This document shows positions 1 through 59,547 of a stretch of DNA of 59,547 nucleotides, piece by piece (positions within the stretch are counted from its first letter, which is position 1; each line of letters begins with the position of its first letter). The position numbers were made by a program, and so were the translations under genes. A model generated the notes under the pieces. That model had not been told where the DNA came from. It saw only the letters and a list, made by a program, of their open reading frames with translations, and ran no database searches. The stretch is from an uncultured Rhodospirillales bacterium (lineage in GTDB: Bacteria > Pseudomonadota > Alphaproteobacteria > Azospirillales > Azospirillaceae), in assembly GCA_903927615.1 (NCBI GenBank), contig CAIYNU010000091.1, positions 1-59,547 of the forward strand. Direction: 5' to 3'.

Positions 1-208
1 ACGGGGGGCATCCACCCCCGTCAGAGGGGCAAAAAACCCTCTGAACCCGCAAAATCGCGGGAAATATGCTCGTAAAAGTGGATTTTTCGGAATCGGCCAA
101 AGGGAAAACCCCGGGACGAACCCATTTTCCGCAGCCTGCTAGACCGCCGGCCGCGCTTGGGGGTATCCATCAACCGGCGTGGGGCGGCAGAACGGCGGGG
201 CGGCGGCG
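1..208. other. Upstream flank without a supported gene
   Basis: No convincing coding region. An 8-bp inverted repeat lies at 21-44 (TCAGAGGG and CCCTCTGA around a GCAAAAAA loop). It lacks a T-run after the stem, so calling it a terminator would be weak. The rest is the leader of the transporter gene that starts at 209. Confidence 0.4.
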
Positions 209-1489
209 ATGGCGGCATTTCAGGGGATGATCGGGTGGGCCGGCTTGCTGGCGCTGGCCTGGCTGGTCAGCGAGAATCGCCGGGCGGTGAGCTGGCGGAC
301 CGTGGCCGCCGGTCTGGCTTTGCAACTGGGGCTGGCGCTGCTGTTGCTCAAGGTGCCGGGGGCGTCGGTGGTGTTCCTGCTGCTCAATGACGGGGTCGGG
401 GCGCTTCAGAAGGCCACCGACGCCGGCACCGGCTTCGTGTTCGGCTATCTGGGCGGCGCGCCGCTGCCCTTTGCCGAAACCCATCCGGGCGCGGCCTTCA
501 TCCTGGCCTTCCGGGCGCTGCCGCTGGTGCTGACCCTGTCGGCCATCGCGGCGCTGCTGTTCCATTGGGGCGTGCTGCAACGGGTGGTGGCGGGGTTCGC
601 CTGGCTGTTGCGGCGCAGCATGGGGGTCGGCGGAGCGCTGGGCTTCGCGGCGGCGGCGCATGTCTTTGTCGGCATGATCGAGGCGCCGCTGCTGATCCGC
701 CCCTATCTGGCGCGCATGACCCGGGGCGAAGTGTTTGCGGTGATGACCTGCGGCATGGCCGGCATTGCCGGCACCATGATGGCGCTCTACGCCACCATTC
801 TCGGGCCGGTGATCCCCAACGCTTTGGGCGCGATTCTGACCGCGTCGCTGATCAGCACCCCGGCGGCCCTGGCGGTGGCGGCGCTGATGGTGCCGTTCAC
901 CTCGGGCGCCGCCGCCGTGGCCGCCACCGGCGACGGCGATGATTCGGGGGCCTTTGACCGGGGCTTGCGCGCGGCCAGCGCCCTGGACGCCATCGTCAAG
1001 GGCACCACCGACGGCGTCGGCTTGCTGGTCAACATCATCGCCATGCTGCTGGTGCTGGTGGCCCTGGTGACGCTGGCCAACCTGGCGTTGGCGCTGCTGC
1101 CGGCCATCGGCGGCGCGCCCCTCACCCTGCAAGGGCTGCTGGGGGCCGGGTTCGCGCCGGTGATGTGGGCCATCGGCATGCCCTGGAACGACGCGGTGAC
1201 GGCCGGTCACCTGATGGGCAGCAAGACCGTGCTCAACGAGTTCGTGGCCTACCTGGACCTGGCGGCGCTGCCCGAGGGCGCGCTGTCGCCCCATTCGCGG
1301 CTGATGGTCACCTATGCCCTGTGCGGTTTCGCCAATTTCGGCAGCCTGGGCATTATGATCGGCGGGCTGGGGGCCATGGTGCCCGAACGCCGGCACGAGG
1401 TGGTGGCGTTGGGGGGAAAGTCGATCCTGGCCGGCACCCTGGCCACCTGCCTGAGCGGTGCCGTGGTCGGACTGCTGGTTCCGGCCTAA
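209..1489 (+). CDS. CNT-family nucleoside transporter (NupC-like)
   Basis: A polytopic inner-membrane protein of about 426 residues, the usual size of concentrative nucleoside transporters, which import nucleosides with H+ or Na+. The sequence is a series of hydrophobic segments. It carries family hallmarks such as GMIEAPLLIRPYL in the middle and CGFANFGSLGI near the C-terminus, matching the CGFANFxSxGI signature of NupC-type carriers. The ATG at 209 is preferred because it opens directly into the first membrane segment. An in-frame GTG at 179 would add ten residues that do not look conserved. The gene stands alone, and the next gene runs the other way. Substrate and coupling ion cannot be read from the sequence. 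Confidence 0.85.
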   Translation: MAAFQGMIGWAGLLALAWLVSENRRAVSWRTVAAGLALQLGLALLLLKVPGASVVFLLLNDGVGALQKATDAGTGFVFGYLGGAPLPFAETHPGAAFILAFRALPLVLTLSAIAALLFHWGVLQRVVAGFAWLLRRSMGVGGALGFAAAAHVFVGMIEAPLLIRPYLARMTRGEVFAVMTCGMAGIAGTMMALYATILGPVIPNALGAILTASLISTPAALAVAALMVPFTSGAAAVAATGDGDDSGAFDRGLRAASALDAIVKGTTDGVGLLVNIIAMLLVLVALVTLANLALALLPAIGGAPLTLQGLLGAGFAPVMWAIGMPWNDAVTAGHLMGSKTVLNEFVAYLDLAALPEGALSPHSRLMVTYALCGFANFGSLGIMIGGLGAMVPERRHEVVALGGKSILAGTLATCLSGAVVGLLVPA

Positions 1490-1509
1490 CCGGACGGGAT
1501 GCGGACCGG

Positions 1510-3543
1510 TCAGGGGCCGGGACAGGCCTCTCCGGGTGCCGGTGGCGCACCATCCCCGACGGTATAGATGCGGCTGGTTCCCACCTGACCGCGCAGAACC
1601 ACCTGATCGACCAGGCGCCAGGGATAGTCCGGGGCCAGGGCGCGGGTTTCCTCGCCGGCCAGAAAGGGCAGGTGGTAGGTTTTGCTCAACGCCTCGATGC
1701 GCGAAGCGTGGTTGACGGTGCGTCCCGCCACCGAATAATCGAAACGCTGGTTCGATCCCAGGTTGCCGACGCAGCAGGGTCCGGAATTGACGCCGATGCC
1801 GACCTTCAGGGGCGGCAGGCCGGGGAACTCGGCGCACAGGCGAACCGACAGCCGGTCGACCTCGGCCAGCATCTCCAGGGCTGCGGCGCAGGCGTGGCGG
1901 GCGTGGTCGGGGTCGGGCAGCGGCGCATTCCAGAACGCCATGATGCAGTCGCCGATATACTTGTCGACGGTCCCGTGATGGCGCTGGATGATGTCGGTCA
2001 TGGGCGTGAAAAAGCGGTTGACCACGGCCACCAGCACCTGGGGCGACAGGGACTCGCTGAGCGCGGTGAAGCCGCGTATGTCACAGAACAGCACCGTCAT
2101 CGGGCGGGTTTCTCCGCCCAGTTGCAGCCGTTCCGGGTGGGCCGCGATCTGGGCGACCAGTTCGGGCGCCAGATAGTGGCGGAAGGCCGTCCGCACCCGC
2201 CGGCCGGTGCGATCGACCACGGCATAGCGATACAGCAGCACCGCCACCAGGGCCGCGCTCAGCCCGGCCAGCGGCGTCACCAGATCAAGCCACCAGCCCT
2301 CCAGCAGCAACGCCGCCTGTGCCGCCGCCGCCCACAGCGCCAGCGGCAGGGTGCCGACCAGGACCGCGGCCCAGGTCGGCACCAGCGCCATCACCAGCCC
2401 GGTCAGGCCGGCCAACACCGCCACCGCCACCGGCTCGATCAGGGTCAACAGTGCCGGCCGCCCGAGGACATCGCCCCGCAACAGCGTATCGATGACGTTG
2501 GCCATGCGCTCCACCCCCGGCAGCGGGACGCTGCCGAACGGCGAGCGGAAGGTGTCGTTGATCCCGGTGGCCGCCGCGCCGACCAGCACCAGGCGGTCCC
2601 GCACCGCGGCACTCGGGACGGCACCGGCCATCAGGTCGGCAAACGACCAGGTGGGGAAGGTGCCCCGGGGGCCGCGGTAATTGATCAGCAGTCGCATGCT
2701 CCGGTCGGTGGGGATGAACCGCTGGCCCAGGCGGACGCCCTCGCCCAACCGGAGCCCGACTTCGGTCCAGGGCAGGCCCAGGAACCGGGCGGCGGCGCGC
2801 AGGGACAGCGACGGGTAATAGTCGGCGTCATAGGGCAGGACCAGATGTTCGTATCGGGGGCTGCCGTCGCCATCGAAGGCGATGGTGACGTGGCCGAAAC
2901 CGGCGGCGGCGCCGGCCAGGCGGTCAATCGGGGGCAGCGCCGAACGGGGCTGGAGCGGGAACACGGCATCGGTCAGGCTGGGCTCGAAACGGGTGAAGGC
3001 CCCGTCGGCCGGCAAGGCGACCGGCGGATCGGGCGCCGGGGCGAAGGTCAGGGCGGCGGCCAGCAGTCCCGTTCCGGCCCGGCGCAACGCCGACGCCAGA
3101 TCGGCGTCGGGGTCGTCGGCGGCGACGCGGGCCAGGGCTTGGCGCAACCGCTCCTGATCGGGCCCGGCCAGGGCCGCGGCGGTCAGGCCGGCGGCCTCCC
3201 GCAACGGCGCCGGAACCGGCTGTTCGGGTTCGCTGAACAACAGGTCAAACACCACCACCCGCGCCCCATCCCGGGCCAGCCGGTCCAGGGCCCGGGCAAA
3301 CAGGTGACGGCTGAACGGCCAACGGCCCAGTGCAGCCAGGCTGCGGTCGTCCACCAGCACCAGCACAACCTCGGGGCCGGGGGCCTGAACGCCCCGCAGT
3401 CGTAACCTCAGGTCGAATGACGCGGTCTCCAAGCCGCGCACCACCGCCGAATCGCCGAGGGCGGTCAGCAGCATCACCACGGCCACGGCGGCCACGGCGG
3501 CCAGCAGGGCCTCCCGGCGACCCTTCAGGCGTCCGACCGTCAC
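1510..3543 (-). CDS. CHASE2-domain class III adenylate cyclase
   Basis: A membrane cyclase of about 677 residues. Order: an N-terminal membrane segment, a periplasmic CHASE2 sensor region (roughly residues 40-330), a short cluster of membrane helices (about 340-430), then a cytoplasmic class III cyclase domain (about 460-650). The catalytic domain has the metal-binding FCDIRGF, the VDKYIGD motif and VNHASRIE, supplying the transition-state Asn and Arg, so it should be active. Lys in VDKYIGD and Asp in QRFDYSV fit ATP as substrate, making cAMP. The GTG start at 3543 overlaps the stop of the upstream FecR gene in a GTGA quartet, implying translational coupling. The signal is unknown; the FecR partner suggests an envelope cue. 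Confidence 0.88.
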   Translation of the reverse strand: MTVGRLKGRREALLAAVAAVAVVMLLTALGDSAVVRGLETASFDLRLRLRGVQAPGPEVVLVLVDDRSLAALGRWPFSRHLFARALDRLARDGARVVVFDLLFSEPEQPVPAPLREAAGLTAAALAGPDQERLRQALARVAADDPDADLASALRRAGTGLLAAALTFAPAPDPPVALPADGAFTRFEPSLTDAVFPLQPRSALPPIDRLAGAAAGFGHVTIAFDGDGSPRYEHLVLPYDADYYPSLSLRAAARFLGLPWTEVGLRLGEGVRLGQRFIPTDRSMRLLINYRGPRGTFPTWSFADLMAGAVPSAAVRDRLVLVGAAATGINDTFRSPFGSVPLPGVERMANVIDTLLRGDVLGRPALLTLIEPVAVAVLAGLTGLVMALVPTWAAVLVGTLPLALWAAAAQAALLLEGWWLDLVTPLAGLSAALVAVLLYRYAVVDRTGRRVRTAFRHYLAPELVAQIAAHPERLQLGGETRPMTVLFCDIRGFTALSESLSPQVLVAVVNRFFTPMTDIIQRHHGTVDKYIGDCIMAFWNAPLPDPDHARHACAAALEMLAEVDRLSVRLCAEFPGLPPLKVGIGVNSGPCCVGNLGSNQRFDYSVAGRTVNHASRIEALSKTYHLPFLAGEETRALAPDYPWRLVDQVVLRGQVGTSRIYTVGDGAPPAPGEACPGP

Positions 3544-4178
3544 GGCAGAGTGGTGGCCTGGATGTATTCGTCGAACTCCCGGGCCGACCAGGGCAAGGGC
3601 TCGGTGGGGTCGCCGGCGGCATCGACTCGGGCGCCGTACCGCTTGGGAACGGCCACGGATTTGCCCGAGCCGTGAGCGGTCAGGTCGACCACGCCGTCCA
3701 GCACGCCCACCCGGGTCAGCGCGGGCCGGCGTTCGAGGAACCAGTCGGTGGACCGGACCGCGGCGACGGCGGTGGCGGTGTCGATCTCGAAGCGGGAGGG
3801 TGCGGTCACGCTGGACACCACCGCGCGCACCAGTCCCTGGGTCAGGGACAACCGGGCGTCCCGGTGGTGGTCGCCCGGGTCCACGGTGTAGGCGTCGATG
3901 GTCAGGGTGGTTCCGGCCGCCGCCGACACCACCGAGCCGTCGGTCATGCGCAGCTTGAGCTTGGCTCCGGCCGGCACCATCACGGTATCGCCCACACGGA
4001 CGGCATCGTTGAGCGCGAGGGTTCGGTGGACTCCGCCGCTTTCGACCGCGCACGGGCCGCTCAGGGCCAGCACGGTACCGGCCGGTTCACCGGCGGTCGC
4101 GGCGGAGGCGCCCCAGGGGGCGAGCGCGGCGAAGCCCAGCGCGACCATCACGGCAAGCACGACGGGGAATCTGATCAT
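3540..4178 (-). CDS. Periplasmic FecR-domain protein
   Basis: A predicted exported protein of about 212 residues. The ATG at 4178 gives a clear signal peptide (MIRFPVVLAVMVALGFAALA, then a cleavage-like ASAATA). The mature part has the FecR pattern: a beta-rich VRVGDTVMVPAGAKLKLRM stretch, a DGSVVSAAAGTTL segment and a VRSTDWFLE motif. Known FecR-domain proteins are envelope sensors or scaffolds, and many sit next to CHASE2 cyclases. Its stop overlaps the cyclase start by 4 nt, so the two are almost certainly one unit. I infer that it presents or modulates the signal seen by the CHASE2 domain; no ligand can be named. Confidence 0.8.
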   Translation of the reverse strand: MIRFPVVLAVMVALGFAALAPWGASAATAGEPAGTVLALSGPCAVESGGVHRTLALNDAVRVGDTVMVPAGAKLKLRMTDGSVVSAAAGTTLTIDAYTVDPGDHHRDARLSLTQGLVRAVVSSVTAPSRFEIDTATAVAAVRSTDWFLERRPALTRVGVLDGVVDLTAHGSGKSVAVPKRYGARVDAAGDPTEPLPWSAREFDEYIQATTLP

Positions 4179-4610
4179 CAGCCGTCTCCAAACAAACGGA
4201 TAAGCGCCAAGCCCGCCGGTCACGGGGCCGGTGTCGAAAGGTATAAACCGAAACCTCAGCGGGACAATACGCCGAACGATGTAACGGGCCGGCCCGGAAC
4301 CGAGTGCTCCAGGGGTTTGAAACGGCGGGCCCCGGCCCCGACCCCGACATTTGCGGCCGGCGGTCGGCGGTCGGCCGCGACCGGACGCTCGGCACGGGTT
4401 ATCGACCTCGGATGCCCGGTCTTGAGCGTCAATTTGACCATATGGGGCACCTTGCGTCCGGGCCGGCCACCTGCCACGATCATTACCCGAAGGGCTGGTG
4501 GGGGCGCGCGTCTTTCTGAGCCGCCGCAGGCGGGTTGACTCCTGTCGGGTGCGGGCCGCTTTCGATCGATCAATCATGAGATACATCAGAATCACAGGGC
4601 GGGGGTGCCG
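4179..4610. other. Divergent intergenic region
   Basis: About 430 bases between the leftward FecR-cyclase unit and the rightward chemoreceptor. It must hold both promoters, but I could not pick out convincing -35/-10 pairs. No small gene with a credible ribosome-binding site was seen. Confidence 0.5.
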
Positions 4611-6815
4611 ATGTCGATCCAAAATATGAATATTGTGACCCGGCTGGGCCTGGGCTTCGGCACGGTCATCGTGCTGGTCGTGGCACTGGGGGGCTTTTCG
4701 CTCAGCACCATGGGGACCCTCGCCAAGCTGACCGAGAACCTGCACGAGCATCCGATGGCCGTGACCAACGCCGCCATTGAAGCGCGCGGAAACATCATCG
4801 GGATGCGGATGGAGGTCGTTTCAGCCGCCCTGGCCGGAACGCCGGAAGCCGTGGATCAGTCGAAGCAGCGGATCGACGAACTGGAGGCCGGGACATACAC
4901 CGATTTCACCATTATGCTCGATCGCTTTTTGGGCGATAAGGCGCTGATCCAAAAGGCGCTCCAATCCTTCAAGGCCTGGAAGCCGTTCCGCGACCAGGCG
5001 CTGGCCTTGATTCGCGAGGGCAAGCGGGATGAGGCACTCCAAGTCATCCACGGCGCGGGTGGTCAACAGGCGGAAGCCGCACGAAACGACATCAAGGGGG
5101 TGATCGCTTTCGCGGTTGCCAAGGGCGATGCGTTTTACAAGAACGCGATTGTGCAACGGGACCAGGCGATCCAGGTCACCTATGTGATTCTCGCCGTCGC
5201 GATCGTCCTGGCGCTGGCCATCGCCCTGCTGATCACCCGGAGCATCACCCGTCCGGTGGCGACCTTGCGTCAGGCCATGGTTCGGCTGGCCCAGGGCGAC
5301 CATCAGATTGAGGTTCCGTTTACCGGACTGAGCAACGAAATCGGCGCCATGGCCGCGACGGTGCAGGTGTTCAAGGATACCGGCATCGAAAAGCTGCACA
5401 TGGACGCCGCCGAAAAGCGCCGGGTCGAAGAGGAGCGCCGGACTGTCGAGGCGCAGCGCGAGCGGGAACGCGGGATCGGCGAGGAAATCGCGGCGCTGAT
5501 CGCCGCGGTGGGGGTGGGCGATCTGTCCCGCAGAGTCGATCTGGCCGGCAAGGACGGCTTCTACCGGACCATGAGCGAGGGCGTGAACCGCCTGACCGAT
5601 ACCGTCGAGGCGGTCATCACCGACCTGACCGTGGTGGCCGAGGGGTTGGCCGAGGGCGATCTGACCAAACGCATCACCAAGGACTATCAGGGCGCCTTTC
5701 AGAAACTGACAACCGATTTCAATACCACCTCTAACCGGCTGGCCGGGATCGTCGAGCAAATTACCCTGGCCACGGACGCCATTTCGGCCGCCGCCAGCGA
5801 GGTTTCGGCCGGCGGTGCCGATCTGTCGGAACGCACCGAGCAGCAAGCCTCGAGCCTGGAAGAAACCGCGGCGTCCATGGAGCAATTGGGCGCGACGGTG
5901 CGCATCAGCGCCGAAAACGGCCAACGGGCCAACAAGATGGTCGGCGAGGCCCGGCATGCCGCGGAAGAGGGCGGCGTGGTCGCGGGTTCGGCCATCGACG
6001 CCATGAAGCTGATTGCCGAGGCCTCGCGCAAGATCACCGAGATCATCGGCGTCATCGACGAAATCGCCTTTCAGACCAATTTGTTGGCACTGAATGCGGC
6101 GGTGGAGGCCGCACGGGCCGGCGATGCCGGCAAGGGCTTTGCGGTGGTGGCCCAAGAGGTTCGGGTGCTGGCCCACCGCTCGGCCCAAGCATCCAAAGAA
6201 ATCAAGACGCTGATCCTGAACAGCGATAATCAGGTTCAAAACGGCGTCGAACTGGTAAAAAAGGCTGGTGACTCCCTGGCGGGTATCGCTAACGGCGTGC
6301 AGCAGGTGGCGGCTTTGATCGGTGAAATGGCCAGCGCCAGTACCGAACAGGCCACGGCGCTTGCCGAAATCAATGCGGCGGTGTCGTCCATGGACGAAAT
6401 GACCCAAAAGAACGCGGCATTGGTGGAAGAAACCTCCGCCGCCGCGAACGCCATGGCCTCCCAGGCCGCCGATTTGCGCAAAAGAATGGCCTTTTTCAAG
6501 GCGGAGGAAGCGGCCCCGGTGGCCGCGGCGGTCGGTTCGGGGCGGCCGCCGGCGACACGGCCGTCACCGTCACGGCCGCCGGTGGCTCCGGCGCGCTCCG
6601 CCCCGCCGCCCCACAGCGCCGCCGGTCAGGGTGGGGTGGGGCGCCGCCCGACCGCCAAAGCGCCGACGTCGGCCAACCCTCCGTCTTCGGCCAAACCGCC
6701 GCAGCCTGCGGGCCGGGCCGAGCGGGTCGCGGCCGGGGCGGCGGCGAAAGCCCGATCGGCCGGGACCTTGAGGCACGTCCACGACGCCTCGGATAAGGAG
6801 TGGCAGGAATTCTAA
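4611..6815 (+). CDS. Methyl-accepting chemotaxis protein with poly-HAMP and C-terminal tether
   Basis: A chemoreceptor of about 734 residues. TM1 is at about 12-32, followed by an all-helical periplasmic sensor region (about 35-185) and TM2 (about 188-208). A HAMP unit follows, then two further HAMP-like repeats (GVGDLSRRVDL and LAEGDLTKRIT). The signalling domain carries the hairpin tip [21 protein letters not shown]. The last 110 or so residues are rich in Pro, Ala, Ser and Arg and end in KEWQEF. That pentapeptide resembles the NWETF-type xWxxF motif that tethers CheR/CheB. The start at 4611 follows a G-rich stretch; an in-frame ATG at 4626 is an alternative. No che genes lie in the window. 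Confidence 0.93.
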   Translation: MSIQNMNIVTRLGLGFGTVIVLVVALGGFSLSTMGTLAKLTENLHEHPMAVTNAAIEARGNIIGMRMEVVSAALAGTPEAVDQSKQRIDELEAGTYTDFTIMLDRFLGDKALIQKALQSFKAWKPFRDQALALIREGKRDEALQVIHGAGGQQAEAARNDIKGVIAFAVAKGDAFYKNAIVQRDQAIQVTYVILAVAIVLALAIALLITRSITRPVATLRQAMVRLAQGDHQIEVPFTGLSNEIGAMAATVQVFKDTGIEKLHMDAAEKRRVEEERRTVEAQRERERGIGEEIAALIAAVGVGDLSRRVDLAGKDGFYRTMSEGVNRLTDTVEAVITDLTVVAEGLAEGDLTKRITKDYQGAFQKLTTDFNTTSNRLAGIVEQITLATDAISAAASEVSAGGADLSERTEQQASSLEETAASMEQLGATVRISAENGQRANKMVGEARHAAEEGGVVAGSAIDAMKLIAEASRKITEIIGVIDEIAFQTNLLALNAAVEAARAGDAGKGFAVVAQEVRVLAHRSAQASKEIKTLILNSDNQVQNGVELVKKAGDSLAGIANGVQQVAALIGEMASASTEQATALAEINAAVSSMDEMTQKNAALVEETSAAANAMASQAADLRKRMAFFKAEEAAPVAAAVGSGRPPATRPSPSRPPVAPARSAPPPHSAAGQGGVGRRPTAKAPTSANPPSSAKPPQPAGRAERVAAGAAAKARSAGTLRHVHDASDKEWQEF

Positions 6816-6842
6816 GGGGGGCGGCCATTGACCTGCGGTGAC

Positions 6843-6872
6843 CCGGGGGCCTTGCCGGCCCCCGGTTTTTTT
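6843..6872 (+). terminator. Rho-independent terminator after the chemoreceptor gene
   Basis: Perfect 9-bp stem CCGGGGGCC/GGCCCCCGG (6843-6851 and 6857-6865) with a TTGCC loop, followed directly by seven T residues. It lies about 27 nt after the stop codon of the chemoreceptor gene. Confidence 0.92.
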
Positions 6873-7105
6873 CGGATGGATTCTGCTTTCACAGCAAAGC
6901 CTTGGTGTGGGTTGTGTTTATCCCGGATGAACCAATCGCGGTAACCGGCGAAGGTAAAGATGTCGCATTGACAAGGAAAATCTGATCAAGCGGCCCCTAT
7001 TCGGGCTTTTTTAGGCGTCAAGTATTGACACGTGGTGGCCTTGTCCGGCATCAGACTCACCCGATGAGTCGCCGCAGAACGAGTTCCGTCCAGAAGGCCC
7101 CCGAC

Positions 7106-8485
7106 ATGATGACCCTTTTCAAGAGCCCCAAGATAGTTTCGCGCCTTGCCGCCGTTTTACTGGCCGTGGCGGGTGCCGCGTCGGCCGGCGTCGCAGTGGC
7201 CGGGGATGCCACCGACCATGCCGGTCCGACCGTTTTGGACCGCTGGAGTGCGGCGATGGAAGCCAAACTGGCCGGGATCGATCCCAGTGCCCCGCCGGTT
7301 GCGCCGTTGGTGGGACCGGGGCCGGCGCTCAGGATCGGGGCCAACGGTGAACGGGTCGATCGTCTGGCGGCGCAACTGACGGCGCGGGGCTTTCTGGCGG
7401 CGGGGGCTTATCAGGGTCAATATGACGACGCGCTGGAACATGGTGTCCGTGATTTCCAGGCCAGCGAAGGCATGACGGTGGACGGGCGGGTGGGCGAGAC
7501 CACTCTGGAAGCCCTGGATCGCACGCCGGCCATCACCGCCGCGGCGCTGAAGGGGACACTGGCCGACTTGCACGCCCTGGCGGCCGATGCCCCGGGGGAG
7601 TTTTTTCTGGTCAATATTCCGTCCCAGACCGCCTACCTGATCTCGGGCGACAAGGTGGAAATGTCCATGCGGGTGGCGGTGGGGCGCCCGTCCCGGCCGA
7701 CGCCGCTGCTCGAGGATCGCATCACCGATGTCATCCTCAATCCGACCTGGACCGCGCCGCACACGGTGCTGGCCCAGGACAAGCTGCCGTCGCTGCGCAA
7801 GACCGGCCATCCGGGTATTGAGGGCGCCACGATTTATCTCGACGGCGAGGAAGTGGACCCGGCGACGGTTGACTGGTCGCTGGTCACGCCCGACCGCCTG
7901 AAGGTGGTTCAGTCGCCGGGGGATCAGAATGCCCTGGGCCGGTTCAAGTTCAACCTGACCAATGGTCAGAGCATCTACCTGCACGACACCAACGACCATT
8001 CGGTGTTCGGCCGTCAGAACCGGGCGCTCAGTTCCGGTTGCGTCCGGCTGGCCGAACCCCGGCAACTGGCCGAATTGTTGCTGGGCCGCGAGGGCTGGAG
8101 TCCCGAGCGGATCAATGCCGCGGTGGATCGGGAGCGGACCCAGGGCATCGGCCTCAGCCGGCCGCTTCCGGTCCGAATCGTGTATTGGCAAGCGACCGTG
8201 GATGACAACGGCGTGGTGCGTGTGTACCGGGATGTCTATGGACACCGGGCGCAGAGTGGTGCTGGGACCGCCGCCAAGGCGATGCCGTCGGTTCGCGTGG
8301 TGACGGCGCCCCCGCCGCCGAAAGCGGACGGGGGTGAGGGGACTGCTTTGCCCGCGACGGTTGCGCCGGTGCGCCAGTCAAGCCGGGCTCCGATGCCGCC
8401 GACGCCGATCCTTGCCGAGCGCGTCAGCGATGTTGCGCCTGTGGTGCGGCGATGCACCGGCTATTGCGGGCTGGGGTTGTACTGA
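7106..8485 (+). CDS. L,D-transpeptidase (YkuD) with peptidoglycan-binding domain
   Basis: An exported cell-wall enzyme of about 459 residues. The ATG at 7106 is followed by a signal peptide (LAAVLLAVAGAASAGVAVAG). Next come a PG_binding_1-like domain (about residues 75-135; GERVDRLAAQLTARGFL, DGRVGETTLEAL), the YkuD catalytic domain (about 165-330) and a Pro-rich C-terminal tail. The active-site region reads HDTNDHSVFG...SSGCVRL, giving the catalytic Cys (near residue 311) and the upstream His. Such enzymes make 3-3 peptidoglycan cross-links or attach proteins to peptide stems. The size and domain order fit the long YcbB-like class. It appears to be a single-gene unit. Two in-frame starts upstream are less likely because they would bury the signal peptide. 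Confidence 0.88.
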   Translation: MMTLFKSPKIVSRLAAVLLAVAGAASAGVAVAGDATDHAGPTVLDRWSAAMEAKLAGIDPSAPPVAPLVGPGPALRIGANGERVDRLAAQLTARGFLAAGAYQGQYDDALEHGVRDFQASEGMTVDGRVGETTLEALDRTPAITAAALKGTLADLHALAADAPGEFFLVNIPSQTAYLISGDKVEMSMRVAVGRPSRPTPLLEDRITDVILNPTWTAPHTVLAQDKLPSLRKTGHPGIEGATIYLDGEEVDPATVDWSLVTPDRLKVVQSPGDQNALGRFKFNLTNGQSIYLHDTNDHSVFGRQNRALSSGCVRLAEPRQLAELLLGREGWSPERINAAVDRERTQGIGLSRPLPVRIVYWQATVDDNGVVRVYRDVYGHRAQSGAGTAAKAMPSVRVVTAPPPPKADGGEGTALPATVAPVRQSSRAPMPPTPILAERVSDVAPVVRRCTGYCGLGLY

Positions 8486-8710
8486 ACCCGGGCCTATCGA
8501 GAGGGCTTAGGCGGCTCTTGCCGTGCAGGCGGCGGGCGGGGTAGGGTACCGCCGCAATGCTTGGCAACCACAACCAAAGCAAACTGGGACATCCCCATTC
8601 CGGTCCTTCGATCCTCAGCCCGGCCTGGCCGAGGCCGGCTCGAAGGCGCCGGACCCTGAGGCATGCCCTCACCCTATATTTTTGCGGCAAGGACCATGGG
8701 AGAGGCAAAG

Positions 8711-10525
8711 ATGCCAAAACGTACAAGGAACGGTAAACTCCTGGCTTGGGTGGAGGAAATCTCCAACAAATGTAAACCCGAGCGGGTGCATTGGTGCGAC
8801 GGATCTCAGCAGGAATACGATAACCTCACCGCCCTGATGATCGGGAGCGGAACCCTTATCCGCCTGAACCCGGAAAAGCGCCCCAACTCGTTCCTTTGCC
8901 GTTCAGATCCTGGGGATGTTGCGCGCGTCGAGGATCGGACCTTCATCTGCTCTTTGAATAAGGAAGATGCCGGTCCCACCAACAACTGGATTGCGCCCGC
9001 CGAGATGAAGGCGACCCTCGATCAGCTCTTCGAGGGCTGTATGCGGGGGCGGACCATGTACGTTATTCCCTTCAGCATGGGGCCGTTGGGCTCGCCGATT
9101 TCCCATATCGGCGTTCAAATCAGCGATTCCCCCTATGTTGCGATCAGCATGCGGATCATGACCCGCATGGGCCAGGCGGTTCTCGACGAACTGGGCGACG
9201 CCGACTTCGTCCCGTGCCTGCACTCGGTTGGCGCGCCGCTGACCAACGACCGGGCCGATGTGCCGTGGCCGTGCAACGAGACCGATAAGTACATCGTACA
9301 CTTCCCCGAAGAGCACGCGATCGTGTCCTACGGTTCGGGCTATGGCGGCAACGCCCTGCTGGGCAAGAAGTGCTTTGCGCTGCGGATCGCGTCGGCGATG
9401 GGACGGGAGCAGGGTTGGCTCGCCGAGCACATGTTGATTCTGGGCGTCGAAGATCCCAGCGGCGAAAAGACCTATGTCGCGGCGGCCTTTCCGTCGGCTT
9501 GCGGCAAGACCAACTTTGCCATGCTGGTTCCGCCCGAGAGTTTCGACGGCTGGAAGATCAGGACCATCGGCGATGATATCGCCTGGATCAAGCCCCAGCC
9601 CGACGGCACCTTGCGCGCCATCAATCCGGAGGCGGGTTTCTTTGGCGTCGCGCCCGGCACCAGCCTGAAGTCCAATCCCAATGCTTTGCGGACTTTGGGG
9701 GCCAACGCCATTTTCACCAACGTCGCATTGACCGACGACGGCGATGTGTGGTGGGAGGGTCTGAGCGAACCGCCGGCCCATCTGATCGACTGGCGGGGCA
9801 ATGACTGGACCCCCGGTTGTGGCCGTCCGGCTGCTCATGCCAATTCCCGGTTTACCGCGCCGGCCCATCAATGTCCGAGCATCGACCCGGCCTGGGAAGA
9901 TCCGGCCGGTGTGCCGATTGCGGCGTTCATCTTCGGCGGCCGGTTGTCCAAGACCTTTCCCCTGGTGTTCCAGGCCTTCAATTGGCGCAACGGCGTCTAT
10001 TGGGCCGCAACCATGGGCTCCGAGGCCACGGCGGCGGCGGTGGGCCAGGCGGCGATTCGTCGGGACCCGTTCGCGATGCTGCCGTTCTGTGGTTACAATA
10101 TGGGAGACTATTGGAACCATTGGCTGACTTTCGACAAGAAGGTTAAAAACCTGCCCGGCATCTTCCGCGTCAACTGGTTCCGCAAGGATCACAACGGAAA
10201 ATTCGTGTGGCCGGGATTTGGCGATAACATGCGGGTGTTGAAGTGGATCGTCGAACGGGTGCGGAACCGGGCTCCGGAACCGTTGGTCAGTCCGTTCGGC
10301 CACATGCCGCGCTACGAGCATTTGGACTGGACCGGCTTGGACTTTTCGCGCGCCCAGTTCGAGACCATCATGAACATCGATCGCGAAGAGGCTTTGTCCG
10401 AGGCCCGTGATCAGTTGGAATTGCTGGACCGCTTTGGTCGCCGGTTGCCGGCGGACCTGGAGCGGGAACGTCAGGAGTTGATCGGGCGTTTGGAAACCAC
10501 ACCGCCGTTGTGGACGGCGAACTGA
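8711..10525 (+). CDS. pckG: Phosphoenolpyruvate carboxykinase (GTP)
   Basis: About 604 residues, the normal size of GTP-dependent PEPCK. It converts oxaloacetate and GTP to PEP, CO2 and GDP, the first committed step of gluconeogenesis. The kinase loop [12 protein letters not shown] (near residue 262) carries the catalytic Cys typical of the GTP class. [18 protein letters not shown] and the late NWFRKD and [14 protein letters not shown] blocks are family signatures. The start at 8711 is chosen for the GGGAGAGG ribosome-binding site 6 nt before it; an ATG at 8696 is the alternative. Most characterised alphaproteobacterial PEPCKs are the unrelated ATP-dependent PckA, so this is notable. A hairpin (10575-10595) lies 50 nt downstream. 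Confidence 0.96.
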
Positions 10526-10574
10526 GCGCAGAAATCGGCAGAAGCCGGTGACGATGCTCGGGCGTTGGTAAACC

Positions 10575-10595
10575 GTGACGGCGTGCCGCCGTCAC
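10575..10595. repeat. Hairpin downstream of pckG
   Basis: Perfect 9-bp inverted repeat GTGACGGCG/CGCCGTCAC with a 3-nt loop. It has no T-run, so it may be an mRNA 3'-end hairpin or a repeat unit rather than a classic terminator. Confidence 0.5.
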
Positions 10596-10713
10596 GCCCC
10601 GAGTCGGGGCATGGCGGCGGCGCCGTTCCGGCCCCTCGGGGTCTGGCGCAATGGGACTGCTTGGGGGGGAACCTGCCAGAGCAGTGTCCGATCCAGTCGG
10701 ATCGCCGTTAGGA

Positions 10714-10760
10714 GCGCGGGCGTCTCGCCCGCGTCTTTGCGGCCGGGACGGCCGCGGTCC
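10714..10760. repeat. REP-like bipartite palindromic repeat, copy 1
   Basis: Two adjacent perfect hairpins: GCGGGCG-TCT-CGCCCGC (10716-10732) and GCGGCCG-GGA-CGGCCGC (10739-10755), followed by GGTCC. The same two hairpins recur in inverted orientation at 29114-29166. It lies between the convergent pckG and hemerythrin genes. The remainder of the 10526-10898 gap holds no supported gene. Confidence 0.75.
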
Positions 10761-10898
10761 GGTCACGGCAACCGGTTCGGAACCCGCTCCAGGGCTTCAC
10801 CGTTAAATCCGCCAAAGGTCCGCCCAGGATCTGATGCTTTTGGTGGGGTGGGGGCGAAGTCCTGGTGAGGGGGCGATGGTTTGGCCCGGTGGGACCCT

Positions 10899-11312
10899 TC
10901 AGCCGCCCAGGCCATAGACAAAGGCGCCCAGCTTTCGATCGTTGATGGTGATGTGGTTCGTCAGCCAAGTGCGATAGAACGTGCAAACGGCGTCATAGAC
11001 CGGTTCACCGGCCGAAAAAGCGTTTTTCATCCGGGAAAGCTCATCCAGAAACCGCTCGTGTTCCACAATGTGGGTGCGGAGTTCAGGAAAATTGGCCGCC
11101 CGCATGACCGATTCCTCGTTGGCGAAATGATTTGCCGCGTAATTCGTAAGCAAATCGATGCCGAATTTGACCGCCGTGGCGTCGCCGGCATTCTGTGTCG
11201 ACTGGACGAACACATTGTAATTCGCAAACAATGATTCGTGCTCACGGTCGATCCGATCGACTCCGATGGCGTACCGCTTGTCCCAGACCAGCGGCTCAAC
11301 TGTATTGCTCAT
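10899..11312 (-). CDS. Bacteriohemerythrin
   Basis: A single-domain hemerythrin of about 137 residues, a soluble O2-binding protein with a non-haem di-iron centre. The ligands can be read in order: His in DREHESLF (near residue 25), His and Glu in NHFANEESVM, two His in THIVEHERF, and His and Asp in TNHITIND. The N-terminal VWDKRYAIGVDRID is the usual family opening. The start at 11312 has a strong GGGGAGG site 6 nt upstream; a longer frame upstream is spurious. It is a stand-alone gene. Likely roles are O2 delivery or buffering, or sensing linked to aerotaxis. A 9-bp inverted repeat about 90 nt upstream may be its operator. Confidence 0.93.
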   Translation of the reverse strand: MSNTVEPLVWDKRYAIGVDRIDREHESLFANYNVFVQSTQNAGDATAVKFGIDLLTNYAANHFANEESVMRAANFPELRTHIVEHERFLDELSRMKNAFSAGEPVYDAVCTFYRTWLTNHITINDRKLGAFVYGLGG

Positions 11313-11400
11313 GATGACCTCCCCGCGTGCGAGCGCGCGCAGCATAACGACCCTGGCTAGCAGGACCATGCGGCGGAGGGTCACAGGGTGGGTGAGAGGC

Positions 11401-11430
11401 CTGATGAGCGTTGCAAAAAATGCTCATCAG
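11401..11430. promoter_or_regulatory. Perfect 9-bp inverted repeat upstream of the hemerythrin gene
   Basis: CTGATGAGC (11401-11409) and GCTCATCAG (11422-11430) are separated by 12 nt. It sits 90 nt upstream of the hemerythrin start and could be a regulator site or a hairpin. No T-run follows. The flanking region from 11313 to 11844 otherwise lacks a supported gene. Confidence 0.45.
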
Positions 11431-11643
11431 TTATGTTGAGTGCCGGGGAACAAAACCACCAAAAAAATGGAGACTCAAACGACGCACGCCGTTCATGACC
11501 CGGCGATACGGGGTGCCATTGCGCGGGAGCGGTTGGCGATGGGCCTGGCCCCGGGGAACGTTGGCGTGGTCCGGTCCGCCGTGCGCTCAAGCGATTCTTC
11601 GATGGTCGGGGTCGAAAGTACAGTAGGATAGTCCCTGGTAGTG

Positions 11644-11649
11644 TATAAT
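11644..11649 (+). promoter_or_regulatory. Candidate -10 box for cysE
   Basis: A consensus TATAAT in an otherwise GC-rich region, 195 nt before the cysE start. No good -35 hexamer is visible at the expected distance, so this is only a candidate. It would give a long 5' leader. Confidence 0.3.
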
Positions 11650-11844
11650 TCGCCCGGCGCCGTATCATCCGTGCGACGCGGGCAGCGGTCTGCCCCGGAC
11701 GCGGCCTGGGCGGGCTCCTGGCGGACCGGCGCGGGCGGTTGCGGTCGCCGCTCTTGTCGGCGGAGGGGCAGGATATAGATCCCGATGCGGGGTCAAAGCC
11801 GTGACGGAACCGGATTTCATCGGGTGCGCAGGAGTCACCGGGCC

Positions 11845-12702
11845 ATGAGTTCAATTGCACTTGCGGCACAACGTTATCTTTCCGAAGAGCAGAACAACCG
11901 CGACATGGGCTGTGAAGTATGGGAATCGCTGCGGAATGAAGCGTTTCGGGTGGTCGCCAACGAACGGGCGCTCCGAGGCTTCATCAACACGGCGGTGTTG
12001 GCCCACGATGATTTTTCTTCGGCGCTGTCCGCCCTGTTGGCGCGAAAGCTCGGGGGGCCGCACATCTCGTCGGAACGTCTGGAAGATCTGGTGCGGACGG
12101 CGACCACGGATGATCCGGAACTGATCAAGAGCGGGATCGCCGACCTGATGGCGGCGCTGACCCGTGATCCGGCGGCCGACAGTTATCTGACGCCATTCCT
12201 GTACTACAAGGGTTTCCATGCGCTCCAGTGGCACCGGATCAGTCACTGGCTGTGGAACCGGCGCCGCCGGGAAGTGGCGCACTTTCTCCAGAACCGGGTT
12301 TCCGAAGTCTTTGCCGTGGACATTCATCCCGCGGTGCCGATCGGCCGTGGCGTCTTCATCGATCACGCCACCGGCGTGGTGATCGGCGAAACGGCGGTGG
12401 TCGGGGACGATGTGTCCATCCTTCAAGGCGTGACGCTGGGCGGAACCGGCAAACAGCACGGTGACCGCCATCCCAAGGTGGGGGATGGGGTGCTGCTGTC
12501 GGTGGGCGCCAAGGTTCTCGGCAATATTAAAATCGGCCGCAGAGCCAAGATCGGGGCCGGCAGCGTGGTGTTAAAGGATGTTCCGGAATGCGCCACGGTG
12601 GCGGGTATCCCAGCCCGGATCGTCGGCTGGTGTAGCGATGCCGCGATGGTGCCGGGCCTGTCCATGGACCAGAGCCTGCCCGAGCCGGATTATCACATCT
12701 GA
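11845..12702 (+). CDS. cysE: Serine O-acetyltransferase
   Basis: About 285 residues. It transfers acetyl from acetyl-CoA to L-serine, giving O-acetylserine, the first step of cysteine synthesis. The N-terminal half is helical (WESLRNEA start, YLTPFLYYKGFHALQWHRISHWLW). The C-terminal half is the left-handed hexapeptide beta-helix: VDIHPAVPIGRG, FIDHATGVVIGETAVVG, GVTLGGTGK and DRHPKVGDGVL, including the catalytic Asp/His region and the acetyl-CoA loop. The ATG at 11845 is preceded by AGGAG about 10 nt upstream. No cysK is adjacent; alanine dehydrogenase follows after 64 nt in the same direction. Confidence 0.95.
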   Translation: MSSIALAAQRYLSEEQNNRDMGCEVWESLRNEAFRVVANERALRGFINTAVLAHDDFSSALSALLARKLGGPHISSERLEDLVRTATTDDPELIKSGIADLMAALTRDPAADSYLTPFLYYKGFHALQWHRISHWLWNRRRREVAHFLQNRVSEVFAVDIHPAVPIGRGVFIDHATGVVIGETAVVGDDVSILQGVTLGGTGKQHGDRHPKVGDGVLLSVGAKVLGNIKIGRRAKIGAGSVVLKDVPECATVAGIPARIVGWCSDAAMVPGLSMDQSLPEPDYHI

Positions 12703-12766
12703 TGCCCCGGAAACTCCGATGCTCCAGAAAAACTGACGCCCGTGCCGGCTGAGGAGGCCGCCGCCC

Positions 12767-13873
12767 ATGTTGATCGGTGTTCCCGCGGAGATCAAGGTTC
12801 ACGAGTATCGGGTCGGTATGACGCCGGCCGGGGTGCGCGAGGCGGTGGCGCACCACGGGCATCAGGTGCTGGTGCAATCCGGGGCCGGGGCCGGAATCGG
12901 CTTTTCCGACCAGGATTATCGGAGAGTCGGGGCCGCCATCGCCGGGACCGCCGAGGAGGTGTTCGGGCAGGCCGAATTGATCGTCAAGGTCAAGGAGCCC
13001 CAGCCGGTGGAATGCGGCCGGTTGCGCGAAGGCCAGGTGTTGTTTACCTACCTGCATCTGGCGCCCGATCCCGGGCAGGCCGAGGCCCTGCTGGCGAGCG
13101 GGTGTACCGCGATCGCCTACGAAACCGTCACCGATGACCGCCACGGCTTGCCGCTGCTGGCGCCCATGAGCGAGATCGCCGGGCGGATGTCGATCCAGGT
13201 CGGCGCCTCGAGTCTGGAAAAGGCCCATGGCGGTTCGGGGGTGCTGCTGGGCGGCGTGCCCGGCGTGGAACCGGCCAAAGTGGTGATCCTGGGGGGCGGC
13301 GTGGTCGGCACCAATGCCGCCCGGATGGGACTGGGGTTGGGCGCCGATGTGATCGTGCTGGACCGCTCCATGGCGCGTCTGGTGGACCTGGATTCGCTCT
13401 ATGGGCCGCGGCTGAAGACGGTCTTCGCCACCGTCGAGGCCATCGAGCGCCATCTTGCGGATGCCGATCTGGTGGTGGGGGCGGTTCTGGTTCCGGGTGC
13501 GGCAGCGCCCAAGCTGGTCCGGCGCGTCCAGCTTGGGACCATGAAGCCGGGCTCGGTGCTGGTGGACGTGGCGATTGATCAGGGCGGTTGTTTTGAGACC
13601 AGCCGTCCCACCACCCATGCGGCGCCCACCTATCTGGTGGACGGCATCGTTCATTATTGTGTGGCCAACATGCCGGGGGGGGTGGCCCGGACCTCGACGC
13701 TGGCGCTGACCAATGCCACGCTGCCGTTCGTGCTGACGCTGGCCGACAAGGGCTGGCACCAGGCGGCGGTGGAAGACCGGCATCTGGCCGCCGGCATTAA
13801 CGTTCAGGCGGGCCGAATCACGCATCCGGCGGTGGCCGAAGCCTTGGGCAAGGCGTGGGGTTCGCCGGTGTGA
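12767..13873 (+). CDS. ald: Alanine dehydrogenase
   Basis: About 368 residues, matching the family length near 370. It catalyses the reversible NAD-dependent conversion of L-alanine to pyruvate and ammonia. The N-terminal MLIGVPAEIKVHEYRVGMTP and the substrate Lys in VKVKEPQ are diagnostic. The nucleotide-binding fold shows GGVPGVEPAKVVILGGGVVGTNAARMG. The late RTSTLALTNATLPFVL block closes the family match. A GAGGAGG-like site lies just upstream of the ATG at 12767. In many bacteria ald is controlled by an Lrp-type activator; the only Lrp/AsnC gene here lies 4.3 kb away and need not be the regulator. Confidence 0.96.
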   Translation: MLIGVPAEIKVHEYRVGMTPAGVREAVAHHGHQVLVQSGAGAGIGFSDQDYRRVGAAIAGTAEEVFGQAELIVKVKEPQPVECGRLREGQVLFTYLHLAPDPGQAEALLASGCTAIAYETVTDDRHGLPLLAPMSEIAGRMSIQVGASSLEKAHGGSGVLLGGVPGVEPAKVVILGGGVVGTNAARMGLGLGADVIVLDRSMARLVDLDSLYGPRLKTVFATVEAIERHLADADLVVGAVLVPGAAAPKLVRRVQLGTMKPGSVLVDVAIDQGGCFETSRPTTHAAPTYLVDGIVHYCVANMPGGVARTSTLALTNATLPFVLTLADKGWHQAAVEDRHLAAGINVQAGRITHPAVAEALGKAWGSPV

Positions 13874-14024
13874 TGGACGGCGGGGAACTTGCGCCTCGGT
13901 TGATTTTGCGGGCGTGGGCAGTGCCTGCCACATCGGTGTTATTGTCGGCAGCCCGCCGCCTCCCCATCTCCCGCCAGAGAGCAGGCCGGTCGCCGGATCG
14001 GCCGGCAGGCGGCGGGAGGTGACC

Positions 14025-14267
14025 ATGACCGGCTTTATCAGTCATGCCCATGGAAATATTTGGGGCGCGGGCGCCACGGCTGCGGCGGCGGTCGAAGAGG
14101 CGACGCGAAATGGTGGCGAGAATATTCAGGCGCTGACCATCAGCCGTGCGACACCACGGTTGCTCCGGGCGGTGGCCGAATTCACGGGCGGACATCCGAT
14201 CTATCCCGAAGACGTGTTGTGGGAGACGATCGACGACGTGGCGGATCTGGTGGTTCGGGCGGTCTGA
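14025..14267 (+). CDS. Small hypothetical protein (80 aa)
   Basis: Not recognised. The frame starts at an ATG with a strong GGGAGGTGACC site just upstream and codes 80 residues. There is no signal peptide or membrane segment. The middle contains an Ala-rich helix (ATAAAAVEEATRNGG), and the C-terminus (YPEDVLWETIDDVADLVVRAV) is acidic and amphipathic. It lies between ald and the pair of membrane coiled-coil genes and is codirectional with all of them. The ribosome-binding site is the main support for a real gene. Confidence 0.6.
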   Translation: MTGFISHAHGNIWGAGATAAAAVEEATRNGGENIQALTISRATPRLLRAVAEFTGGHPIYPEDVLWETIDDVADLVVRAV

Positions 14268-14434
14268 GGCTGTCGGGGGGGCGGCGAAGGTGTCATGGGT
14301 GTGCCGGCCATAGGCTGCCGGCGGGTGTTTTTGACGGCCGGACGGCAACGCCCGGCTTTCGTCAAATTGCGAATAACCAGTGTTCGTGCTATGGATACGC
14401 TCAGGCGGCGGCAGGCCGCGTGAAGGGGCATGCC

Positions 14435-14995
14435 ATGGCCATTCGGTTTATCGAAAGTGTGCTGCTCGCAGCGTTTCTGACCACGCTCGGTTATGGTTTG
14501 GGGCGGTTGCTGGGGTATCTGGCCCAAAGCATCATCGAGAGCCAGGGGAACGTGACCGGGCTCCAGACCACGGTGACCCGGCGGGCCGGGATCGAGCGGG
14601 GGTTTCAGAACCGAATCGGTGCCCTGCGCCGCGAAATGGTCAATTTTGATCGGGAAATCAAAGAGGCGGTGCATCGGCATACGGCGCTGGTCGCGGCCAC
14701 CAACGAATCTCTGGCCACCGCCGACCGGATCGTGCGGTTGGTTGGCGAGGAGGCGGTGGGACGGTCGCGCTATCTGGCCTTGGTCTTTAATAAGTATGTG
14801 AGCGCAGGGGGCGGCGCCGCGACCCTGATCGACGAGTCGTGGCTGGTGGCGCAAGAGGTTGAGGTCTGGGCCATCGGTCCGGCCGAAGCGCGCGTCGAAG
14901 TGGAAAAACGTTATCCTGCGGTCTTCGGCTTTACTGTTCACAGTCTGCATTCGGCGCCCCGTGAGCCCGAGCGGACCCCAGCCAGCATTGCCTGA
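14435..14995 (+). CDS. Membrane-anchored coiled-coil protein of unknown function (A)
   Basis: About 186 residues, no family recognised. One N-terminal membrane segment (about residues 8-31; VLLAAFLTTLGYGLGRLLGYLA) is followed by a charged helical region likely to form a coiled coil (about 40-100). A compact C-terminal domain (about 105-175) ends with ARVEVEKRYPAVFGFTVHSL. That last block resembles the end of the next gene product (ARDKVLARHPERLGYRVVSV), with the same TM/coil/domain order and length. I infer two diverged paralogues that may pair at the inner membrane. The start ATG at 14435 leads directly into the membrane segment; a longer frame upstream is unlikely to be translated. Confidence 0.7.
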   Translation: MAIRFIESVLLAAFLTTLGYGLGRLLGYLAQSIIESQGNVTGLQTTVTRRAGIERGFQNRIGALRREMVNFDREIKEAVHRHTALVAATNESLATADRIVRLVGEEAVGRSRYLALVFNKYVSAGGGAATLIDESWLVAQEVEVWAIGPAEARVEVEKRYPAVFGFTVHSLHSAPREPERTPASIA

Positions 14996-15040
14996 GGTGA
15001 GACGTGATGTGCTTTCTATGGCTTGACCATCGGGCGGACA

Positions 15041-15598
15041 ATGTCAATTGAACTGTACGTTATCCTGGCCATGGCCGCCGTGGCCTTTGGGATGGGCTTG
15101 ATCCGGGCCTACCATGCGGTGGAGGAAAGCCAGCGTCGGGTGGCCAAGGTGATGAAGGCCAAGCGCGGCCAGGTCGACCGTTTACGACGGGCCGGCCGTA
15201 CCAGCCTGAATCTGAAGCGGGCGATTCGCGATGGCAAGCGTCGTCTGGCGGACACCCACCGGGCGGTGGAGGAGGCCGAAGCGAGTTTTATGGCGGCCGA
15301 GGGCATCGATCACCGTCTGTTTGTGCTCGATGACCGGCGCACCAAGGCCGATTTCAACTGGATCGCCCTGATCACCCACCCGGATTATGCCGACGGGGTC
15401 AACCACAACGCCCAGCCGGAGTTGACCCAGTCCTGGCAGAAAGGCCGGCGCTTTCTGGTGTTCGCGCCCGACGTCCAGAAGGCCCGGGACAAGGTCCTGG
15501 CGCGACACCCCGAACGACTGGGTTACAGGGTGGTTTCGGTGGCGCAGCAACCGCCGCAGGGCAAGCCTGCGGCCGGAACCCCCGGGGCTGCGGCGTAA
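15041..15598 (+). CDS. Membrane-anchored coiled-coil protein of unknown function (B)
   Basis: About 185 residues, no family recognised. An N-terminal membrane segment (about residues 4-24) is followed by a very basic helical stretch (SQRRVAKVMKAKRGQVDRLR, then RAIRDGKRRLADTHRAVEEAEA) likely to be a coiled coil. A C-terminal domain ends with ARDKVLARHPERLGYRVVSV and a short Pro/Ala tail. It mirrors protein A just upstream in size and architecture, and 45 nt separate the two, so they look like a duplicated pair in one transcript. The ATG at 15041 is chosen over a TTG at 15023 because it directly precedes the membrane segment. Location is inferred as inner membrane with the domain in the cytoplasm. 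Confidence 0.7.
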   Translation: MSIELYVILAMAAVAFGMGLIRAYHAVEESQRRVAKVMKAKRGQVDRLRRAGRTSLNLKRAIRDGKRRLADTHRAVEEAEASFMAAEGIDHRLFVLDDRRTKADFNWIALITHPDYADGVNHNAQPELTQSWQKGRRFLVFAPDVQKARDKVLARHPERLGYRVVSVAQQPPQGKPAAGTPGAAA

Positions 15599-15643
15599 CG
15601 CCGACCTCATCGTGCCCGTAACGGTTGGCAGGCCGTCGGGAGA

Positions 15644-16018
15644 TCAGCCCTTGGCGGCGGGGCCGATGAAGGCGGCAATCTTGGCCTGATTGATGGGCTT
15701 GTCGATAAAATCGATCCTGGCGTCGGCGGCGCGGCGGCGCAACGCCGTTTGAACATTGGCGGTGAGCAGGGCAATCCGCGCGGCGGGAAACCGCTCCCTG
15801 ATAACCGCCGCCAAGTCGATTCCGTTCATTCCCGGCATATTGTAATCGATGGTGGCGTAGGTCACGGTGGTCATCCCGTCCAGGACCTGCAAGGCCGCGC
15901 CGGCGTCGGCCGCCTCGAACACCGCCAGGTCCGGCCGTATCTGTCCGACGAACGACCGGACCATCTGTCGGGCCAACCGGGCGTCGTCAATGACCAGGAT
16001 CGTCTCACCCGCACTCAT
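15644..16018 (-). CDS. Single-domain response regulator (CheY-like receiver)
   Basis: About 124 residues, just one receiver domain with no output domain. The acidic pocket is IDDARLAR at the N-terminus, the phospho-acceptor Asp lies in TIDYNMPGMNG, the conserved Thr in ALLTANVQ and the Lys in FIDKPI. All key residues are present. Stand-alone receivers act as chemotaxis regulators or phosphorelay carriers. The gene is convergent with the coiled-coil pair, 45 nt away, and no kinase gene is adjacent. The two chemoreceptors in the window make a chemotaxis role possible but not shown. Confidence 0.88.
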   Translation of the reverse strand: MSAGETILVIDDARLARQMVRSFVGQIRPDLAVFEAADAGAALQVLDGMTTVTYATIDYNMPGMNGIDLAAVIRERFPAARIALLTANVQTALRRRAADARIDFIDKPINQAKIAAFIGPAAKG

Positions 16019-16343
16019 GCACCTTGCCCTTGTCTCGATGTCCGGTCCTGGAGCCGGCGTCCGTCCCTCCCCGGGGAGAAGCGACGCCGCCGCAACGCCG
16101 GCCGCTTAACGCCGACCGACATCCCGCGTCAGAGATCCTGAGGGACACCCTGGATATCGTAGCCGAGAGAGCCACGTTGTCAAGTTTGGCCAAACCTTCA
16201 CCCCGGGTTCCGACCGGCCCGGTCGCCGCGGCTTCATCATCGCGACCAGTCATCGCGCCCGGTGTTGAGTCGTCGTGTGGTCCTCCGGCACGGCTTGACC
16301 TGAAATTCAGGCCTCTGTTTGACCGAACGCCGCTATTAACCGG
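16019..16343. other. Intergenic region
   Basis: About 325 bases between the receiver gene (starting leftward at 16018) and the end of the oxygenase gene. It should contain the receiver promoter. No gene, repeat or terminator was recognised. Confidence 0.4.
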
Positions 16344-16997
16344 TCATTCCGGAAACGCCAGCTCGTGACGCGAGCGCCACTCCGGACCGACATAGTTGAC
16401 GATGATCGATTTGCGGATACCGGTGATCGGCCGCTTGTGGAAGCCGTGCCAGGTGTCGTGACCCGGGATAAAGACCAGGCCGCTATTGAAGGGGGCCGGA
16501 ATGGTCCGGCCGGGCTGGTCGGGATCCGAGAAGATGTCGGTGCCCCAGGTCTCGCTGCCCGGTCCCTGGGACAGATAGATCAGCAGGGTAAACCGTTTTG
16601 CGCCGATGTCGGTGTGCGGCTCCAGCCAGAAGCCATCGGTATCCTGGCAATATTCGATCCGGAGCAGGCTGTCCGCGAGCGTCGCGCCGCAGCGCCGTTC
16701 GATCATGCCGGTGGTTTCCGGGTGCTGAAAGGCCTGGGCGAGCGCATCGACCACCGGCGAGCGTCCGCGCGCCTCGGGATTGAAGTAAGTGCGCGAGGCA
16801 TTGTTGGTTTCGCGCTTGCCGTAGGTTTCCAAAACGACGGGCGCCGTGTAGGGCAGGGCGGTGAGGCCGCTACAGGTCCCGGGCGGCAGGACGTCCCGAA
16901 GCAGCCAGTGTCGATACGGAATGGTTCCCTGTGTGCCCCGTTCAAACGAGGCGCCCAGGTGATTGCGAATCTCAGCCGATGAGGTCATCACGGTCAT
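16344..16997 (-). CDS. 2-oxoglutarate/Fe(II)-dependent oxygenase family protein
   Basis: About 217 residues with a double-stranded beta-helix oxygenase pattern. The iron motif HxD appears in WLEPHTDIGAKRFTLLIYL (near residue 128). The distal His lies in GHDTWHGFHKRP, and the 2-oxoglutarate-binding Arg follows in ITGIRKSIIVNYV. These enzymes hydroxylate proteins or small molecules; the substrate here is unknown. The start is uncertain. The ATG at 16997 has GGAG 9 nt upstream, while an ATG at 17018 has no clear site and one at 16988 is also possible. It follows the ELM1-family gene on the same strand with a short gap, suggesting cotranscription and perhaps a shared role at the envelope. Confidence 0.8.
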   Translation of the reverse strand: MTVMTSSAEIRNHLGASFERGTQGTIPYRHWLLRDVLPPGTCSGLTALPYTAPVVLETYGKRETNNASRTYFNPEARGRSPVVDALAQAFQHPETTGMIERRCGATLADSLLRIEYCQDTDGFWLEPHTDIGAKRFTLLIYLSQGPGSETWGTDIFSDPDQPGRTIPAPFNSGLVFIPGHDTWHGFHKRPITGIRKSIIVNYVGPEWRSRHELAFPE

Positions 16998-17054
16998 CCC
17001 AAACCACTCCAAAGTCATTGCCGGGTGGGGTTGATGGTCCCGGGTGCCGAAGGT

Positions 17055-18026
17055 TTACCGTGCCGCCAGTCGTTGCCGGACTTCGGCCGCGACCCGCTGG
17101 GTGTCGTCGAGCGCCCGATACCGCCAGGTGTCGAAACTGCCGTCGAACCGGCGCATGATCCCGGCATCGGTGAGCCGGTCGTGGAAGGCCTGGAACTTGG
17201 CGGAACCGCCGGCCAGCGGCACCCAATAGACCGGCTTGCCGGTGGCGCAGGCTTCGGAGACCATGGACACGCTGTCGCAGGTGACGACGATGGCGTCGGC
17301 GAGGCCAAGGAAGGCGAAATAGGGATTCTCGCCGGTGCCGTCCCACATCACCGACGGCACCTCGCGCATCCGGGCGCGGAGAATGGCTTCGTTGTCGGTG
17401 CCGGTGCGGCGCGACGGCGTGACCATCAGGCCGCCGCCGGTGCTGCGCGCAAGATGGGTGAGGCGCTCGGCAAAGTCGCCCATGACCGTCGGGGTCAGGC
17501 GATAGACGCCGTTGTCACCCCCCACCAGCACGGCCACCCGCGGGCGCGGCAAATGGTCGTAGAGCGGGCCGAGTCGGGCGGCGGCGGCGGCCAGCCGGCC
17601 GGCGGTCACCCGGTGCAGCGCGCCGTCCGTGACCAGGACGTTGGCGCCCCGAAGCCGGTCGTGCCCGGGCACCACCACCACGTCGAAATGGCCGGGGTCG
17701 ATCACCGGATCTTGAATCTGCACGGTAAAGGTGTGTCCACGACTTTGCTGACGCACCGACAGCGCCGGCACCACGCTATGGCGGCCGGTGGCGATCAGCA
17801 GATCGGGCCAGGGTGGCGAAAGTTGGTCGCCGTTTGGTCCGGTCGCGAAACTCTTACCAATGCGCAGCCATGGGCTGAGTTGCCGCCAGGGGCTTCGCAG
17901 CTTGATGCGCTTGATCACCGGAACCAAGTCCAGGGCCTCGGCCAGGCCCACGCACTGGTTCTCCATGCCCGGCTTGCCGTCGGTGACCACCCAGCAACTT
18001 GTCTGGCTCACGCGCGGATTCCTCAA
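17055..18026 (-). CDS. ELM1/DUF1022-family protein, GT-B glycosyltransferase-like
   Basis: About 323 residues. The opening CWVVTDGKPGMENQCVGLAEAL and the later SRRTGTDNEAILRARM and DAIVVTCDSVSMVSEACATG blocks are typical of the family named after plant mitochondrial fission protein ELM1. Bacterial members are common in Alphaproteobacteria. The C-terminal TCDSVSMVSEA segment resembles the nucleotide-sugar binding end of GT-B glycosyltransferases, so a transferase activity is plausible but unproven. There is no signal peptide, so it is cytoplasmic or membrane-associated. It is first in a two-gene unit with the 2OG oxygenase and is divergent from the Lrp-type regulator. Confidence 0.85.
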   Translation of the reverse strand: MRNPRVSQTSCWVVTDGKPGMENQCVGLAEALDLVPVIKRIKLRSPWRQLSPWLRIGKSFATGPNGDQLSPPWPDLLIATGRHSVVPALSVRQQSRGHTFTVQIQDPVIDPGHFDVVVVPGHDRLRGANVLVTDGALHRVTAGRLAAAAARLGPLYDHLPRPRVAVLVGGDNGVYRLTPTVMGDFAERLTHLARSTGGGLMVTPSRRTGTDNEAILRARMREVPSVMWDGTGENPYFAFLGLADAIVVTCDSVSMVSEACATGKPVYWVPLAGGSAKFQAFHDRLTDAGIMRRFDGSFDTWRYRALDDTQRVAAEVRQRLAAR

Positions 18027-18141
18027 GCGAACGTCTGGCCATCACGAGCCCCCGCCGGACACGCACGGCCGGCGTTCGCTTCGGGCCGGCCGCGATTCGG
18101 GCGTGGTCGGCATCTTAGCTCGAGGCCCCCGGGGTATTCTA

Positions 18142-18169
18142 TTGGCGACTCGGCAAAGGTCTGTATAAT
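18142..18169 (+). promoter_or_regulatory. Promoter of the Lrp/AsnC regulator gene
   Basis: TTGGCG (18142-18147) and a perfect TATAAT (18164-18169) with 16-nt spacing form a sigma-70-type promoter 39 nt before the start codon. It lies in the gap between divergent genes. Confidence 0.65.
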
Positions 18170-18207
18170 ATCGTTGCCAGACAAATTGCCGGAGCAATGC
18201 GAGACAC

Positions 18208-18720
18208 ATGCGACGGGTCAAACTCGACCGGATTGACCGGCGGATTCTCCGCGACCTTCAAGCCAACGGCCGGATGACCAATGTCGATTTGGCTCGGCGC
18301 GCCGGTATTTCGGCTCCCCCGTGCCTGCGTCGGGTCCGGGCGCTGGAGGAGGCCGGATTCATCCGGGGCTATCATGCCAACCTCAACCCAGAGGTGTTGG
18401 GCTATAGTGTTACGGTCTTCGCCCAGGTCGGCTTGTCCAGCCAGGCCGAACCGGATCTCAAGAAATTCGAGGAACTGGTGACGAGTTGGTCCCATGTTCG
18501 CGAATGCCATATGCTGGCGGGAGAGACCGATTTTCTGCTTAAGATCGTGGCCGAAGACTGGGATGACTATCAGCGATTTCTGACCACCCAGTTGACCGCG
18601 GCGCCCAATGTCAGCCACGTCAAGTCGGCCCTGGCCATTCGCTGTTCCAAGTCCTTGCCCGGGGTGCCGATCGAGGACGAGAACGGCGACGAGGAGATCG
18701 GCGAGGCGGCGGACGAATAA
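18208..18720 (+). CDS. Lrp/AsnC family transcriptional regulator
   Basis: About 170 residues. The N-terminal helix-turn-helix reads LDRIDRRILRDLQANGRMTNVDLARRAGISAPPCLRRVRALEEAGFI, the canonical AsnC-type reader head. The C-terminal RAM domain (VFAQVGLSSQAEPDLKKFEELV, HVRECHMLAGETDFLLKIV) binds amino acids and drives octamer assembly. The short acidic C-terminal tail (EDENGDEEIGEAADE) is longer than usual. The ligand is unknown; ald lies 4.3 kb upstream, and Lrp-type control of ald is common. A clear promoter sits just upstream. Confidence 0.94.
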   Translation: MRRVKLDRIDRRILRDLQANGRMTNVDLARRAGISAPPCLRRVRALEEAGFIRGYHANLNPEVLGYSVTVFAQVGLSSQAEPDLKKFEELVTSWSHVRECHMLAGETDFLLKIVAEDWDDYQRFLTTQLTAAPNVSHVKSALAIRCSKSLPGVPIEDENGDEEIGEAADE

Positions 18721-18726
18721 CCGCCG

Positions 18727-20076
18727 TTACGGCCGTTCCAGCACGAACACCAACCCGCCGACCGGCTCTTGCTTTTCGGTGCGGAGGGTGGCCGGGGTCA
18801 GGCTGACTGTCACCAACCCGGCGGCGGCGGCGGTGCGCCCCAGGTGGCCGGCGCCATGCCGGACGCGCCGGGACGGGGTCGGCACGACCCCGTCGTCCTC
18901 TTGGGCCTGTTCGACGGTGGCGGCGAGTCGACCGCCCCGGCGGAGCGCCCGGGCCACCGCCGTCAGCACCGGCCCCAGGTCGCCGAAATAGGTGAAGACA
19001 TCGGCGGCGATGATCAGGTCCCAGCGGTTCTGTTCGCGTTCCAGCACCGTCATCAGGTCACCGGCCTCCAGGTGGTGGTAAATGCCGCGCCGACGGGCCT
19101 GCTCGATCATCCGTGGCGCCAGGTCGACACCCGCCAGCACGCGGGCGTGGGCTGCGAACAGGACGCCGGCCAGCCCGGTTCCGCACCCAAGGTCGAGAAT
19201 ATCGAGCCCGCCGGCCCCTATGTCAGGTAGTGCCTGAATCGCTTCGCGCATCAGGTGCGGTGCCCGGTAGCCGAGCCGCCCGATCAGGTCGGCGTCAAAA
19301 CGCTCGGCATAGCGATCGAACAACGCCCGGACATAGAGCCGGTCGGGGGCATGGTCGGGGCTGACCGGCGGGGTGACGTGGGCCCCGGCGCTCAGGGCGG
19401 CCTGGGCCCCTGCGGCCTCGGGGCTGGTGTCTTCGGCGAAGGTCAGGCAGCGGCGCCAGGCGGCGACCGCCTTGACCGTTTCGCCCAGGCGCTGCCAGGC
19501 GCGGCCGATCTGGAAATGCAGGGCGGCGTGGTCGGGAACCCGGCGGAGGGTCGGTTGGGCCAGTTCCAGGGCGGCCAGGGGGTCGTTCTGATCGGTGAGC
19601 AGTCCGACCAGGGTCGCGGCGGCGTCCGCCTGGCCGGGGTCGCCCAGGACCACCTCGCGCAACGCCGTCGCCGCCGCCGCCGAGTCGCCGAGGCGGAGGA
19701 GTTGGTCAGCCAGAATCCGGTGCGCCGGCGCGCTGCCCGGACACAGGGTCAGCCAGCGGCGGCAGGTGGCCGCCGCCGCCGCCGGCTCGCCGCAGGCTGC
19801 CTCCGCGGCGGCCAATGCGGCGAGGCGGAACGGGAGGCCCGGATCGAGGGTGTCGGCCCGGGTCAGGGCCGCCACCGCTTCCCGGGGGCGGCCGGTTTCC
19901 GCCAGCACCGCGCCGAGCCCGCCCCAGGCCTCGGCGCAGGCGGGGTCGACGGCGATCGCCTGGGAAAACCGGCTTTCGGCTCCGGTCAGATCGTCGGCGT
20001 AGCGGCAGTCATGACCCAGGGCGAGCAGCGCGGCAACAGTGAACGCCGAATCGGCGGGCGGTGGCATGGCGCTCAT
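18727..20076 (-). CDS. TPR-repeat protein with C-terminal SAM methyltransferase domain
   Basis: About 449 residues in two parts. Residues about 15-215 are tetratricopeptide-like repeats (AESRFSQAIAVDPACAEAWGGLGAVLAETGRPREAVAALTRA and later units). Residues about 240-445 are a class I methyltransferase with motif I LDILDLGCGTGLAGVLFA, a VDLAPRMIEQARRRG acidic loop and WDLIIAADVFTYFGDL. The TPR part probably picks the substrate, which is unknown. The start at 20076 (or the ATG at 20067) is inferred from where the repeats begin; an upstream frame is spurious. It ends 7 nt from the convergent Lrp gene. Confidence 0.85.
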   Translation of the reverse strand: MSAMPPPADSAFTVAALLALGHDCRYADDLTGAESRFSQAIAVDPACAEAWGGLGAVLAETGRPREAVAALTRADTLDPGLPFRLAALAAAEAACGEPAAAAATCRRWLTLCPGSAPAHRILADQLLRLGDSAAAATALREVVLGDPGQADAAATLVGLLTDQNDPLAALELAQPTLRRVPDHAALHFQIGRAWQRLGETVKAVAAWRRCLTFAEDTSPEAAGAQAALSAGAHVTPPVSPDHAPDRLYVRALFDRYAERFDADLIGRLGYRAPHLMREAIQALPDIGAGGLDILDLGCGTGLAGVLFAAHARVLAGVDLAPRMIEQARRRGIYHHLEAGDLMTVLEREQNRWDLIIAADVFTYFGDLGPVLTAVARALRRGGRLAATVEQAQEDDGVVPTPSRRVRHGAGHLGRTAAAAGLVTVSLTPATLRTEKQEPVGGLVFVLERP

Positions 20077-20604
20077 GGGGGGCAGCCCTTGGGGTAATGG
20101 GGTGCGAATCGACTTCCCTGTGGCATTGTTATGCCGCCGCCCGTGATCTCCCGCAAGGGTCGGGGCGGCGAATCGCCCGGGCAATAGTTCCCCCATGTCC
20201 CGGGGGCTGGCGAGACCAATCCCGGGGCAGGGATTCAACGCTCAGCATTGGTAAAAGTCCCTGGGCAACATCCTCGAGTCGGTTCGCGCCGAGAGGGCCG
20301 CTAATGCCCGGAGATTCGGGGCGATTCCTGGACGTCGGGGGGGGCCGGTTCCTTACCGATTGGTTAATTGGCCGCTGTTCTACGAATTGATCGCATCCAT
20401 TTTGAAAAAAACTGATTGACCATCCGTAAAGTTTTTGTCAAAGCTAATAGTGGCGTTAGCAAGTGCAACGCCATGGTCCTTTGGGGAGGCGGCTTCCGGA
20501 TCAAGACGGATGCCGATGATTCAAGGGCGTGCCTCCCGGCACCCACCCGCCCGCAAGCGGGTTAACGACAGCCCTTCGCAGGAAGGGCTCAGACAGGGAG
20601 AACG
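20077..20604. other. Divergent intergenic region with hairpins
   Basis: No supported gene. Three inverted repeats are visible. TGGCGTT/AACGCCA lies at 20451-20473 and CCCGC/GCGGG at 20550-20561. An 8-bp stem AGCCCTTC/GAAGGGCT (20570-20589, loop GCAG) ends just before the ribosome-binding site AGGGAG of the transglycosylase gene. The T-rich stretch near 20385-20440 is the most promoter-like part. Confidence 0.5.
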
Positions 20605-21270
20605 ATGATGACGGTACCAGCGCACCGAGCGCGGCCAATGGCCGGCGGCCTAGTTGCCCTGATTGTTGGGCTCGGACTTTCACAGCAGCTGGTGTCGCCG
20701 GCGTTGGCAAGCGAGAATGATTGCCATACCAATACCTCGGTGGTCGAACGCCAGCTTCACATTCCCAACGGTTTGCTTCTTGCCATATCCCTCGTGGAAA
20801 GCGGGGTTGACGGCGTCCCCCAGCCCAACGCGCTCTCATTCGGTGAGCGCTCCCTGGTCGCCCGCAGTCGGGACGACGCGGTGCATCGGCTGGAGACTGC
20901 CAATGGCGGGGTTCGTAATGACGCCTATGTCGGTTGCATGCAGCTCTCGGTCCGCCATCACCGGAGCGCCTTTCATTCGCTGGACAAGATGATGGATCCG
21001 CGGGCCAATATCTGGTACGCCGGGCGGATGCTGCTGCGCTTGCGCGGCGAGACCGGCAATTGGTCGCGGGCCGTGGCGCGCTATCAGGGCGGTTCGCAAC
21101 GCCAGTCCCATGCTTATGTGTGCCGGGTCTGGAATCATCTGGCGGAACTCGATTGGAACAGCGCCAAGACGCTGGAGCCCCGTCGCTGCGGCGAGATGTC
21201 GCCACCGGAGATCGCACCCAAGACCCGTCGGGCCTTCCATCAGGCCCAGGTTGCGGCGGCGCCGGAATAA
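20605..21270 (+). CDS. Lytic transglycosylase-like (SLT) protein
   Basis: About 221 residues with an N-terminal signal peptide (GGLVALIVGLGLSQQLVSPALASE) and a lysozyme-like SLT domain. The catalytic Glu is in LLLAISLVESGVDG (near residue 65). YVGCMQLS corresponds to the GlmQi-type motif, and NIWYAGRMLLRLRGETGNWSRAVARYQGG is the family helix-plus-YxGG block. It should cleave peptidoglycan glycan strands to anhydromuropeptides in the periplasm. Two ATG codons in tandem (20605, 20608) follow AGGGAG. A hairpin just upstream of that site might tune translation. The C-terminal 35 residues look disordered. Confidence 0.85.
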   Translation: MMTVPAHRARPMAGGLVALIVGLGLSQQLVSPALASENDCHTNTSVVERQLHIPNGLLLAISLVESGVDGVPQPNALSFGERSLVARSRDDAVHRLETANGGVRNDAYVGCMQLSVRHHRSAFHSLDKMMDPRANIWYAGRMLLRLRGETGNWSRAVARYQGGSQRQSHAYVCRVWNHLAELDWNSAKTLEPRRCGEMSPPEIAPKTRRAFHQAQVAAAPE

Positions 21271-21475
21271 GACCCAGGGGCCTTGTCCCCTCCCGGGAGA
21301 CGGTGGCCTTCGGCCCCGTCACCCCCATTTTCTCTATTCTGTGGCAATCGCCGAACCAGGCGGCTATCGTCCGGCCCGATGGGAACGCGTGCGCGGCTGC
21401 ATCGGACGTTCCGGACGTCGGCGGCCGGCCGGTTCCCAGGGTGGCGCTGGCGCGCATCTTGGAGTAAGGCCGGTC

Positions 21476-24088
21476 ATGAAAGCGTCTGATATTCGGAGCC
21501 GTTTCCTCGATTTTTTCCAGGCGCGCGGACATACGCTGGTCAAACCCGGCAATATCATCCCGGCCAATGATCCGACGCTGCTGTTCACCAACGCCGGCAT
21601 GAACCAGTTCAAGGATGCGCTGCTGGGCCGCGAAAAGCGGTCCTACAGCCGGGCCCTGTCGTGCCAGCCCTGCATGCGGGTTGGCGGCAAGCACAACGAT
21701 CTTGACGCGGTGGGCAAAGACGGGCGCCACCACACTTGGTTCGAGATGCTGGGCAACTGGTCGTTCGGCGACTATTACAAAGAAGAAGCCATCTGTTATG
21801 CCTGGGACTTGGTCACGCGGGACTATGGGGTGGACACGTCGCGGATTTACGCGGCGGTGTATAAGGACGACGACGAGTCCTGGGGGCTGTGGAAAAAGAT
21901 TGCGGGTCTGCCCGACAGCCGGATCGTGCGGCTGGGCGACGTAGCCCAGGGCGACGAAGAGAATTTCTGGTCCATGGGGCCGACCGGTCCCTGCGGCCCC
22001 TGCACCGAGCTGTACATCGATCAGGGCGAGGCGTTCGGTCCCGACGTGGTTGGCGGCCCGACCGACCGGTATCTGGAATTCTGGAATCTGGTGTTCATGG
22101 AGTTCGACCGCCAGGAAGACGGCTCGATGCTGCCGTTGCCCATGAGGAGCGTCGATACCGGCATGGGGCTGGAGCGCATCTCGGCGATCCTTCAGGGCAA
22201 GACCAACGTCTTCCACACCGATCTGTTCATGCCGATCATCGCCGAGGTGTGCGAACGGACCGGCCGCGACTTCACCGGCACCGATGCGCCGGCCATGTGC
22301 GTGGTCGCCGACCATATCCGCGGACTGACCTTCGTGCTGAATGACGGCGGCGAGTTCGACCGGGTCGGCCGCGGCTACGTGCTGCGCCGGATTCTGCGCC
22401 GGGCGGTGCTGCATGGCGACCAGTTGGGGATGAAGGAACCGTGGCTCTACACGCTGGTGCCGACGGTGGTGGCCACCACCGGCGCCTACCCGATTCCGGC
22501 CGAGCGGATGGCCATCATCCAGGCGACCATCCGCGACGAAGAAGCCAAGTTCTTCCGGACCCTCGATCGGGGACTGATCACCTTTAACCGGGTGGTCGAG
22601 GACACCCGGAGCGCGGGCTCCCGGGTGATCAGCGGCCCGGCGGCCTTTCAGCTTTACGATACCTATGGCTTTCCGGTGGACCTGACCCGCATCCTGGCCG
22701 AACAGCAGGCGATGGAAGTGGACAGCGCCGGCTTCGACCAGGAGTTGGAGCAGCAACGGTCGCGATCCAAGGCGGCGCAGGATTTCTACGACGCCGGCGG
22801 CTGGGTTCCGGTGGGCGAGGGCAGCGACGGCGGTTTTGCCGGCTATGATCTGGCGGCGCTGGATGTCCGGGTGCTGCGGTATCGGCCCCGGGCCGATGGC
22901 GGCGTCGATCTGATCCTGGACCGCACCCCCTTCTACATCGAAGGCGGCGGCGAGCAGACCGATCAGGGCCGGTTGGTCGGCAAGGCGGTGGACCTGGCGG
23001 TGGACGAGGTTCGGCGGATCGACGTCGGCGTGGTTCACGGCGCCCGCTGGCTGCGGGGCGGCATTGACGACCTGACGGCCGACCCGCTGCTGGTGGCCGA
23101 GGTGGATCGGGGCCGGCGGCAGGCCAAGGCCGCCCACCACACCGCGACCCACTTGCTCCACGCCGCGTTGCACGAGATCGTTGATCCGGGCGCCCGCCAG
23201 ATGGGATCGTTGGTGGCTTCGGATCGGTTGCGTTTTGATTTCGCGGCATCCCGGGCGCTGACCGCCGACGAATTGGCGCGCATCGAGGATCGGGTCAATG
23301 GCTGGATTCTGGACGACCACCCGGTGACCAAACAGCTCGACGTGCCCTACACCGAGGCGGTGGCGCGGGGCGCGATGGCGTTCTTTTCCGAGAATTATGG
23401 CGAAACCGTGCGGGTGGTTGAGGTGCCGACGGTCAGCCTGGAGCTGTGCGGCGGCAACCATGTGGCCCGGACCGGCGAAATCGGCAGCTTCCTGGTCCTG
23501 TCGGAACAGAGCGTCGGGGCCGGGGTGCGGCGAATCGAAGCCGTGACTCACCGGGCCGCGGTGTCCCGGGTGCGCGAGGTCCGCGAGTTGCTGGCGGCGT
23601 CGGCCTCGGTGCTTAACATCCCGATCGAACAATTGCCCGGCCGGATCACCCAGCTTGCCGAGGACCTGAAGAAGCTGGCCAAGGACAAGGACCAGCTCTC
23701 GCGCCAAGCCTTGACCGGCAAGGGTGCCGACGCCCTGCTGGACGGCGCCGAAACCGTGGCCGGCGTGCTGATCCAGGTGAAATTGGTGCCCGGCGCCGAT
23801 CCCAATCTGTTGAAGCAGGTCCTGGACACGCTCCGCAACCAGCATGCCGGGGGCGTCTTCGTGCTGATCACCGAGGCCGAGGGCCGCGGCAGCATCCTGA
23901 TTGGCTCCGGCGCCGATGCGGTCAAGCGCGGCCTCAAGGCCGGCGATTTGGCCCGGGATATTGCCCGGCAGGTTGGCTCGGGCGGCGGCGGCCGTCCCGA
24001 TTTCGCTCAGACCGGGTTCAAGGGCATCGACGCCGCGGCGGTGGTGGAAATTGCCTGGAAGACGGTGCGCGCGGCGGTCGGGGGCTGA
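21476..24088 (+). CDS. alaS: Alanyl-tRNA synthetase
   Basis: About 870 residues, close to the E. coli enzyme. It charges tRNA-Ala and clears mischarged Ser/Gly-tRNA. The start MKASDIRSRFLDFFQARGHT and the class II core (FTNAGMNQFKDALLG, CMRVGGKHNDLDAVG, RHHTWFEMLGNWSFGDY, DTGMGLERI) are intact. The editing domain has HHTATHLLHAALHE and CGGNHVARTGEIG, supplying the zinc ligands. The C-terminal DHHA1-like region ends with VGSGGGGRPDFAQTG. The ATG at 21476 has GGAG 11 nt upstream and is followed by the canonical N-terminus; the open frame before it is not coding. It is convergent with the decarboxylase gene, with a repeat element between them. Confidence 0.98.
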   Translation: MKASDIRSRFLDFFQARGHTLVKPGNIIPANDPTLLFTNAGMNQFKDALLGREKRSYSRALSCQPCMRVGGKHNDLDAVGKDGRHHTWFEMLGNWSFGDYYKEEAICYAWDLVTRDYGVDTSRIYAAVYKDDDESWGLWKKIAGLPDSRIVRLGDVAQGDEENFWSMGPTGPCGPCTELYIDQGEAFGPDVVGGPTDRYLEFWNLVFMEFDRQEDGSMLPLPMRSVDTGMGLERISAILQGKTNVFHTDLFMPIIAEVCERTGRDFTGTDAPAMCVVADHIRGLTFVLNDGGEFDRVGRGYVLRRILRRAVLHGDQLGMKEPWLYTLVPTVVATTGAYPIPAERMAIIQATIRDEEAKFFRTLDRGLITFNRVVEDTRSAGSRVISGPAAFQLYDTYGFPVDLTRILAEQQAMEVDSAGFDQELEQQRSRSKAAQDFYDAGGWVPVGEGSDGGFAGYDLAALDVRVLRYRPRADGGVDLILDRTPFYIEGGGEQTDQGRLVGKAVDLAVDEVRRIDVGVVHGARWLRGGIDDLTADPLLVAEVDRGRRQAKAAHHTATHLLHAALHEIVDPGARQMGSLVASDRLRFDFAASRALTADELARIEDRVNGWILDDHPVTKQLDVPYTEAVARGAMAFFSENYGETVRVVEVPTVSLELCGGNHVARTGEIGSFLVLSEQSVGAGVRRIEAVTHRAAVSRVREVRELLAASASVLNIPIEQLPGRITQLAEDLKKLAKDKDQLSRQALTGKGADALLDGAETVAGVLIQVKLVPGADPNLLKQVLDTLRNQHAGGVFVLITEAEGRGSILIGSGADAVKRGLKAGDLARDIARQVGSGGGGRPDFAQTGFKGIDAAAVVEIAWKTVRAAVGG

Positions 24089-24160
24089 GGCGGGGGGCTT
24101 ATTGTGCAGGGCTGTGCCCTGCACCCGCCCGGAGTCGCCTCCTGGATATCATCACGTTAG

Positions 24161-24213
24161 GGGTTCAAAGGGCCGACCGGCCCTTTGCGGGTGTGCGCAG
24201 AGCCCACAAAGTC
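24161..24213. repeat. Dispersed repeat element, copy 1 (one unit)
   Basis: Begins GGGTTCAAAGGGCCG. It forms a perfect hairpin AAAGGGCC-GACC-GGCCCTTT (24167-24186), then one diverged unit ending in AGCCCACAAAGTCGT. The same element with three units lies at 39947-40060. Both copies sit between convergent genes, where they could work as two-way transcript ends. Nothing else was seen between alaS and the decarboxylase gene. Confidence 0.75.
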
Positions 24214-24289
24214 GTCTTGATTCAAACGCATCCCCCACCCGAGCGCCCATGGGGCCGTGGCCCCAAACCCCGGCCGGTGGAGGCGGGGC

Positions 24290-25417
24290 CTAAATATAGT
24301 ACTCCTGCAACGGCGGAAAGCCGTTGAAGCCGATGGACGCATAGGTGGTGGTGTAGGCGCCGGTGGCGAGGATTTGCAGGCGGTCGCCGATCCGCAGATC
24401 CAGGGGCAGGCGGTAGTCGGCGCGTTCGTAAAGGACGTCGGCGCTGTCGCAACTGGGGCCGGCCAGAATCACCCGTTCGGTTTGGCCGGTGCGGTCGCAG
24501 TGGATCGGGTACTGGATCGCTTCGTCCATGGTTTCGGCCAGGCCGCCAAACTTGCCCACGTCGAGATAGACCCAGCGGCGGTCATCGTCGGCGGATTTGT
24601 GGGCGATCAGCACCACTTCACTTTCGATCACGCCGGCATTGCCGACCATGGCCCGACCGGGCTCGACGATGGTTTCGGGAATCCGGTTGCCGAAATGGGT
24701 GCGCAGCGCCTTGAAGATGGCCGCGCCGTAGGCTTCGGCCGAAGGGACGTCGTTGCGGTAGCGGGTGGGGAAGCCGCCGCCGAGATTGACCATCTTCAGT
24801 TCGACGCCCTCGGCTTCCAACTCCCGGAACAGCTGGGCGGTGGCGGCGAGCGCGGCATTCCATTGGCTGGGGTCGCGCTGCTGGGAGCCGACATGGAACG
24901 AGACCCCGAACGGCACCACGCCCAGGCCGGGGGCGCGCAACAGCAGGTCCCGGGCCATGGCCTCGTCGCACCCGAATTTCCGGGACAACGGCCATTCCGC
25001 ACCATCTCCGCTGGTGGCAATGCGGCAGAACACCCGGGCGCCCGGGGCCGCGGCGGCGATCTTCTCCAACTCGGCGATGCTGTCGAAGGCGAACAGGCGG
25101 ATGCCGCGGTCGTAGGCGCGGGCGATATCCACCTGCTTTTTGATGGTGTTGCCGTAAGAGATGCAGTTGGGGTGGGCGCCCGCGGCCAGCACCATGTCGA
25201 TCTCCTGGACACTGGCGGTGTCGAACGACGAGCCCAGCCGGACCAGCAGTTGCAGGATGTGCGGCGCCGGATTGGCCTTGACCGCATAATAAATGCGAGC
25301 ATCGGGCAGCGCCGTGGCCAAAGCGGTGTAATTCTCTTCCACAACGTCCAGGTCCAGGACCAGGCAAGGCGTTGCCGGACGTCGCTCCGCAAAAAAGCGC
25401 GCGATTTTCTCGTTCAT
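24290..25417 (-). CDS. Ornithine/lysine-type decarboxylase (PLP fold III)
   Basis: About 375 residues, the size of the alanine-racemase-fold ornithine decarboxylases common in Alphaproteobacteria. The PLP lysine lies in IYYAVKANP (K47). Other signatures are FDTASVQEIDMVLAAG, FHVGSQQRDPSQW, MVNLGGGFPTRY, EPGRAMVGNAG and GPSCDSADVLYE, the last giving the catalytic Cys/Asp pair of the partner subunit. It should make putrescine from ornithine and perhaps cadaverine from lysine; the sequence alone does not settle this. GGAG lies 7 nt before the ATG. A small reading frame and hairpin in its leader suggest translational or attenuation control. Confidence 0.92.
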   Translation of the reverse strand: MNEKIARFFAERRPATPCLVLDLDVVEENYTALATALPDARIYYAVKANPAPHILQLLVRLGSSFDTASVQEIDMVLAAGAHPNCISYGNTIKKQVDIARAYDRGIRLFAFDSIAELEKIAAAAPGARVFCRIATSGDGAEWPLSRKFGCDEAMARDLLLRAPGLGVVPFGVSFHVGSQQRDPSQWNAALAATAQLFRELEAEGVELKMVNLGGGFPTRYRNDVPSAEAYGAAIFKALRTHFGNRIPETIVEPGRAMVGNAGVIESEVVLIAHKSADDDRRWVYLDVGKFGGLAETMDEAIQYPIHCDRTGQTERVILAGPSCDSADVLYERADYRLPLDLRIGDRLQILATGAYTTTYASIGFNGFPPLQEYYI

Positions 25418-25476
25418 CCCGATCTCCAGGATAAAGCGGTTATGTCAACGGGTGAGTATGCCGGGGTCTTGTTGCA

Positions 25477-25498
25477 CGAACGCGCAATTACGCGTTCG
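25477..25498 (-). promoter_or_regulatory. Leader hairpin upstream of the decarboxylase gene
   Basis: Perfect 8-bp inverted repeat (CGAACGCG/CGCGTTCG) with a 6-nt loop, 60 nt before the decarboxylase start. The stop codon of the preceding small frame falls in the loop. No T-run follows, so control by masking the ribosome-binding site or by ribosome stalling fits better than a simple intrinsic terminator. Confidence 0.55.
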
Positions 25499-25604
25499 CG
25501 CCCGTACTTATCGGTCTGACGGGACTGACCGGGGCCGACAACGCCGGCTCGGATCGAGGAGTCTGACGGGACGGCGGGAACCCACCGACAACAACATGAA
25601 ACAT
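25488..25604 (-). CDS. Putative 38-residue leader peptide before the decarboxylase
   Basis: A short frame starting at the ATG at 25604 with an excellent TTGGAGG site 5 nt upstream. It ends in TAA inside the loop of the leader hairpin, 70 nt before the decarboxylase start. The peptide begins MFHVVVGGFPPSRQTPRSEP and is rich in Pro, Ser and Arg. Known speF-type ornithine decarboxylase genes are controlled by leader elements, including an ornithine-sensing arrest peptide in enterobacteria; this peptide does not resemble that one. Function as a leader is inferred from position and ribosome-binding site only. The rest of 25605-25794 shows no further gene. Confidence 0.45.
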   Translation of the reverse strand: MFHVVVGGFPPSRQTPRSEPALSAPVSPVRPISTGANA

Positions 25605-25794
25605 CGTAACCTCCAAGTCGGTCGCCTTATTCGGGCGGCGGGTCGGGGATACGCGTTACGTCGTTGCATAACCACTTCTCGAGCAGGTCGAGGGCGGGCC
25701 AGCGGCACGTGCGCTTGCGAGTGAGCCGTAGATACGTCGAACCGGCGGGCTTGAAAAGGGGAAAAAAACGCCCAGGACAAAAATTTCGCTTCTG

Positions 25795-26457
25795 TTAACC
25801 ATCCGATAGGCCGATGCGCAACAGTTCCGCGCCGTGCCGGCGCAGCCACGCCCGGGAGAGGGCGGCGTCCGGAACCAATCGGGTCACCAGCGCCCAGAAC
25901 CGCGGCGAGTGGTTCAACTCCTGGAGATGGGCGACCTCGTGGGCGACCACATAGGTCAAGACCGGGTCGGGGGTCAGGATCAGCCGCCACGAGAACGACA
26001 GGCCGCCGGCCGACGAACAACTGCCCCAGCGGCTGCGGGTGTCGCGCAGCGTGATGCCGCGAATCCGGGCGCCCAGGGTTTCGGCCATGTGGCGTGCCCG
26101 GTCGGTCAGCACCTGTCGCGCCTCGGCGACCAGCAGGTCGCGGACCCGTCGGGGCAGATGCTCCGGCCCGCCACCGACCCGAATTTCGCCGTCCAGCCGG
26201 CGACCGGGGCCGCGCCAGGCGGGGTCGTGGCGAATCACATGGTCGAGCCCCAGCACCGGCACCCGGGCGCCGTCGATAAACGGCCGGGCCGCCGGCAGTG
26301 CCGCCAGCCGACTGCGAATCCAACCGGCGTGGCGGCCGACGAAGCGAATCGCCTCGGCTTCGTCCAGGCCGGCGGGCACCACCACCTGAATCAGGCCGCG
26401 GGCAGGGTCGACGCGCAGCGTCATCCGGCGGGCGCGCAGGCTTTCGCGCAATTCCAA
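25795..26457 (-). CDS. YgjP-type (M48-like) zinc metallopeptidase
   Basis: About 220 residues. The catalytic HEVAH (near residues 173-177) lies in YVVAHEVAHLQELNHSPRFW, and the upstream RDTRSRWGSCSSAGGLSFSWRLI is the hallmark of the YgjP/DUF45 group. The substrate is unknown. No ATG begins the conserved region. The TTG at 26457 is a guess, and upstream in-frame CTG codons could extend it by about ten residues to include LTIGGLPVPLELR, which fits the usual family N-terminus. It lies 62 nt after ccmB on the same strand, where ccmC would often be found. Confidence 0.85.
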   Translation of the reverse strand: MELRESLRARRMTLRVDPARGLIQVVVPAGLDEAEAIRFVGRHAGWIRSRLAALPAARPFIDGARVPVLGLDHVIRHDPAWRGPGRRLDGEIRVGGGPEHLPRRVRDLLVAEARQVLTDRARHMAETLGARIRGITLRDTRSRWGSCSSAGGLSFSWRLILTPDPVLTYVVAHEVAHLQELNHSPRFWALVTRLVPDAALSRAWLRRHGAELLRIGLSDG

Positions 26458-26519
26458 GGGGACGGGCAGGCCGCCGATGGTCAGGGGGCGGGTTTTGGGG
26501 GGGGCGATGGTTTGGGGTC

Positions 26520-27185
26520 CTATTCCAGGGCTTGACGCAGGGCGGCGGCGGCGGCCATCGCCGTCAGGGGCAGCGCGGCCGCCAGCAAGGCGCCCAGGAT
26601 CAACAGGTGCGGCCGGACACTCAATCCTCCCAACGCCGAATCGATGGCGGCGGCGCCAAAGATCAGCACCGGAATAAACAACGGCAGGATCAGCAGCGAA
26701 ATCAGCACCCCGCCCCGCCGCGCGCCCAAGGTCAGGGCGGCGCCGATGCTGCCGATCAGACTCAGGCTGGGGGTGCCCAACAGCAAGGTCAGTTCCAGGG
26801 TTCCGAAACCGTCGCGGTTCATGCCCAGCAACACCGCCAACACCGGCGCCGCCACCAGTAACGGCACGCCCGTCACCAACCAGTGAGCGGTCGCCTTGGC
26901 CAGCACGACCAACTCCAGGGGCAGACCGCCCAACGCCATCAACTCCAGCGAGCCATCTTCGAAATCGGTCTGGAACAGCCGGTCCAGGGACAGCAGCGAG
27001 GCCAGCAACGCCGCCACCCAGATGACTCCCGCGGCGATGCGGGCCAGCAGGTTGGGCTCGGGGCCCAGGCCAAACGGGAACAGCACCACCACCAGGACGA
27101 AGAACATCACGGCGATGGTGGCATCGGAGCCCTGGCGCAGCGCCAGTGTCAGATCACGCCCGACCAGGCGGCCAAACCGGCTCAT
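26520..27185 (-). CDS. ccmB: Heme exporter protein CcmB
   Basis: About 221 residues with six hydrophobic segments. The opening RLVGRDLTLALRQGSDATIAVMFFVLVVVLFPFGLGPEP and the LLSLDRLFQTDFEDGSLELM block are standard for CcmB. It is the membrane part of the CcmAB ABC complex of cytochrome c maturation system I, which releases holo-CcmE from CcmCD. The start at 27185 overlaps the stop of ccmA in an ATGA quartet, so the two are translationally coupled. Genes ccmC, ccmD and ccmE do not follow here; they must be elsewhere. Confidence 0.95.
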   Translation of the reverse strand: MSRFGRLVGRDLTLALRQGSDATIAVMFFVLVVVLFPFGLGPEPNLLARIAAGVIWVAALLASLLSLDRLFQTDFEDGSLELMALGGLPLELVVLAKATAHWLVTGVPLLVAAPVLAVLLGMNRDGFGTLELTLLLGTPSLSLIGSIGAALTLGARRGGVLISLLILPLFIPVLIFGAAAIDSALGGLSVRPHLLILGALLAAALPLTAMAAAAALRQALE

Positions 27186-27838
27186 GACGGCCGTCCGTCC
27201 GGATCGCCCGGCGTGGGGGCGAAGGCGTCCAGGGGCAGAGCCCGGTTGCCGGGTAACGGCAGGTCGGTATGGGTGGCCGCCACCACCATGCCCCCGCCGG
27301 CGCGGTGTTCGGTCAGGGCTTCTTCGAGTCGGGCGATGGCGGCGTGGTCGAGCCCGACCGTGGGTTCGTCCAGCAGCCACAGGGGCGCGGGCGCCAGCAG
27401 GAGTCGGGCCAGGTTGAGCCGGTGCTTTTGACCCGCGGAAAAGTAGCGGGCCGGGACCGCCGCCAACCGCTCCAGCCCGAAGCGGTCCAGCGCCCGCCGC
27501 GCCTGTCGCTCGGGTCGGGCATGCCCGTGCAGGGCCGCCCAGAAGCCCAGATTCTCCTCGGCGGTCAACATCGGCTTGATGGCGTCCAGGTGTCCGACAT
27601 AGCGCAGCCGGGCCCGGTGGGCGTCGGGATCATCGGCCACCGGCGCGCCATCCCAACTCAGTCCGCCCCGCCACGGCCGCAACAACAACGCCATCATGCG
27701 CAGCAGACTGGATTTGCCGCTGGCATTGGGTCCGGTCAGCACCAGGGCCTCGCCGGCGGCAAGCCGAAAGGTCAGGCCGACGAACACCAGCCGTTCGCCG
27801 CGCAGACAGGACAGGTGGGAACCGGCAAACTCGGTCAT
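27182..27838 (-). CDS. ccmA: Cytochrome c biogenesis ATP-binding protein CcmA
   Basis: About 218 residues, a small ABC ATPase of the usual CcmA size. Walker A is GPNASGKSSLL, the signature region FSAGQKHRLNLARLLL, and Walker B LWLLDEPTVGLD. It powers the CcmB membrane subunit during heme handling for c-type cytochromes. The ATG at 27838 is chosen, with a GTG at 27871 as an alternative; neither has a strong ribosome-binding site. The gene is the first of a leftward unit ccmA-ccmB-metallopeptidase. Confidence 0.93.
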   Translation of the reverse strand: MTEFAGSHLSCLRGERLVFVGLTFRLAAGEALVLTGPNASGKSSLLRMMALLLRPWRGGLSWDGAPVADDPDAHRARLRYVGHLDAIKPMLTAEENLGFWAALHGHARPERQARRALDRFGLERLAAVPARYFSAGQKHRLNLARLLLAPAPLWLLDEPTVGLDHAAIARLEEALTEHRAGGGMVVAATHTDLPLPGNRALPLDAFAPTPGDPDGRPS

Positions 27839-28125
27839 GGCGCGGGTGATTAACTCTATGCTCACGACCACGCCGTGTGGTCAGGCTTGACATCCGCCTG
27901 CTTAGCGCACCCCAGGGCCGGAGGCAAGGCGATGCCTGCCGACCGACTCATCGCTGGCCGCATCAAGACCGAGTCAAGGCTTTTTACCCCTGACCGCCAA
28001 CCAGGACCATGATGGTCCGAGCCCCGGCCTGACGGTATGGTGTCCCGAGGCCCCCGGCCTTTGGTCGGTCCAGGGTGAAACCCAGGGGCGCGCGCGGGGG
28101 CAGAGCGAGACAACGGGAGACAAGA

Positions 28126-29085
28126 ATGTCGGCACAGGATGCCGCCGCCGAACTGGCGGCGCTGAAAGGGGCGCTGGCGGCGGGACGGAAGGGGGAACTG
28201 GCGGCGGCGTTGGCGCGGCTGGAGCGGGATCCCGACGGTGCCGGTGTTTTGGCGTTGTTGGAGGCGGCGTGGCGGGCGCCGGTGGCCGAGGTGATCGGGC
28301 TGACCGGACCGCCCGGAGTCGGCAAGTCGACCCTGACCGGAGCGCTGATCGCGGCGTTGCGCCGTGTGGGGCGGACCGTGGCGGTGATCGCGGTGGACCC
28401 GTCGTCCCGCCGCAGTGGTGGCGCCTTGCTGGGGGACCGGGTCCGGTTGGGCAGTGATCCCGAAGATGGTGGTCTTTTCGTGCGCTCGATGGCCGCAAGG
28501 GACCGGTTGGGCGGGCTCGCGGGATTGACCGTCGCGGCGATGGTGTTGATGCGGGCGCTGTATGACGTGGTGCTGCTGGAAACGGTGGGGGTTGGCCAGT
28601 CCGAGACCGACGTGGCCTCGGCCGCCGACACCGTGGTGTTCTGCGTCCAGCCGGGTTCGGGCGACAGCCTGCAATTCATGAAGGCCGGGATCGTGGAAAT
28701 TCCCCACATTGTGGTGGTGACCAAGGCCGATCTGGGTCTGGCGGCCGAGCGGGCCCGAGGCGACGTGGCCGGGGCGCTGGGGTTGGCCGAGGATTCCGGG
28801 GGCTGGCGGGTGCCGGTCTTGGCTCTGTCGGCCCAACGCCGGGAAGGCGTGACGGCGTTGGTCGAGGCGTTGGCCGAGCGTGCCCGGTTCCTGGCCGGCG
28901 AGGGCCGTCTGGCGCGCCTTCGCCATGCCCAGGCCGAAGACTGGTTGGCCGATGCGGTGCGTGAGCGATTCGGTCGCGAGGGCCTGAAGCGGGCCGGCCG
29001 GCTGACGGTGAGCCCCGGCGAGTCGCCGTTCGGTCGGCTGGCCCAGGTCATGGGCCGTCTGGCGCTGCCGGTCGCCGGACCCTAG
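28126..29085 (+). CDS. meaB: MeaB/ArgK-type GTPase (methylmalonyl-CoA mutase chaperone)
   Basis: About 319 residues. The G-protein fold shows GLTGPPGVGKSTLTGALI (Walker A), VAVIAVDPSSRRSGGALLGDRVRL, LLETVGVGQSETDV and VVTKADLG. These match MeaB/MMAA proteins, which gate cobalamin loading and protect methylmalonyl-CoA mutase. The ATG at 28126 has a GGGAGA-containing site nearby; the frame before it is not conserved. It lies in tandem ahead of a chemoreceptor gene but is separated from it by 440 nt. No mutase gene is in the window, so the partner must be elsewhere. Confidence 0.92.
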   Translation: MSAQDAAAELAALKGALAAGRKGELAAALARLERDPDGAGVLALLEAAWRAPVAEVIGLTGPPGVGKSTLTGALIAALRRVGRTVAVIAVDPSSRRSGGALLGDRVRLGSDPEDGGLFVRSMAARDRLGGLAGLTVAAMVLMRALYDVVLLETVGVGQSETDVASAADTVVFCVQPGSGDSLQFMKAGIVEIPHIVVVTKADLGLAAERARGDVAGALGLAEDSGGWRVPVLALSAQRREGVTALVEALAERARFLAGEGRLARLRHAQAEDWLADAVRERFGREGLKRAGRLTVSPGESPFGRLAQVMGRLALPVAGP

Positions 29086-29529
29086 AGCACGTCCCGAAAG
29101 GAATGCAGAATCTGGACCGCGGCCGTCCCGGCCGCAAGGGGGGCGGGCGAGACGCCCGCGGTCCGCGATAAGGTCCGGTTCCTTTGGGCCGTCCGAGGCC
29201 CGTTAATAACAGAAAATAATTGTCTAATAATCCATGAACCATAGTGTTTGACTGTGGAAATTGTTGCAATGGCGGTCGAAGTCCAATAGTCTGTTAAATC
29301 GATAGAGTGGGTTGGAGTTGGGGGGTCATCATGCCGGTCCGTTCCCCGTGCTGTCCCAGCGAGCAGCCTTCGGCTGATTGAGCCGGAAACGCACAGTCAG
29401 TGATCCGGCCGCCATCGCGGCCGCACGCGCCATGGCGCGGACGTTCCGATGACTCGGAACCTCATCAAGACGGTAGCAGCCGTCGCGCACCGTTGACGGT
29501 GGCGACGTTGGAAAAACAAGGGGGCATCA
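29086..29529. other. Intergenic region before the second chemoreceptor
   Basis: Contains the second REP-like repeat (29114-29166), then an AT-rich stretch (about 29203-29310) likely to hold the chemoreceptor promoter. No small gene is supported. Confidence 0.5.
29114..29166. repeat. REP-like bipartite palindromic repeat, copy 2
   Basis: Inverted copy of the repeat at 10714-10760. It has GCGGCCG-TCC-CGGCCGC (29119-29135) and GCGGGCG-AGA-CGCCCGC (29143-29159), flanked by GGACC and GGTCC. Both stems are perfect, and only the spacer between hairpins differs in length from copy 1. Confidence 0.75.
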
Positions 29530-31203
29530 ATGACCACCACCATCAGAACCCGGCTGATCGTAAGTCTGACCGTCTTTATCGTGGCGTTCATCGCCAGCGG
29601 GCTGTTTTCCATCAATCGCCTGAGCGTGACCAACAGTATTGCAATTGATATCGCGACCAAGGGCGTGGAAGAGCTTAGCCTGATCGCGAAAATCAATGTC
29701 TTGACTTCGGATTATCGCGCGGTGGAGGCGTCTTATGTCTCGACCATCGACGATGCGGGGATCGCCGACCTTGACAAGCAGGTGGCGGCGAACCGAACGG
29801 GCGTGCAAGCGGCGGAAAGCCGGTATCAGGACTTGATCTCGTCCCAAGACCAGCGAGACTTGTATGGTGCCTTTGTCGAGAAATGGCGAAGATACCTGGA
29901 AAAAAGCGACGAATTGATCGCAGCAGCCAAGAAAGGCCAGAATTTCAAGGCCTCGTTCACCTATGCCGGAGCGCAAGGTTTATTCACCGCGGTCAAGAAT
30001 GATCTTGACAACACCCAGGCCCAGACCAATCGACAGGTGGCCAGGATGATCGAAATGGCCCAACAGAATTATAGCCTGTCCCAGTCTGCGCTGATTTTGA
30101 CGTCGCTGGTGATCGCCCTGCTGGTCGCCGTGATCGGGTATTCGCTTGATCACAAAATCTCCCGGTCCATCGTTCGGATTACCGCGGCCATGCATCGCCT
30201 GGCCGCGGGCGATCAGGCGGTGACGATCCCAGGGGTTGGACGGCGGGACGAAATCGGCGCCATGGCAGCGGCCCTGGAGGTTTTCAAGCATGCGGCGCTC
30301 GACGCCGAACGCCGGGCGCGGGAGCAAAGGGCTGCGGATCAGGCCAAACTCGCGCGGGCCGAGCGGTTGGACCAGTTGACCGCGACGTTCGAAGCGAGGG
30401 TGCAGGCGGCGCTCGAGGTGTTCGGTGTGAATTCGGGCCGAATCGTCAACACGGCCTCCAGCATGGGGCGTCGGGTCGGCGACTCGGCGACCCGGTCGAT
30501 GGGCGCCACCGCGGCGTCCCAGCGCACCGCCGCCAACGTCAAGGCCCTGACCAATGCCGCGGTGACGCTGACCCGGTCGGTTGCCGACGTCAGCCGTCGG
30601 GTCGCCGAATCCTCGAACATCACCCAGCAAGTGGTGCGCCAGACCGGACAAACCAACGACACCATGACCGGTCTGATGGCGGCGGCCGATCGCATCGGCG
30701 AGGTGGTCCGCCTGATCACCGGCATTGCCGCCCAAACCAACCTGTTGGCCCTCAATGCGACCATCGAGGCCGCGCGGGCCGGGGAGGCGGGCAAGGGCTT
30801 TGCGGTGGTGGCGCACGAAGTGAAAGTCCTTGCCAGCCAGACCGCCAAGGCCACCGACGAAATCTCGGCTCAAATCGCCAACATCCAGCAAGTGACCCGT
30901 GAGACGGTCGACGCCATGACCGTGATCACCCGGACCATCGAGCATGTTAAAGGATTGGCCACTGTGGTTGGCGGATCCATCGACCAACAGGATCAGGCAA
31001 CCCGGAATATCCTGTCGGTGATCGACCAAGTGTCGCTGGATGTCGACGTGTTTAACGAGCAATTCAGCGACGTCGCCTTCACCGGAGCGGCCTCGTATGC
31101 GTCGGCGATCCGCGTTATTTGGGCAGCCAAGGATCTGTCAAAGCCGACCGCAGTGCTGACCGGTGAAATCCAGACCCTGTTATCCGAATTGAGAACGGGC
31201 TGA
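29530..31203 (+). CDS. Methyl-accepting chemotaxis protein
   Basis: About 557 residues. TM1 lies at about 8-30, then comes a helical periplasmic domain (about 32-190), TM2 at about 192-214, and a HAMP domain ([38 protein letters not shown]). The signalling domain has its tip at [35 protein letters not shown]. The periplasmic part is rich in charged helices and unlike that of the first receptor, so the ligand differs or is unknown. It lacks a Pro-rich tail and a CheR-binding pentapeptide, unlike the receptor at 4611. GGGG lies before the ATG. Confidence 0.94.
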
Positions 31204-31235
31204 GGCGGCCAAGCGGCTCCCCAGGCCCGGACCCT

Positions 31236-31267
31236 AAAAAACCGGGGGAGGCGGATGCCTCCCCCGG
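31236..31267 (-). terminator. Rho-independent terminator of porin 1
   Basis: Perfect 11-bp stem CCGGGGGAGGC/GCCTCCCCCGG with a GGAT loop, preceded on the plus strand by six A (31236-31241). On the minus strand this reads as hairpin plus T-run, about 30 nt after the porin stop codon. Confidence 0.93.
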
Positions 31268-31298
31268 CCTAGGACTATGCCTGACCTCTGGATGAGGA

Positions 31299-32603
31299 TC
31301 AGAACGCGATGGCGTTCTTCCACAGGAACAGGTTGGCATCGCCGCTGTAGGTGGTACCGTTGCCGAACGGATCGGTTCCGGGACCCTTCATCCCATAGCC
31401 GGCCTCGTTCTGAGTCGCGCTACGCAGGTATTCCAACGACGCGGTCAGGCCCGGCGCCAGGACGTAGGTGGCGCCCACCGAGTAGAGGTCGGCAGACCGG
31501 GAACCGGGAGCATACAGGTTGCCGGCATCTTCACCGTGAGCATAGTTGAAGCCGACCGTGACCGGACCGGTCTGGTAGGAGATGCCCGCCGTGATGGTGC
31601 TCTGGTTGCTCAGATAGAGGCCCGGGGTCTTGGCATAACCGGACTTGCCGGCATTGAGGTAGCTGGCGCCCACCAGGAAGCCGGCATACCCAAGCTGAAG
31701 GCCGGTCTGGATGGCCGACAGATCGTTGTAGCTGGTCCACGGGGCGGTGCTGTGGTTGGTCGGTGCGTCGCCATGTTCGTAGCCGAGGCTGGCCGCCACC
31801 GACACGCCGCCGAAGCTGCCGTCATAGCGAAGACCGGCTTCGATGATGTTGTTGTAGGCGCAGCCCTGGAGCGGCTGGCCGTTGCCGAAGGTGCCGCCGC
31901 ATTCGCTCTGGGTGGGATCCCCACCGGCGTCCTTCGCGGCGGCGGTGGTCGTCACGTAGCTGCGACGGTTGACGTCGGTGTTGATGCTCAGATTGGTCGG
32001 GGTGAACGCCAACATGCCCATCAGGCCGGTGCCGTCATCCGCCTGCGGCAGGAACCGCGGGGTGAAATAGTTGACCTTGGTGGCAAAATTGCTGTTGGTG
32101 ATGTTGTCGTAGCCACCGCCGAACACCGGCTCCAGGAAGGTGTTCTGGTTGTTCAGCCACCCGTACACGCCTTCGGTCCAGTCGCCCACCACGCCGCCGG
32201 TGCCGAAGCCGTTGGGGGCGGTCACGCCGTACTGGTTGTTCGGGCCCTGGTTGACGCCCGCCTCGATCCGGCCGAAGTTGCCATCGGCAAACACATAGGC
32301 TTGGTCGGTGTCGATGACCCCGGTCCGCTCGTAAGCCCGGACCCGCAGATTGGCGCCGTATTCGATGCCATTATCGGCCTTGGCGGTCGGCGTGACCTGC
32401 AAACGGAAGCGGTTGGTAAAATCGACGTTGCGATTCGTGTTGTTGGCCTTATCGTTCTGCTGATCGACATAACCCAAAGTGAAGTAAGCGTCGCCACCCA
32501 ACTTCACGTCAAACTTTCCAGGAGCGGTACCGTCGGCGGCGGCCGTTCCACAGGTTCCGGCAAGAGCGATAGCCGCACAGCCCGCGAGCAAAAAACCTCT
32601 CAT
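31299..32603 (-). CDS. Outer-membrane porin 1
   Basis: About 434 residues. The start at 32603 follows AAAGGA at a good distance and opens a signal peptide (MRGFLLAGCAAIALAGTCG, then AAADG). The mature protein begins APGKFDVKLGGDAYFTLGYVDQ and shows repeated short amphipathic strands, including GNFGRIEAGVNQGP. It ends in Phe (KNAIAF), the usual C-terminal signal for beta-barrel assembly. It is a general-diffusion-type trimeric porin of the alphaproteobacterial kind. A second, related porin lies just upstream on the same strand, but each gene has its own terminator, so they are separate transcripts. Confidence 0.93.
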   Translation of the reverse strand: MRGFLLAGCAAIALAGTCGTAAADGTAPGKFDVKLGGDAYFTLGYVDQQNDKANNTNRNVDFTNRFRLQVTPTAKADNGIEYGANLRVRAYERTGVIDTDQAYVFADGNFGRIEAGVNQGPNNQYGVTAPNGFGTGGVVGDWTEGVYGWLNNQNTFLEPVFGGGYDNITNSNFATKVNYFTPRFLPQADDGTGLMGMLAFTPTNLSINTDVNRRSYVTTTAAAKDAGGDPTQSECGGTFGNGQPLQGCAYNNIIEAGLRYDGSFGGVSVAASLGYEHGDAPTNHSTAPWTSYNDLSAIQTGLQLGYAGFLVGASYLNAGKSGYAKTPGLYLSNQSTITAGISYQTGPVTVGFNYAHGEDAGNLYAPGSRSADLYSVGATYVLAPGLTASLEYLRSATQNEAGYGMKGPGTDPFGNGTTYSGDANLFLWKNAIAF

Positions 32604-33030
32604 TGTAAGCATCCTTTCAAAACCGCCGTAGCAACCCGGCCCAGAACGTTGATCTCGTGGGACCAATTAACGCCCAACCGGTCGGGGGCGGCAAGGTGAA
32701 ATGGCGGCAATGGCCTGGAACCGGGGCGGTTGTGGCAAATGTACAACGCGCTGCGTTTGGCCTGGCTAAAGATGTCGCAGGTCTGGATGAAATGATCGGC
32801 GTTGCGCTGTGACTTTGGGCAAAGCCGTGCCCACTCAGCCGACTGGTCCAGTCGCCGCCGCTGACTTTCCGCCCGGGAGGGGTCTGACCGACCGGACTCC
32901 CCAACCCGCCGGCGTCCCAAGGACTTCCGCCGAACACGGCGTCGGGGGCGTGGTCCGGTCGGCGTGGCAGACTCGGGGGCGTGCGTCGGGACTCATGAGC
33001 CGCGTGCCGCGCCGGCCGTCGCGAAGGAAC
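32604..33030. other. Region upstream of porin 1
   Basis: About 430 bases between the terminator of porin 2 and the porin 1 start. It should hold the porin 1 promoter and probably a 5' leader. No gene or clear regulatory repeat was recognised. Confidence 0.4.
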
Positions 33031-33063
33031 AAAAAAAAACGGCAGCAACCGAAGTTGCTGCCG
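33031..33063 (-). terminator. Rho-independent terminator of porin 2
   Basis: Perfect 10-bp stem CGGCAGCAAC/GTTGCTGCCG with a CGAA tetraloop (33040-33063), next to nine A on the plus strand (33031-33039). On the minus strand this is hairpin plus a nine-T run, about 45 nt after the porin 2 stop. The plus strand side has only TCTTCTT. Confidence 0.95.
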
Positions 33064-33107
33064 TCTTCTTCAGTCCGGGCCGCCGCCGTGAGGCGGGGCC
33101 GGGGATA

Positions 33108-34508
33108 TTACCACACCACGACGGTGCGGAGCAGGATCACGTTGCCGCTGTCATTGCTGACGCTGGTCGGCTCAACCGAAGACGGGATGTTGGAACTGGC
33201 TTCGAAGTGCGTGTACTCGGCGCCGACCCGCAGACCCGGGGCCACCGTGTACATGGTGCCAGCGGTCAACGCCCCGAGGGTGCGATCGCCGCTGTAGGCC
33301 AAGTTGCCGGCATCGGTTTCTTCGAGGTACTTCACGCCGAAGACCCACGGCCCCAAGGTGTACTGACCACCAATGTTCCAAGCGGTCTGGTCCTTAACCT
33401 TAACGCTGACCAGGCCCGGGGCCCACGCGGCGTACTTGGTGGTGCCGGTGGAGTTCACCCACGACGCATTGGTGTAGCCGCTCTTGCCGCCGTAGACGAA
33501 GCCGCCGCCGATGATGAAGTCGGCGTAACCGACCTGCGCACCAACCTGTACCGACTCGAGGTCGTGATAGGCATTCACACCGCCGCCGGGGGCGTCGTTG
33601 TGAGCGGAACCACCGGCGTAACCGGCGCTGCCCTTGATCAGGACGCCATTAAAGGTATCGGTGTAGTTGGCGACCAGTTCGTAGGTGTCGTCGAAGTAGG
33701 TCCGCTGCAAGCTGCCGGTGTTGGTGGTGATGCCGGTTGCCGTGACGGTGTTCGGGGTGTACAGCGAACGGTTCACGTCGGTGTTGACGCTGATCCCGTC
33801 GCCCGAACCGCCGTTACGCGGCGCGTAGCTGACGGCGCCCTGCAAGCCGGTGGTCGGCGTGGTGCCGAAGAAGCGCGGGGTGTAATAGACCAGCTTGGTG
33901 TCGATGTTGTGCGAATCCAACAGCCCCATGCCGTTGCTGCCGATCGCGCCGCCATTGAACTGGCCCCAGGCGTAACCGCCGCCGGTGCCGGGTGAGGTGG
34001 TGCTGGTGCTGGCCGAGGCGCCGGTCAGGTAACCGGTGGGAACAGCGCTCTTGCTGGTGCTGACATTGCTGCCGGCCGTGTACGACCGCCATTGATCGTA
34101 CAGGAGCAGCATCTGCCAATCCATCGGATGGCCGACGCTGTTGATCGCGTAGTCGCCCGGGCCGAAGATCACGCCGCCCTGGATCTGACCGAAGTTACCG
34201 GCGACGTAGACATAGCCCTTATCGGCGTCGATGGTACCGGCGGCGCTATTGGCGCGAAGCCGGGTGAGGGCGCCGTAGGTGATGCCGTTGTCGGCGGTGG
34301 CGACCGGGTTCACGACCAACCGGAAGCGGTTTTCGAAATCGACGCCGCCCGCATTGGCGTTCAGCCGTTGATCGACGTAGCCGCCTTCGATGTAGGCATC
34401 GCCGGTGATCTTGATATCAAACTTGCCCGGAGCGGTTTGGGCAGTGGCAGCACCGGCAGTCAGAGCCAGCGCGAGGGCAGATGTGCCCGCCAGCAGATAG
34501 TTTCTCAT
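33108..34508 (-). CDS. Outer-membrane porin 2
   Basis: About 466 residues. The start at 34508 has a GGAGGAG site 8 nt upstream and leads into a signal peptide (MRNYLLAGTSALALALTAG, then AATAQ). The mature N-terminus APGKFDIKITGDAYIEGGYVDQR is clearly related to porin 1 (FDVKLGGDAYFTLGYVDQQ), and VYVAGNFGQIQGGVIFGPGDYAIN matches the corresponding region there. The C-terminus is VVVW, aromatic as expected for a barrel, though Phe is more usual. The middle is rich in Ser, Thr and Gly and differs from porin 1, so channel selectivity may differ. A tandem duplication followed by divergence is the simplest explanation. Confidence 0.93.
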   Translation of the reverse strand: MRNYLLAGTSALALALTAGAATAQTAPGKFDIKITGDAYIEGGYVDQRLNANAGGVDFENRFRLVVNPVATADNGITYGALTRLRANSAAGTIDADKGYVYVAGNFGQIQGGVIFGPGDYAINSVGHPMDWQMLLLYDQWRSYTAGSNVSTSKSAVPTGYLTGASASTSTTSPGTGGGYAWGQFNGGAIGSNGMGLLDSHNIDTKLVYYTPRFFGTTPTTGLQGAVSYAPRNGGSGDGISVNTDVNRSLYTPNTVTATGITTNTGSLQRTYFDDTYELVANYTDTFNGVLIKGSAGYAGGSAHNDAPGGGVNAYHDLESVQVGAQVGYADFIIGGGFVYGGKSGYTNASWVNSTGTTKYAAWAPGLVSVKVKDQTAWNIGGQYTLGPWVFGVKYLEETDAGNLAYSGDRTLGALTAGTMYTVAPGLRVGAEYTHFEASSNIPSSVEPTSVSNDSGNVILLRTVVVW

Positions 34509-34857
34509 GATTTTCTCCTCCATCCTGGCAGCGAATGTTGAGCTCGTTGGTTTCTCAAGCTGAACCAAGAGGTACTCAGCCCGATCGGAAAGCGCAAAGC
34601 CGAAAGTGTTTCCTTGAACCTTTGGAAGGCATGGTGTGGCTGGATAGGCACAGGTTGGGGCGCGGGAGCGGTAATGTCCGCAAACCTTACGGTGATCTCG
34701 GGAGGCTTCGCCCGGCCCCGGTGCCGGTGCTCTTCCAGGCCGCCACCGCCAATCTTGTTGCGGGTACGCGCCTTTTATGGTTTGTTCGGGGGCGAAAAGG
34801 CCGCGGCATTGAACGCTCGGTGGCCCACCCCCTTATGAACAACGCGAAGCTCCCGTC
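34509..34857. other. Divergent intergenic region
   Basis: About 350 bases that must contain the promoters of porin 2 (leftward) and of the DUF3576-leuS cluster (rightward). No repeats or genes recognised. Confidence 0.4.
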
Positions 34858-35388
34858 ATGACCCGGCTGCCATCAACCGTCCATGCCTGTCTCCTTCTCA
34901 CGCTTGTTCTGGCGTTGGGAGCGTGCTCGGGCGCAACGACCACGACCCAGGAAGAGGTTCAGAACAAGCAGAATTACAAGTATGGAAGCGTGCTCGGCGG
35001 TGAAGGCGGGATGAGCCTGTTCGGCGATCCCAAGCGAAGCGATCAGCCCCAGGGCGGCGGCCTTGGCGTGAACAGCTTCCTCTGGCGCGCCTCCCTCGAT
35101 ACCCTGGCGTTCATGCCCATCGCTTCGGCCGATCCCTTCGGCGGCGTGATTCTGACCGACTGGTATGCGCCGGCCGACACGCCGGGCGAGCGTTTCAAGG
35201 TGAACGTCTACATCCTGGATCGTCAACTCCGGGCCGATGCGTTGAAGGTTTCCGTGTTCCGCCAGCAGCGGGACGGCAGCGGCACCTGGCATGACACCAC
35301 GGTCGGCACGACCACGGCGTCGAGCATGGAGGATACCATTCTGACGCGGGCCCGGCAGTTGCGGATCGCCCAGGGGCAGAAGGATTAG
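34858..35388 (+). CDS. DUF3576-domain lipoprotein
   Basis: About 176 residues with a lipoprotein signal (LLTLVLALGAC, lipobox Cys23). The mature region includes GGLGVNSFLWRASLDTLAFMPIASADPFGGVILTDWY and FKVNVYILDRQLRADALKVSVFRQ, the core of the DUF3576 family. The family is common in Alphaproteobacteria and often sits directly before leuS, as here. Its function is unknown; the lipobox and context suggest a role in the outer envelope. It appears to start the leuS-lptE-holA cluster. Confidence 0.9.
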   Translation: MTRLPSTVHACLLLTLVLALGACSGATTTTQEEVQNKQNYKYGSVLGGEGGMSLFGDPKRSDQPQGGGLGVNSFLWRASLDTLAFMPIASADPFGGVILTDWYAPADTPGERFKVNVYILDRQLRADALKVSVFRQQRDGSGTWHDTTVGTTTASSMEDTILTRARQLRIAQGQKD

Positions 35389-35573
35389 CCATCGAGTCGG
35401 TCCGATCGGCCTGATCGGGCGGACCCAGGATTGCGAAATCGACCGCGGGCGCGCAGGTGGGCGGCCCGCGGTTTCGTTCGATCCGGGGCCGGCCGTGGCG
35501 GCAAAGCCTGCGGGCTGTCGAGGCATCGAATCAGAGCCCAGTTCCAGAGTCCCATTCCAGAGTTCGGCATCCC

Positions 35574-38135
35574 ATGGCCCGGTATAATTTCAAGGAAACC
35601 GAAGCGAAGTGGCAGGCAATCTGGCAGGAGCGTGGCAGCTTCGTCGTCACCGAGCGTCCTGATCGCCCGAAATATTATGTGCTTGAGATGTTTCCCTATC
35701 CCTCGGGGCGTCTGCACATCGGCCATGTCCGGAATTATACACTCGGCGATGTGGTGGCCCGCTTCAAGCGGGCGCAGGGCTACAATGTGCTTCATCCCAT
35801 GGGGTGGGACGCCTTCGGCCTGCCGGCCGAGAATGCCGCGATCGCCCACAAAATCCATCCGGCCGCCTGGACCTTCGAGAATATCCGGGTGATGCGCGGG
35901 CAGCTCCAGGTCATGGGGCTGGCCTATGACTGGTCCCGGGAAGTGGCCACCTGCACGCCCGACTATTACCGCCACGAACAGAAGATGTTTTTGGACTTTC
36001 TGAAGGCCGGCTTGGCCTATCGGAAGGAGTCCTGGGTCAACTGGGACCCGGTCGAGCAGACCGTGCTGGCCAACGAACAGGTGATCGACGGCTGCGGCTG
36101 GCGGTCGGGCGCGCCGGTGGAAAAGCGCAAGCTTTCCCAGTGGTTCCTGCGCATTACGGACTTCGCCGAAGATCTGCTGGAGGGGCTGCGGACCCTGGAG
36201 CGGTGGCCGGACAAGGTGCGGCTGATGCAGGAAAACTGGATCGGCCGGTCCAGCGGCGCCCGCCTGACCTTCGCGGTGGTTCGGCCCGAGGCCGGCTTGC
36301 CCGCGGGGGTGGCCGAGGGAGTCGAGGTCTTTACCACCCGGCCCGACACCCTGTTCGGCGCCTCGTTCCTGGCCATTTCGCCCCATCACCCGCTGGCGGC
36401 GACCTTGGCCGCGGCGACTCCGGGACTCGCCGCGTTCATCGCCGACTGCAACCGGATCGGGACCAGCGAGGCGGCGATCGAGACCGCCGAGAAGAATGGC
36501 TTCGATACCGGTCTTGCCGTTCATCATCCGTTTCTGAGTGACCGGCCGCTGCCGCTTTACGTCGCCAACTTCGTGCTGATGGACTACGGCACCGGCGCGA
36601 TCTTCGGCTGTCCTGCTCATGACCAGCGTGACTTGGAGTTCGCGCGGAAATATGGGTTGCCGGTGCGCGCGGTGGTGTGCCCCGCCGGCGTCGATCCCGA
36701 GCGTTTCGCCGTCGGGGACGAGGCCTACACCGGGCCGGGCCACCTGCATCATTCGGATTTTCTGGATGGCCTGGAGGTCGAGGCGGCCAAACAGGCGGCC
36801 GGCGAACGGCTGGAAGCCATGGGGTGCGGCCGGCGCACCACGGTTTATCGTCTGCGCGATTGGGGGGTGTCGCGCCAGCGTTATTGGGGTTGCCCGATTC
36901 CGGTGATCCATTGCCCAAGCTGCGGCATTGTGCCGGTGCCGGAGGATCAGTTGCCGGTGCGACTGCCTGACGATGTCGGCTTCGACCGGCCCGGCAATCC
37001 GTTGGAACATCATCCGACCTGGAAGCGGACGGCGTGTCCGGGGTGCGGCGGTCCGGCGGTGCGGGAAACCGATACCTTCGATACGTTCTTCGAGTCGTCC
37101 TGGTATTTTGCCCGATTTACCTCGCCCCACGAGCAGACCCGCGGCTTCGATCGCCAGGCGGCGGATTACTGGCTGCCGGTGGATCAGTATATCGGTGGCG
37201 TCGAGCATGCGGTGCTTCATCTGTTGTATGCCCGTTTCTTTACCCGGGCGCTCCAGCGTTGCGGCGCCCTCGGCGTCGCAGAGCCGTTTGCCGGTCTGAT
37301 GACCCAGGGCATGGTGACCCATCGGACCTATCGGGATGAAGGCGGCGGGTGGCTGTACCCGGAAGAGGTGGCCGAGCGTGACGGCCAACCGGTGCGGGTT
37401 GCCGACGGGACGCCGGTCGCGGTCGGCCGCTTGGAAAAGATGAGCAAGTCCAAGAAGAACGTGGTCGGGTTGGAGCGGGTGGTGGACGCCTACGGCGCGG
37501 ATACCGCGCGGTTGTTGCTGCTGTCGGACAGCCCGCCGGAACGCGACCTGGAATGGACCGAGGCCGGCATTGACGGCGCCTGGCGTTTCCTGAACCGCCT
37601 GTGGCGTCTTTACACCGAGCCGACGGTGGAGGCCGGGGCCGGGGCGGCGACGCCCCAGACCGTGCGAGGCGCGATTCACAAGGCCATCGCCGCGATCAGC
37701 GACGATCTTGAGAAATTCCATTTCAACAAGGCCGTGGCGCGGATTCGGGAACTGACCAACGCACTGGCGGAACTTGGGGGCGGTGACGAGGCGGCGGCGG
37801 TCCGTCGCGAGGGGCTGGAGGCGCTCGCCGTCCTGATCGGCCCGATGATGCCGCACCTCGCCGAAGAGGTCTGGCGGGAATTGGGCCATGAGACGCTGTT
37901 GGCCGATCAACCGTGGCCCGGATTCGATCCGGCGCTGGTGGCCGACGATACCGTTACGGTTGCGATCCAGGTCAATGGCAAGCTGCGGGCGACGGTGATG
38001 CTGGTTCGTGACCTGCCGGCCGCGGAGGTGGAGCGGGTGGCGCTCGCCGAAGCGGCGGTGGTGCGGGTGCTCGACGGCAAGACGGTTCGCAAGGTCGTGG
38101 TGGTGCCGAATCGGGTGGTCAACATCGTCGCGTAA
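35574..38135 (+). CDS. leuS: Leucyl-tRNA synthetase
   Basis: About 853 residues, standard for bacterial LeuRS. The HIGH motif is in [20 protein letters not shown] and KMSKS in [13 protein letters not shown]. The editing (CP1) domain has [19 protein letters not shown] and [15 protein letters not shown] with the conserved Asp. The zinc-ribbon-like [23 protein letters not shown] is also intact. The ATG at 35574 begins [17 protein letters not shown], the usual N-terminus; the frame upstream is not conserved. It lies between the DUF3576 lipoprotein gene and lptE, codirectional with both. Confidence 0.98.
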
Positions 38136-38192
38136 GCGGCGAGAGCGCGCCCGCGGGCGGCATGTCAAGGGTAACGGGAAGGGAGACGGCGA

Positions 38193-38837
38193 ATGGGAGG
38201 CTTGTCCGGTCGGGCGGTACTGAAAATCGCCCCGGTGCTGGCGTTAGGGCTGCTGCTTGGGGCCTGCGGTTTCCGGCCGATTAACGGGACGCCCTCGAAT
38301 CAGCCGGCGGTGGCCGAACAACTGGCCCAGATCACCATCGATGAAATACCCGATCGGGTCGGACAGGAGCTGCGCAACCGGCTGATCGATCGGTTCTACA
38401 GCGACGGGCGGCCAGCCAAACCGCTGTATCGGCTGGTCATCAAGCTGGATACCAGTCAGATGACGCTGGCGGTTCAGCAGGACGTTTCGGCGTCACGCTC
38501 CGAGTGGATCGTGACCGCCAGCTATCAGCTCTTCTACATTCCGGATAACACCCTGGTGTTGAGCGGTAGTAGCCGAGCGGTTCCCGGCTATAACGTCACC
38601 TATGCCCAATACTCCTCGTTCGTGTCCGAAGGTGCCGCCTTCGACCGCGGTATTGTTTATGTCGGGGACGATATCGCCACCCGCATTGCCATGTATTTCG
38701 CCCGTGACCCGGATCAGCGGATGAAGCTGCCGCGGCCGGATTGGGCGCCGACCCTGCCGCCCGGGCCGGTTGCGGTGCCGAGCGTCCCGTCGGTGGTGCA
38801 TCCGTCAACGGCGCCGACCACCACGCCGAACTGGTAG
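38193..38837 (+). CDS. lptE: LPS-assembly lipoprotein LptE
   Basis: About 214 residues with a lipoprotein signal (VLALGLLLGACGF, Cys25). The GFRPINGT start of the mature chain and YRLVIKLDTSQMTLAVQQDVSASRSEW fit LptE, the plug of the LptD channel that places LPS on the cell surface. A long Pro-rich C-terminal tail (from about residue 185) is variable in the family. AGGGAGA precedes the ATG. It lies 57 nt after leuS and 22 nt before holA, an order common in Alphaproteobacteria. Confidence 0.92.
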   Translation: MGGLSGRAVLKIAPVLALGLLLGACGFRPINGTPSNQPAVAEQLAQITIDEIPDRVGQELRNRLIDRFYSDGRPAKPLYRLVIKLDTSQMTLAVQQDVSASRSEWIVTASYQLFYIPDNTLVLSGSSRAVPGYNVTYAQYSSFVSEGAAFDRGIVYVGDDIATRIAMYFARDPDQRMKLPRPDWAPTLPPGPVAVPSVPSVVHPSTAPTTTPNW

Positions 38838-38859
38838 GCGCTCTGGGAATGCCCCGGCG

Positions 38860-39891
38860 ATGAAGTTGCAAGGCAAGGCCATCGACAGCTTCATGGCCCG
38901 GCCCGATCCCCGCATTCGGGCGGTACTGGTCTACGGTCCGGATGCCGGTCTGGTGCGGGAGCGGGCCGAAGCACTGGCGCGGACCGTGGTTCCCGACCTT
39001 ACCGATGCCTTCCGAGTCGCCGAGTTGCCGGCCCGGGCGGTGGCCGGGGATGCCGCGCGGTTGTTGGACGAGGTCGCCGCGCTTTCGCTGGTCGGGGGGC
39101 GCCGTCTGATCCGCCTCCGTGACGCCGACGAGACGGTGGCGGCGACCTGCGCCGTCTTGTTGGCCGGCGCGCCGCCCGGCGACAGCCTGTTCCTGGTGGA
39201 AGCCGGCGATCTGACCGTGCGGTCGCGGTTGCGGGTGCATTTCGAAGCCGCGGCCATCGGGGCGGCGCTGCCCTGTTACGTTGAGGACGAATCGACGCTC
39301 CGACGCGTGATTGTTGATCTGGCCTCCGGCCATGGCCTGGTCCTTGACGCCGATGCCCAGGCCTGCCTGGCGGCCAGTCTGATCGGCGACCGGTTGGTGG
39401 TGCGGGGGGAGATCGAAAAGCTGGCGCTGTATATGGGGGCGGAGCGTCGGGTTGGGTTGGAACAGGTGCAGGCGGTGATCGGCGACAGCACCTCCCAGTT
39501 GTCCCTGGATGATCCGATCTGGGCCGCAGCCAGCGGAGACTTTGCGGCGCTTGACCGGGCTTTGACCCGCCTCTACGCCGAAAGTATGGCGCCGGTGGCC
39601 ATCCTGCGCACGGCCCAGCGCCATTTCCAGCGATTGCATTGGGTTCAGGCCGAACTGGCGGCCGGGGTTTCCACCGACGGCGCGGTGGGTGCCCTCAAGC
39701 CGCCGCTGTTTTTTAAATTGCGGGCGGTTTTTCTGGCCCAATTGCGTCAATGGCCGCTGCCGGCGCTTCGTCAGGCGCTGGACCGGCTGACCGATGCCGA
39801 AATCGAGTGCAAGCGCACCAATATGCCCGATGAAACCCTGTGCGCCCGGACCCTGTTGCAACTGGCGGCCATGGCTCGCGCCCGTCGCTGA
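38860..39891 (+). CDS. holA: DNA polymerase III subunit delta
   Basis: About 343 residues. The start MKLQGKAIDSFMARPDPRIRAVLVYGPDAGLVRERAE and the VVRGEIEKLALYMG and DDPIWAAASGDFAALDRALTRLYAE blocks match alphaproteobacterial HolA. This subunit opens the beta sliding clamp during loading within the clamp-loader complex. The ATG at 38860 is chosen because the N-terminal FxxRPDP-like opening follows it; an open frame beginning within lptE is spurious. It is the last gene of the leuS cluster, facing pepF across a repeat element. Confidence 0.94.
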   Translation: MKLQGKAIDSFMARPDPRIRAVLVYGPDAGLVRERAEALARTVVPDLTDAFRVAELPARAVAGDAARLLDEVAALSLVGGRRLIRLRDADETVAATCAVLLAGAPPGDSLFLVEAGDLTVRSRLRVHFEAAAIGAALPCYVEDESTLRRVIVDLASGHGLVLDADAQACLAASLIGDRLVVRGEIEKLALYMGAERRVGLEQVQAVIGDSTSQLSLDDPIWAAASGDFAALDRALTRLYAESMAPVAILRTAQRHFQRLHWVQAELAAGVSTDGAVGALKPPLFFKLRAVFLAQLRQWPLPALRQALDRLTDAEIECKRTNMPDETLCARTLLQLAAMARARR

Positions 39892-39946
39892 CGCCCCTCA
39901 AGACGGCGCCCAGGCGCGCCTTAAGGATGGTCGTTCAACCGGCAAG

Positions 39947-40060
39947 GGTTCAAAGGGCCGACCGGCCCTTTGCGGCTGTGGGCGGAGCCCACAAAATCGT
40001 TGGGCTGTGGGCGGAGCCCACAAAATCGTCGGGCTGTGGGCGGAGCCCACAAAGTCGTTT
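39947..40060. repeat. Dispersed repeat element, copy 2 (three units)
   Basis: Starts GGGTTCAAAGGGCCG and forms the hairpin AAAGGGCC-GACC-GGCCCTTT (39952-39971). Three tandem 29-nt units follow, beginning at 39974, 40003 and 40032. Each has an internal palindrome TGTGGGC-GGA-GCCCACA and ends in ATCGT or GTCGT. A one-unit copy lies at 24161-24213. Both lie between convergent genes. The gap between holA and pepF is otherwise empty. Confidence 0.85.
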
Positions 40061-40100
40061 TCGTACAACCCCCTTCCCGCTCCGCGCGCCCTGGGGGCGC

Positions 40101-41900
40101 TTATCCCTCGGCGTCCAAACTGTCAATGAAGCCCCGCACCACCGACAGGCCCTTGTCCCAGAACGCCGGGTCGCTCGCATCCAGACCGAACGGCGCCAGC
40201 AAGTCCCGGTGGCCCCGGGTGCCGCCGGCCGACAGCAAGGTCAGGTAGCGGTCGGCGAAGCCGTCCGGGGATTCCAGGTACACGGCATACAGGGAATTGA
40301 CCAGACAGTCCCCGAAGGCGTAGGCGTAGACATAGAACGGTGAGTGAACAAAATGCGGGATATAGGACCAATAGTGGCGGTAGCCGTCGTCGAAGCGCAG
40401 CACCGGCCCCAGGCTCTCGGTCTGGACCTCCAGCCAGATTTGCCCCAACCGGTCGGCGGTGATTTCGCCGTTCCGGCGTTCCCGGTGAATCCGCATCTCA
40501 AAGTCGTAAAAAGCGATCTGGCGCACCACGGTATTCAGCATGTCCTCGACCTTGGCCGCCAGCATGCCCCGGCGTCGGTGCGGGTCGGTTTCGGCATCCA
40601 GCAGGGCGCGGAAGGTCAGCATTTCGCCGAAGACCGACGCGGTTTCGGCGAGTGTCAGAGGGGTGTCGGCCAGCAAATGCCCCTGAGCACCGGCCAGGAC
40701 CTGATGGATGCCGTGGCCGAGTTCGTGGGCCAGGGTCATCACGTCTCGGGTCCGCCCCTGATAGTTGAGCAAGAGATAAGGGTGAACGCTGGGCACGGTG
40801 GGGTGGGCAAAGGCGCCGGGCGCCTTGCCCGGGCGGACCTGGGCGTCGATCCAGGGCTGGTCGAAAAAACGCCGGGCCACGGTGGCCAGAGCGGGTGAAA
40901 AACGGCTGTAGGCCCCGAGCACGGTGTCGACGGCGTCGGTCCACGGGTGCATCCGTTCTTCCAGATCCGGCAGCGGGGCGTTGCGGTCCCAATAGTCGAG
41001 GCGGTCGTTGCCGAACCAACGGGCCTTCAGCGCATAATAGCGGTGCGACAGTGCCGGATAGGCCGCTTTGACCGCCGCCACCAGCGCCTCGACCACCGAA
41101 TCTTCCACCCGGTTGCCGCGATTGCGGGCCGAGGTCGGGTGCGGGTACTGGCGCCAGCGGTCCTCGATCTCCTTATCCTTGACCAGGGTGTTGGTGATCA
41201 GGGCGAAGGTACGGATGTTGTCACCCAACACCTGGCCGATGGCGTGCCCCGCGGCCCGCCGCAAGGCAGGATCGCGATCCGAAAGCTTGTTCAATGCTTC
41301 GGTGCAGGTCAGGGAATCGCCCCCGACCGGAAAGCGCAGTGCCGCCACGGTCTCGTCGAACAGCCGGTTCCAGGCCGCGCGCCCGACCACGTATTTCTCA
41401 TGCAGCAGGCGCTCCAGCTCATCACTCAACTGATGGGGGATGAATATCCGGGTGTTGTGTAGCCACGACCCATAACGCGCCAGCGCCGGCTCCTGCGCCA
41501 GCCAGGCGGTCAGCGTGTCCTCGTCGAGCCGGTTGATCTCCAGGGTGAAAAAAACCAGCCCGGTGGAGATGTCGCTCACCTGTTCCTGCAAGGTCTGGTA
41601 GAATTTTCCGACGTTGGGGTCACCCATGTCACCGGCATAGACCAGGCTGGCATAGCTGAGCAGCCGGCTCAGCGTCTCGTCGATGGCTTCGAACTCGGCG
41701 ATGGCCGCGGCCAGTCCGGCCGCCCCCAGGGCGGGAATGTGGCCCTTGACGCGCTGATGGAAGTCCCGGGCGGCGATGGCCGAGCGGGCCAGATCTTCGG
41801 TCAGTGCGGCGCTGTCCCGACCGGGATAGAGATCGTCGAGGGTCCAGGCCGGCAGATCACCCGGGGGCGCGGGCGTTGGTGAGCGGGTCAGGTCGTTCAT
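40101..41900 (-). CDS. pepF: M3-family oligoendopeptidase F
   Basis: About 599 residues. The zinc site HELGH lies in VMTLAHELGHGIHQVLA, with the third ligand in the following TLAETASVFGEM. The N-terminal WTLDDLYPGRDS and the SDELERLLHEKYVVGRAAWNRLFDE block are typical of PepF-like M3 peptidases. It should cleave short peptides in the cytoplasm. The ATG at 41900 follows CGGGAG at 7 nt; an earlier frame start at 41921 is less likely. It is convergent with holA and lies downstream of regA on the same strand, 74 nt away, so read-through is possible. Confidence 0.95.
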   Translation of the reverse strand: MNDLTRSPTPAPPGDLPAWTLDDLYPGRDSAALTEDLARSAIAARDFHQRVKGHIPALGAAGLAAAIAEFEAIDETLSRLLSYASLVYAGDMGDPNVGKFYQTLQEQVSDISTGLVFFTLEINRLDEDTLTAWLAQEPALARYGSWLHNTRIFIPHQLSDELERLLHEKYVVGRAAWNRLFDETVAALRFPVGGDSLTCTEALNKLSDRDPALRRAAGHAIGQVLGDNIRTFALITNTLVKDKEIEDRWRQYPHPTSARNRGNRVEDSVVEALVAAVKAAYPALSHRYYALKARWFGNDRLDYWDRNAPLPDLEERMHPWTDAVDTVLGAYSRFSPALATVARRFFDQPWIDAQVRPGKAPGAFAHPTVPSVHPYLLLNYQGRTRDVMTLAHELGHGIHQVLAGAQGHLLADTPLTLAETASVFGEMLTFRALLDAETDPHRRRGMLAAKVEDMLNTVVRQIAFYDFEMRIHRERRNGEITADRLGQIWLEVQTESLGPVLRFDDGYRHYWSYIPHFVHSPFYVYAYAFGDCLVNSLYAVYLESPDGFADRYLTLLSAGGTRGHRDLLAPFGLDASDPAFWDKGLSVVRGFIDSLDAEG

Positions 41901-41974
41901 GGCGGTCTCCCGAGGTCCCATTCTGGGGTGTCTTCAAGACGGTCTTTCCGGCAAGACGGTCTCTCTGGACGGTT

Positions 41975-42559
41975 TCAGCCCCGCGGGGCGTGCTTGTTGA
42001 GGATGCGCTGGAGCGTCCGCCGATGCATCTTCAACCGGCGGGCGGTCTCCGAAACGTTGCGGTCGCATTGTTCGAACACGCGCTGGATATGCTCCCAGCG
42101 CACCCGATCGGCCGACATCGGGTTCTCGGGTGGCGACGGCAAGGGCCGGCCATCTACCAGCAGGGCGGATTCGATGGCGTCGGCGTCGGCGGGCTTGGGC
42201 AGGTAGTCGACCGCCCCGGCTTTGACCGCGGCCACCGCGGTGACGATGTTGCCGTAGCCGGTCAGCATGATGATGCGGGACTCGGGCCGGGCGTCGCGCA
42301 GTGCCGCGACCACGTCCAGGCCGCTGCCGTCCATCAGTCGCAGGTCCACCACGGCGTAGGCGGGTGCCGATTCCTGCGCCACTTCGATGCCCAGGGCGAC
42401 GCTATCCACGGCGACGACATCAAAGCCGCGCCGCTCCATGGCCCGCGCCAGCCGGATTCGGAAGGGTGCGTCGTCATCGACGATCAGCAGGCTACGCGAG
42501 GCATCACCGCTGAACGTCAACTTGACGGTTTCAGTCGGTTCGCTGTCATCGGTCGACAT
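41975..42559 (-). CDS. regA: RegA/ActR-type redox response regulator
   Basis: About 194 residues. The receiver domain has LLIVDDDAPFR and the phospho-acceptor Asp72 in AVVDLRLMDGSGLDVV, then MLTGYGNIVTAVAAVKAGAVDYLPKPAD. The C-terminal Fis-type helix-turn-helix, ETARRLKMHRRTLQRILNKHAPR, is almost invariant in the RegA/PrrA/ActR family. These regulators control respiration, carbon and nitrogen fixation and, in phototrophs, photosynthesis genes. The start at 42559 gives the usual short N-terminal arm. It lies downstream of regB on the same strand with a 268-nt gap, so it may also have its own promoter. Confidence 0.95.
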   Translation of the reverse strand: MSTDDSEPTETVKLTFSGDASRSLLIVDDDAPFRIRLARAMERRGFDVVAVDSVALGIEVAQESAPAYAVVDLRLMDGSGLDVVAALRDARPESRIIMLTGYGNIVTAVAAVKAGAVDYLPKPADADAIESALLVDGRPLPSPPENPMSADRVRWEHIQRVFEQCDRNVSETARRLKMHRRTLQRILNKHAPRG

Positions 42560-42827
42560 GATACTCACCGTTTCCCCCCGCGGCACCCCAAGACTCGAGC
42601 GCCGAAACCGTGTTCTTCCGCAAGTTTCATTCGACCACGTCTCCCGCGCCGAAATCAACGTCCACCACACCCCGTTTCCGTGGTGTTGACGCCGGCCACC
42701 ATCGGTTGCGGCGGATGAGATCGTATCGTAATGATATCCACATATCAATCAAGTGCTTACCGAACATGCCGCGACGTCGGCAAAAAGAGCACCCGTTGTC
42801 GGTGGCTGGTCTCGGTCGGCCATCCCA

Positions 42828-44168
42828 TCAATCCTTGCTTTCCAGGTCGTGGCGTGACCAGTGAATCACCACCCGGGCGCCACCCTGACGTTGGTTGCCG
42901 AACACGACACTGGCGCCGGTTCGGCCGAGCAGGGTTTCGGCGATGAAAACGCCGAGACCCATGTGTCCGGAACGATCGCTCCGCTGAGAGATATAGGGCT
43001 CGCCGAGGCGACCGAGGACATGGGAGGAAAAACCCGGGCCGTCGTCGGTGATGATCAGCTCCACCGACTCATGATCCCAGACGGCCACCACGTCGACCTG
43101 GCGCTCGGCAAACTGCAAGGCGTTCTGGAGCAGGTTGCCGACCCCATGGATGATTTCCGGACTGCGGCGGACCACGGGCTCCGGCGCGCCGACGGCCGGG
43201 CGGGCGGTGATGGACAGCAGCGCCGGGGTGGTCCGATGGGCCGTCGCCGCGGCCTCCAGTAACGCGGTCAGCGGCAGCCGCTCGAACGGCGGGCCGCCGT
43301 CGGCTTCGGGTTTGCGGCTTAATTCGGCCAGAATGTCCCGGCAGCGGGCGCTCTGGCTTCTCAGCAGGGCGATATCCTCGGCGATCGGACTGTCGGGGGG
43401 GACGTCACGGGCCAACTCGCTGGCCACCACCGCGATGGTTCCAAGCGGCGTGCCCAACTCGTGGGCGGCGGCGGCGGCCAGGCCGCCCAGGGCCGACAGC
43501 CGCTGTTCCCGGGCCAGGGCTAACTGGCTGGCGGCCAGGGCGTCGGTGATGCGCCGGGATTCGTGGGCGACCCGGAAGACGTAGCAGGCCAGCATGATCG
43601 ACGCCATGGACAGTCCGCTCCAGACCCCCAGGGAGTACAGCGCCGGTAACTGAAAGCCCGCGCCGCTCCACGGCAAGGGATAGTGCCAGAGCGCGATGAC
43701 GGTCAGGCAAAGCTGGCTCAGCACCGTCAGCAGCACGACGTTGTAGAACGAAAGGATCGCGGCGCCGACGGTCAGGGGCGCCAGCAACAGAATCGCAAAC
43801 GGGTTGTCCATGCCGCCGTTGAAATACAGCAGCAGGGTCAGTTGCAGCGTATCAAAGGCCAGATAGAGGGTCGCGTCCTGATCGGTCAGCCGCAGTTGGG
43901 GGCCGCGTTGGGCCATCACCACCACATTCAGCAACACCGAGGCGCAAATGGTGGCGAGGACCGGGGCCACCGGCATGTTGATGTGAAAGTTCAGGGTGAT
44001 CACCCCAAGCGAGGTGAGCTGGCCCCAGATGGCGATCCAGCGCATCAGCACCAGCGTCCGTCCGGTCACCCGGCCGTCGAGGCGATAGGGCAGGGACACG
44101 GGCATCGGAAACCGGGTGCCGCTCTCGGGCTCGGAGGTCGGCTGCCGGGCCGCCGGCCGTCGTTTCAT
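42828..44168 (-). CDS. regB: RegB/ActS-type redox sensor histidine kinase
   Basis: About 446 residues. The N-terminal half has six membrane segments, with the quinone-linked heptad GGMDNPF at about 118-124. The H-box is AAAAAHELGTPLGTIA (His near 236). The redox-active Cys region reads SQSARCRDILAELSR (Cys near 276), as in RegB. The ATP-binding domain has NLLQNALQFAE, DDGPGFSS and GHMGLGVFIAETLLG. The kinase responds to the quinone pool and Cys state and phosphorylates RegA. The start at 44168 is uncertain; an ATG at 44105 would remove a basic 21-residue extension. The FRG cassette ends about 110 nt upstream. Confidence 0.95.
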   Translation of the reverse strand: MKRRPAARQPTSEPESGTRFPMPVSLPYRLDGRVTGRTLVLMRWIAIWGQLTSLGVITLNFHINMPVAPVLATICASVLLNVVVMAQRGPQLRLTDQDATLYLAFDTLQLTLLLYFNGGMDNPFAILLLAPLTVGAAILSFYNVVLLTVLSQLCLTVIALWHYPLPWSGAGFQLPALYSLGVWSGLSMASIMLACYVFRVAHESRRITDALAASQLALAREQRLSALGGLAAAAAHELGTPLGTIAVVASELARDVPPDSPIAEDIALLRSQSARCRDILAELSRKPEADGGPPFERLPLTALLEAAATAHRTTPALLSITARPAVGAPEPVVRRSPEIIHGVGNLLQNALQFAERQVDVVAVWDHESVELIITDDGPGFSSHVLGRLGEPYISQRSDRSGHMGLGVFIAETLLGRTGASVVFGNQRQGGARVVIHWSRHDLESKD

Positions 44169-44276
44169 GGGGGGCCGGCCGGTCGCAAAGCCATCCGGCC
44201 GATCGGCGTTGGGTCAGGGCGCCGCGCGGGGCTCCGGCTGCCAGCGACCCGACAACGCGACCCAGCGGTTGCACGA

Positions 44277-44687
44277 TCAGGACGCATCGTCTTCATCATC
44301 GCCATCGCCAAGGGAGGAGGAGTCAATCGTCACTGAATCGATCTCGGCCGCTAAGGTGTCGCTGCCACCGCTTACGAAGTGACCGGCGACAGTCGCGGGG
44401 AAATAGGTTGAGATCATCTCGTTTGTTTCTACATCTTTCAAGTCGACATAGAGTGTGGCCGCTGCTTCGAAGTGCGGACCGGAACCCCGTTCGAAAACCC
44501 CTCCGGGAACCAAGGCGATCTCGTCGAATCGGGTCGATGGTGAAAGTTTGGCAAGGGCCGGCCACGCGGCCGACGTCTCAATGCGGTAGGCCTCTAGGGC
44601 GGCCGAGATCGCGTCGCGCTTCTCGCGAGTCCTGATCGGTTGCAGTGGCGGTTGGGTTGTCGGGGGGGGCAGCGGGTTTGTCGGCAT
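44277..44687 (-). CDS. Hypothetical acidic protein, partner of the FRG gene
   Basis: About 136 residues, no family recognised. The start at 44687 is set by a GGAGGT site 6 nt upstream. The N-terminus is Pro-rich (PTNPLPPPTTQPPLQPIR), the middle has a helix (REKRDAISAALEAYRIETSA) and a beta-rich part (HFEAAATLYVDLKDVETNEM), and the C-terminus is very acidic (GDGDDEDDAS). It begins 4 nt after the FRG gene stops, so the two are surely cotranscribed. An acidic small partner next to a possible effector could be a neutralising protein, but that is inference only. GC content rises from the FRG gene into this one. Confidence 0.65.
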   Translation of the reverse strand: MPTNPLPPPTTQPPLQPIRTREKRDAISAALEAYRIETSAAWPALAKLSPSTRFDEIALVPGGVFERGSGPHFEAAATLYVDLKDVETNEMISTYFPATVAGHFVSGGSDTLAAEIDSVTIDSSSLGDGDDEDDAS

Positions 44688-44691
44688 GTCG

Positions 44692-45504
44692 CTACCTCCC
44701 GGCCGCCAGGCCGATGCGTGAGTGGTATTGCCAAACAATAGAAGCGCACAATCCATCTAAATCACGCATGATCCGGTGTTGATCAATGCCTAAGCCGAAT
44801 AATCTTTGACGAAAATACGACCTCATTTTGCCGGGAATATCAAAATAATGAGCTGAGTCTTCTAAAGGCAGTTGCCAGGGTATATTCGGTTTTGGGTGAA
44901 CACTGAATAATCCGCTTTGTGCAGAAATTCGCGTACTTAGAGCGTTCGGAAATAAAAATTTTATTTGTGTTAAGGCAAATGGGAGGCAATTTTCAACGGG
45001 ATCGAGGACATCATCCCGGTTAAATTTATAGGCAACCACGCGGGCTGGAACTTGAACAGCTTCAGGCCGTGCATCAACTGTACTGCCGGTACTGGTCTCA
45101 ATTTTAATTAAGCCGGGTTCGGCCGTGACGGCGAAGTACGCGGCGACCCGTAGATCGGATGTCCAGTCGAGCAGGCGCGTTGGTAGGCCATGATGTTGCG
45201 CTAAGGTCAGTTTGTCCCACTCCGACATCGGTCCGGTGTCGATAAATTCGTTCGCCCAGCGTCTAAAAATCTCAAAAATCGTGACTTCATCCACTTCCGT
45301 GTATTGTGCAGCCCGCCCCACTCCAGGCACCAGACCAAAGGACCTATCCCCAAGCCCGCGAAAAACCCAGCGGGAATCCCTGTGGAGGTCAAGCCAGGAC
45401 TGAAACTCGGACCATTTCTTCCGTCGGGCGGTTTCCAGGTCTACGGGGAGGCGCCTTAATACCATCAGTCGGCCTTGATATCCTGTCACCTGAAACCAGC
45501 CCAT
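44692..45504 (-). CDS. FRG-domain protein
   Basis: About 270 residues. The domain hallmark SRWVFRGLGD (near residue 45) and the LAQHHGLPTRLLDWTSDLRVAAYFAV block are diagnostic of the FRG domain (PF08867), named after its conserved Phe-Arg-Gly. The biochemical role of most members is unclear; many occur in mobile or defence-associated loci. The gene is clearly less GC-rich than its neighbours, with long AT-rich runs near 44760-45120, a sign of horizontal transfer. The start is an ATG at 45504 or a GTG two codons upstream; an internal ATG at 45465 is also possible. It is the first gene of a two-gene unit with the acidic protein. Confidence 0.88.
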   Translation of the reverse strand: MGWFQVTGYQGRLMVLRRLPVDLETARRKKWSEFQSWLDLHRDSRWVFRGLGDRSFGLVPGVGRAAQYTEVDEVTIFEIFRRWANEFIDTGPMSEWDKLTLAQHHGLPTRLLDWTSDLRVAAYFAVTAEPGLIKIETSTGSTVDARPEAVQVPARVVAYKFNRDDVLDPVENCLPFALTQIKFLFPNALSTRISAQSGLFSVHPKPNIPWQLPLEDSAHYFDIPGKMRSYFRQRLFGLGIDQHRIMRDLDGLCASIVWQYHSRIGLAAGR

Positions 45505-45543
45505 CAGCACCCGAGTTTACGCCGACAACGCCAGTCAAGGCAA

Positions 45544-45573
45544 CCCCGCACTGGATTGCCCCGCACTGGATTG
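45544..45573. repeat. Two perfect 15-bp tandem repeats
   Basis: CCCCGCACTGGATTG occurs twice back to back (45544-45558 and 45559-45573) in the gap between the FRG gene and the ABC ATPase gene. It may be a slippage product or a regulator site. Confidence 0.6.
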
Positions 45574-45670
45574 CTTTGACCGGATCGGCCGCCGCTGGAT
45601 TGGGGCAACGGAGCGTGGTATCCGATCCCGCGCCCGTTGCCCCGGCCGGCGATCAGTCGGAGATCACGAG

Positions 45671-46423
45671 ATGTCCTCCTCCCCGGTCAAAGTGAGCGGT
45701 CTGACCAAACGCTTCGATCAGGTCGTGGCGGTGGCCGGCCTGAGTTTCACCATCGACCCGGGGACGGTGGTGGGGTTGCTGGGCGGCAACGGGGCGGGCA
45801 AGACCACCACGCTCGCCATTCTGCTGGGCCTGCTGTTGCCCAGCGCCGGCACCGTCGAGGTGCTGGGGCATGACATGACCCACAACCGCCATCGGGCGCT
45901 GCCGCGCATGAATTTCTCGTCACCCTATGTCGACTTGCCAGGGCGGCTGTCGGTGGTGGAGAATCTGACGGTGTATGGTCATCTTTACGGCATCGCACGG
46001 GTCGACCGGCGCATTGCCGATCTGGCGGAGCGTTTTGACCTGACCGGCATTCTCCGACGCCCGACCGGCAGCCTCTCCGCCGGGCAGAAGACCCGGGTGG
46101 CGCTGGCCAAGGCCCTGCTCAACGAACCGGCGCTGTTGCTGCTCGACGAACCCACCGCCTCGCTGGATCCCGACACCGCGGACTGGATTCGCGGCAGCCT
46201 CGAGTCGTATCAGCGGGCCAGCGGCGCCACCATTCTGCTGGCGTCGCATAACATGGCCGAGGTCGAACGGATGTGCGGTGACGTCCTGATGTTGCGCGAG
46301 GGCCGGCTGGTCGATCGCGGCTCGCCGGCGGCTTTGTTGGAACGCTACGGTCGCGCCACGCTGGAGCAGGTGTTTCTGGACATCGCCCGCCATCGCCGCC
46401 CGGCAGGTGTGGCAGCGACGTGA
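45671..46423 (+). CDS. ABC transporter ATP-binding protein
   Basis: About 250 residues. Walker A is GLLGGNGAGKTTTLAILLG, the signature SLSAGQKTRVALAKALL, Walker B LLLLDEPTASLD, and the switch His follows in ILLASHNM. It resembles the ABC-2 type exporter ATPases (daunorubicin/NodI-like). No permease gene is adjacent: the next gene is ftsB, and upstream lies the FRG cassette. The partner must be encoded elsewhere, or the locus has been rearranged. GGAG lies 9 nt before the ATG. Substrate unknown. Confidence 0.92.
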   Translation: MSSSPVKVSGLTKRFDQVVAVAGLSFTIDPGTVVGLLGGNGAGKTTTLAILLGLLLPSAGTVEVLGHDMTHNRHRALPRMNFSSPYVDLPGRLSVVENLTVYGHLYGIARVDRRIADLAERFDLTGILRRPTGSLSAGQKTRVALAKALLNEPALLLLDEPTASLDPDTADWIRGSLESYQRASGATILLASHNMAEVERMCGDVLMLREGRLVDRGSPAALLERYGRATLEQVFLDIARHRRPAGVAAT

Positions 46424-46507
46424 CGGCCGGGCGCGTTGCCGGCCGGTTGGGGCGTCCGGGCGCGGGGGACCGTTGACAGGCGCCGCCAAAACCGCTTCAC
46501 TTTGCCC

Positions 46508-46867
46508 ATGAGCCTCTTCATCCCCCTTCGGAAACTGCTGCGGCAAGTCGCACTCGGCGCCATCGGCCCGTTTGTGTGGGGTGGCATCGTCCTGTATTTC
46601 ACCTATTACGCGATCTATGGCGACCGTGGCCTGATGGCCATGCGCCAGCTTCAGAACGAGGCGGAGCAAGCCCAGGCCCGTCTGGACGAGGTCCGTAAGG
46701 AGCGGGTTCGCCTGGAAAGCCGGACGGCGCTGTTGCGCCCGGACAACCTTGATCGCGATATGCTCGACGAGCGGGCGCGGCTGATGCTGAACTACAGCCA
46801 TCCCGATGACATCGTGATCATGCTGCCCCAGCGCACCGAACTGCCGGCGGTGGCCAAGGACCATTAA
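46508..46867 (+). CDS. ftsB: FtsB/DivIC-type septum formation initiator
   Basis: About 119 residues. One membrane segment (about 18-40; GPFVWGGIVLYFTYYAIYG) is followed by a leucine-zipper coiled coil (LMAMRQLQNEAEQAQARLDEVRKERVRLESR) and a short LRPDNLDRDMLDERARLMLNYSHPDDIVIM block typical of alphaproteobacterial FtsB-like proteins. It would link FtsL and FtsQ in the divisome. The ribosome-binding site is weak. In many relatives it lies near eno and pdh genes; here it follows an ABC ATPase gene. Confidence 0.85.
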   Translation: MSLFIPLRKLLRQVALGAIGPFVWGGIVLYFTYYAIYGDRGLMAMRQLQNEAEQAQARLDEVRKERVRLESRTALLRPDNLDRDMLDERARLMLNYSHPDDIVIMLPQRTELPAVAKDH

Positions 46868-46945
46868 AGGGTCCCGGGTTCAACGCACCCCCGTCCGGGC
46901 CGGCAGGGCGCCGGTCCCGGCACAGTCCACAAAACCAGATCGGCC

Positions 46946-48028
46946 TCAGGTTCGCCACGCCTTCCAGTCGGCGCGGGTGGCGTCGGCCATGGCTTCGGCG
47001 GCGTGGCGCAGCCAGCGCGGGGCGCGCCCCTTCAGGTCGGCGCCCACCAGGGCGGCCAAAGCCGGCCCGCTGCCCCAATGGACATTGGCGGTTTCGCGCC
47101 CCATGGCCCGCAACAGCCGCTTGTCGTCCCGCTGGTGGGGTAGGGCGGCCAGCTCGACCCGACTGCAATGGGGGGCCAATCGGCGCACCACCCAGCCGTC
47201 GGTCCGGTCCGGGGACAGGTCGTAGGCGAGGAAGGGATCGGGGCAGCGGACGGCCGCCGCCACCAGATCACCGCACCGGATGGTCGCGGCGCCATCGCCC
47301 CGCACCCAGCTCCAGGCCGACGGGTAGAGCGCCTTGACCTCCCTGGCCACGGCGCTGCCGCCCGAGGCGGCGATGGCGACGAAGCGCCGCCGGCCCAAAC
47401 TGCCGAGCCCGGCAACCCGCGGGGCGATGCGGCGCAGTTGGGCGTCCGCGGGCAGGTGAGCGATCAGCCGCGCCCGGATGTCCGGTCCCGGGTCGGCGTC
47501 CGTCAGTCCGTTCAGTTTCTCCCAAAATCGCTCGGGATTGCGCAATTCGCCGAGCGCCAGGTCCCGTAACCAGCCATGGTCTTCTTCCAGCACGAACGGG
47601 TGTCCGCCGGCCAGGCCCTTCTGATAGCCGTCCAGAATCGCCTCGGCGACGTCATCGGCGGACAGCGCGCGGTCGTCCAGGGCGATCAGCGCGCTGGTGG
47701 CCAGCCGGACCAGATCCAGGGTGTAGGGCATGACCTGGGCCTCGTCGGCATCATTCAGGCCCCAGACCAGCCGGCCTTCGGCGTCGCGCCAGGTGCCGAA
47801 ATTTTCCACATGGAGATCGCCGACCGCCAGCACCGCCGGCGCCGTGACCAACGCGGGGCACACCGCCGGCCACAGCCGACACCAGCGGTAAAAGGTCGCC
47901 CGCAGGAACGGGAACAGGCTTTCGGCCATCAGGGTGTGCTTGAGGTCCAAATCCCCGGCCACCACCGGTCCCCGGGTTGCGAGCCAAGCCTCGTAGGCCC
48001 GGGTATCGGCATGAATGGTGATGGACAT
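46946..48028 (-). CDS. DUF2252-family protein
   Basis: About 360 residues. The core motif VGDLHVENFGTWRDAEGRLVWGLNDADEAQ and the VRLATSALIAL segment identify the DUF2252 family, which has a protein-kinase-like fold related to aminoglycoside phosphotransferases. The GDLHxxNFG block corresponds to the catalytic loop. No substrate is known. The ATG at 48028 follows TTTGGAG; an earlier start at 48040 has no better site. It faces ftsB and stands alone before topA on the same strand. Confidence 0.85.
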   Translation of the reverse strand: MSITIHADTRAYEAWLATRGPVVAGDLDLKHTLMAESLFPFLRATFYRWCRLWPAVCPALVTAPAVLAVGDLHVENFGTWRDAEGRLVWGLNDADEAQVMPYTLDLVRLATSALIALDDRALSADDVAEAILDGYQKGLAGGHPFVLEEDHGWLRDLALGELRNPERFWEKLNGLTDADPGPDIRARLIAHLPADAQLRRIAPRVAGLGSLGRRRFVAIAASGGSAVAREVKALYPSAWSWVRGDGAATIRCGDLVAAAVRCPDPFLAYDLSPDRTDGWVVRRLAPHCSRVELAALPHQRDDKRLLRAMGRETANVHWGSGPALAALVGADLKGRAPRWLRHAAEAMADATRADWKAWRT

Positions 48029-48168
48029 CGGCCACTCCAAAGGGTGTCCCGGCGACGGGGTCCGGGTATGAATGGCAAAGGAGGCTATAGCGATCCATCT
48101 TCAAGTCAAGAAGCCACCGCGTCGCTCTCGTTGCGACGATGCGCTGTCGGCTCGACGGGAGCCAAACC

Positions 48169-51100
48169 TCAGGTCGCCGCGGTCTTTCGGCTTCGGGTTG
48201 GTTTGACCTGCGTGGTGTCGTTCGCCGCCGCGGTCGCGGTCGCCGGAGGGATCCCGCTCTTTGGCGCGCTCTTATTGGTCGGGGTGGCCTCGGCTTTGGC
48301 CGCCTTGGGTGCGGCTTTAGCCTTGGCGACGGCCGTCGGGCCGGCCTTTGCCCCGGTCTTGGCCTCGGCCTTCGCTTCGGCGTCTTCGACGAGAGCCGTT
48401 GCGGGGCGATCGGCTGTGACCGTGGCGGCCTTGGTCTTCGCCCTGGCCCTAACGGCTTTCACCGGGGGGGCGGTCGGCCCGGTCGTCTCAAGCTCGGGCC
48501 GTTCAGCCGCCCCGGGCGACCCGGCACCCGCTTCGGCCTTGGTCTTTTTGGTGGTTTTGGCCTTGGCGCCGCCGGGTGTCTTGCCCTGACCGGCCTTGGC
48601 CACCTTGGCCGCCAGCAACTCGACCGCTTCGTCCAGGGTGAGGTCTTCGGCGGTCATGGACTTCGGCAGCGACGCATAGACCTTGCCGTGTTTGGCGTAG
48701 GGGCCGTAACGACCGCTGCCGACGGTAATCGGCTTGCCGTCGGCAGGATGATCGCCCAAGGCCCGCCCCGGGTTCGCCGCGGCCTTCTGGCTGCCTTCGG
48801 CGAGCACCACCACCGCCCGATTGATCCCGATGGTCAGCACATCGTCGTCTTCGGGCAGTGACTTGTAGAGGTTGCCGTGCCGGAGATAAGGGCCAAAACG
48901 GCCGATGCCGGCGGTGATCGGCGCGTTGCCCTCGGGATGCCGTCCGATCTCCCGGGGCAGGGCCAGCAGGGCCAGCGCGGTTGCCAGATCCAGGTCGGCC
49001 GGGCTGATGCCCTTGGGGACCGAGACCCGCTTGGGCTTGTCCTCGTCTTTGGCCTTACTTTTGGCCTTGCGTTTCGGCTTCGGCTTGTCCGGGGCCGGCT
49101 CGGCCGGGGGCGGGGCCGCGGCTTCGACGGCCGGGCCGAGTTGGATATAGGTGCCGTAGGGGCCACGCCGGACGGTGACCGGCAGGCCGGTACCGGGATC
49201 CTGACCCAACAGGCGCGGGCCTTCCAAGGCCTCCCGGGTCTCTTCGCCGTTGGCCGGGGCGACCGCCAGCGGCCGGGTGTAGCGGCATTCGGGGTAGCGC
49301 GCGCAACCGATGAACGCGCCGTTGCGGCTCAGCCGCAGACCGAGCCGGCCCTGGTTGCAGGCGGGGCAGGTCCGGGGCGAGGCGCCGGTGGCGGTGGTCT
49401 CGGACGGGAAGAAATGGGCGCCCAGCGAGGCGTCGAGGGTATCGATGACCTGGGTGATGGTCAGGTCTTTGGTTCCGTCGATGGACACCGAAAAGGCGCG
49501 CCAGAAGTCGCGCAGCACCGCCTTCCAGTCGATCCGGCCATCGGAGATGTCGTCAAGCCGGTTTTCCAGATCCGCGGTGAAGGTGTACTCGACATAGCGG
49601 TTGAAGAAGCTTTCCAGGAAGGCCGTCACCAGCCGGCCGCGGTCTTCAGGGACGAACCGCTTCTTGTCCAGCCGGACATAGCTACGGTCCTGGAGAACCT
49701 GAAGGATGCTGGCATAGGTCGACGGCCGGCCGATTCCCAGCTCTTCCAGGCGCTTGACCAGGCTTGCTTCGGTGTAGCGCGGCGGCGGCTGGGTGGAGTG
49801 CTGGTCGGCGTGGATGTCTCCCCGGGCCAGCGGGTCGCGCTCTTTGACCGGTGGCAGCCGGCGTTCCGCCTCGTCATCGGTGGCGTCGTCGTCCCGGTCT
49901 TCCTTGTAGACGCGCAGGAAGCCGTCGAAGACCACGATCGAGCCGGTGGCGCGCAGCACCACATCGGCCGTGGGCGAGGCGATATCCACCGTCGCCTGAT
50001 CGAGCACCGCCGAAGCCATCTGGCAGGCGATGGTCCGCTTCCACACCATTTCATAAAGCCGCAACTCGTCCCGGTCGAGAAACCGGGCGACATCCTCGGC
50101 CCGGCGGGTCAGATCGGTGGGCCGGATCGCTTCGTGGGCTTCTTGGGCGTTCTTGGCGCTGGCCTTGTAGAGCCGGGGCGACGACGGCAGGTAGCGGTCG
50201 CCGTAACTGCCGCCGATCAGGGCGCGGGCGCCGTTGATCGCCTCGTTGGACAAGGACACGCCGTCGGTTCGCATGTAGGTAATCAGACCCACGGTCTCGC
50301 CGCCGATGTCGATGCCCTCGTAAAGCTTTTGGGCGATGCGCATGGTGCGGGTGGCGCCCAGTCCAAGCTTGCGCGAGGCCTCTTGTTGCAGCGTGGAGGT
50401 GGTAAACGGCGGGTAGGGGTTGCGCTTGACCTGCTTGTGCTCGACCGACGCCACCGAGAAGGTCAGCGGCTTCAGGCGTTCCACCACCGCCTCGGCGGCG
50501 GCCTTATCGCCCAGCGCGAACTTGTCGAGCTTTTTGCCGTCAAGCTGGATCAACCGGGCATTGAAGCTGGCGCCTTCCGGGGTTTGGAACGTGACCTCGA
50601 TGGTCCAGAATTCCTGGGGCCGGAACGCCTCGATCTCGCCTTCGCGCTCGCACACCAGGCGCAAGGCGACCGATTGCACCCGGCCCGCCGATTTCGCGCC
50701 GGGCAGTTTGCGCCACAGCACCGGCGACAGGGTGAAGCCGACCAGATAGTCCAGGGCGCGGCGGGCCAGATAGGCCTCGACCAGTTCCCGATTGACGGCG
50801 CGGGGGGCCGCCATGGCCGCCAACACCGCACTTTTGGTGATTTCGTTGAAGGTGACGCGCTCAATCTGAATCTTGGCGGGCAGGCGCTGTTCCCGGAGCA
50901 ATTCTTCGACGTGCCAGGCGATGGCCTCGCCCTCGCGATCCGGATCGGTTGCCAGATAAACCCGGGCGGCGCCCTTGGCGGCGCGCACGATCTCGTCAAG
51001 GTGGCGCTTGGAGCGTTCGCCCAATTCCCAATCCATGGCGAAGTCTTCATCCGGGCGAACCGAACCGTCGCGGGCGGGCAAATCCCGGACGTGACCGAAG

Positions 51101-51192
51101 CTCGCCAGCACGGTGAAGTCGGACCCCAGATACTTGTTGATCGTCTTGGCCTTGGCCGGCGATTCGACGATGACGACATTGCTGACCGGCAC
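48169..51192 (-). CDS. topA: DNA topoisomerase I
   Basis: About 1007 residues. The TOPRIM domain has VVIVESPAKAKTINKYLG and YLATDPDREGEAIAWHVEEL. The active-site Tyr lies in GLITYMRTDGVSLS (near residue 306). One zinc-ribbon follows (CPACNQG...CARYPEC, near 610-640), then Toprim_C repeats (GIGRFGPYLRHGNLYKSLP). The last 140 or so residues are a Lys/Ala/Pro-rich tail, basic and probably disordered, longer than in E. coli. The GTG start at 51192 has GGAGGA just upstream and gives the standard MxxVVIVESPAK opening. It relaxes negative supercoils. It follows dprA on the same strand by 64 nt, the usual alphaproteobacterial order. Confidence 0.97.
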   Translation of the reverse strand: MPVSNVVIVESPAKAKTINKYLGSDFTVLASFGHVRDLPARDGSVRPDEDFAMDWELGERSKRHLDEIVRAAKGAARVYLATDPDREGEAIAWHVEELLREQRLPAKIQIERVTFNEITKSAVLAAMAAPRAVNRELVEAYLARRALDYLVGFTLSPVLWRKLPGAKSAGRVQSVALRLVCEREGEIEAFRPQEFWTIEVTFQTPEGASFNARLIQLDGKKLDKFALGDKAAAEAVVERLKPLTFSVASVEHKQVKRNPYPPFTTSTLQQEASRKLGLGATRTMRIAQKLYEGIDIGGETVGLITYMRTDGVSLSNEAINGARALIGGSYGDRYLPSSPRLYKASAKNAQEAHEAIRPTDLTRRAEDVARFLDRDELRLYEMVWKRTIACQMASAVLDQATVDIASPTADVVLRATGSIVVFDGFLRVYKEDRDDDATDDEAERRLPPVKERDPLARGDIHADQHSTQPPPRYTEASLVKRLEELGIGRPSTYASILQVLQDRSYVRLDKKRFVPEDRGRLVTAFLESFFNRYVEYTFTADLENRLDDISDGRIDWKAVLRDFWRAFSVSIDGTKDLTITQVIDTLDASLGAHFFPSETTATGASPRTCPACNQGRLGLRLSRNGAFIGCARYPECRYTRPLAVAPANGEETREALEGPRLLGQDPGTGLPVTVRRGPYGTYIQLGPAVEAAAPPPAEPAPDKPKPKRKAKSKAKDEDKPKRVSVPKGISPADLDLATALALLALPREIGRHPEGNAPITAGIGRFGPYLRHGNLYKSLPEDDDVLTIGINRAVVVLAEGSQKAAANPGRALGDHPADGKPITVGSGRYGPYAKHGKVYASLPKSMTAEDLTLDEAVELLAAKVAKAGQGKTPGGAKAKTTKKTKAEAGAGSPGAAERPELETTGPTAPPVKAVRARAKTKAATVTADRPATALVEDAEAKAEAKTGAKAGPTAVAKAKAAPKAAKAEATPTNKSAPKSGIPPATATAAANDTTQVKPTRSRKTAAT

Positions 51193-51256
51193 GAGTCCTC
51201 CCGTCCTCCCTGCTTCCGTTACGAGGCGGCACGCAAAACGCTGGATCCCCGAAATT

Positions 51257-52405
51257 TTACATTCCCGATTCGATCTCCGGGATCGAGATCAGGTTCACTT
51301 GATTGCCTGGCCGCCGTTCCGCCCGTCCGGCCAGTTCCAATTCCAGCACCACGGTTTGAACGATCGCCGCAGACAATTGACAGCCACGGACCAGTTCGTC
51401 AATTGGAACCGGCGACGGGCTGAGGCTTTCCAGCACCAGGGCGCGGGCGCGGACCAGATCGGTCTCGTCGGGGGGCGGCGACGGTTTGGCCGCCGGACCG
51501 CTTTCGGCGCCCTCGCCAGCCTTGGGGCGGGTCAGGTGCGCCAGCGCCTGGAGCACGTCGGCGGCGGATTGAATCAGGGTGGCGCCTTCGCGGATCAGGC
51601 TGTTGGTGCCCTGGCAGCGCGGGTCCAGGGGGGAGCCCGGGACCGCCAGCACCTCGCGGCCCTGTTCAAGGGCAAAGCGCGTGGTGATCAGGGACCCCGA
51701 CTTGAGCGCCGCCTCCACCACCACCACGCCCTGGGACAACCCCGAGATCAGCCGGTTGCGGCGGGGGAAGTGGCGGGCCTGGGGTTGGGTTGCCACCGGA
51801 TTCTCGGAAATCGCCACACCTTCCACGATCAGGCGGCGGTACAGTGCCTCATTCTCCTCGGGGTAGATCACGTCGACACCACCCGCCAGCACCGCTACGG
51901 TACCGCCGGCCATGGCGCCCTCGTGGGCCGCGGCATCGATGCCCCGGGCCAGCCCCGAGACCACCACCAGTCCGGCCTCGCTCAGGTCCCGGGCCAGCAG
52001 GTGCGCAAAGCGCCGGCCGTTGGCCGAAGCGTTGCGGGCGCCGATCACCGCCACCGCCGGGCGCCGCAACAGGTGAGCATGCCCCAACACGAACAACAGG
52101 GGCGGCCGGTCATCGACGGTGGCCAGGGCCTCCGGATAATCGGGCTCGCAGGCGGCCAGCACACGGACTCCCGCCCGGGCGCAGGCCGCCAGTTCGCGCT
52201 CGGCCTCGGCCTTGGTGGGGATGCGCAACGCCTTGGTTCGGCCGCCCTGCCGGGCCAGGTCGGGCAACGCCTTGAGCGCCGCCGCGGCCGAGCCGTATTG
52301 CACCAGCAACCGGAAAAAGGTGATCGGTCCGACATTCTCGGCCCGGATCAAGCGCAACCAGTCCTGTCGCTCCGCATCGGACAGCGGGCGGCGAGTGAGA
52401 GTCAT
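51257..52405 (-). CDS. dprA: DNA-processing protein DprA
   Basis: About 382 residues. The Rossmann-like core has VAVIGARNASANGRRFAHLLARDLSEAGLVVVSGLARGIDAAAHEGAM and VAVLAGGVDVIYPEENEALYRRL, then GREVLAVPGSPLDPRCQGTNSLIREGATL. A C-terminal winged-helix segment (PSPVPIDELVRGCQLSAAIVQTVVLELELAGR) is present. It loads RecA on incoming single-stranded DNA in natural transformation. The ATG at 52405 is the first one giving a standard N-terminus. It is directly upstream of topA, as often seen. Confidence 0.95.
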   Translation of the reverse strand: MTLTRRPLSDAERQDWLRLIRAENVGPITFFRLLVQYGSAAAALKALPDLARQGGRTKALRIPTKAEAERELAACARAGVRVLAACEPDYPEALATVDDRPPLLFVLGHAHLLRRPAVAVIGARNASANGRRFAHLLARDLSEAGLVVVSGLARGIDAAAHEGAMAGGTVAVLAGGVDVIYPEENEALYRRLIVEGVAISENPVATQPQARHFPRRNRLISGLSQGVVVVEAALKSGSLITTRFALEQGREVLAVPGSPLDPRCQGTNSLIREGATLIQSAADVLQALAHLTRPKAGEGAESGPAAKPSPPPDETDLVRARALVLESLSPSPVPIDELVRGCQLSAAIVQTVVLELELAGRAERRPGNQVNLISIPEIESGM

Positions 52406-52519
52406 GGGGGGCCATTCGGGGGGTGGTGGCAACGATCTCCGGTGTTTCGCGCGATCGCAACGGTGCGGTCAAGCGCGGAATGCGTGGGTGGAGGGCTGCG
52501 TCCGGCGAGGCCGCGGGCC

Positions 52520-53050
52520 TCACCCTTCCGGCCGGTATTCGGCGCGGCAGTTGGGGGTTTCCCAGACCACCAGGGCGGTGAGGACGGCCAGGCCCTGGCT
52601 TCGCGCCACCACCCGGGGGGCCAGACGCTCGAACCAGTGTTTGGCCAGGCATTCGGCGGTGGGCTGGCCGGAAATCAGGTAGAGCTTGGTGCCGAGCCGG
52701 CAGTCGGTGGTGGTGGCGGCACCGGTGGTGCGGACGGTGTCGCGCAGGGCCGAGAGCCATGCCTCGGGCACCGCGTGGGCGGGGGCGAGCCAATGCAGGA
52801 AATCGGTGTCGTCGCAGCAGGCGATGAAACCATGGTCGCAGGGCTGATCGATCTCGGCCATCATCTCGTCCTTGAGGAACGAGAAGTCGATCACCATGCC
52901 GGTTTGCTCGCCGTTGGCGTGAAGATGGCGCGCCTGACTGCTGGCTTCGATGGTGTAGCGGTGGCCATGCAGGTGACGGCATTTGGAGCCGTGGGTCATG
53001 ATGCGGTGGCCGGCATCGATGGCGATCTGGCGGGTCACGGAAAAGATCAT
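52520..53050 (-). CDS. queD: 6-carboxytetrahydropterin synthase (QueD)
   Basis: About 176 residues. The zinc ligands are His15 (DAGHRIM) and the CRHLHGHRY cluster, with the catalytic Cys24. VIDFSFLKDEM and PCDHGFIACCDDTDF follow, and PTAECLAKHWFERL supplies the late acidic residue. It converts dihydroneopterin triphosphate to 6-carboxytetrahydropterin for queuosine. It is longer than the 121-residue E. coli enzyme, mostly in the middle. The ATG at 53050 overlaps the queE stop in an ATGA quartet, so the two are coupled. queC and folE are not in the window. Confidence 0.92.
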   Translation of the reverse strand: MIFSVTRQIAIDAGHRIMTHGSKCRHLHGHRYTIEASSQARHLHANGEQTGMVIDFSFLKDEMMAEIDQPCDHGFIACCDDTDFLHWLAPAHAVPEAWLSALRDTVRTTGAATTTDCRLGTKLYLISGQPTAECLAKHWFERLAPRVVARSQGLAVLTALVVWETPNCRAEYRPEG

Positions 53051-53676
53051 GGAATTCCTATCAGCTTGTGCGTCTGAAGGCTGAGCCGCCAACGGGGGTG
53101 ATCCAGGCAGTAGGCGACCGCCGCCGCGGTGTTGGCGACTCGCTCGGGGCCGTCCTGGGGTTGCAGCCAGAACTGCTCGAAGGGCAGGTCGGTCAGGCCG
53201 GCCGGGTCCAAACCCGGCTGGGGGAAGACCAGTTTCAGTTCCCGGCCGTGCCGGAGCAGCCAGGGGGCGGCGGCCTTGGGGCTGACGCACAGCCAGTCGA
53301 TGCCGTCGGGTGGCAGGCGGGTGCCGTTGGTCTCGACCGCGATTTCAAAGCCGCCGGCGTGGCAGGCGGCAATCAGCGGTGCATCCAGTTGGAGCAGCGG
53401 TTCACCGCCGGTAAAGACCACCAACCGCCGCTCGGGCGGGTGACCCCAGTGGCTGGCGATGGCGGCGGCCAGGTCCGGGGCGGTGTCAAAGCGGCCGCCG
53501 CCGCTGCCGTCGGTGCCGACGAAATCGGTGTCGCAAAACCGGCAGGCGGCTTCGGCGCGGTCGGCCTCGCGTCCCGACCACAGGTTACACCCGGCGAAGC
53601 GGCAGAACACCGCGGCCCGGCCCGCTTGCCCGCCTTCGCCTTGCAGGGTCTTGAAGAGTTCTTTGACGGCGTACAC
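53047..53676 (-). CDS. queE: 7-carboxy-7-deazaguanine synthase (QueE), radical SAM
   Basis: About 209 residues. The opening YAVKELFKTLQGEGGQAGR is typical of QueE. The cluster is Cys30-X14-Cys45-X2-Cys48 (CNLWSG...CRFC), the expanded spacing known for this subfamily rather than the usual CX3CX2C. FTGGEPLLQLD and ETNGTRLPPDGIDWLCVSPKA follow. It rearranges 6-carboxytetrahydropterin to 7-carboxy-7-deazaguanine using SAM. It precedes queD with a 4-nt overlap and follows the hydroxylase gene pair by 38 nt on the same strand. Confidence 0.94.
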   Translation of the reverse strand: MYAVKELFKTLQGEGGQAGRAAVFCRFAGCNLWSGREADRAEAACRFCDTDFVGTDGSGGGRFDTAPDLAAAIASHWGHPPERRLVVFTGGEPLLQLDAPLIAACHAGGFEIAVETNGTRLPPDGIDWLCVSPKAAAPWLLRHGRELKLVFPQPGLDPAGLTDLPFEQFWLQPQDGPERVANTAAAVAYCLDHPRWRLSLQTHKLIGIP

Positions 53677-53714
53677 GGGTCACGTCCTCGCGCAGGTGTT
53701 GGCCGAGGGCATCC

Positions 53715-55892
53715 TTACCCCGTTTTCAGATCATGATCCGCCACCGGCAACGAACGCAAACGCCGTCCGGTCGCCGAGAAAATGGCATTGGTCAGGGCCG
53801 GCGCGATGGGCGGGGTGCCGGCTTCGCCGACGCCGCCGGGCGGCTCGCGGCTCGGCACCAGATGGACCTCGACCGCCGGGGCCTCGGCCAGGGTCAGCAC
53901 CCGGACGTCGTGAAAGTTACTTTGAACCACCCGTCCCTTGTCCACCGTGATCTTGCCGGTGAGCGCGGCCGAAAGCCCGAACAGAATTCCGCCTTCGATC
54001 TGGCCCCGGACCAGATCGGGATGGACCGCCACGCCGCAATCCACCGCCGCGACCACCCGGTCGACCCGAAGTCGGCCGTCGGTGAACACCGTGACCTCGG
54101 CGACCGCGGCGACCACGCTACCAAAGGCCTGATGCAGGGCGATGCCGCGGCCGCGCCGGCCATCGCCGACCGGGGCCAGCGGCTCGCTCCAGTTGGCCCC
54201 GCCGGCGGCCAGGTCCAGCACGTGCAGCGCCCGGGGCGCGTCGGCCAGCAGCGTGCGTCGAAGCTGGTAGGGGTCGCGGTCGAGGGCGGCGGCGACCTCG
54301 TCGATCATGCTTTCCATCGAGAAGGCGTTGTTGCTGTGGCCGTTCGACCGCCAGAACCCCACCGGCACGCCGGTGTCCCGCCGGACATGGTCCAGGTGCA
54401 AGGCGGGCAGGGCGTAGGGCTGATCGTCGATGCCCGCCACCGCAGTGCTGTCGACGCCGTTCCTGACCGCGGCCGGATCCACCCGGGCCAGGATTGAGGG
54501 CGCGACGACCCGATGACGCCAGGCCACCACCCGATCGGCGGCATCAAGGCCGACCGTGACGCGGCTGACGCTGGCCGGACGGTAGACGTCATGGCGGATG
54601 TCTTCTTCCCGGGACCAGATCACCTGGACCGGCCGGCTCACCGCCTTGGACAGCAACGCCGCCTGCACCCCAAAGTCGGATTCCAGACGCCGGCCGAAAC
54701 TGCCGCCGAGGAAGGTGGTGTGGACCGTGATCTGGTCCGGCTTCAGTCCCAGCAGCGGCGGCAGGATCTTGGCGTATTGTTCTTGATCCTGAGTCGGCAG
54801 CCATAGCGCACAGCCGGTCGCCGTGACGCTGGCGGTGGCGTTCATCGGCTCCAGCGCCGCATGGGCCAGGAAGGGCAGGCGATAGACCGAATCCACCACC
54901 CGGGCGGCGCCGGCCATGGCAAGGTCGATGTCGCCGCGGCTGGCCGCAACCGCGATGGTGCGGGGGTCGGTGGCGTCCAGGGCCTTGGTCAGCGTCGGGT
55001 CCAGGGTGGTGCTGGCAAGTTCGCCATGGGCGCCCTCGTTCCACGAGACCGTGACTTCGGCAAGCGCGGTGCGCGCCTGCCACCAGCTTTCGGCGACCAC
55101 CGCCACCGCGTTGCCGAGCGGCACCACCGCGATCACGCCCGGCCGATAGCCGGTGGGCGTCTTGGCCTTGAGCGCCGTGGTGTCGGTTTTGGCAAGGGTG
55201 CCACCCAAAATCGGGCAGTGGCGAACCGCGGCGTAGAGCAAATCGGGCACTCGGACGTCGAGTCCGAAGGTGGCCTGGCCCGTCACCTTGGCCGGGGTGT
55301 CGAGTCGGGGCGGTGATCGGCCGATCAGGGTCCAGGTCGAGGGGCTGCGCAGCGGCGGGTCGGTGGGCACCGGCTGGCGCCGCGCGAGCGGCGCCAGCGC
55401 CCCATAACTGGCCCGGCGATCACTGGCGGCGTGGCCGACCACCCCGGCCGCCGTCGTCAGATCGGTGACGGGCACGCGCCAAACCTGGGCCGCGGCGGCC
55501 ATCAGCATCAGCCGGGCCGCGGCGCCGGCCTGGCGCAGCGGCAGGAAGCCGCCGGACAGGCTGGTGCTGCCGCCGGTCCGCATGCCCCCCAGCACCGGGT
55601 TGGCGTAGGCCGCGTCCAGCGGCGCCATTTCGGCGCGCACGGTCTGCCAGTCCACGTCGAGTTCCTCGGCGACCAGCATGGGCAGGGCGGTGAACACGCC
55701 CTGACCCATTTCGCTGCGCGCCACAATGACGGTGACGGCATCGGGGGAAATTCTGAGCCAGGCGTTGACCGTCACCGGAGTCGACCCGGCGACGGCGGGC
55801 GACACCGGCAGAAACGGCAGGTGGACGCCGAGGATCAGGGCGCCGCTCCCCTTGAGGACGGCGCGGCGGCTGAGAGTGATCAGCGGCGGCAT
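53715..55892 (-). CDS. Molybdenum hydroxylase large subunit (IorB-like)
   Basis: About 725 residues. It belongs to the aldehyde oxidase/xanthine dehydrogenase superfamily, closest in layout to the isoquinoline 1-oxidoreductase beta group. A twin-arginine signal SRRAVLKGSGALILG lies at the N-terminus, so export through Tat is expected. Cofactor and substrate blocks include RSEMGQGVFTALPMLVAEELDVDW, GGSTSLSGGFLPLRQAG, TFLGGSFGRRLESDFGVQAALLSK and GGVGEAGTPPIAPALTNAIF; the last carries the catalytic Glu. The start is uncertain. The ATG at 55892 puts the Tat motif near the end, while the ATG at 55976 overlaps the upstream stop but adds a Pro-rich stretch. Substrate unknown. Confidence 0.85.
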   Translation of the reverse strand: MPPLITLSRRAVLKGSGALILGVHLPFLPVSPAVAGSTPVTVNAWLRISPDAVTVIVARSEMGQGVFTALPMLVAEELDVDWQTVRAEMAPLDAAYANPVLGGMRTGGSTSLSGGFLPLRQAGAAARLMLMAAAAQVWRVPVTDLTTAAGVVGHAASDRRASYGALAPLARRQPVPTDPPLRSPSTWTLIGRSPPRLDTPAKVTGQATFGLDVRVPDLLYAAVRHCPILGGTLAKTDTTALKAKTPTGYRPGVIAVVPLGNAVAVVAESWWQARTALAEVTVSWNEGAHGELASTTLDPTLTKALDATDPRTIAVAASRGDIDLAMAGAARVVDSVYRLPFLAHAALEPMNATASVTATGCALWLPTQDQEQYAKILPPLLGLKPDQITVHTTFLGGSFGRRLESDFGVQAALLSKAVSRPVQVIWSREEDIRHDVYRPASVSRVTVGLDAADRVVAWRHRVVAPSILARVDPAAVRNGVDSTAVAGIDDQPYALPALHLDHVRRDTGVPVGFWRSNGHSNNAFSMESMIDEVAAALDRDPYQLRRTLLADAPRALHVLDLAAGGANWSEPLAPVGDGRRGRGIALHQAFGSVVAAVAEVTVFTDGRLRVDRVVAAVDCGVAVHPDLVRGQIEGGILFGLSAALTGKITVDKGRVVQSNFHDVRVLTLAEAPAVEVHLVPSREPPGGVGEAGTPPIAPALTNAIFSATGRRLRSLPVADHDLKTG

Positions 55893-55975
55893 GGGGGCAG
55901 GTCCTGAGTCCGGTGGCGGGGCCGGTCGCGCCGGCGATTCGACCGCAGGCGGCGGCAGGGGCGGGCCTTCGCCCA

Positions 55976-56437
55976 TCAGGGCGCCGCCGCCGCCGCGCGA
56001 TGAATGGCCTTGCGGATGCGCGGGTAGGTGCCGCAGCGGCACAGATTGGTGATGAGGGCGTCAATGTCGTCGTCGTTGGGGTGCGGAATCCGGCGCAACA
56101 GCGCCACCGTGGCAATGATCATGCCGGGAGCGCAATACCCGCACTGGGGCACCTGCTCGGCGATCCAGGCGGCGATGACCCGGGCGGCGACCGGATCGCC
56201 TTGCCCGGCCAGCCCCTCAATGGTGAAAACCTCGGCGTTGGTCAGCGACGACACCGGGACCGAGCAGGCGCGAACCGCGGTGCCGTTCACCAGCACCGTA
56301 CAAGCCCCGCACAGCCCGGCGCCGCACCCGAATTTCGTGCCGGTGAGTTGCAGGTGATCGCGCAGCAGCCACAGCAGCGGCGTATCGGCTGTCACCGTTA
56401 CCGTTACGGTCCGGCCGTTCACGGCTAAAGTCACCAT
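55976..56437 (-). CDS. [2Fe-2S] subunit of the molybdenum hydroxylase
   Basis: About 153 residues. The plant-type cluster is held by Cys in [23 protein letters not shown], and the second cluster by CGYCAPGM and [11 protein letters not shown]. This is the classic small iron-sulphur subunit that passes electrons from the molybdenum site. It lies first in the leftward unit, then the large subunit, then queE and queD. No FAD subunit or cytochrome partner is adjacent, so the electron acceptor is unknown. The IorA-type subunit is often found with exactly this kind of large subunit. Confidence 0.92.
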
Positions 56438-56530
56438 GGTCGGTTCCCCCCGTCACTGGCGGCGCCTGATGCCAGCCATCCCGATGCACTGTTAGCACAG
56501 GCCCGACGGCGCCGGAACCAGTCGGGTCGG

Positions 56531-56848
56531 TCAGGGACTCGACGTGGCGCCCTGGAGCACCGGGCGACGGCGGTTGGTCTCGGGCTTGCGGGACGGCAGT
56601 TCGATGTTGACCTCGAGGGTCGACACGTCCTTGGCGCGATCGAGCTTGACCTCAACCTTATTCTGGTCGACGTCCACATACTTGGCGATCACCGCCAGCA
56701 ACTCCTGCTGGAGCAAGGGCAGGAAGTCGGGACCGTCGCGGTTGGCCCGTTCGTGGGCCATCACAATCTGAAGTCGCTCCTTGGCCTGATGGGCCGACGA
56801 TTCCGGCTTGGCGGGTTGTGCCGGCCGGAAGAAGTTAAAAATTCTCAT
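56531..56848 (-). CDS. minE: Cell-division topological factor MinE
   Basis: About 105 residues. The N-terminal amphipathic FNFFRP and the AKERLQIVMAHERANRDGPDFLPLLQQELLAVIAKYV core are standard MinE. It binds MinD, stimulates its ATPase and drives the pole-to-pole oscillation that keeps FtsZ at midcell. The ATG overlaps the stop of minD by 4 nt. The C-terminal 25 residues (RKPETNRRRPVLQGATSS) form a basic extension beyond the usual 88-residue length. Confidence 0.95.
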   Translation of the reverse strand: MRIFNFFRPAQPAKPESSAHQAKERLQIVMAHERANRDGPDFLPLLQQELLAVIAKYVDVDQNKVEVKLDRAKDVSTLEVNIELPSRKPETNRRRPVLQGATSSP

Positions 56849-57660
56849 GCCGGCCTCCCCAAAAGCCGAGAAAACAAGCCCCGCTTTACCGGTTTCACGA
56901 AACGATGTTCGACCTGTTCGCCAAGGAATCGAGCCACAGCATCGGCGTAGGCCATGCCGGCGTTGCTGGTCTCGTCCAGGATGACCGGGAGCCCGACATT
57001 GGACGCCCGCAACACCGCCTGGCTTTCGGGAATGACCCCCAGCAGGGGAATGGCCAGAATCTCCAGCACATCGTCAACATTCAGCATCTCGCCGCGCTCG
57101 ACTCGGCTGGGGTCGTAGCGGGTAAGAAGCAGGTGTTCGGTCACCGGCGCCTGTCCCAACTCGGCCCGGCGCGAGCGCGCCGCCAGCATGCCCAGAATCC
57201 GGTCGCTGTCCCGTACCGAAGACACCTCGGGATTGGTGACGATGATCGCCTGATCGGCAAAATAGAGCGCCATCAGGGCGCCGCGCTCGATACCGGCGGG
57301 GGAATCGCAAATGATGAACTCGAATTCCTTGCGCAGCTCCTCCATCACCGCCTCGACGCCTTCCTTGGTCAGGGCGTCCTTGTCGCGAGTCTGGGAGGTG
57401 GGCAGGATGTAAAGGTTATCGACGCGCTTGTCCTTGACCAACGCCTGACCAAGCTTGGCTTCGCCATTAATGACGTTGATAAAGTCGAAAACAACGCGCC
57501 GCTCACAGCCCATGACGAGATCAAGGTTGCGTAGCCCGACATCAAAGTCTATGACCACGGTCTTGTGACCGCGCAAAGCGAACCCGGTGGCAAACGCGGC
57601 ACTTGATGTCGTCTTGCCCACCCCGCCTTTGCCGGATGTCATCACGATGATTTGGCCCAA
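56845..57660 (-). CDS. minD: Septum site-determining ATPase MinD
   Basis: About 271 residues. The deviant Walker A is TSGKGGVGKTTSSAAFATG, followed by VIDFDVGLRNLDLVMGCERRVVFD and ICDSPAGIERGALMALYFAD. The C-terminal amphipathic helix RGLFSRLLG anchors it to the membrane. Length and ends match E. coli MinD. The start is a TTG at 57660, set by an AGGAGAGG site 4 nt upstream and giving the expected MGQIIVMTSGKGG; an in-frame ATG at 57642 would cut this short. minC ends 23 nt upstream. Confidence 0.97.
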   Translation of the reverse strand: MGQIIVMTSGKGGVGKTTSSAAFATGFALRGHKTVVIDFDVGLRNLDLVMGCERRVVFDFINVINGEAKLGQALVKDKRVDNLYILPTSQTRDKDALTKEGVEAVMEELRKEFEFIICDSPAGIERGALMALYFADQAIIVTNPEVSSVRDSDRILGMLAARSRRAELGQAPVTEHLLLTRYDPSRVERGEMLNVDDVLEILAIPLLGVIPESQAVLRASNVGLPVILDETSNAGMAYADAVARFLGEQVEHRFVKPVKRGLFSRLLGRPA

Positions 57661-57683
57661 GAAGCCTCTCCTGCGAATTGGGG

Positions 57684-58427
57684 TTAACGACCGACGGGGG
57701 AGAATGGTTCGAGGCACAGATACCCCTCTTTGAGGTAAATCTGGACGGGCTTTCGCACGATCGCCGGGTCGAAATCCTCGTTGACCCGATAAAGGCCGGC
57801 AATCGAAACCAGTTCCGCTTCCAGGCTCAGACAAAAGATGCGGGCGTTGGCGTCACCCGAAAGACCGGCCAGCGCCCGGCCCCGGAGCGTGCCATAGACG
57901 TGGATATGACCGTCAGCCAACAATTCGGCGCCGGCGCTGACCATGGCCGTGACCACCAGATCGCCGCCCGGGGCGTAAATCTGCCGGCCCGAGCGGACCA
58001 TATCGCCGATCACCAGGGTCGAGCGGCCGGCCCCGGTCTGACCGGCGGCCTGTCGGGACTCCGCCCGGGACGGCCGGCCGGTCGGCACCAGCGGCAGGCC
58101 GACCCGGAGTGCCGCCTCGTGTTGCAGGCGGTGCCCGCCCTGGACGCCGACGACCATCAGGTTGCAGTCACGCAAGCGGGCCTTGATATCGCCGAAGTCG
58201 CAGTCCTGAGCATCGGGCAGGCTGTCAAGGTCAAGCACGACGGCGGCGTTGCGAAAGAAATTCGGCGCCAGGCGTACTTTCTCACTGAGACCGGAGAAGA
58301 AGGTTTCACACGTCGGATCGATCAGCTTCAGCACCATCATGGTGAAGGAGCCGCCCCGCAATTGATACGGTGCCCTTGGTTCTTGAGACGGTGCGCTTTG
58401 CTCCGTAACGATTTCGGTGCCAGTCAC
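57684..58427 (-). CDS. minC: Septum site-determining protein MinC
   Basis: About 247 residues. The N-terminal FtsZ-inhibiting domain (FTMMVLKLIDPTCETFFSGLSEKVRLAPNFF) is followed by the C-terminal beta-helix (VIGDMVRSGRQIYAPGGDLVVTAMVSAGAELLADGHIHVYGTLRGRALAG), which binds MinD. A Pro/Arg-rich linker joins them (about residues 115-140). The GTG at 58427 follows GGGGGAGCGGG and fits the expected N-terminus; a longer frame upstream is possible but unlikely. It is first in the minCDE unit and divergent from atpF. Confidence 0.93.
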   Translation of the reverse strand: MTGTEIVTEQSAPSQEPRAPYQLRGGSFTMMVLKLIDPTCETFFSGLSEKVRLAPNFFRNAAVVLDLDSLPDAQDCDFGDIKARLRDCNLMVVGVQGGHRLQHEAALRVGLPLVPTGRPSRAESRQAAGQTGAGRSTLVIGDMVRSGRQIYAPGGDLVVTAMVSAGAELLADGHIHVYGTLRGRALAGLSGDANARIFCLSLEAELVSIAGLYRVNEDFDPAIVRKPVQIYLKEGYLCLEPFSPVGR

Positions 58428-59006
58428 CCCGCTCCCCCCACATTCCACGACCACACGACCCTTGGGACCACACCGCCGTGGCGCCCGTCACAACTAACGC
58501 CTATCACAACCGCCGCCTATCGCAACCGCCGCGGCTGTCCGACGTTCGGACACCGAAGCGAGCGCCAGCTCCCACTGCTCCGGCCATCGGGCTCCGGCAA
58601 GGGGCGGGATGACACGGCTCACGGTTCGCCAACACGACGTTTTGCGTTGCCGATTTCCTACAAGACAAAGTATAGCAAGGGAAGCCCCTTTCCACGAGTC
58701 TTGATCAAACGTCGGGCGTGGCAAGGCCGATCGGGCTTGTGATCGCGATCGTTGCCTTGACAGCTTCTCCTGAGCGCCCGTAGGCTGCTGACCGGTTGGA
58801 ATGGCCGGTGGACGAAGACTGGCCGGTGGCGGACGGTGCGCGGCGGTCGGGTCCCGGCCTCGGGCGAACGCGGCCATTGAAGGGTCTGCGAAAAATTACG
58901 TTTAAAATATCGCTTAAAGATAAAGCTGTTGACGCATCGCCGCCCAGAGGGGCACCTTTTTCGGGATCGTTTCGCGGCTCGACGCCGTGATCAAGGAGCA
59001 TGACTG
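58428..59006. other. Divergent intergenic region between minC and atpF
   Basis: About 580 bases. It contains the two promoters and an AT-rich stretch (58888-58930) ahead of atpF. No b', c or a subunit gene of ATP synthase is present between minC and atpF. No repeats or small genes supported. Confidence 0.5.
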
Positions 59007-59489
59007 ATGCTGCAAGACGCGACATTCTGGGTTCTGATCGCCTTCGTGATCTTCGTTGGCTTGGCCTACAAGAAGATCAGCTCCCTTCTCACCAACGCCT
59101 TGGATCAGCGCGGCGAACGAATCCGGCAAGAACTGGATCAGGCCCAGCGTCTGCGCGAGGATGCTCATGCGGTGCTGCTGGAGTGCCAGCAGCGGCAGCA
59201 CGATGCCGAGCAGGCTGCCGAGGCGATTATCGCCCATGCCCGGGAAGAGGCCGAGCGCATTCGCACCAAGGCCGAAGAGGATGTTCAGCAGGCGGTGAAG
59301 CGGCGTGAGGCCCAGGCCATCGACCGCATCGCCCAGGCCGAAGCCCAGGCGTTGGCCGAGGTTCGGAACTATGCCGTGGACCTGGCCATCACCGGCAGTC
59401 GCCGCCTGTTCGAGGAGCGGGTGGCCGCGGGCGAGCCGGATCCGCTGGTCGATGGCAGCCTGGCGAAATTGGGCGGCCTGCTGAACTGA
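59007..59489 (+). CDS. atpF: ATP synthase F0 subunit b
   Basis: About 160 residues. One N-terminal membrane segment (about 5-22; ATFWVLIAFVIFVGLAY) is followed by a long, highly charged coiled coil (RIRQELDQAQRLREDAHAVLLECQQRQ, AREEAERIRTKAEEDVQQ), the peripheral stalk of F0F1. AAGGAG precedes the ATG by 8 nt. The opening MLQDATFWVLIAFVIFVGLAYKK is typical of alphaproteobacterial b. In most relatives the b gene follows atpB, atpE and the b' gene; here nothing of that operon lies upstream. Confidence 0.94.
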   Translation: MLQDATFWVLIAFVIFVGLAYKKISSLLTNALDQRGERIRQELDQAQRLREDAHAVLLECQQRQHDAEQAAEAIIAHAREEAERIRTKAEEDVQQAVKRREAQAIDRIAQAEAQALAEVRNYAVDLAITGSRRLFEERVAAGEPDPLVDGSLAKLGGLLN

Positions 59490-59547
59490 CCAAATCAGCA
59501 ACCGGAACAGCCAACCGGACGTCCGCCCCGCCCCGGCGTTGCCGCAG

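Follow-up and report, generated by a model that had tools for sequence, protein, structure and literature searches.

The leader of a decarboxylase gene (odc) in the 59,547-nucleotide stretch of DNA analysed here, referred to as the window, combines an alpha-r45-like RNA domain with a 38-codon upstream open reading frame (uORF). Judging from sequence comparison, we consider it probable (about 0.6) that this odc 5' leader is a cis-acting, translation-dependent attenuator of odc that follows the logic of speFL/orf34 and mdtU with a different leader. The leader is not filed as ar45 or speF, since the covariance-model tests for both failed. A first-pass annotation had suggested leader control before odc, and the leader present there is indeed conserved and has a uORF that looks translated, in the slot that the speF RNA takes in other Alphaproteobacteria.

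The odc gene and its surroundings

The odc gene (24290-25417, minus strand) encodes a fold-III PLP decarboxylase of 375 aa, of the ornithine or lysine/ornithine type. The annotated ornithine-type decarboxylase is borne out by a match of the product to Pfam Orn_Arg_deC_N at 3e-54; the closest solved structures are lysine/ornithine decarboxylases (6e-64), and none of the NCBIfam equivalogs scored above its cut-off. The uORF, the hairpin at its stop, the leader motifs and odc all lie on the minus strand. The next same-strand gene upstream, coding for a YgjP-like metallopeptidase, ends at 25795, which leaves 377 nt before odc. Further upstream on this strand (26520-27871) CcmB and an ABC ATPase, probably CcmA, are encoded, and an alanyl-tRNA synthetase gene (21110-24088, plus strand) faces odc. 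Upstream of the region originally annotated, the leader extends for about 120 nt more, into the alpha-r45-like domain. Searched against a plasmid collection, it gave no match.

A translated-looking frame with a conserved end

The uORF (25488-25604, minus strand) runs from an ATG at 25604-25602 to a TAA at 25490-25488, and relatives have uORFs at the same place. A GGAGG Shine-Dalgarno (SD) sequence lies at 25614-25610, five bases 5' of the ATG, and 70 nt separate the stop from the odc ATG (25417), so that the 38-codon frame, its strong ribosome-binding site and its distance to the decarboxylase all stand as first annotated. The encoded peptide, MFHVVVGGFPPSRQTPRSEPALSAPVSPVRPISTGANA (38 aa), has no match in Pfam or NCBIfam. 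Conservation of start, stop and stem in close relatives had been named beforehand as a check; in a genus comparison of the window and four other genomes (L002-L005), with odc and leader read in each, all three are kept in 5/5 genomes, as is the SD. The frame was also said to hold a 12-nt repeat, GTCTGACGGGAC. Both copies are present (25514-25525 and 25561-25572) and rare by chance (8/2000 mononucleotide shuffles), but the repeat is not conserved in the genus: the four relatives have no copy at fewer than two mismatches, and it was rejected as a functional element. At three loci (L076, L140, L141) a uORF-like frame extends into the odc start (ATGA), an arrangement that would couple both directly.

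The uORF looks translated. Indel and substitution counts were taken from 47 near-neighbour pairs, and 18/26 indels within the uORF are multiples of three, compared with 9/67 downstream and 4/27 upstream; an earlier run with looser gap costs, which showed no frame signal, is not trusted. In the middle of the uORF the three codon positions are substituted at similar rates (0.157/0.172/0.177), and synonymous changes make up 58/177 of the single-change codons there, with slightly higher shares at the start (23/60) and at the end (27/72) and 27% expected. These values suggest little peptide constraint. First codons resembling M-(F/V/L)-x-V-V-V-G-G are common in the window's family, with exceptions, which is partly due to a hairpin in codons 7-13 that shows two-sided changes. 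The conservation of codons in relatives, named beforehand as support, is found in the frame and at the uORF ends, which are kept, but not in the middle, which drifts. Constraint thus appears to rest on the start, the frame and the end of the uORF, and a pause site would fit this pattern better than a long arrest peptide.

Near the stop, 74 of 103 distinct uORFs have AGT in frame with AYN as the next codon (Ser, then Ile/Met/Thr). In the window this C-terminal AGTAY motif reads AGT-ACG (Ser-Thr; 25503-25508, minus strand). It was picked by eye on a first set and tested on a second set of 45 distinct uORFs (77 loci minus three without a uORF, namely L261, L291 and L292, 27 repeated peptides and two duplicates), uORFs shorter than 15 codons being left out of the counts. 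AGTAY falls within the last 12 codons in 33/58 uORFs of the first set and in 41/45 of the second, about half of which come from one clade, so that independent events number fewer than 45. The motif is in frame 0 in 74/74 cases and never in frames 1 or 2, and across lineages its AGT lies 2 to 7 codons 5' of the stop. AGT accounts for 59/238 serine codons in the uORFs versus 24/883 in odc, and 23/103 uORFs end in SS[IM][GR]. AGTAY is missing from 29/103 uORFs. Three loci (L010, L011, L015) have TGT-AYN at apparently the same place and a fourth (L009) has AGT-CCN; in all four, the codon seems to have kept its wobble U.

RNA structure around the stop and start of the uORF

The stop codon sits at the tip of a 12-bp hairpin (25474-25501, minus strand) identified by folding and genus comparison, in which 25501-25490 pairs with 25485-25474 and two of the 12 pairs are G.U. 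The frame had been described as ending in the loop of an 8-bp hairpin; the AA of the TAA does lie in the loop, but the stem is longer than stated. A 70-nt fold around this hairpin has a z of -2.83, with 2/200 shuffles equally stable; the 243-nt leader as a whole shows no extra stability against shuffles (z -0.71, 50/200). Within the genus 55/55 cells are paired (11 pairs counted, five genomes). The compensatory stem changes that the first-pass annotation had proposed as support are seen as two-sided changes in two pairs, a result that 88/500 shuffles equal at this sample of five sequences. As a general rule, the placement of the stop codon in a hairpin was rejected: 99/103 uORFs have it enclosed by prediction against 95.8% of shuffles, which is not above chance, and predicted stems with 5 or 7 pairs spanning the stop occur less often than in shuffles. 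Compared with a stretch farther downstream, the stop region does have the greater stability (mean z -1.45 versus -0.29).

Around the uORF start (25605-25653, minus strand), RNAalifold predicts that a CGUA.CCC strand pairs with the GGAGG SD, with a hairpin between them. The changes in this pairing are one-sided only and its permutation z of -1.84 lends modest support. Across 26 leaders, GCAACG is predicted to pair with UGUUGU of codons 3-5 (permutation z -2.2), and five of these six pairs never vary and are therefore silent as evidence. True partners thus have only a slight advantage over permuted ones in the GCAACG and SD pairings (z -2.2 and -1.8). The hairpin in uORF codons 7-11 (GGTGG/CCGCC, RNAalifold helix 5; 25573-25586, minus strand) has changes on both sides in 3/6 pairs, with a permutation z of -5.1. 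For the whole predicted structure, which is derived from the same rows, 0/500 shuffles reach the observed covariation; the permutation tests preserve the make-up of columns and not relatedness. Pairing between the uORF and the odc start, weighed as a common mechanism, gave mixed results. Permuted partners give z values of -3.1 for the uORF end and -4.1 for its middle, but when the uORFs themselves are shuffled the signal is weak (56 leaders, mean z -0.6; control -0.09; window -1.0).

The 5' domain, the promoter and the spacer

Upstream of the uORF, the leader is marked by two bookends in common with ar45, CACGTGCC at 25704-25711 and GCAACGACG at 25659-25667 (both minus strand), which are invariant in the 26 leaders of alignment A2. 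The two flanks of ar45 are CACGUGCC and GCAACGAC, and the window has these bookends, CACGUGCC...GCAACGAC, 5' of odc. With GCAACGA as the short form of the second bookend, whose nine-base form is GCAACGACG, CACGTGCC followed by GCAACGA occurs upstream of odc in 136/195 alphaproteobacterial loci and is missing from 59. Rfam ar45 (RF02347) reaches 12.1 bits at 25647-25720, below the gathering threshold of 40 (E 6.7 in 601 bases), and the match is kept as a lead only; with stricter filters, 0/59 genomes scored over the cut-off. A score for STnc420 at 25385-25435 was also sub-threshold and was rejected.

The outer stem of the domain is GACGC/GCGUC in several lineages; its ar45 form is GCCC/GGGC. 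The duplex energy of the stem is -7.53, versus -6.62 (sd 0.16) for permuted partners (30 rounds, 113 distinct leaders). In the window it is weak, with about three pairs by inspection and no U-run after it, and a TTTT within 30 nt past GCAACGACG occurs in only 12/56 uORF leaders. Six loci from several lineages outside the Azospirillaceae (L264, L168, L266, L272, L276, L181) have a U-run after the 3' strand of the outer stem, for example GCGUCCUUUUUGG. Where a U-run resembling the end of ar45 follows just past GCAACGACG, an attenuator ahead of the uORF is possible.

A -10-like box, TATCTA (25729-25734, minus strand), at a position common to relatives points to a transcription start near 25722. 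The -10-like pattern is present in 77/101 leaders and lies 21-23 nt before CACGTGCC in 53, as counted without a chance control; a strict sigma-70 scan of the window leader returned no promoter. The 5' bookend holds an 8-bp DNA palindrome, GCACGTGC (25712-25705), about 10 nt past the putative start, which may have a DNA-binding role. At the other end of the leader, the spacer from the stop hairpin to the odc start (25418-25473, minus strand) contains the odc SD (GGAG) and is C-rich and G-poor, with 34% C and 19% G in the window. C minus G averages +0.150 in the spacers of 57 leaders versus +0.014 (sd 0.104) in a control drawn from the regions upstream of 67 long ATG frames in the window, not all of which are genes. 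Rho sites are C-rich and G-poor. An intrinsic terminator between uORF and odc was also considered, and the scan of the window leader came back empty.

Distribution and exchange with the speF RNA

A covariance model, R1, built from the core and the uORF start (107 positions, 27 sequences) matches the window at 25566-25673 (minus strand; E 2.7e-22), the window leader itself being one of the 27 rows. At E <= 0.01 it finds one match each in 80/82 genomes of the order, many of them model rows or near kin; the two misses (G011, G013) have only distant decarboxylase matches and no close odc. For 33 genomes coordinates of both are available, and in 33/33 the match precedes odc in the same orientation. 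Class-wide, R1 was found in 14/385 genomes drawn, which indicates a local exact core and bookends of wider reach. Three genomes (G120, G155, G263) have two odc each, one with the leader and one without.

The window's uORF leader lies directly 5' of odc, the speF-type location. A covariance-model search had been proposed to show whether the RNA is speF, and the answer is negative: Rfam RF00518 does not match the window leader, and it exceeded its cut-off in 0/59 relatives searched with stricter filters. Among 14 loci scanned with Rfam, five (Rhizobium, Mesorhizobium, Phyllobacterium, Brucella and Hoeflea) have ar45 (143-165 bits) followed 8 or 9 nt on by speF (87-119 bits), L091, L153 and L124 have both at lower scores, L149 has speF alone and five have neither. 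The order names used for loci are presumed from the genera in the record titles.

Sorted by what follows GCAACGA, and with leader classes that rest on simple patterns written by ourselves, the 136 leaders comprise 62 with an SD-led ATG uORF, 64 speF-like ones, 10 with neither and 0 with both; the 131 distinct leaders with both bookends divide into 58 uORF, 63 speF-like, 10 neither and again 0 with both. Since the two never occur together behind GCAACGA, the uORF appears to occupy the place of speF. A TTG-started uORF within the Hyphomicrobiales speF motif was tried and rejected, as its length ranges widely, from 12 to 84 codons, none is listed for several loci and another frame is read there in L164 and L166. 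At one locus with a leaderless odc (L084), an ORF with saccharopine-dehydrogenase domains, probably a homospermidine synthase, lies shortly before the gene (2-1177); by eye, L063 and L056 resemble this arrangement.

Proposed mechanism and alternative explanations

As a translation-dependent attenuator, the leader would work as follows. RNA around the uORF start, with an SD able to pair with CGUA.CCC, would control ribosome entry. A ribosome translating the uORF would slow on reaching either the Ser(AGT)-Ile/Met/Thr codons or the stop codon, and the slowed ribosome would decide whether transcription or translation of odc continues, Rho acting on the C-rich spacer in the transcription branch. 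The signal might be ornithine, lysine or a polyamine. A broader and clearly more tentative reading treats alphaproteobacterial odc leaders as one ancient two-part regulator, whose alpha-r45-type 5' domain is fixed and whose second sensor can be exchanged: Hyphomicrobiales and some other orders would use the speF RNA, other lineages the uORF. Here the uORF would act via a wobble-read AGU (Ser-Ile/Met/Thr) near its stop, in an ornithine- or polyamine-dependent pause of an undescribed kind.

The sensor could instead be the alpha-r45-like domain itself, binding a protein or ligand like a riboswitch and controlling either whether the uORF SD is accessible or whether transcription terminates past the outer stem, with the uORF only relaying the signal by coupling. 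The 5' bookends are better conserved than the peptide, the outer stem changes from GACGC/GCGUC in some lineages to GCCC/GGGC in others, pairing of the SD is possible, and alpha-r45 ends in an outer stem and then U's. We nevertheless regard this explanation as unlikely, given the roughly three-pair outer stem and the missing U-run in the window, the TTTT in just 12/56 uORF leaders, and the lack of in vitro binding of polyamine-pathway metabolites to speF RNA as reported in PMC7717549. Equally doubtful is a ligand-dependent arrest peptide, in which a nascent C-terminal S-S-I/M together with ornithine or a polyamine would stop the ribosome as in SpeFL or TnaC. An AGT kept in frame, 2 to 7 codons 5' of the stop and across lineages, would agree with it, as does uORF control of the same enzyme class in gammaproteobacteria (excerpts of PMC6386406 and PMC7815308). 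The peptide, however, is not conserved from codon 15 to the last ten codons, and it is the AGT codon that is kept and not merely serine, with TGT at apparently the same place in some lineages; this indicates the codon or the RNA as much as the peptide.

An independent trans-acting sRNA of the alpha-r45 type next to a chance ORF is highly improbable. In S. meliloti, SmrC45 is reported as an Hfq-bound transcript of its own (PMC2780559, PMC2848018), and in Bartonella ar45 and speF are reported to run separately (PMC7717549); against this stand the conserved frame and C-terminal motif of the uORF, the absence of a terminator in the window leader scan, and the fact that the leader accompanies odc. 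The attenuator reading remains the one we prefer.

Novelty and implications

Polyamine-gene uORFs and the orphan RNAs speF and alpha-r45 are already known kinds of element. Within the open-licence literature searched, three things are new: alphaproteobacterial odc leaders that contain a uORF, the AGT-AYN motif with which this uORF ends, and a single 5' domain behind which uORF and speF replace each other. No paper on such a uORF was found there, and the main text of the S. meliloti ribosome-profiling study PMC10117765 mentions neither speF, odc, SMc02983 nor polyamine. If correct, uORF control of polyamine enzymes, known in enterobacteria, would extend to a second class of bacteria, in which the peptide ends in a motif of its own and offers a short codon-level target for mutation. 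With the uORF taking the position of speF after a shared 5' domain, speF and alpha-r45 also become testable, the same signal being expected. Should the two-part regulator be real, the function of these orphan RNAs could be read from the uORF type.

Comparison with known systems

The speF RNA was reportedly named by Corbino and colleagues. Alpha-r45 dates from 2007 as SmrC45, whose 5' end has been mapped and which was assigned a length of 181 nt (excerpts of PMC2780559), and SmrC45 and speF form one locus adjoining SMc02983 (PMC2573895, in part). In Bartonella, ar45 and speF are neighbouring transcripts seen separately, and polyamine-pathway metabolites were not shown to bind speF RNA (PMC7717549). 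Both RNAs are still described as of unknown function.

The leader shares features with two enterobacterial systems. mdtU, upstream of E. coli mdtJI, is a 34-codon uORF whose stop lies 106 nt upstream and whose conservation is strongest at the C-terminus; its control depends on spermidine and Rho. It governs a spermidine exporter, and no alpha-r45-like domain is mentioned in the accessible part of the source (PMC7815308). In Salmonella and E. coli, speFL/orf34 is, like the window's frame, a short uORF before an ornithine decarboxylase gene, of 34 versus 38 codons; its start lies 484 nt before that of the gene, compared with 187 nt in the window. For Salmonella orf34/speF, the involvement of Rho, RNA refolding and a polyamine-pathway metabolite is described (excerpts of PMC6386406); for the window leader it is the anatomy and its conservation that are shown, and the uORF middle is little conserved.

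The closest parallels to the 5' half of the leader are found within the Alphaproteobacteria. Alpha-r45/SmrC45 (RF02347), 5' of odc in Hyphomicrobiales, has the same place, bookends and order as the window leader, and its outer stem is at the same place in the leaders of other lineages. The bookend starts are 111-130 nt apart in most Rfam-matching leaders and 44 nt apart in the window, and alpha-r45 ends in a U-run, whereas the window leader has none and leads into the uORF. In other leaders the speF RNA (RF00518) stands between the alpha-r45-type domain and odc, in the slot that holds the uORF in the window.
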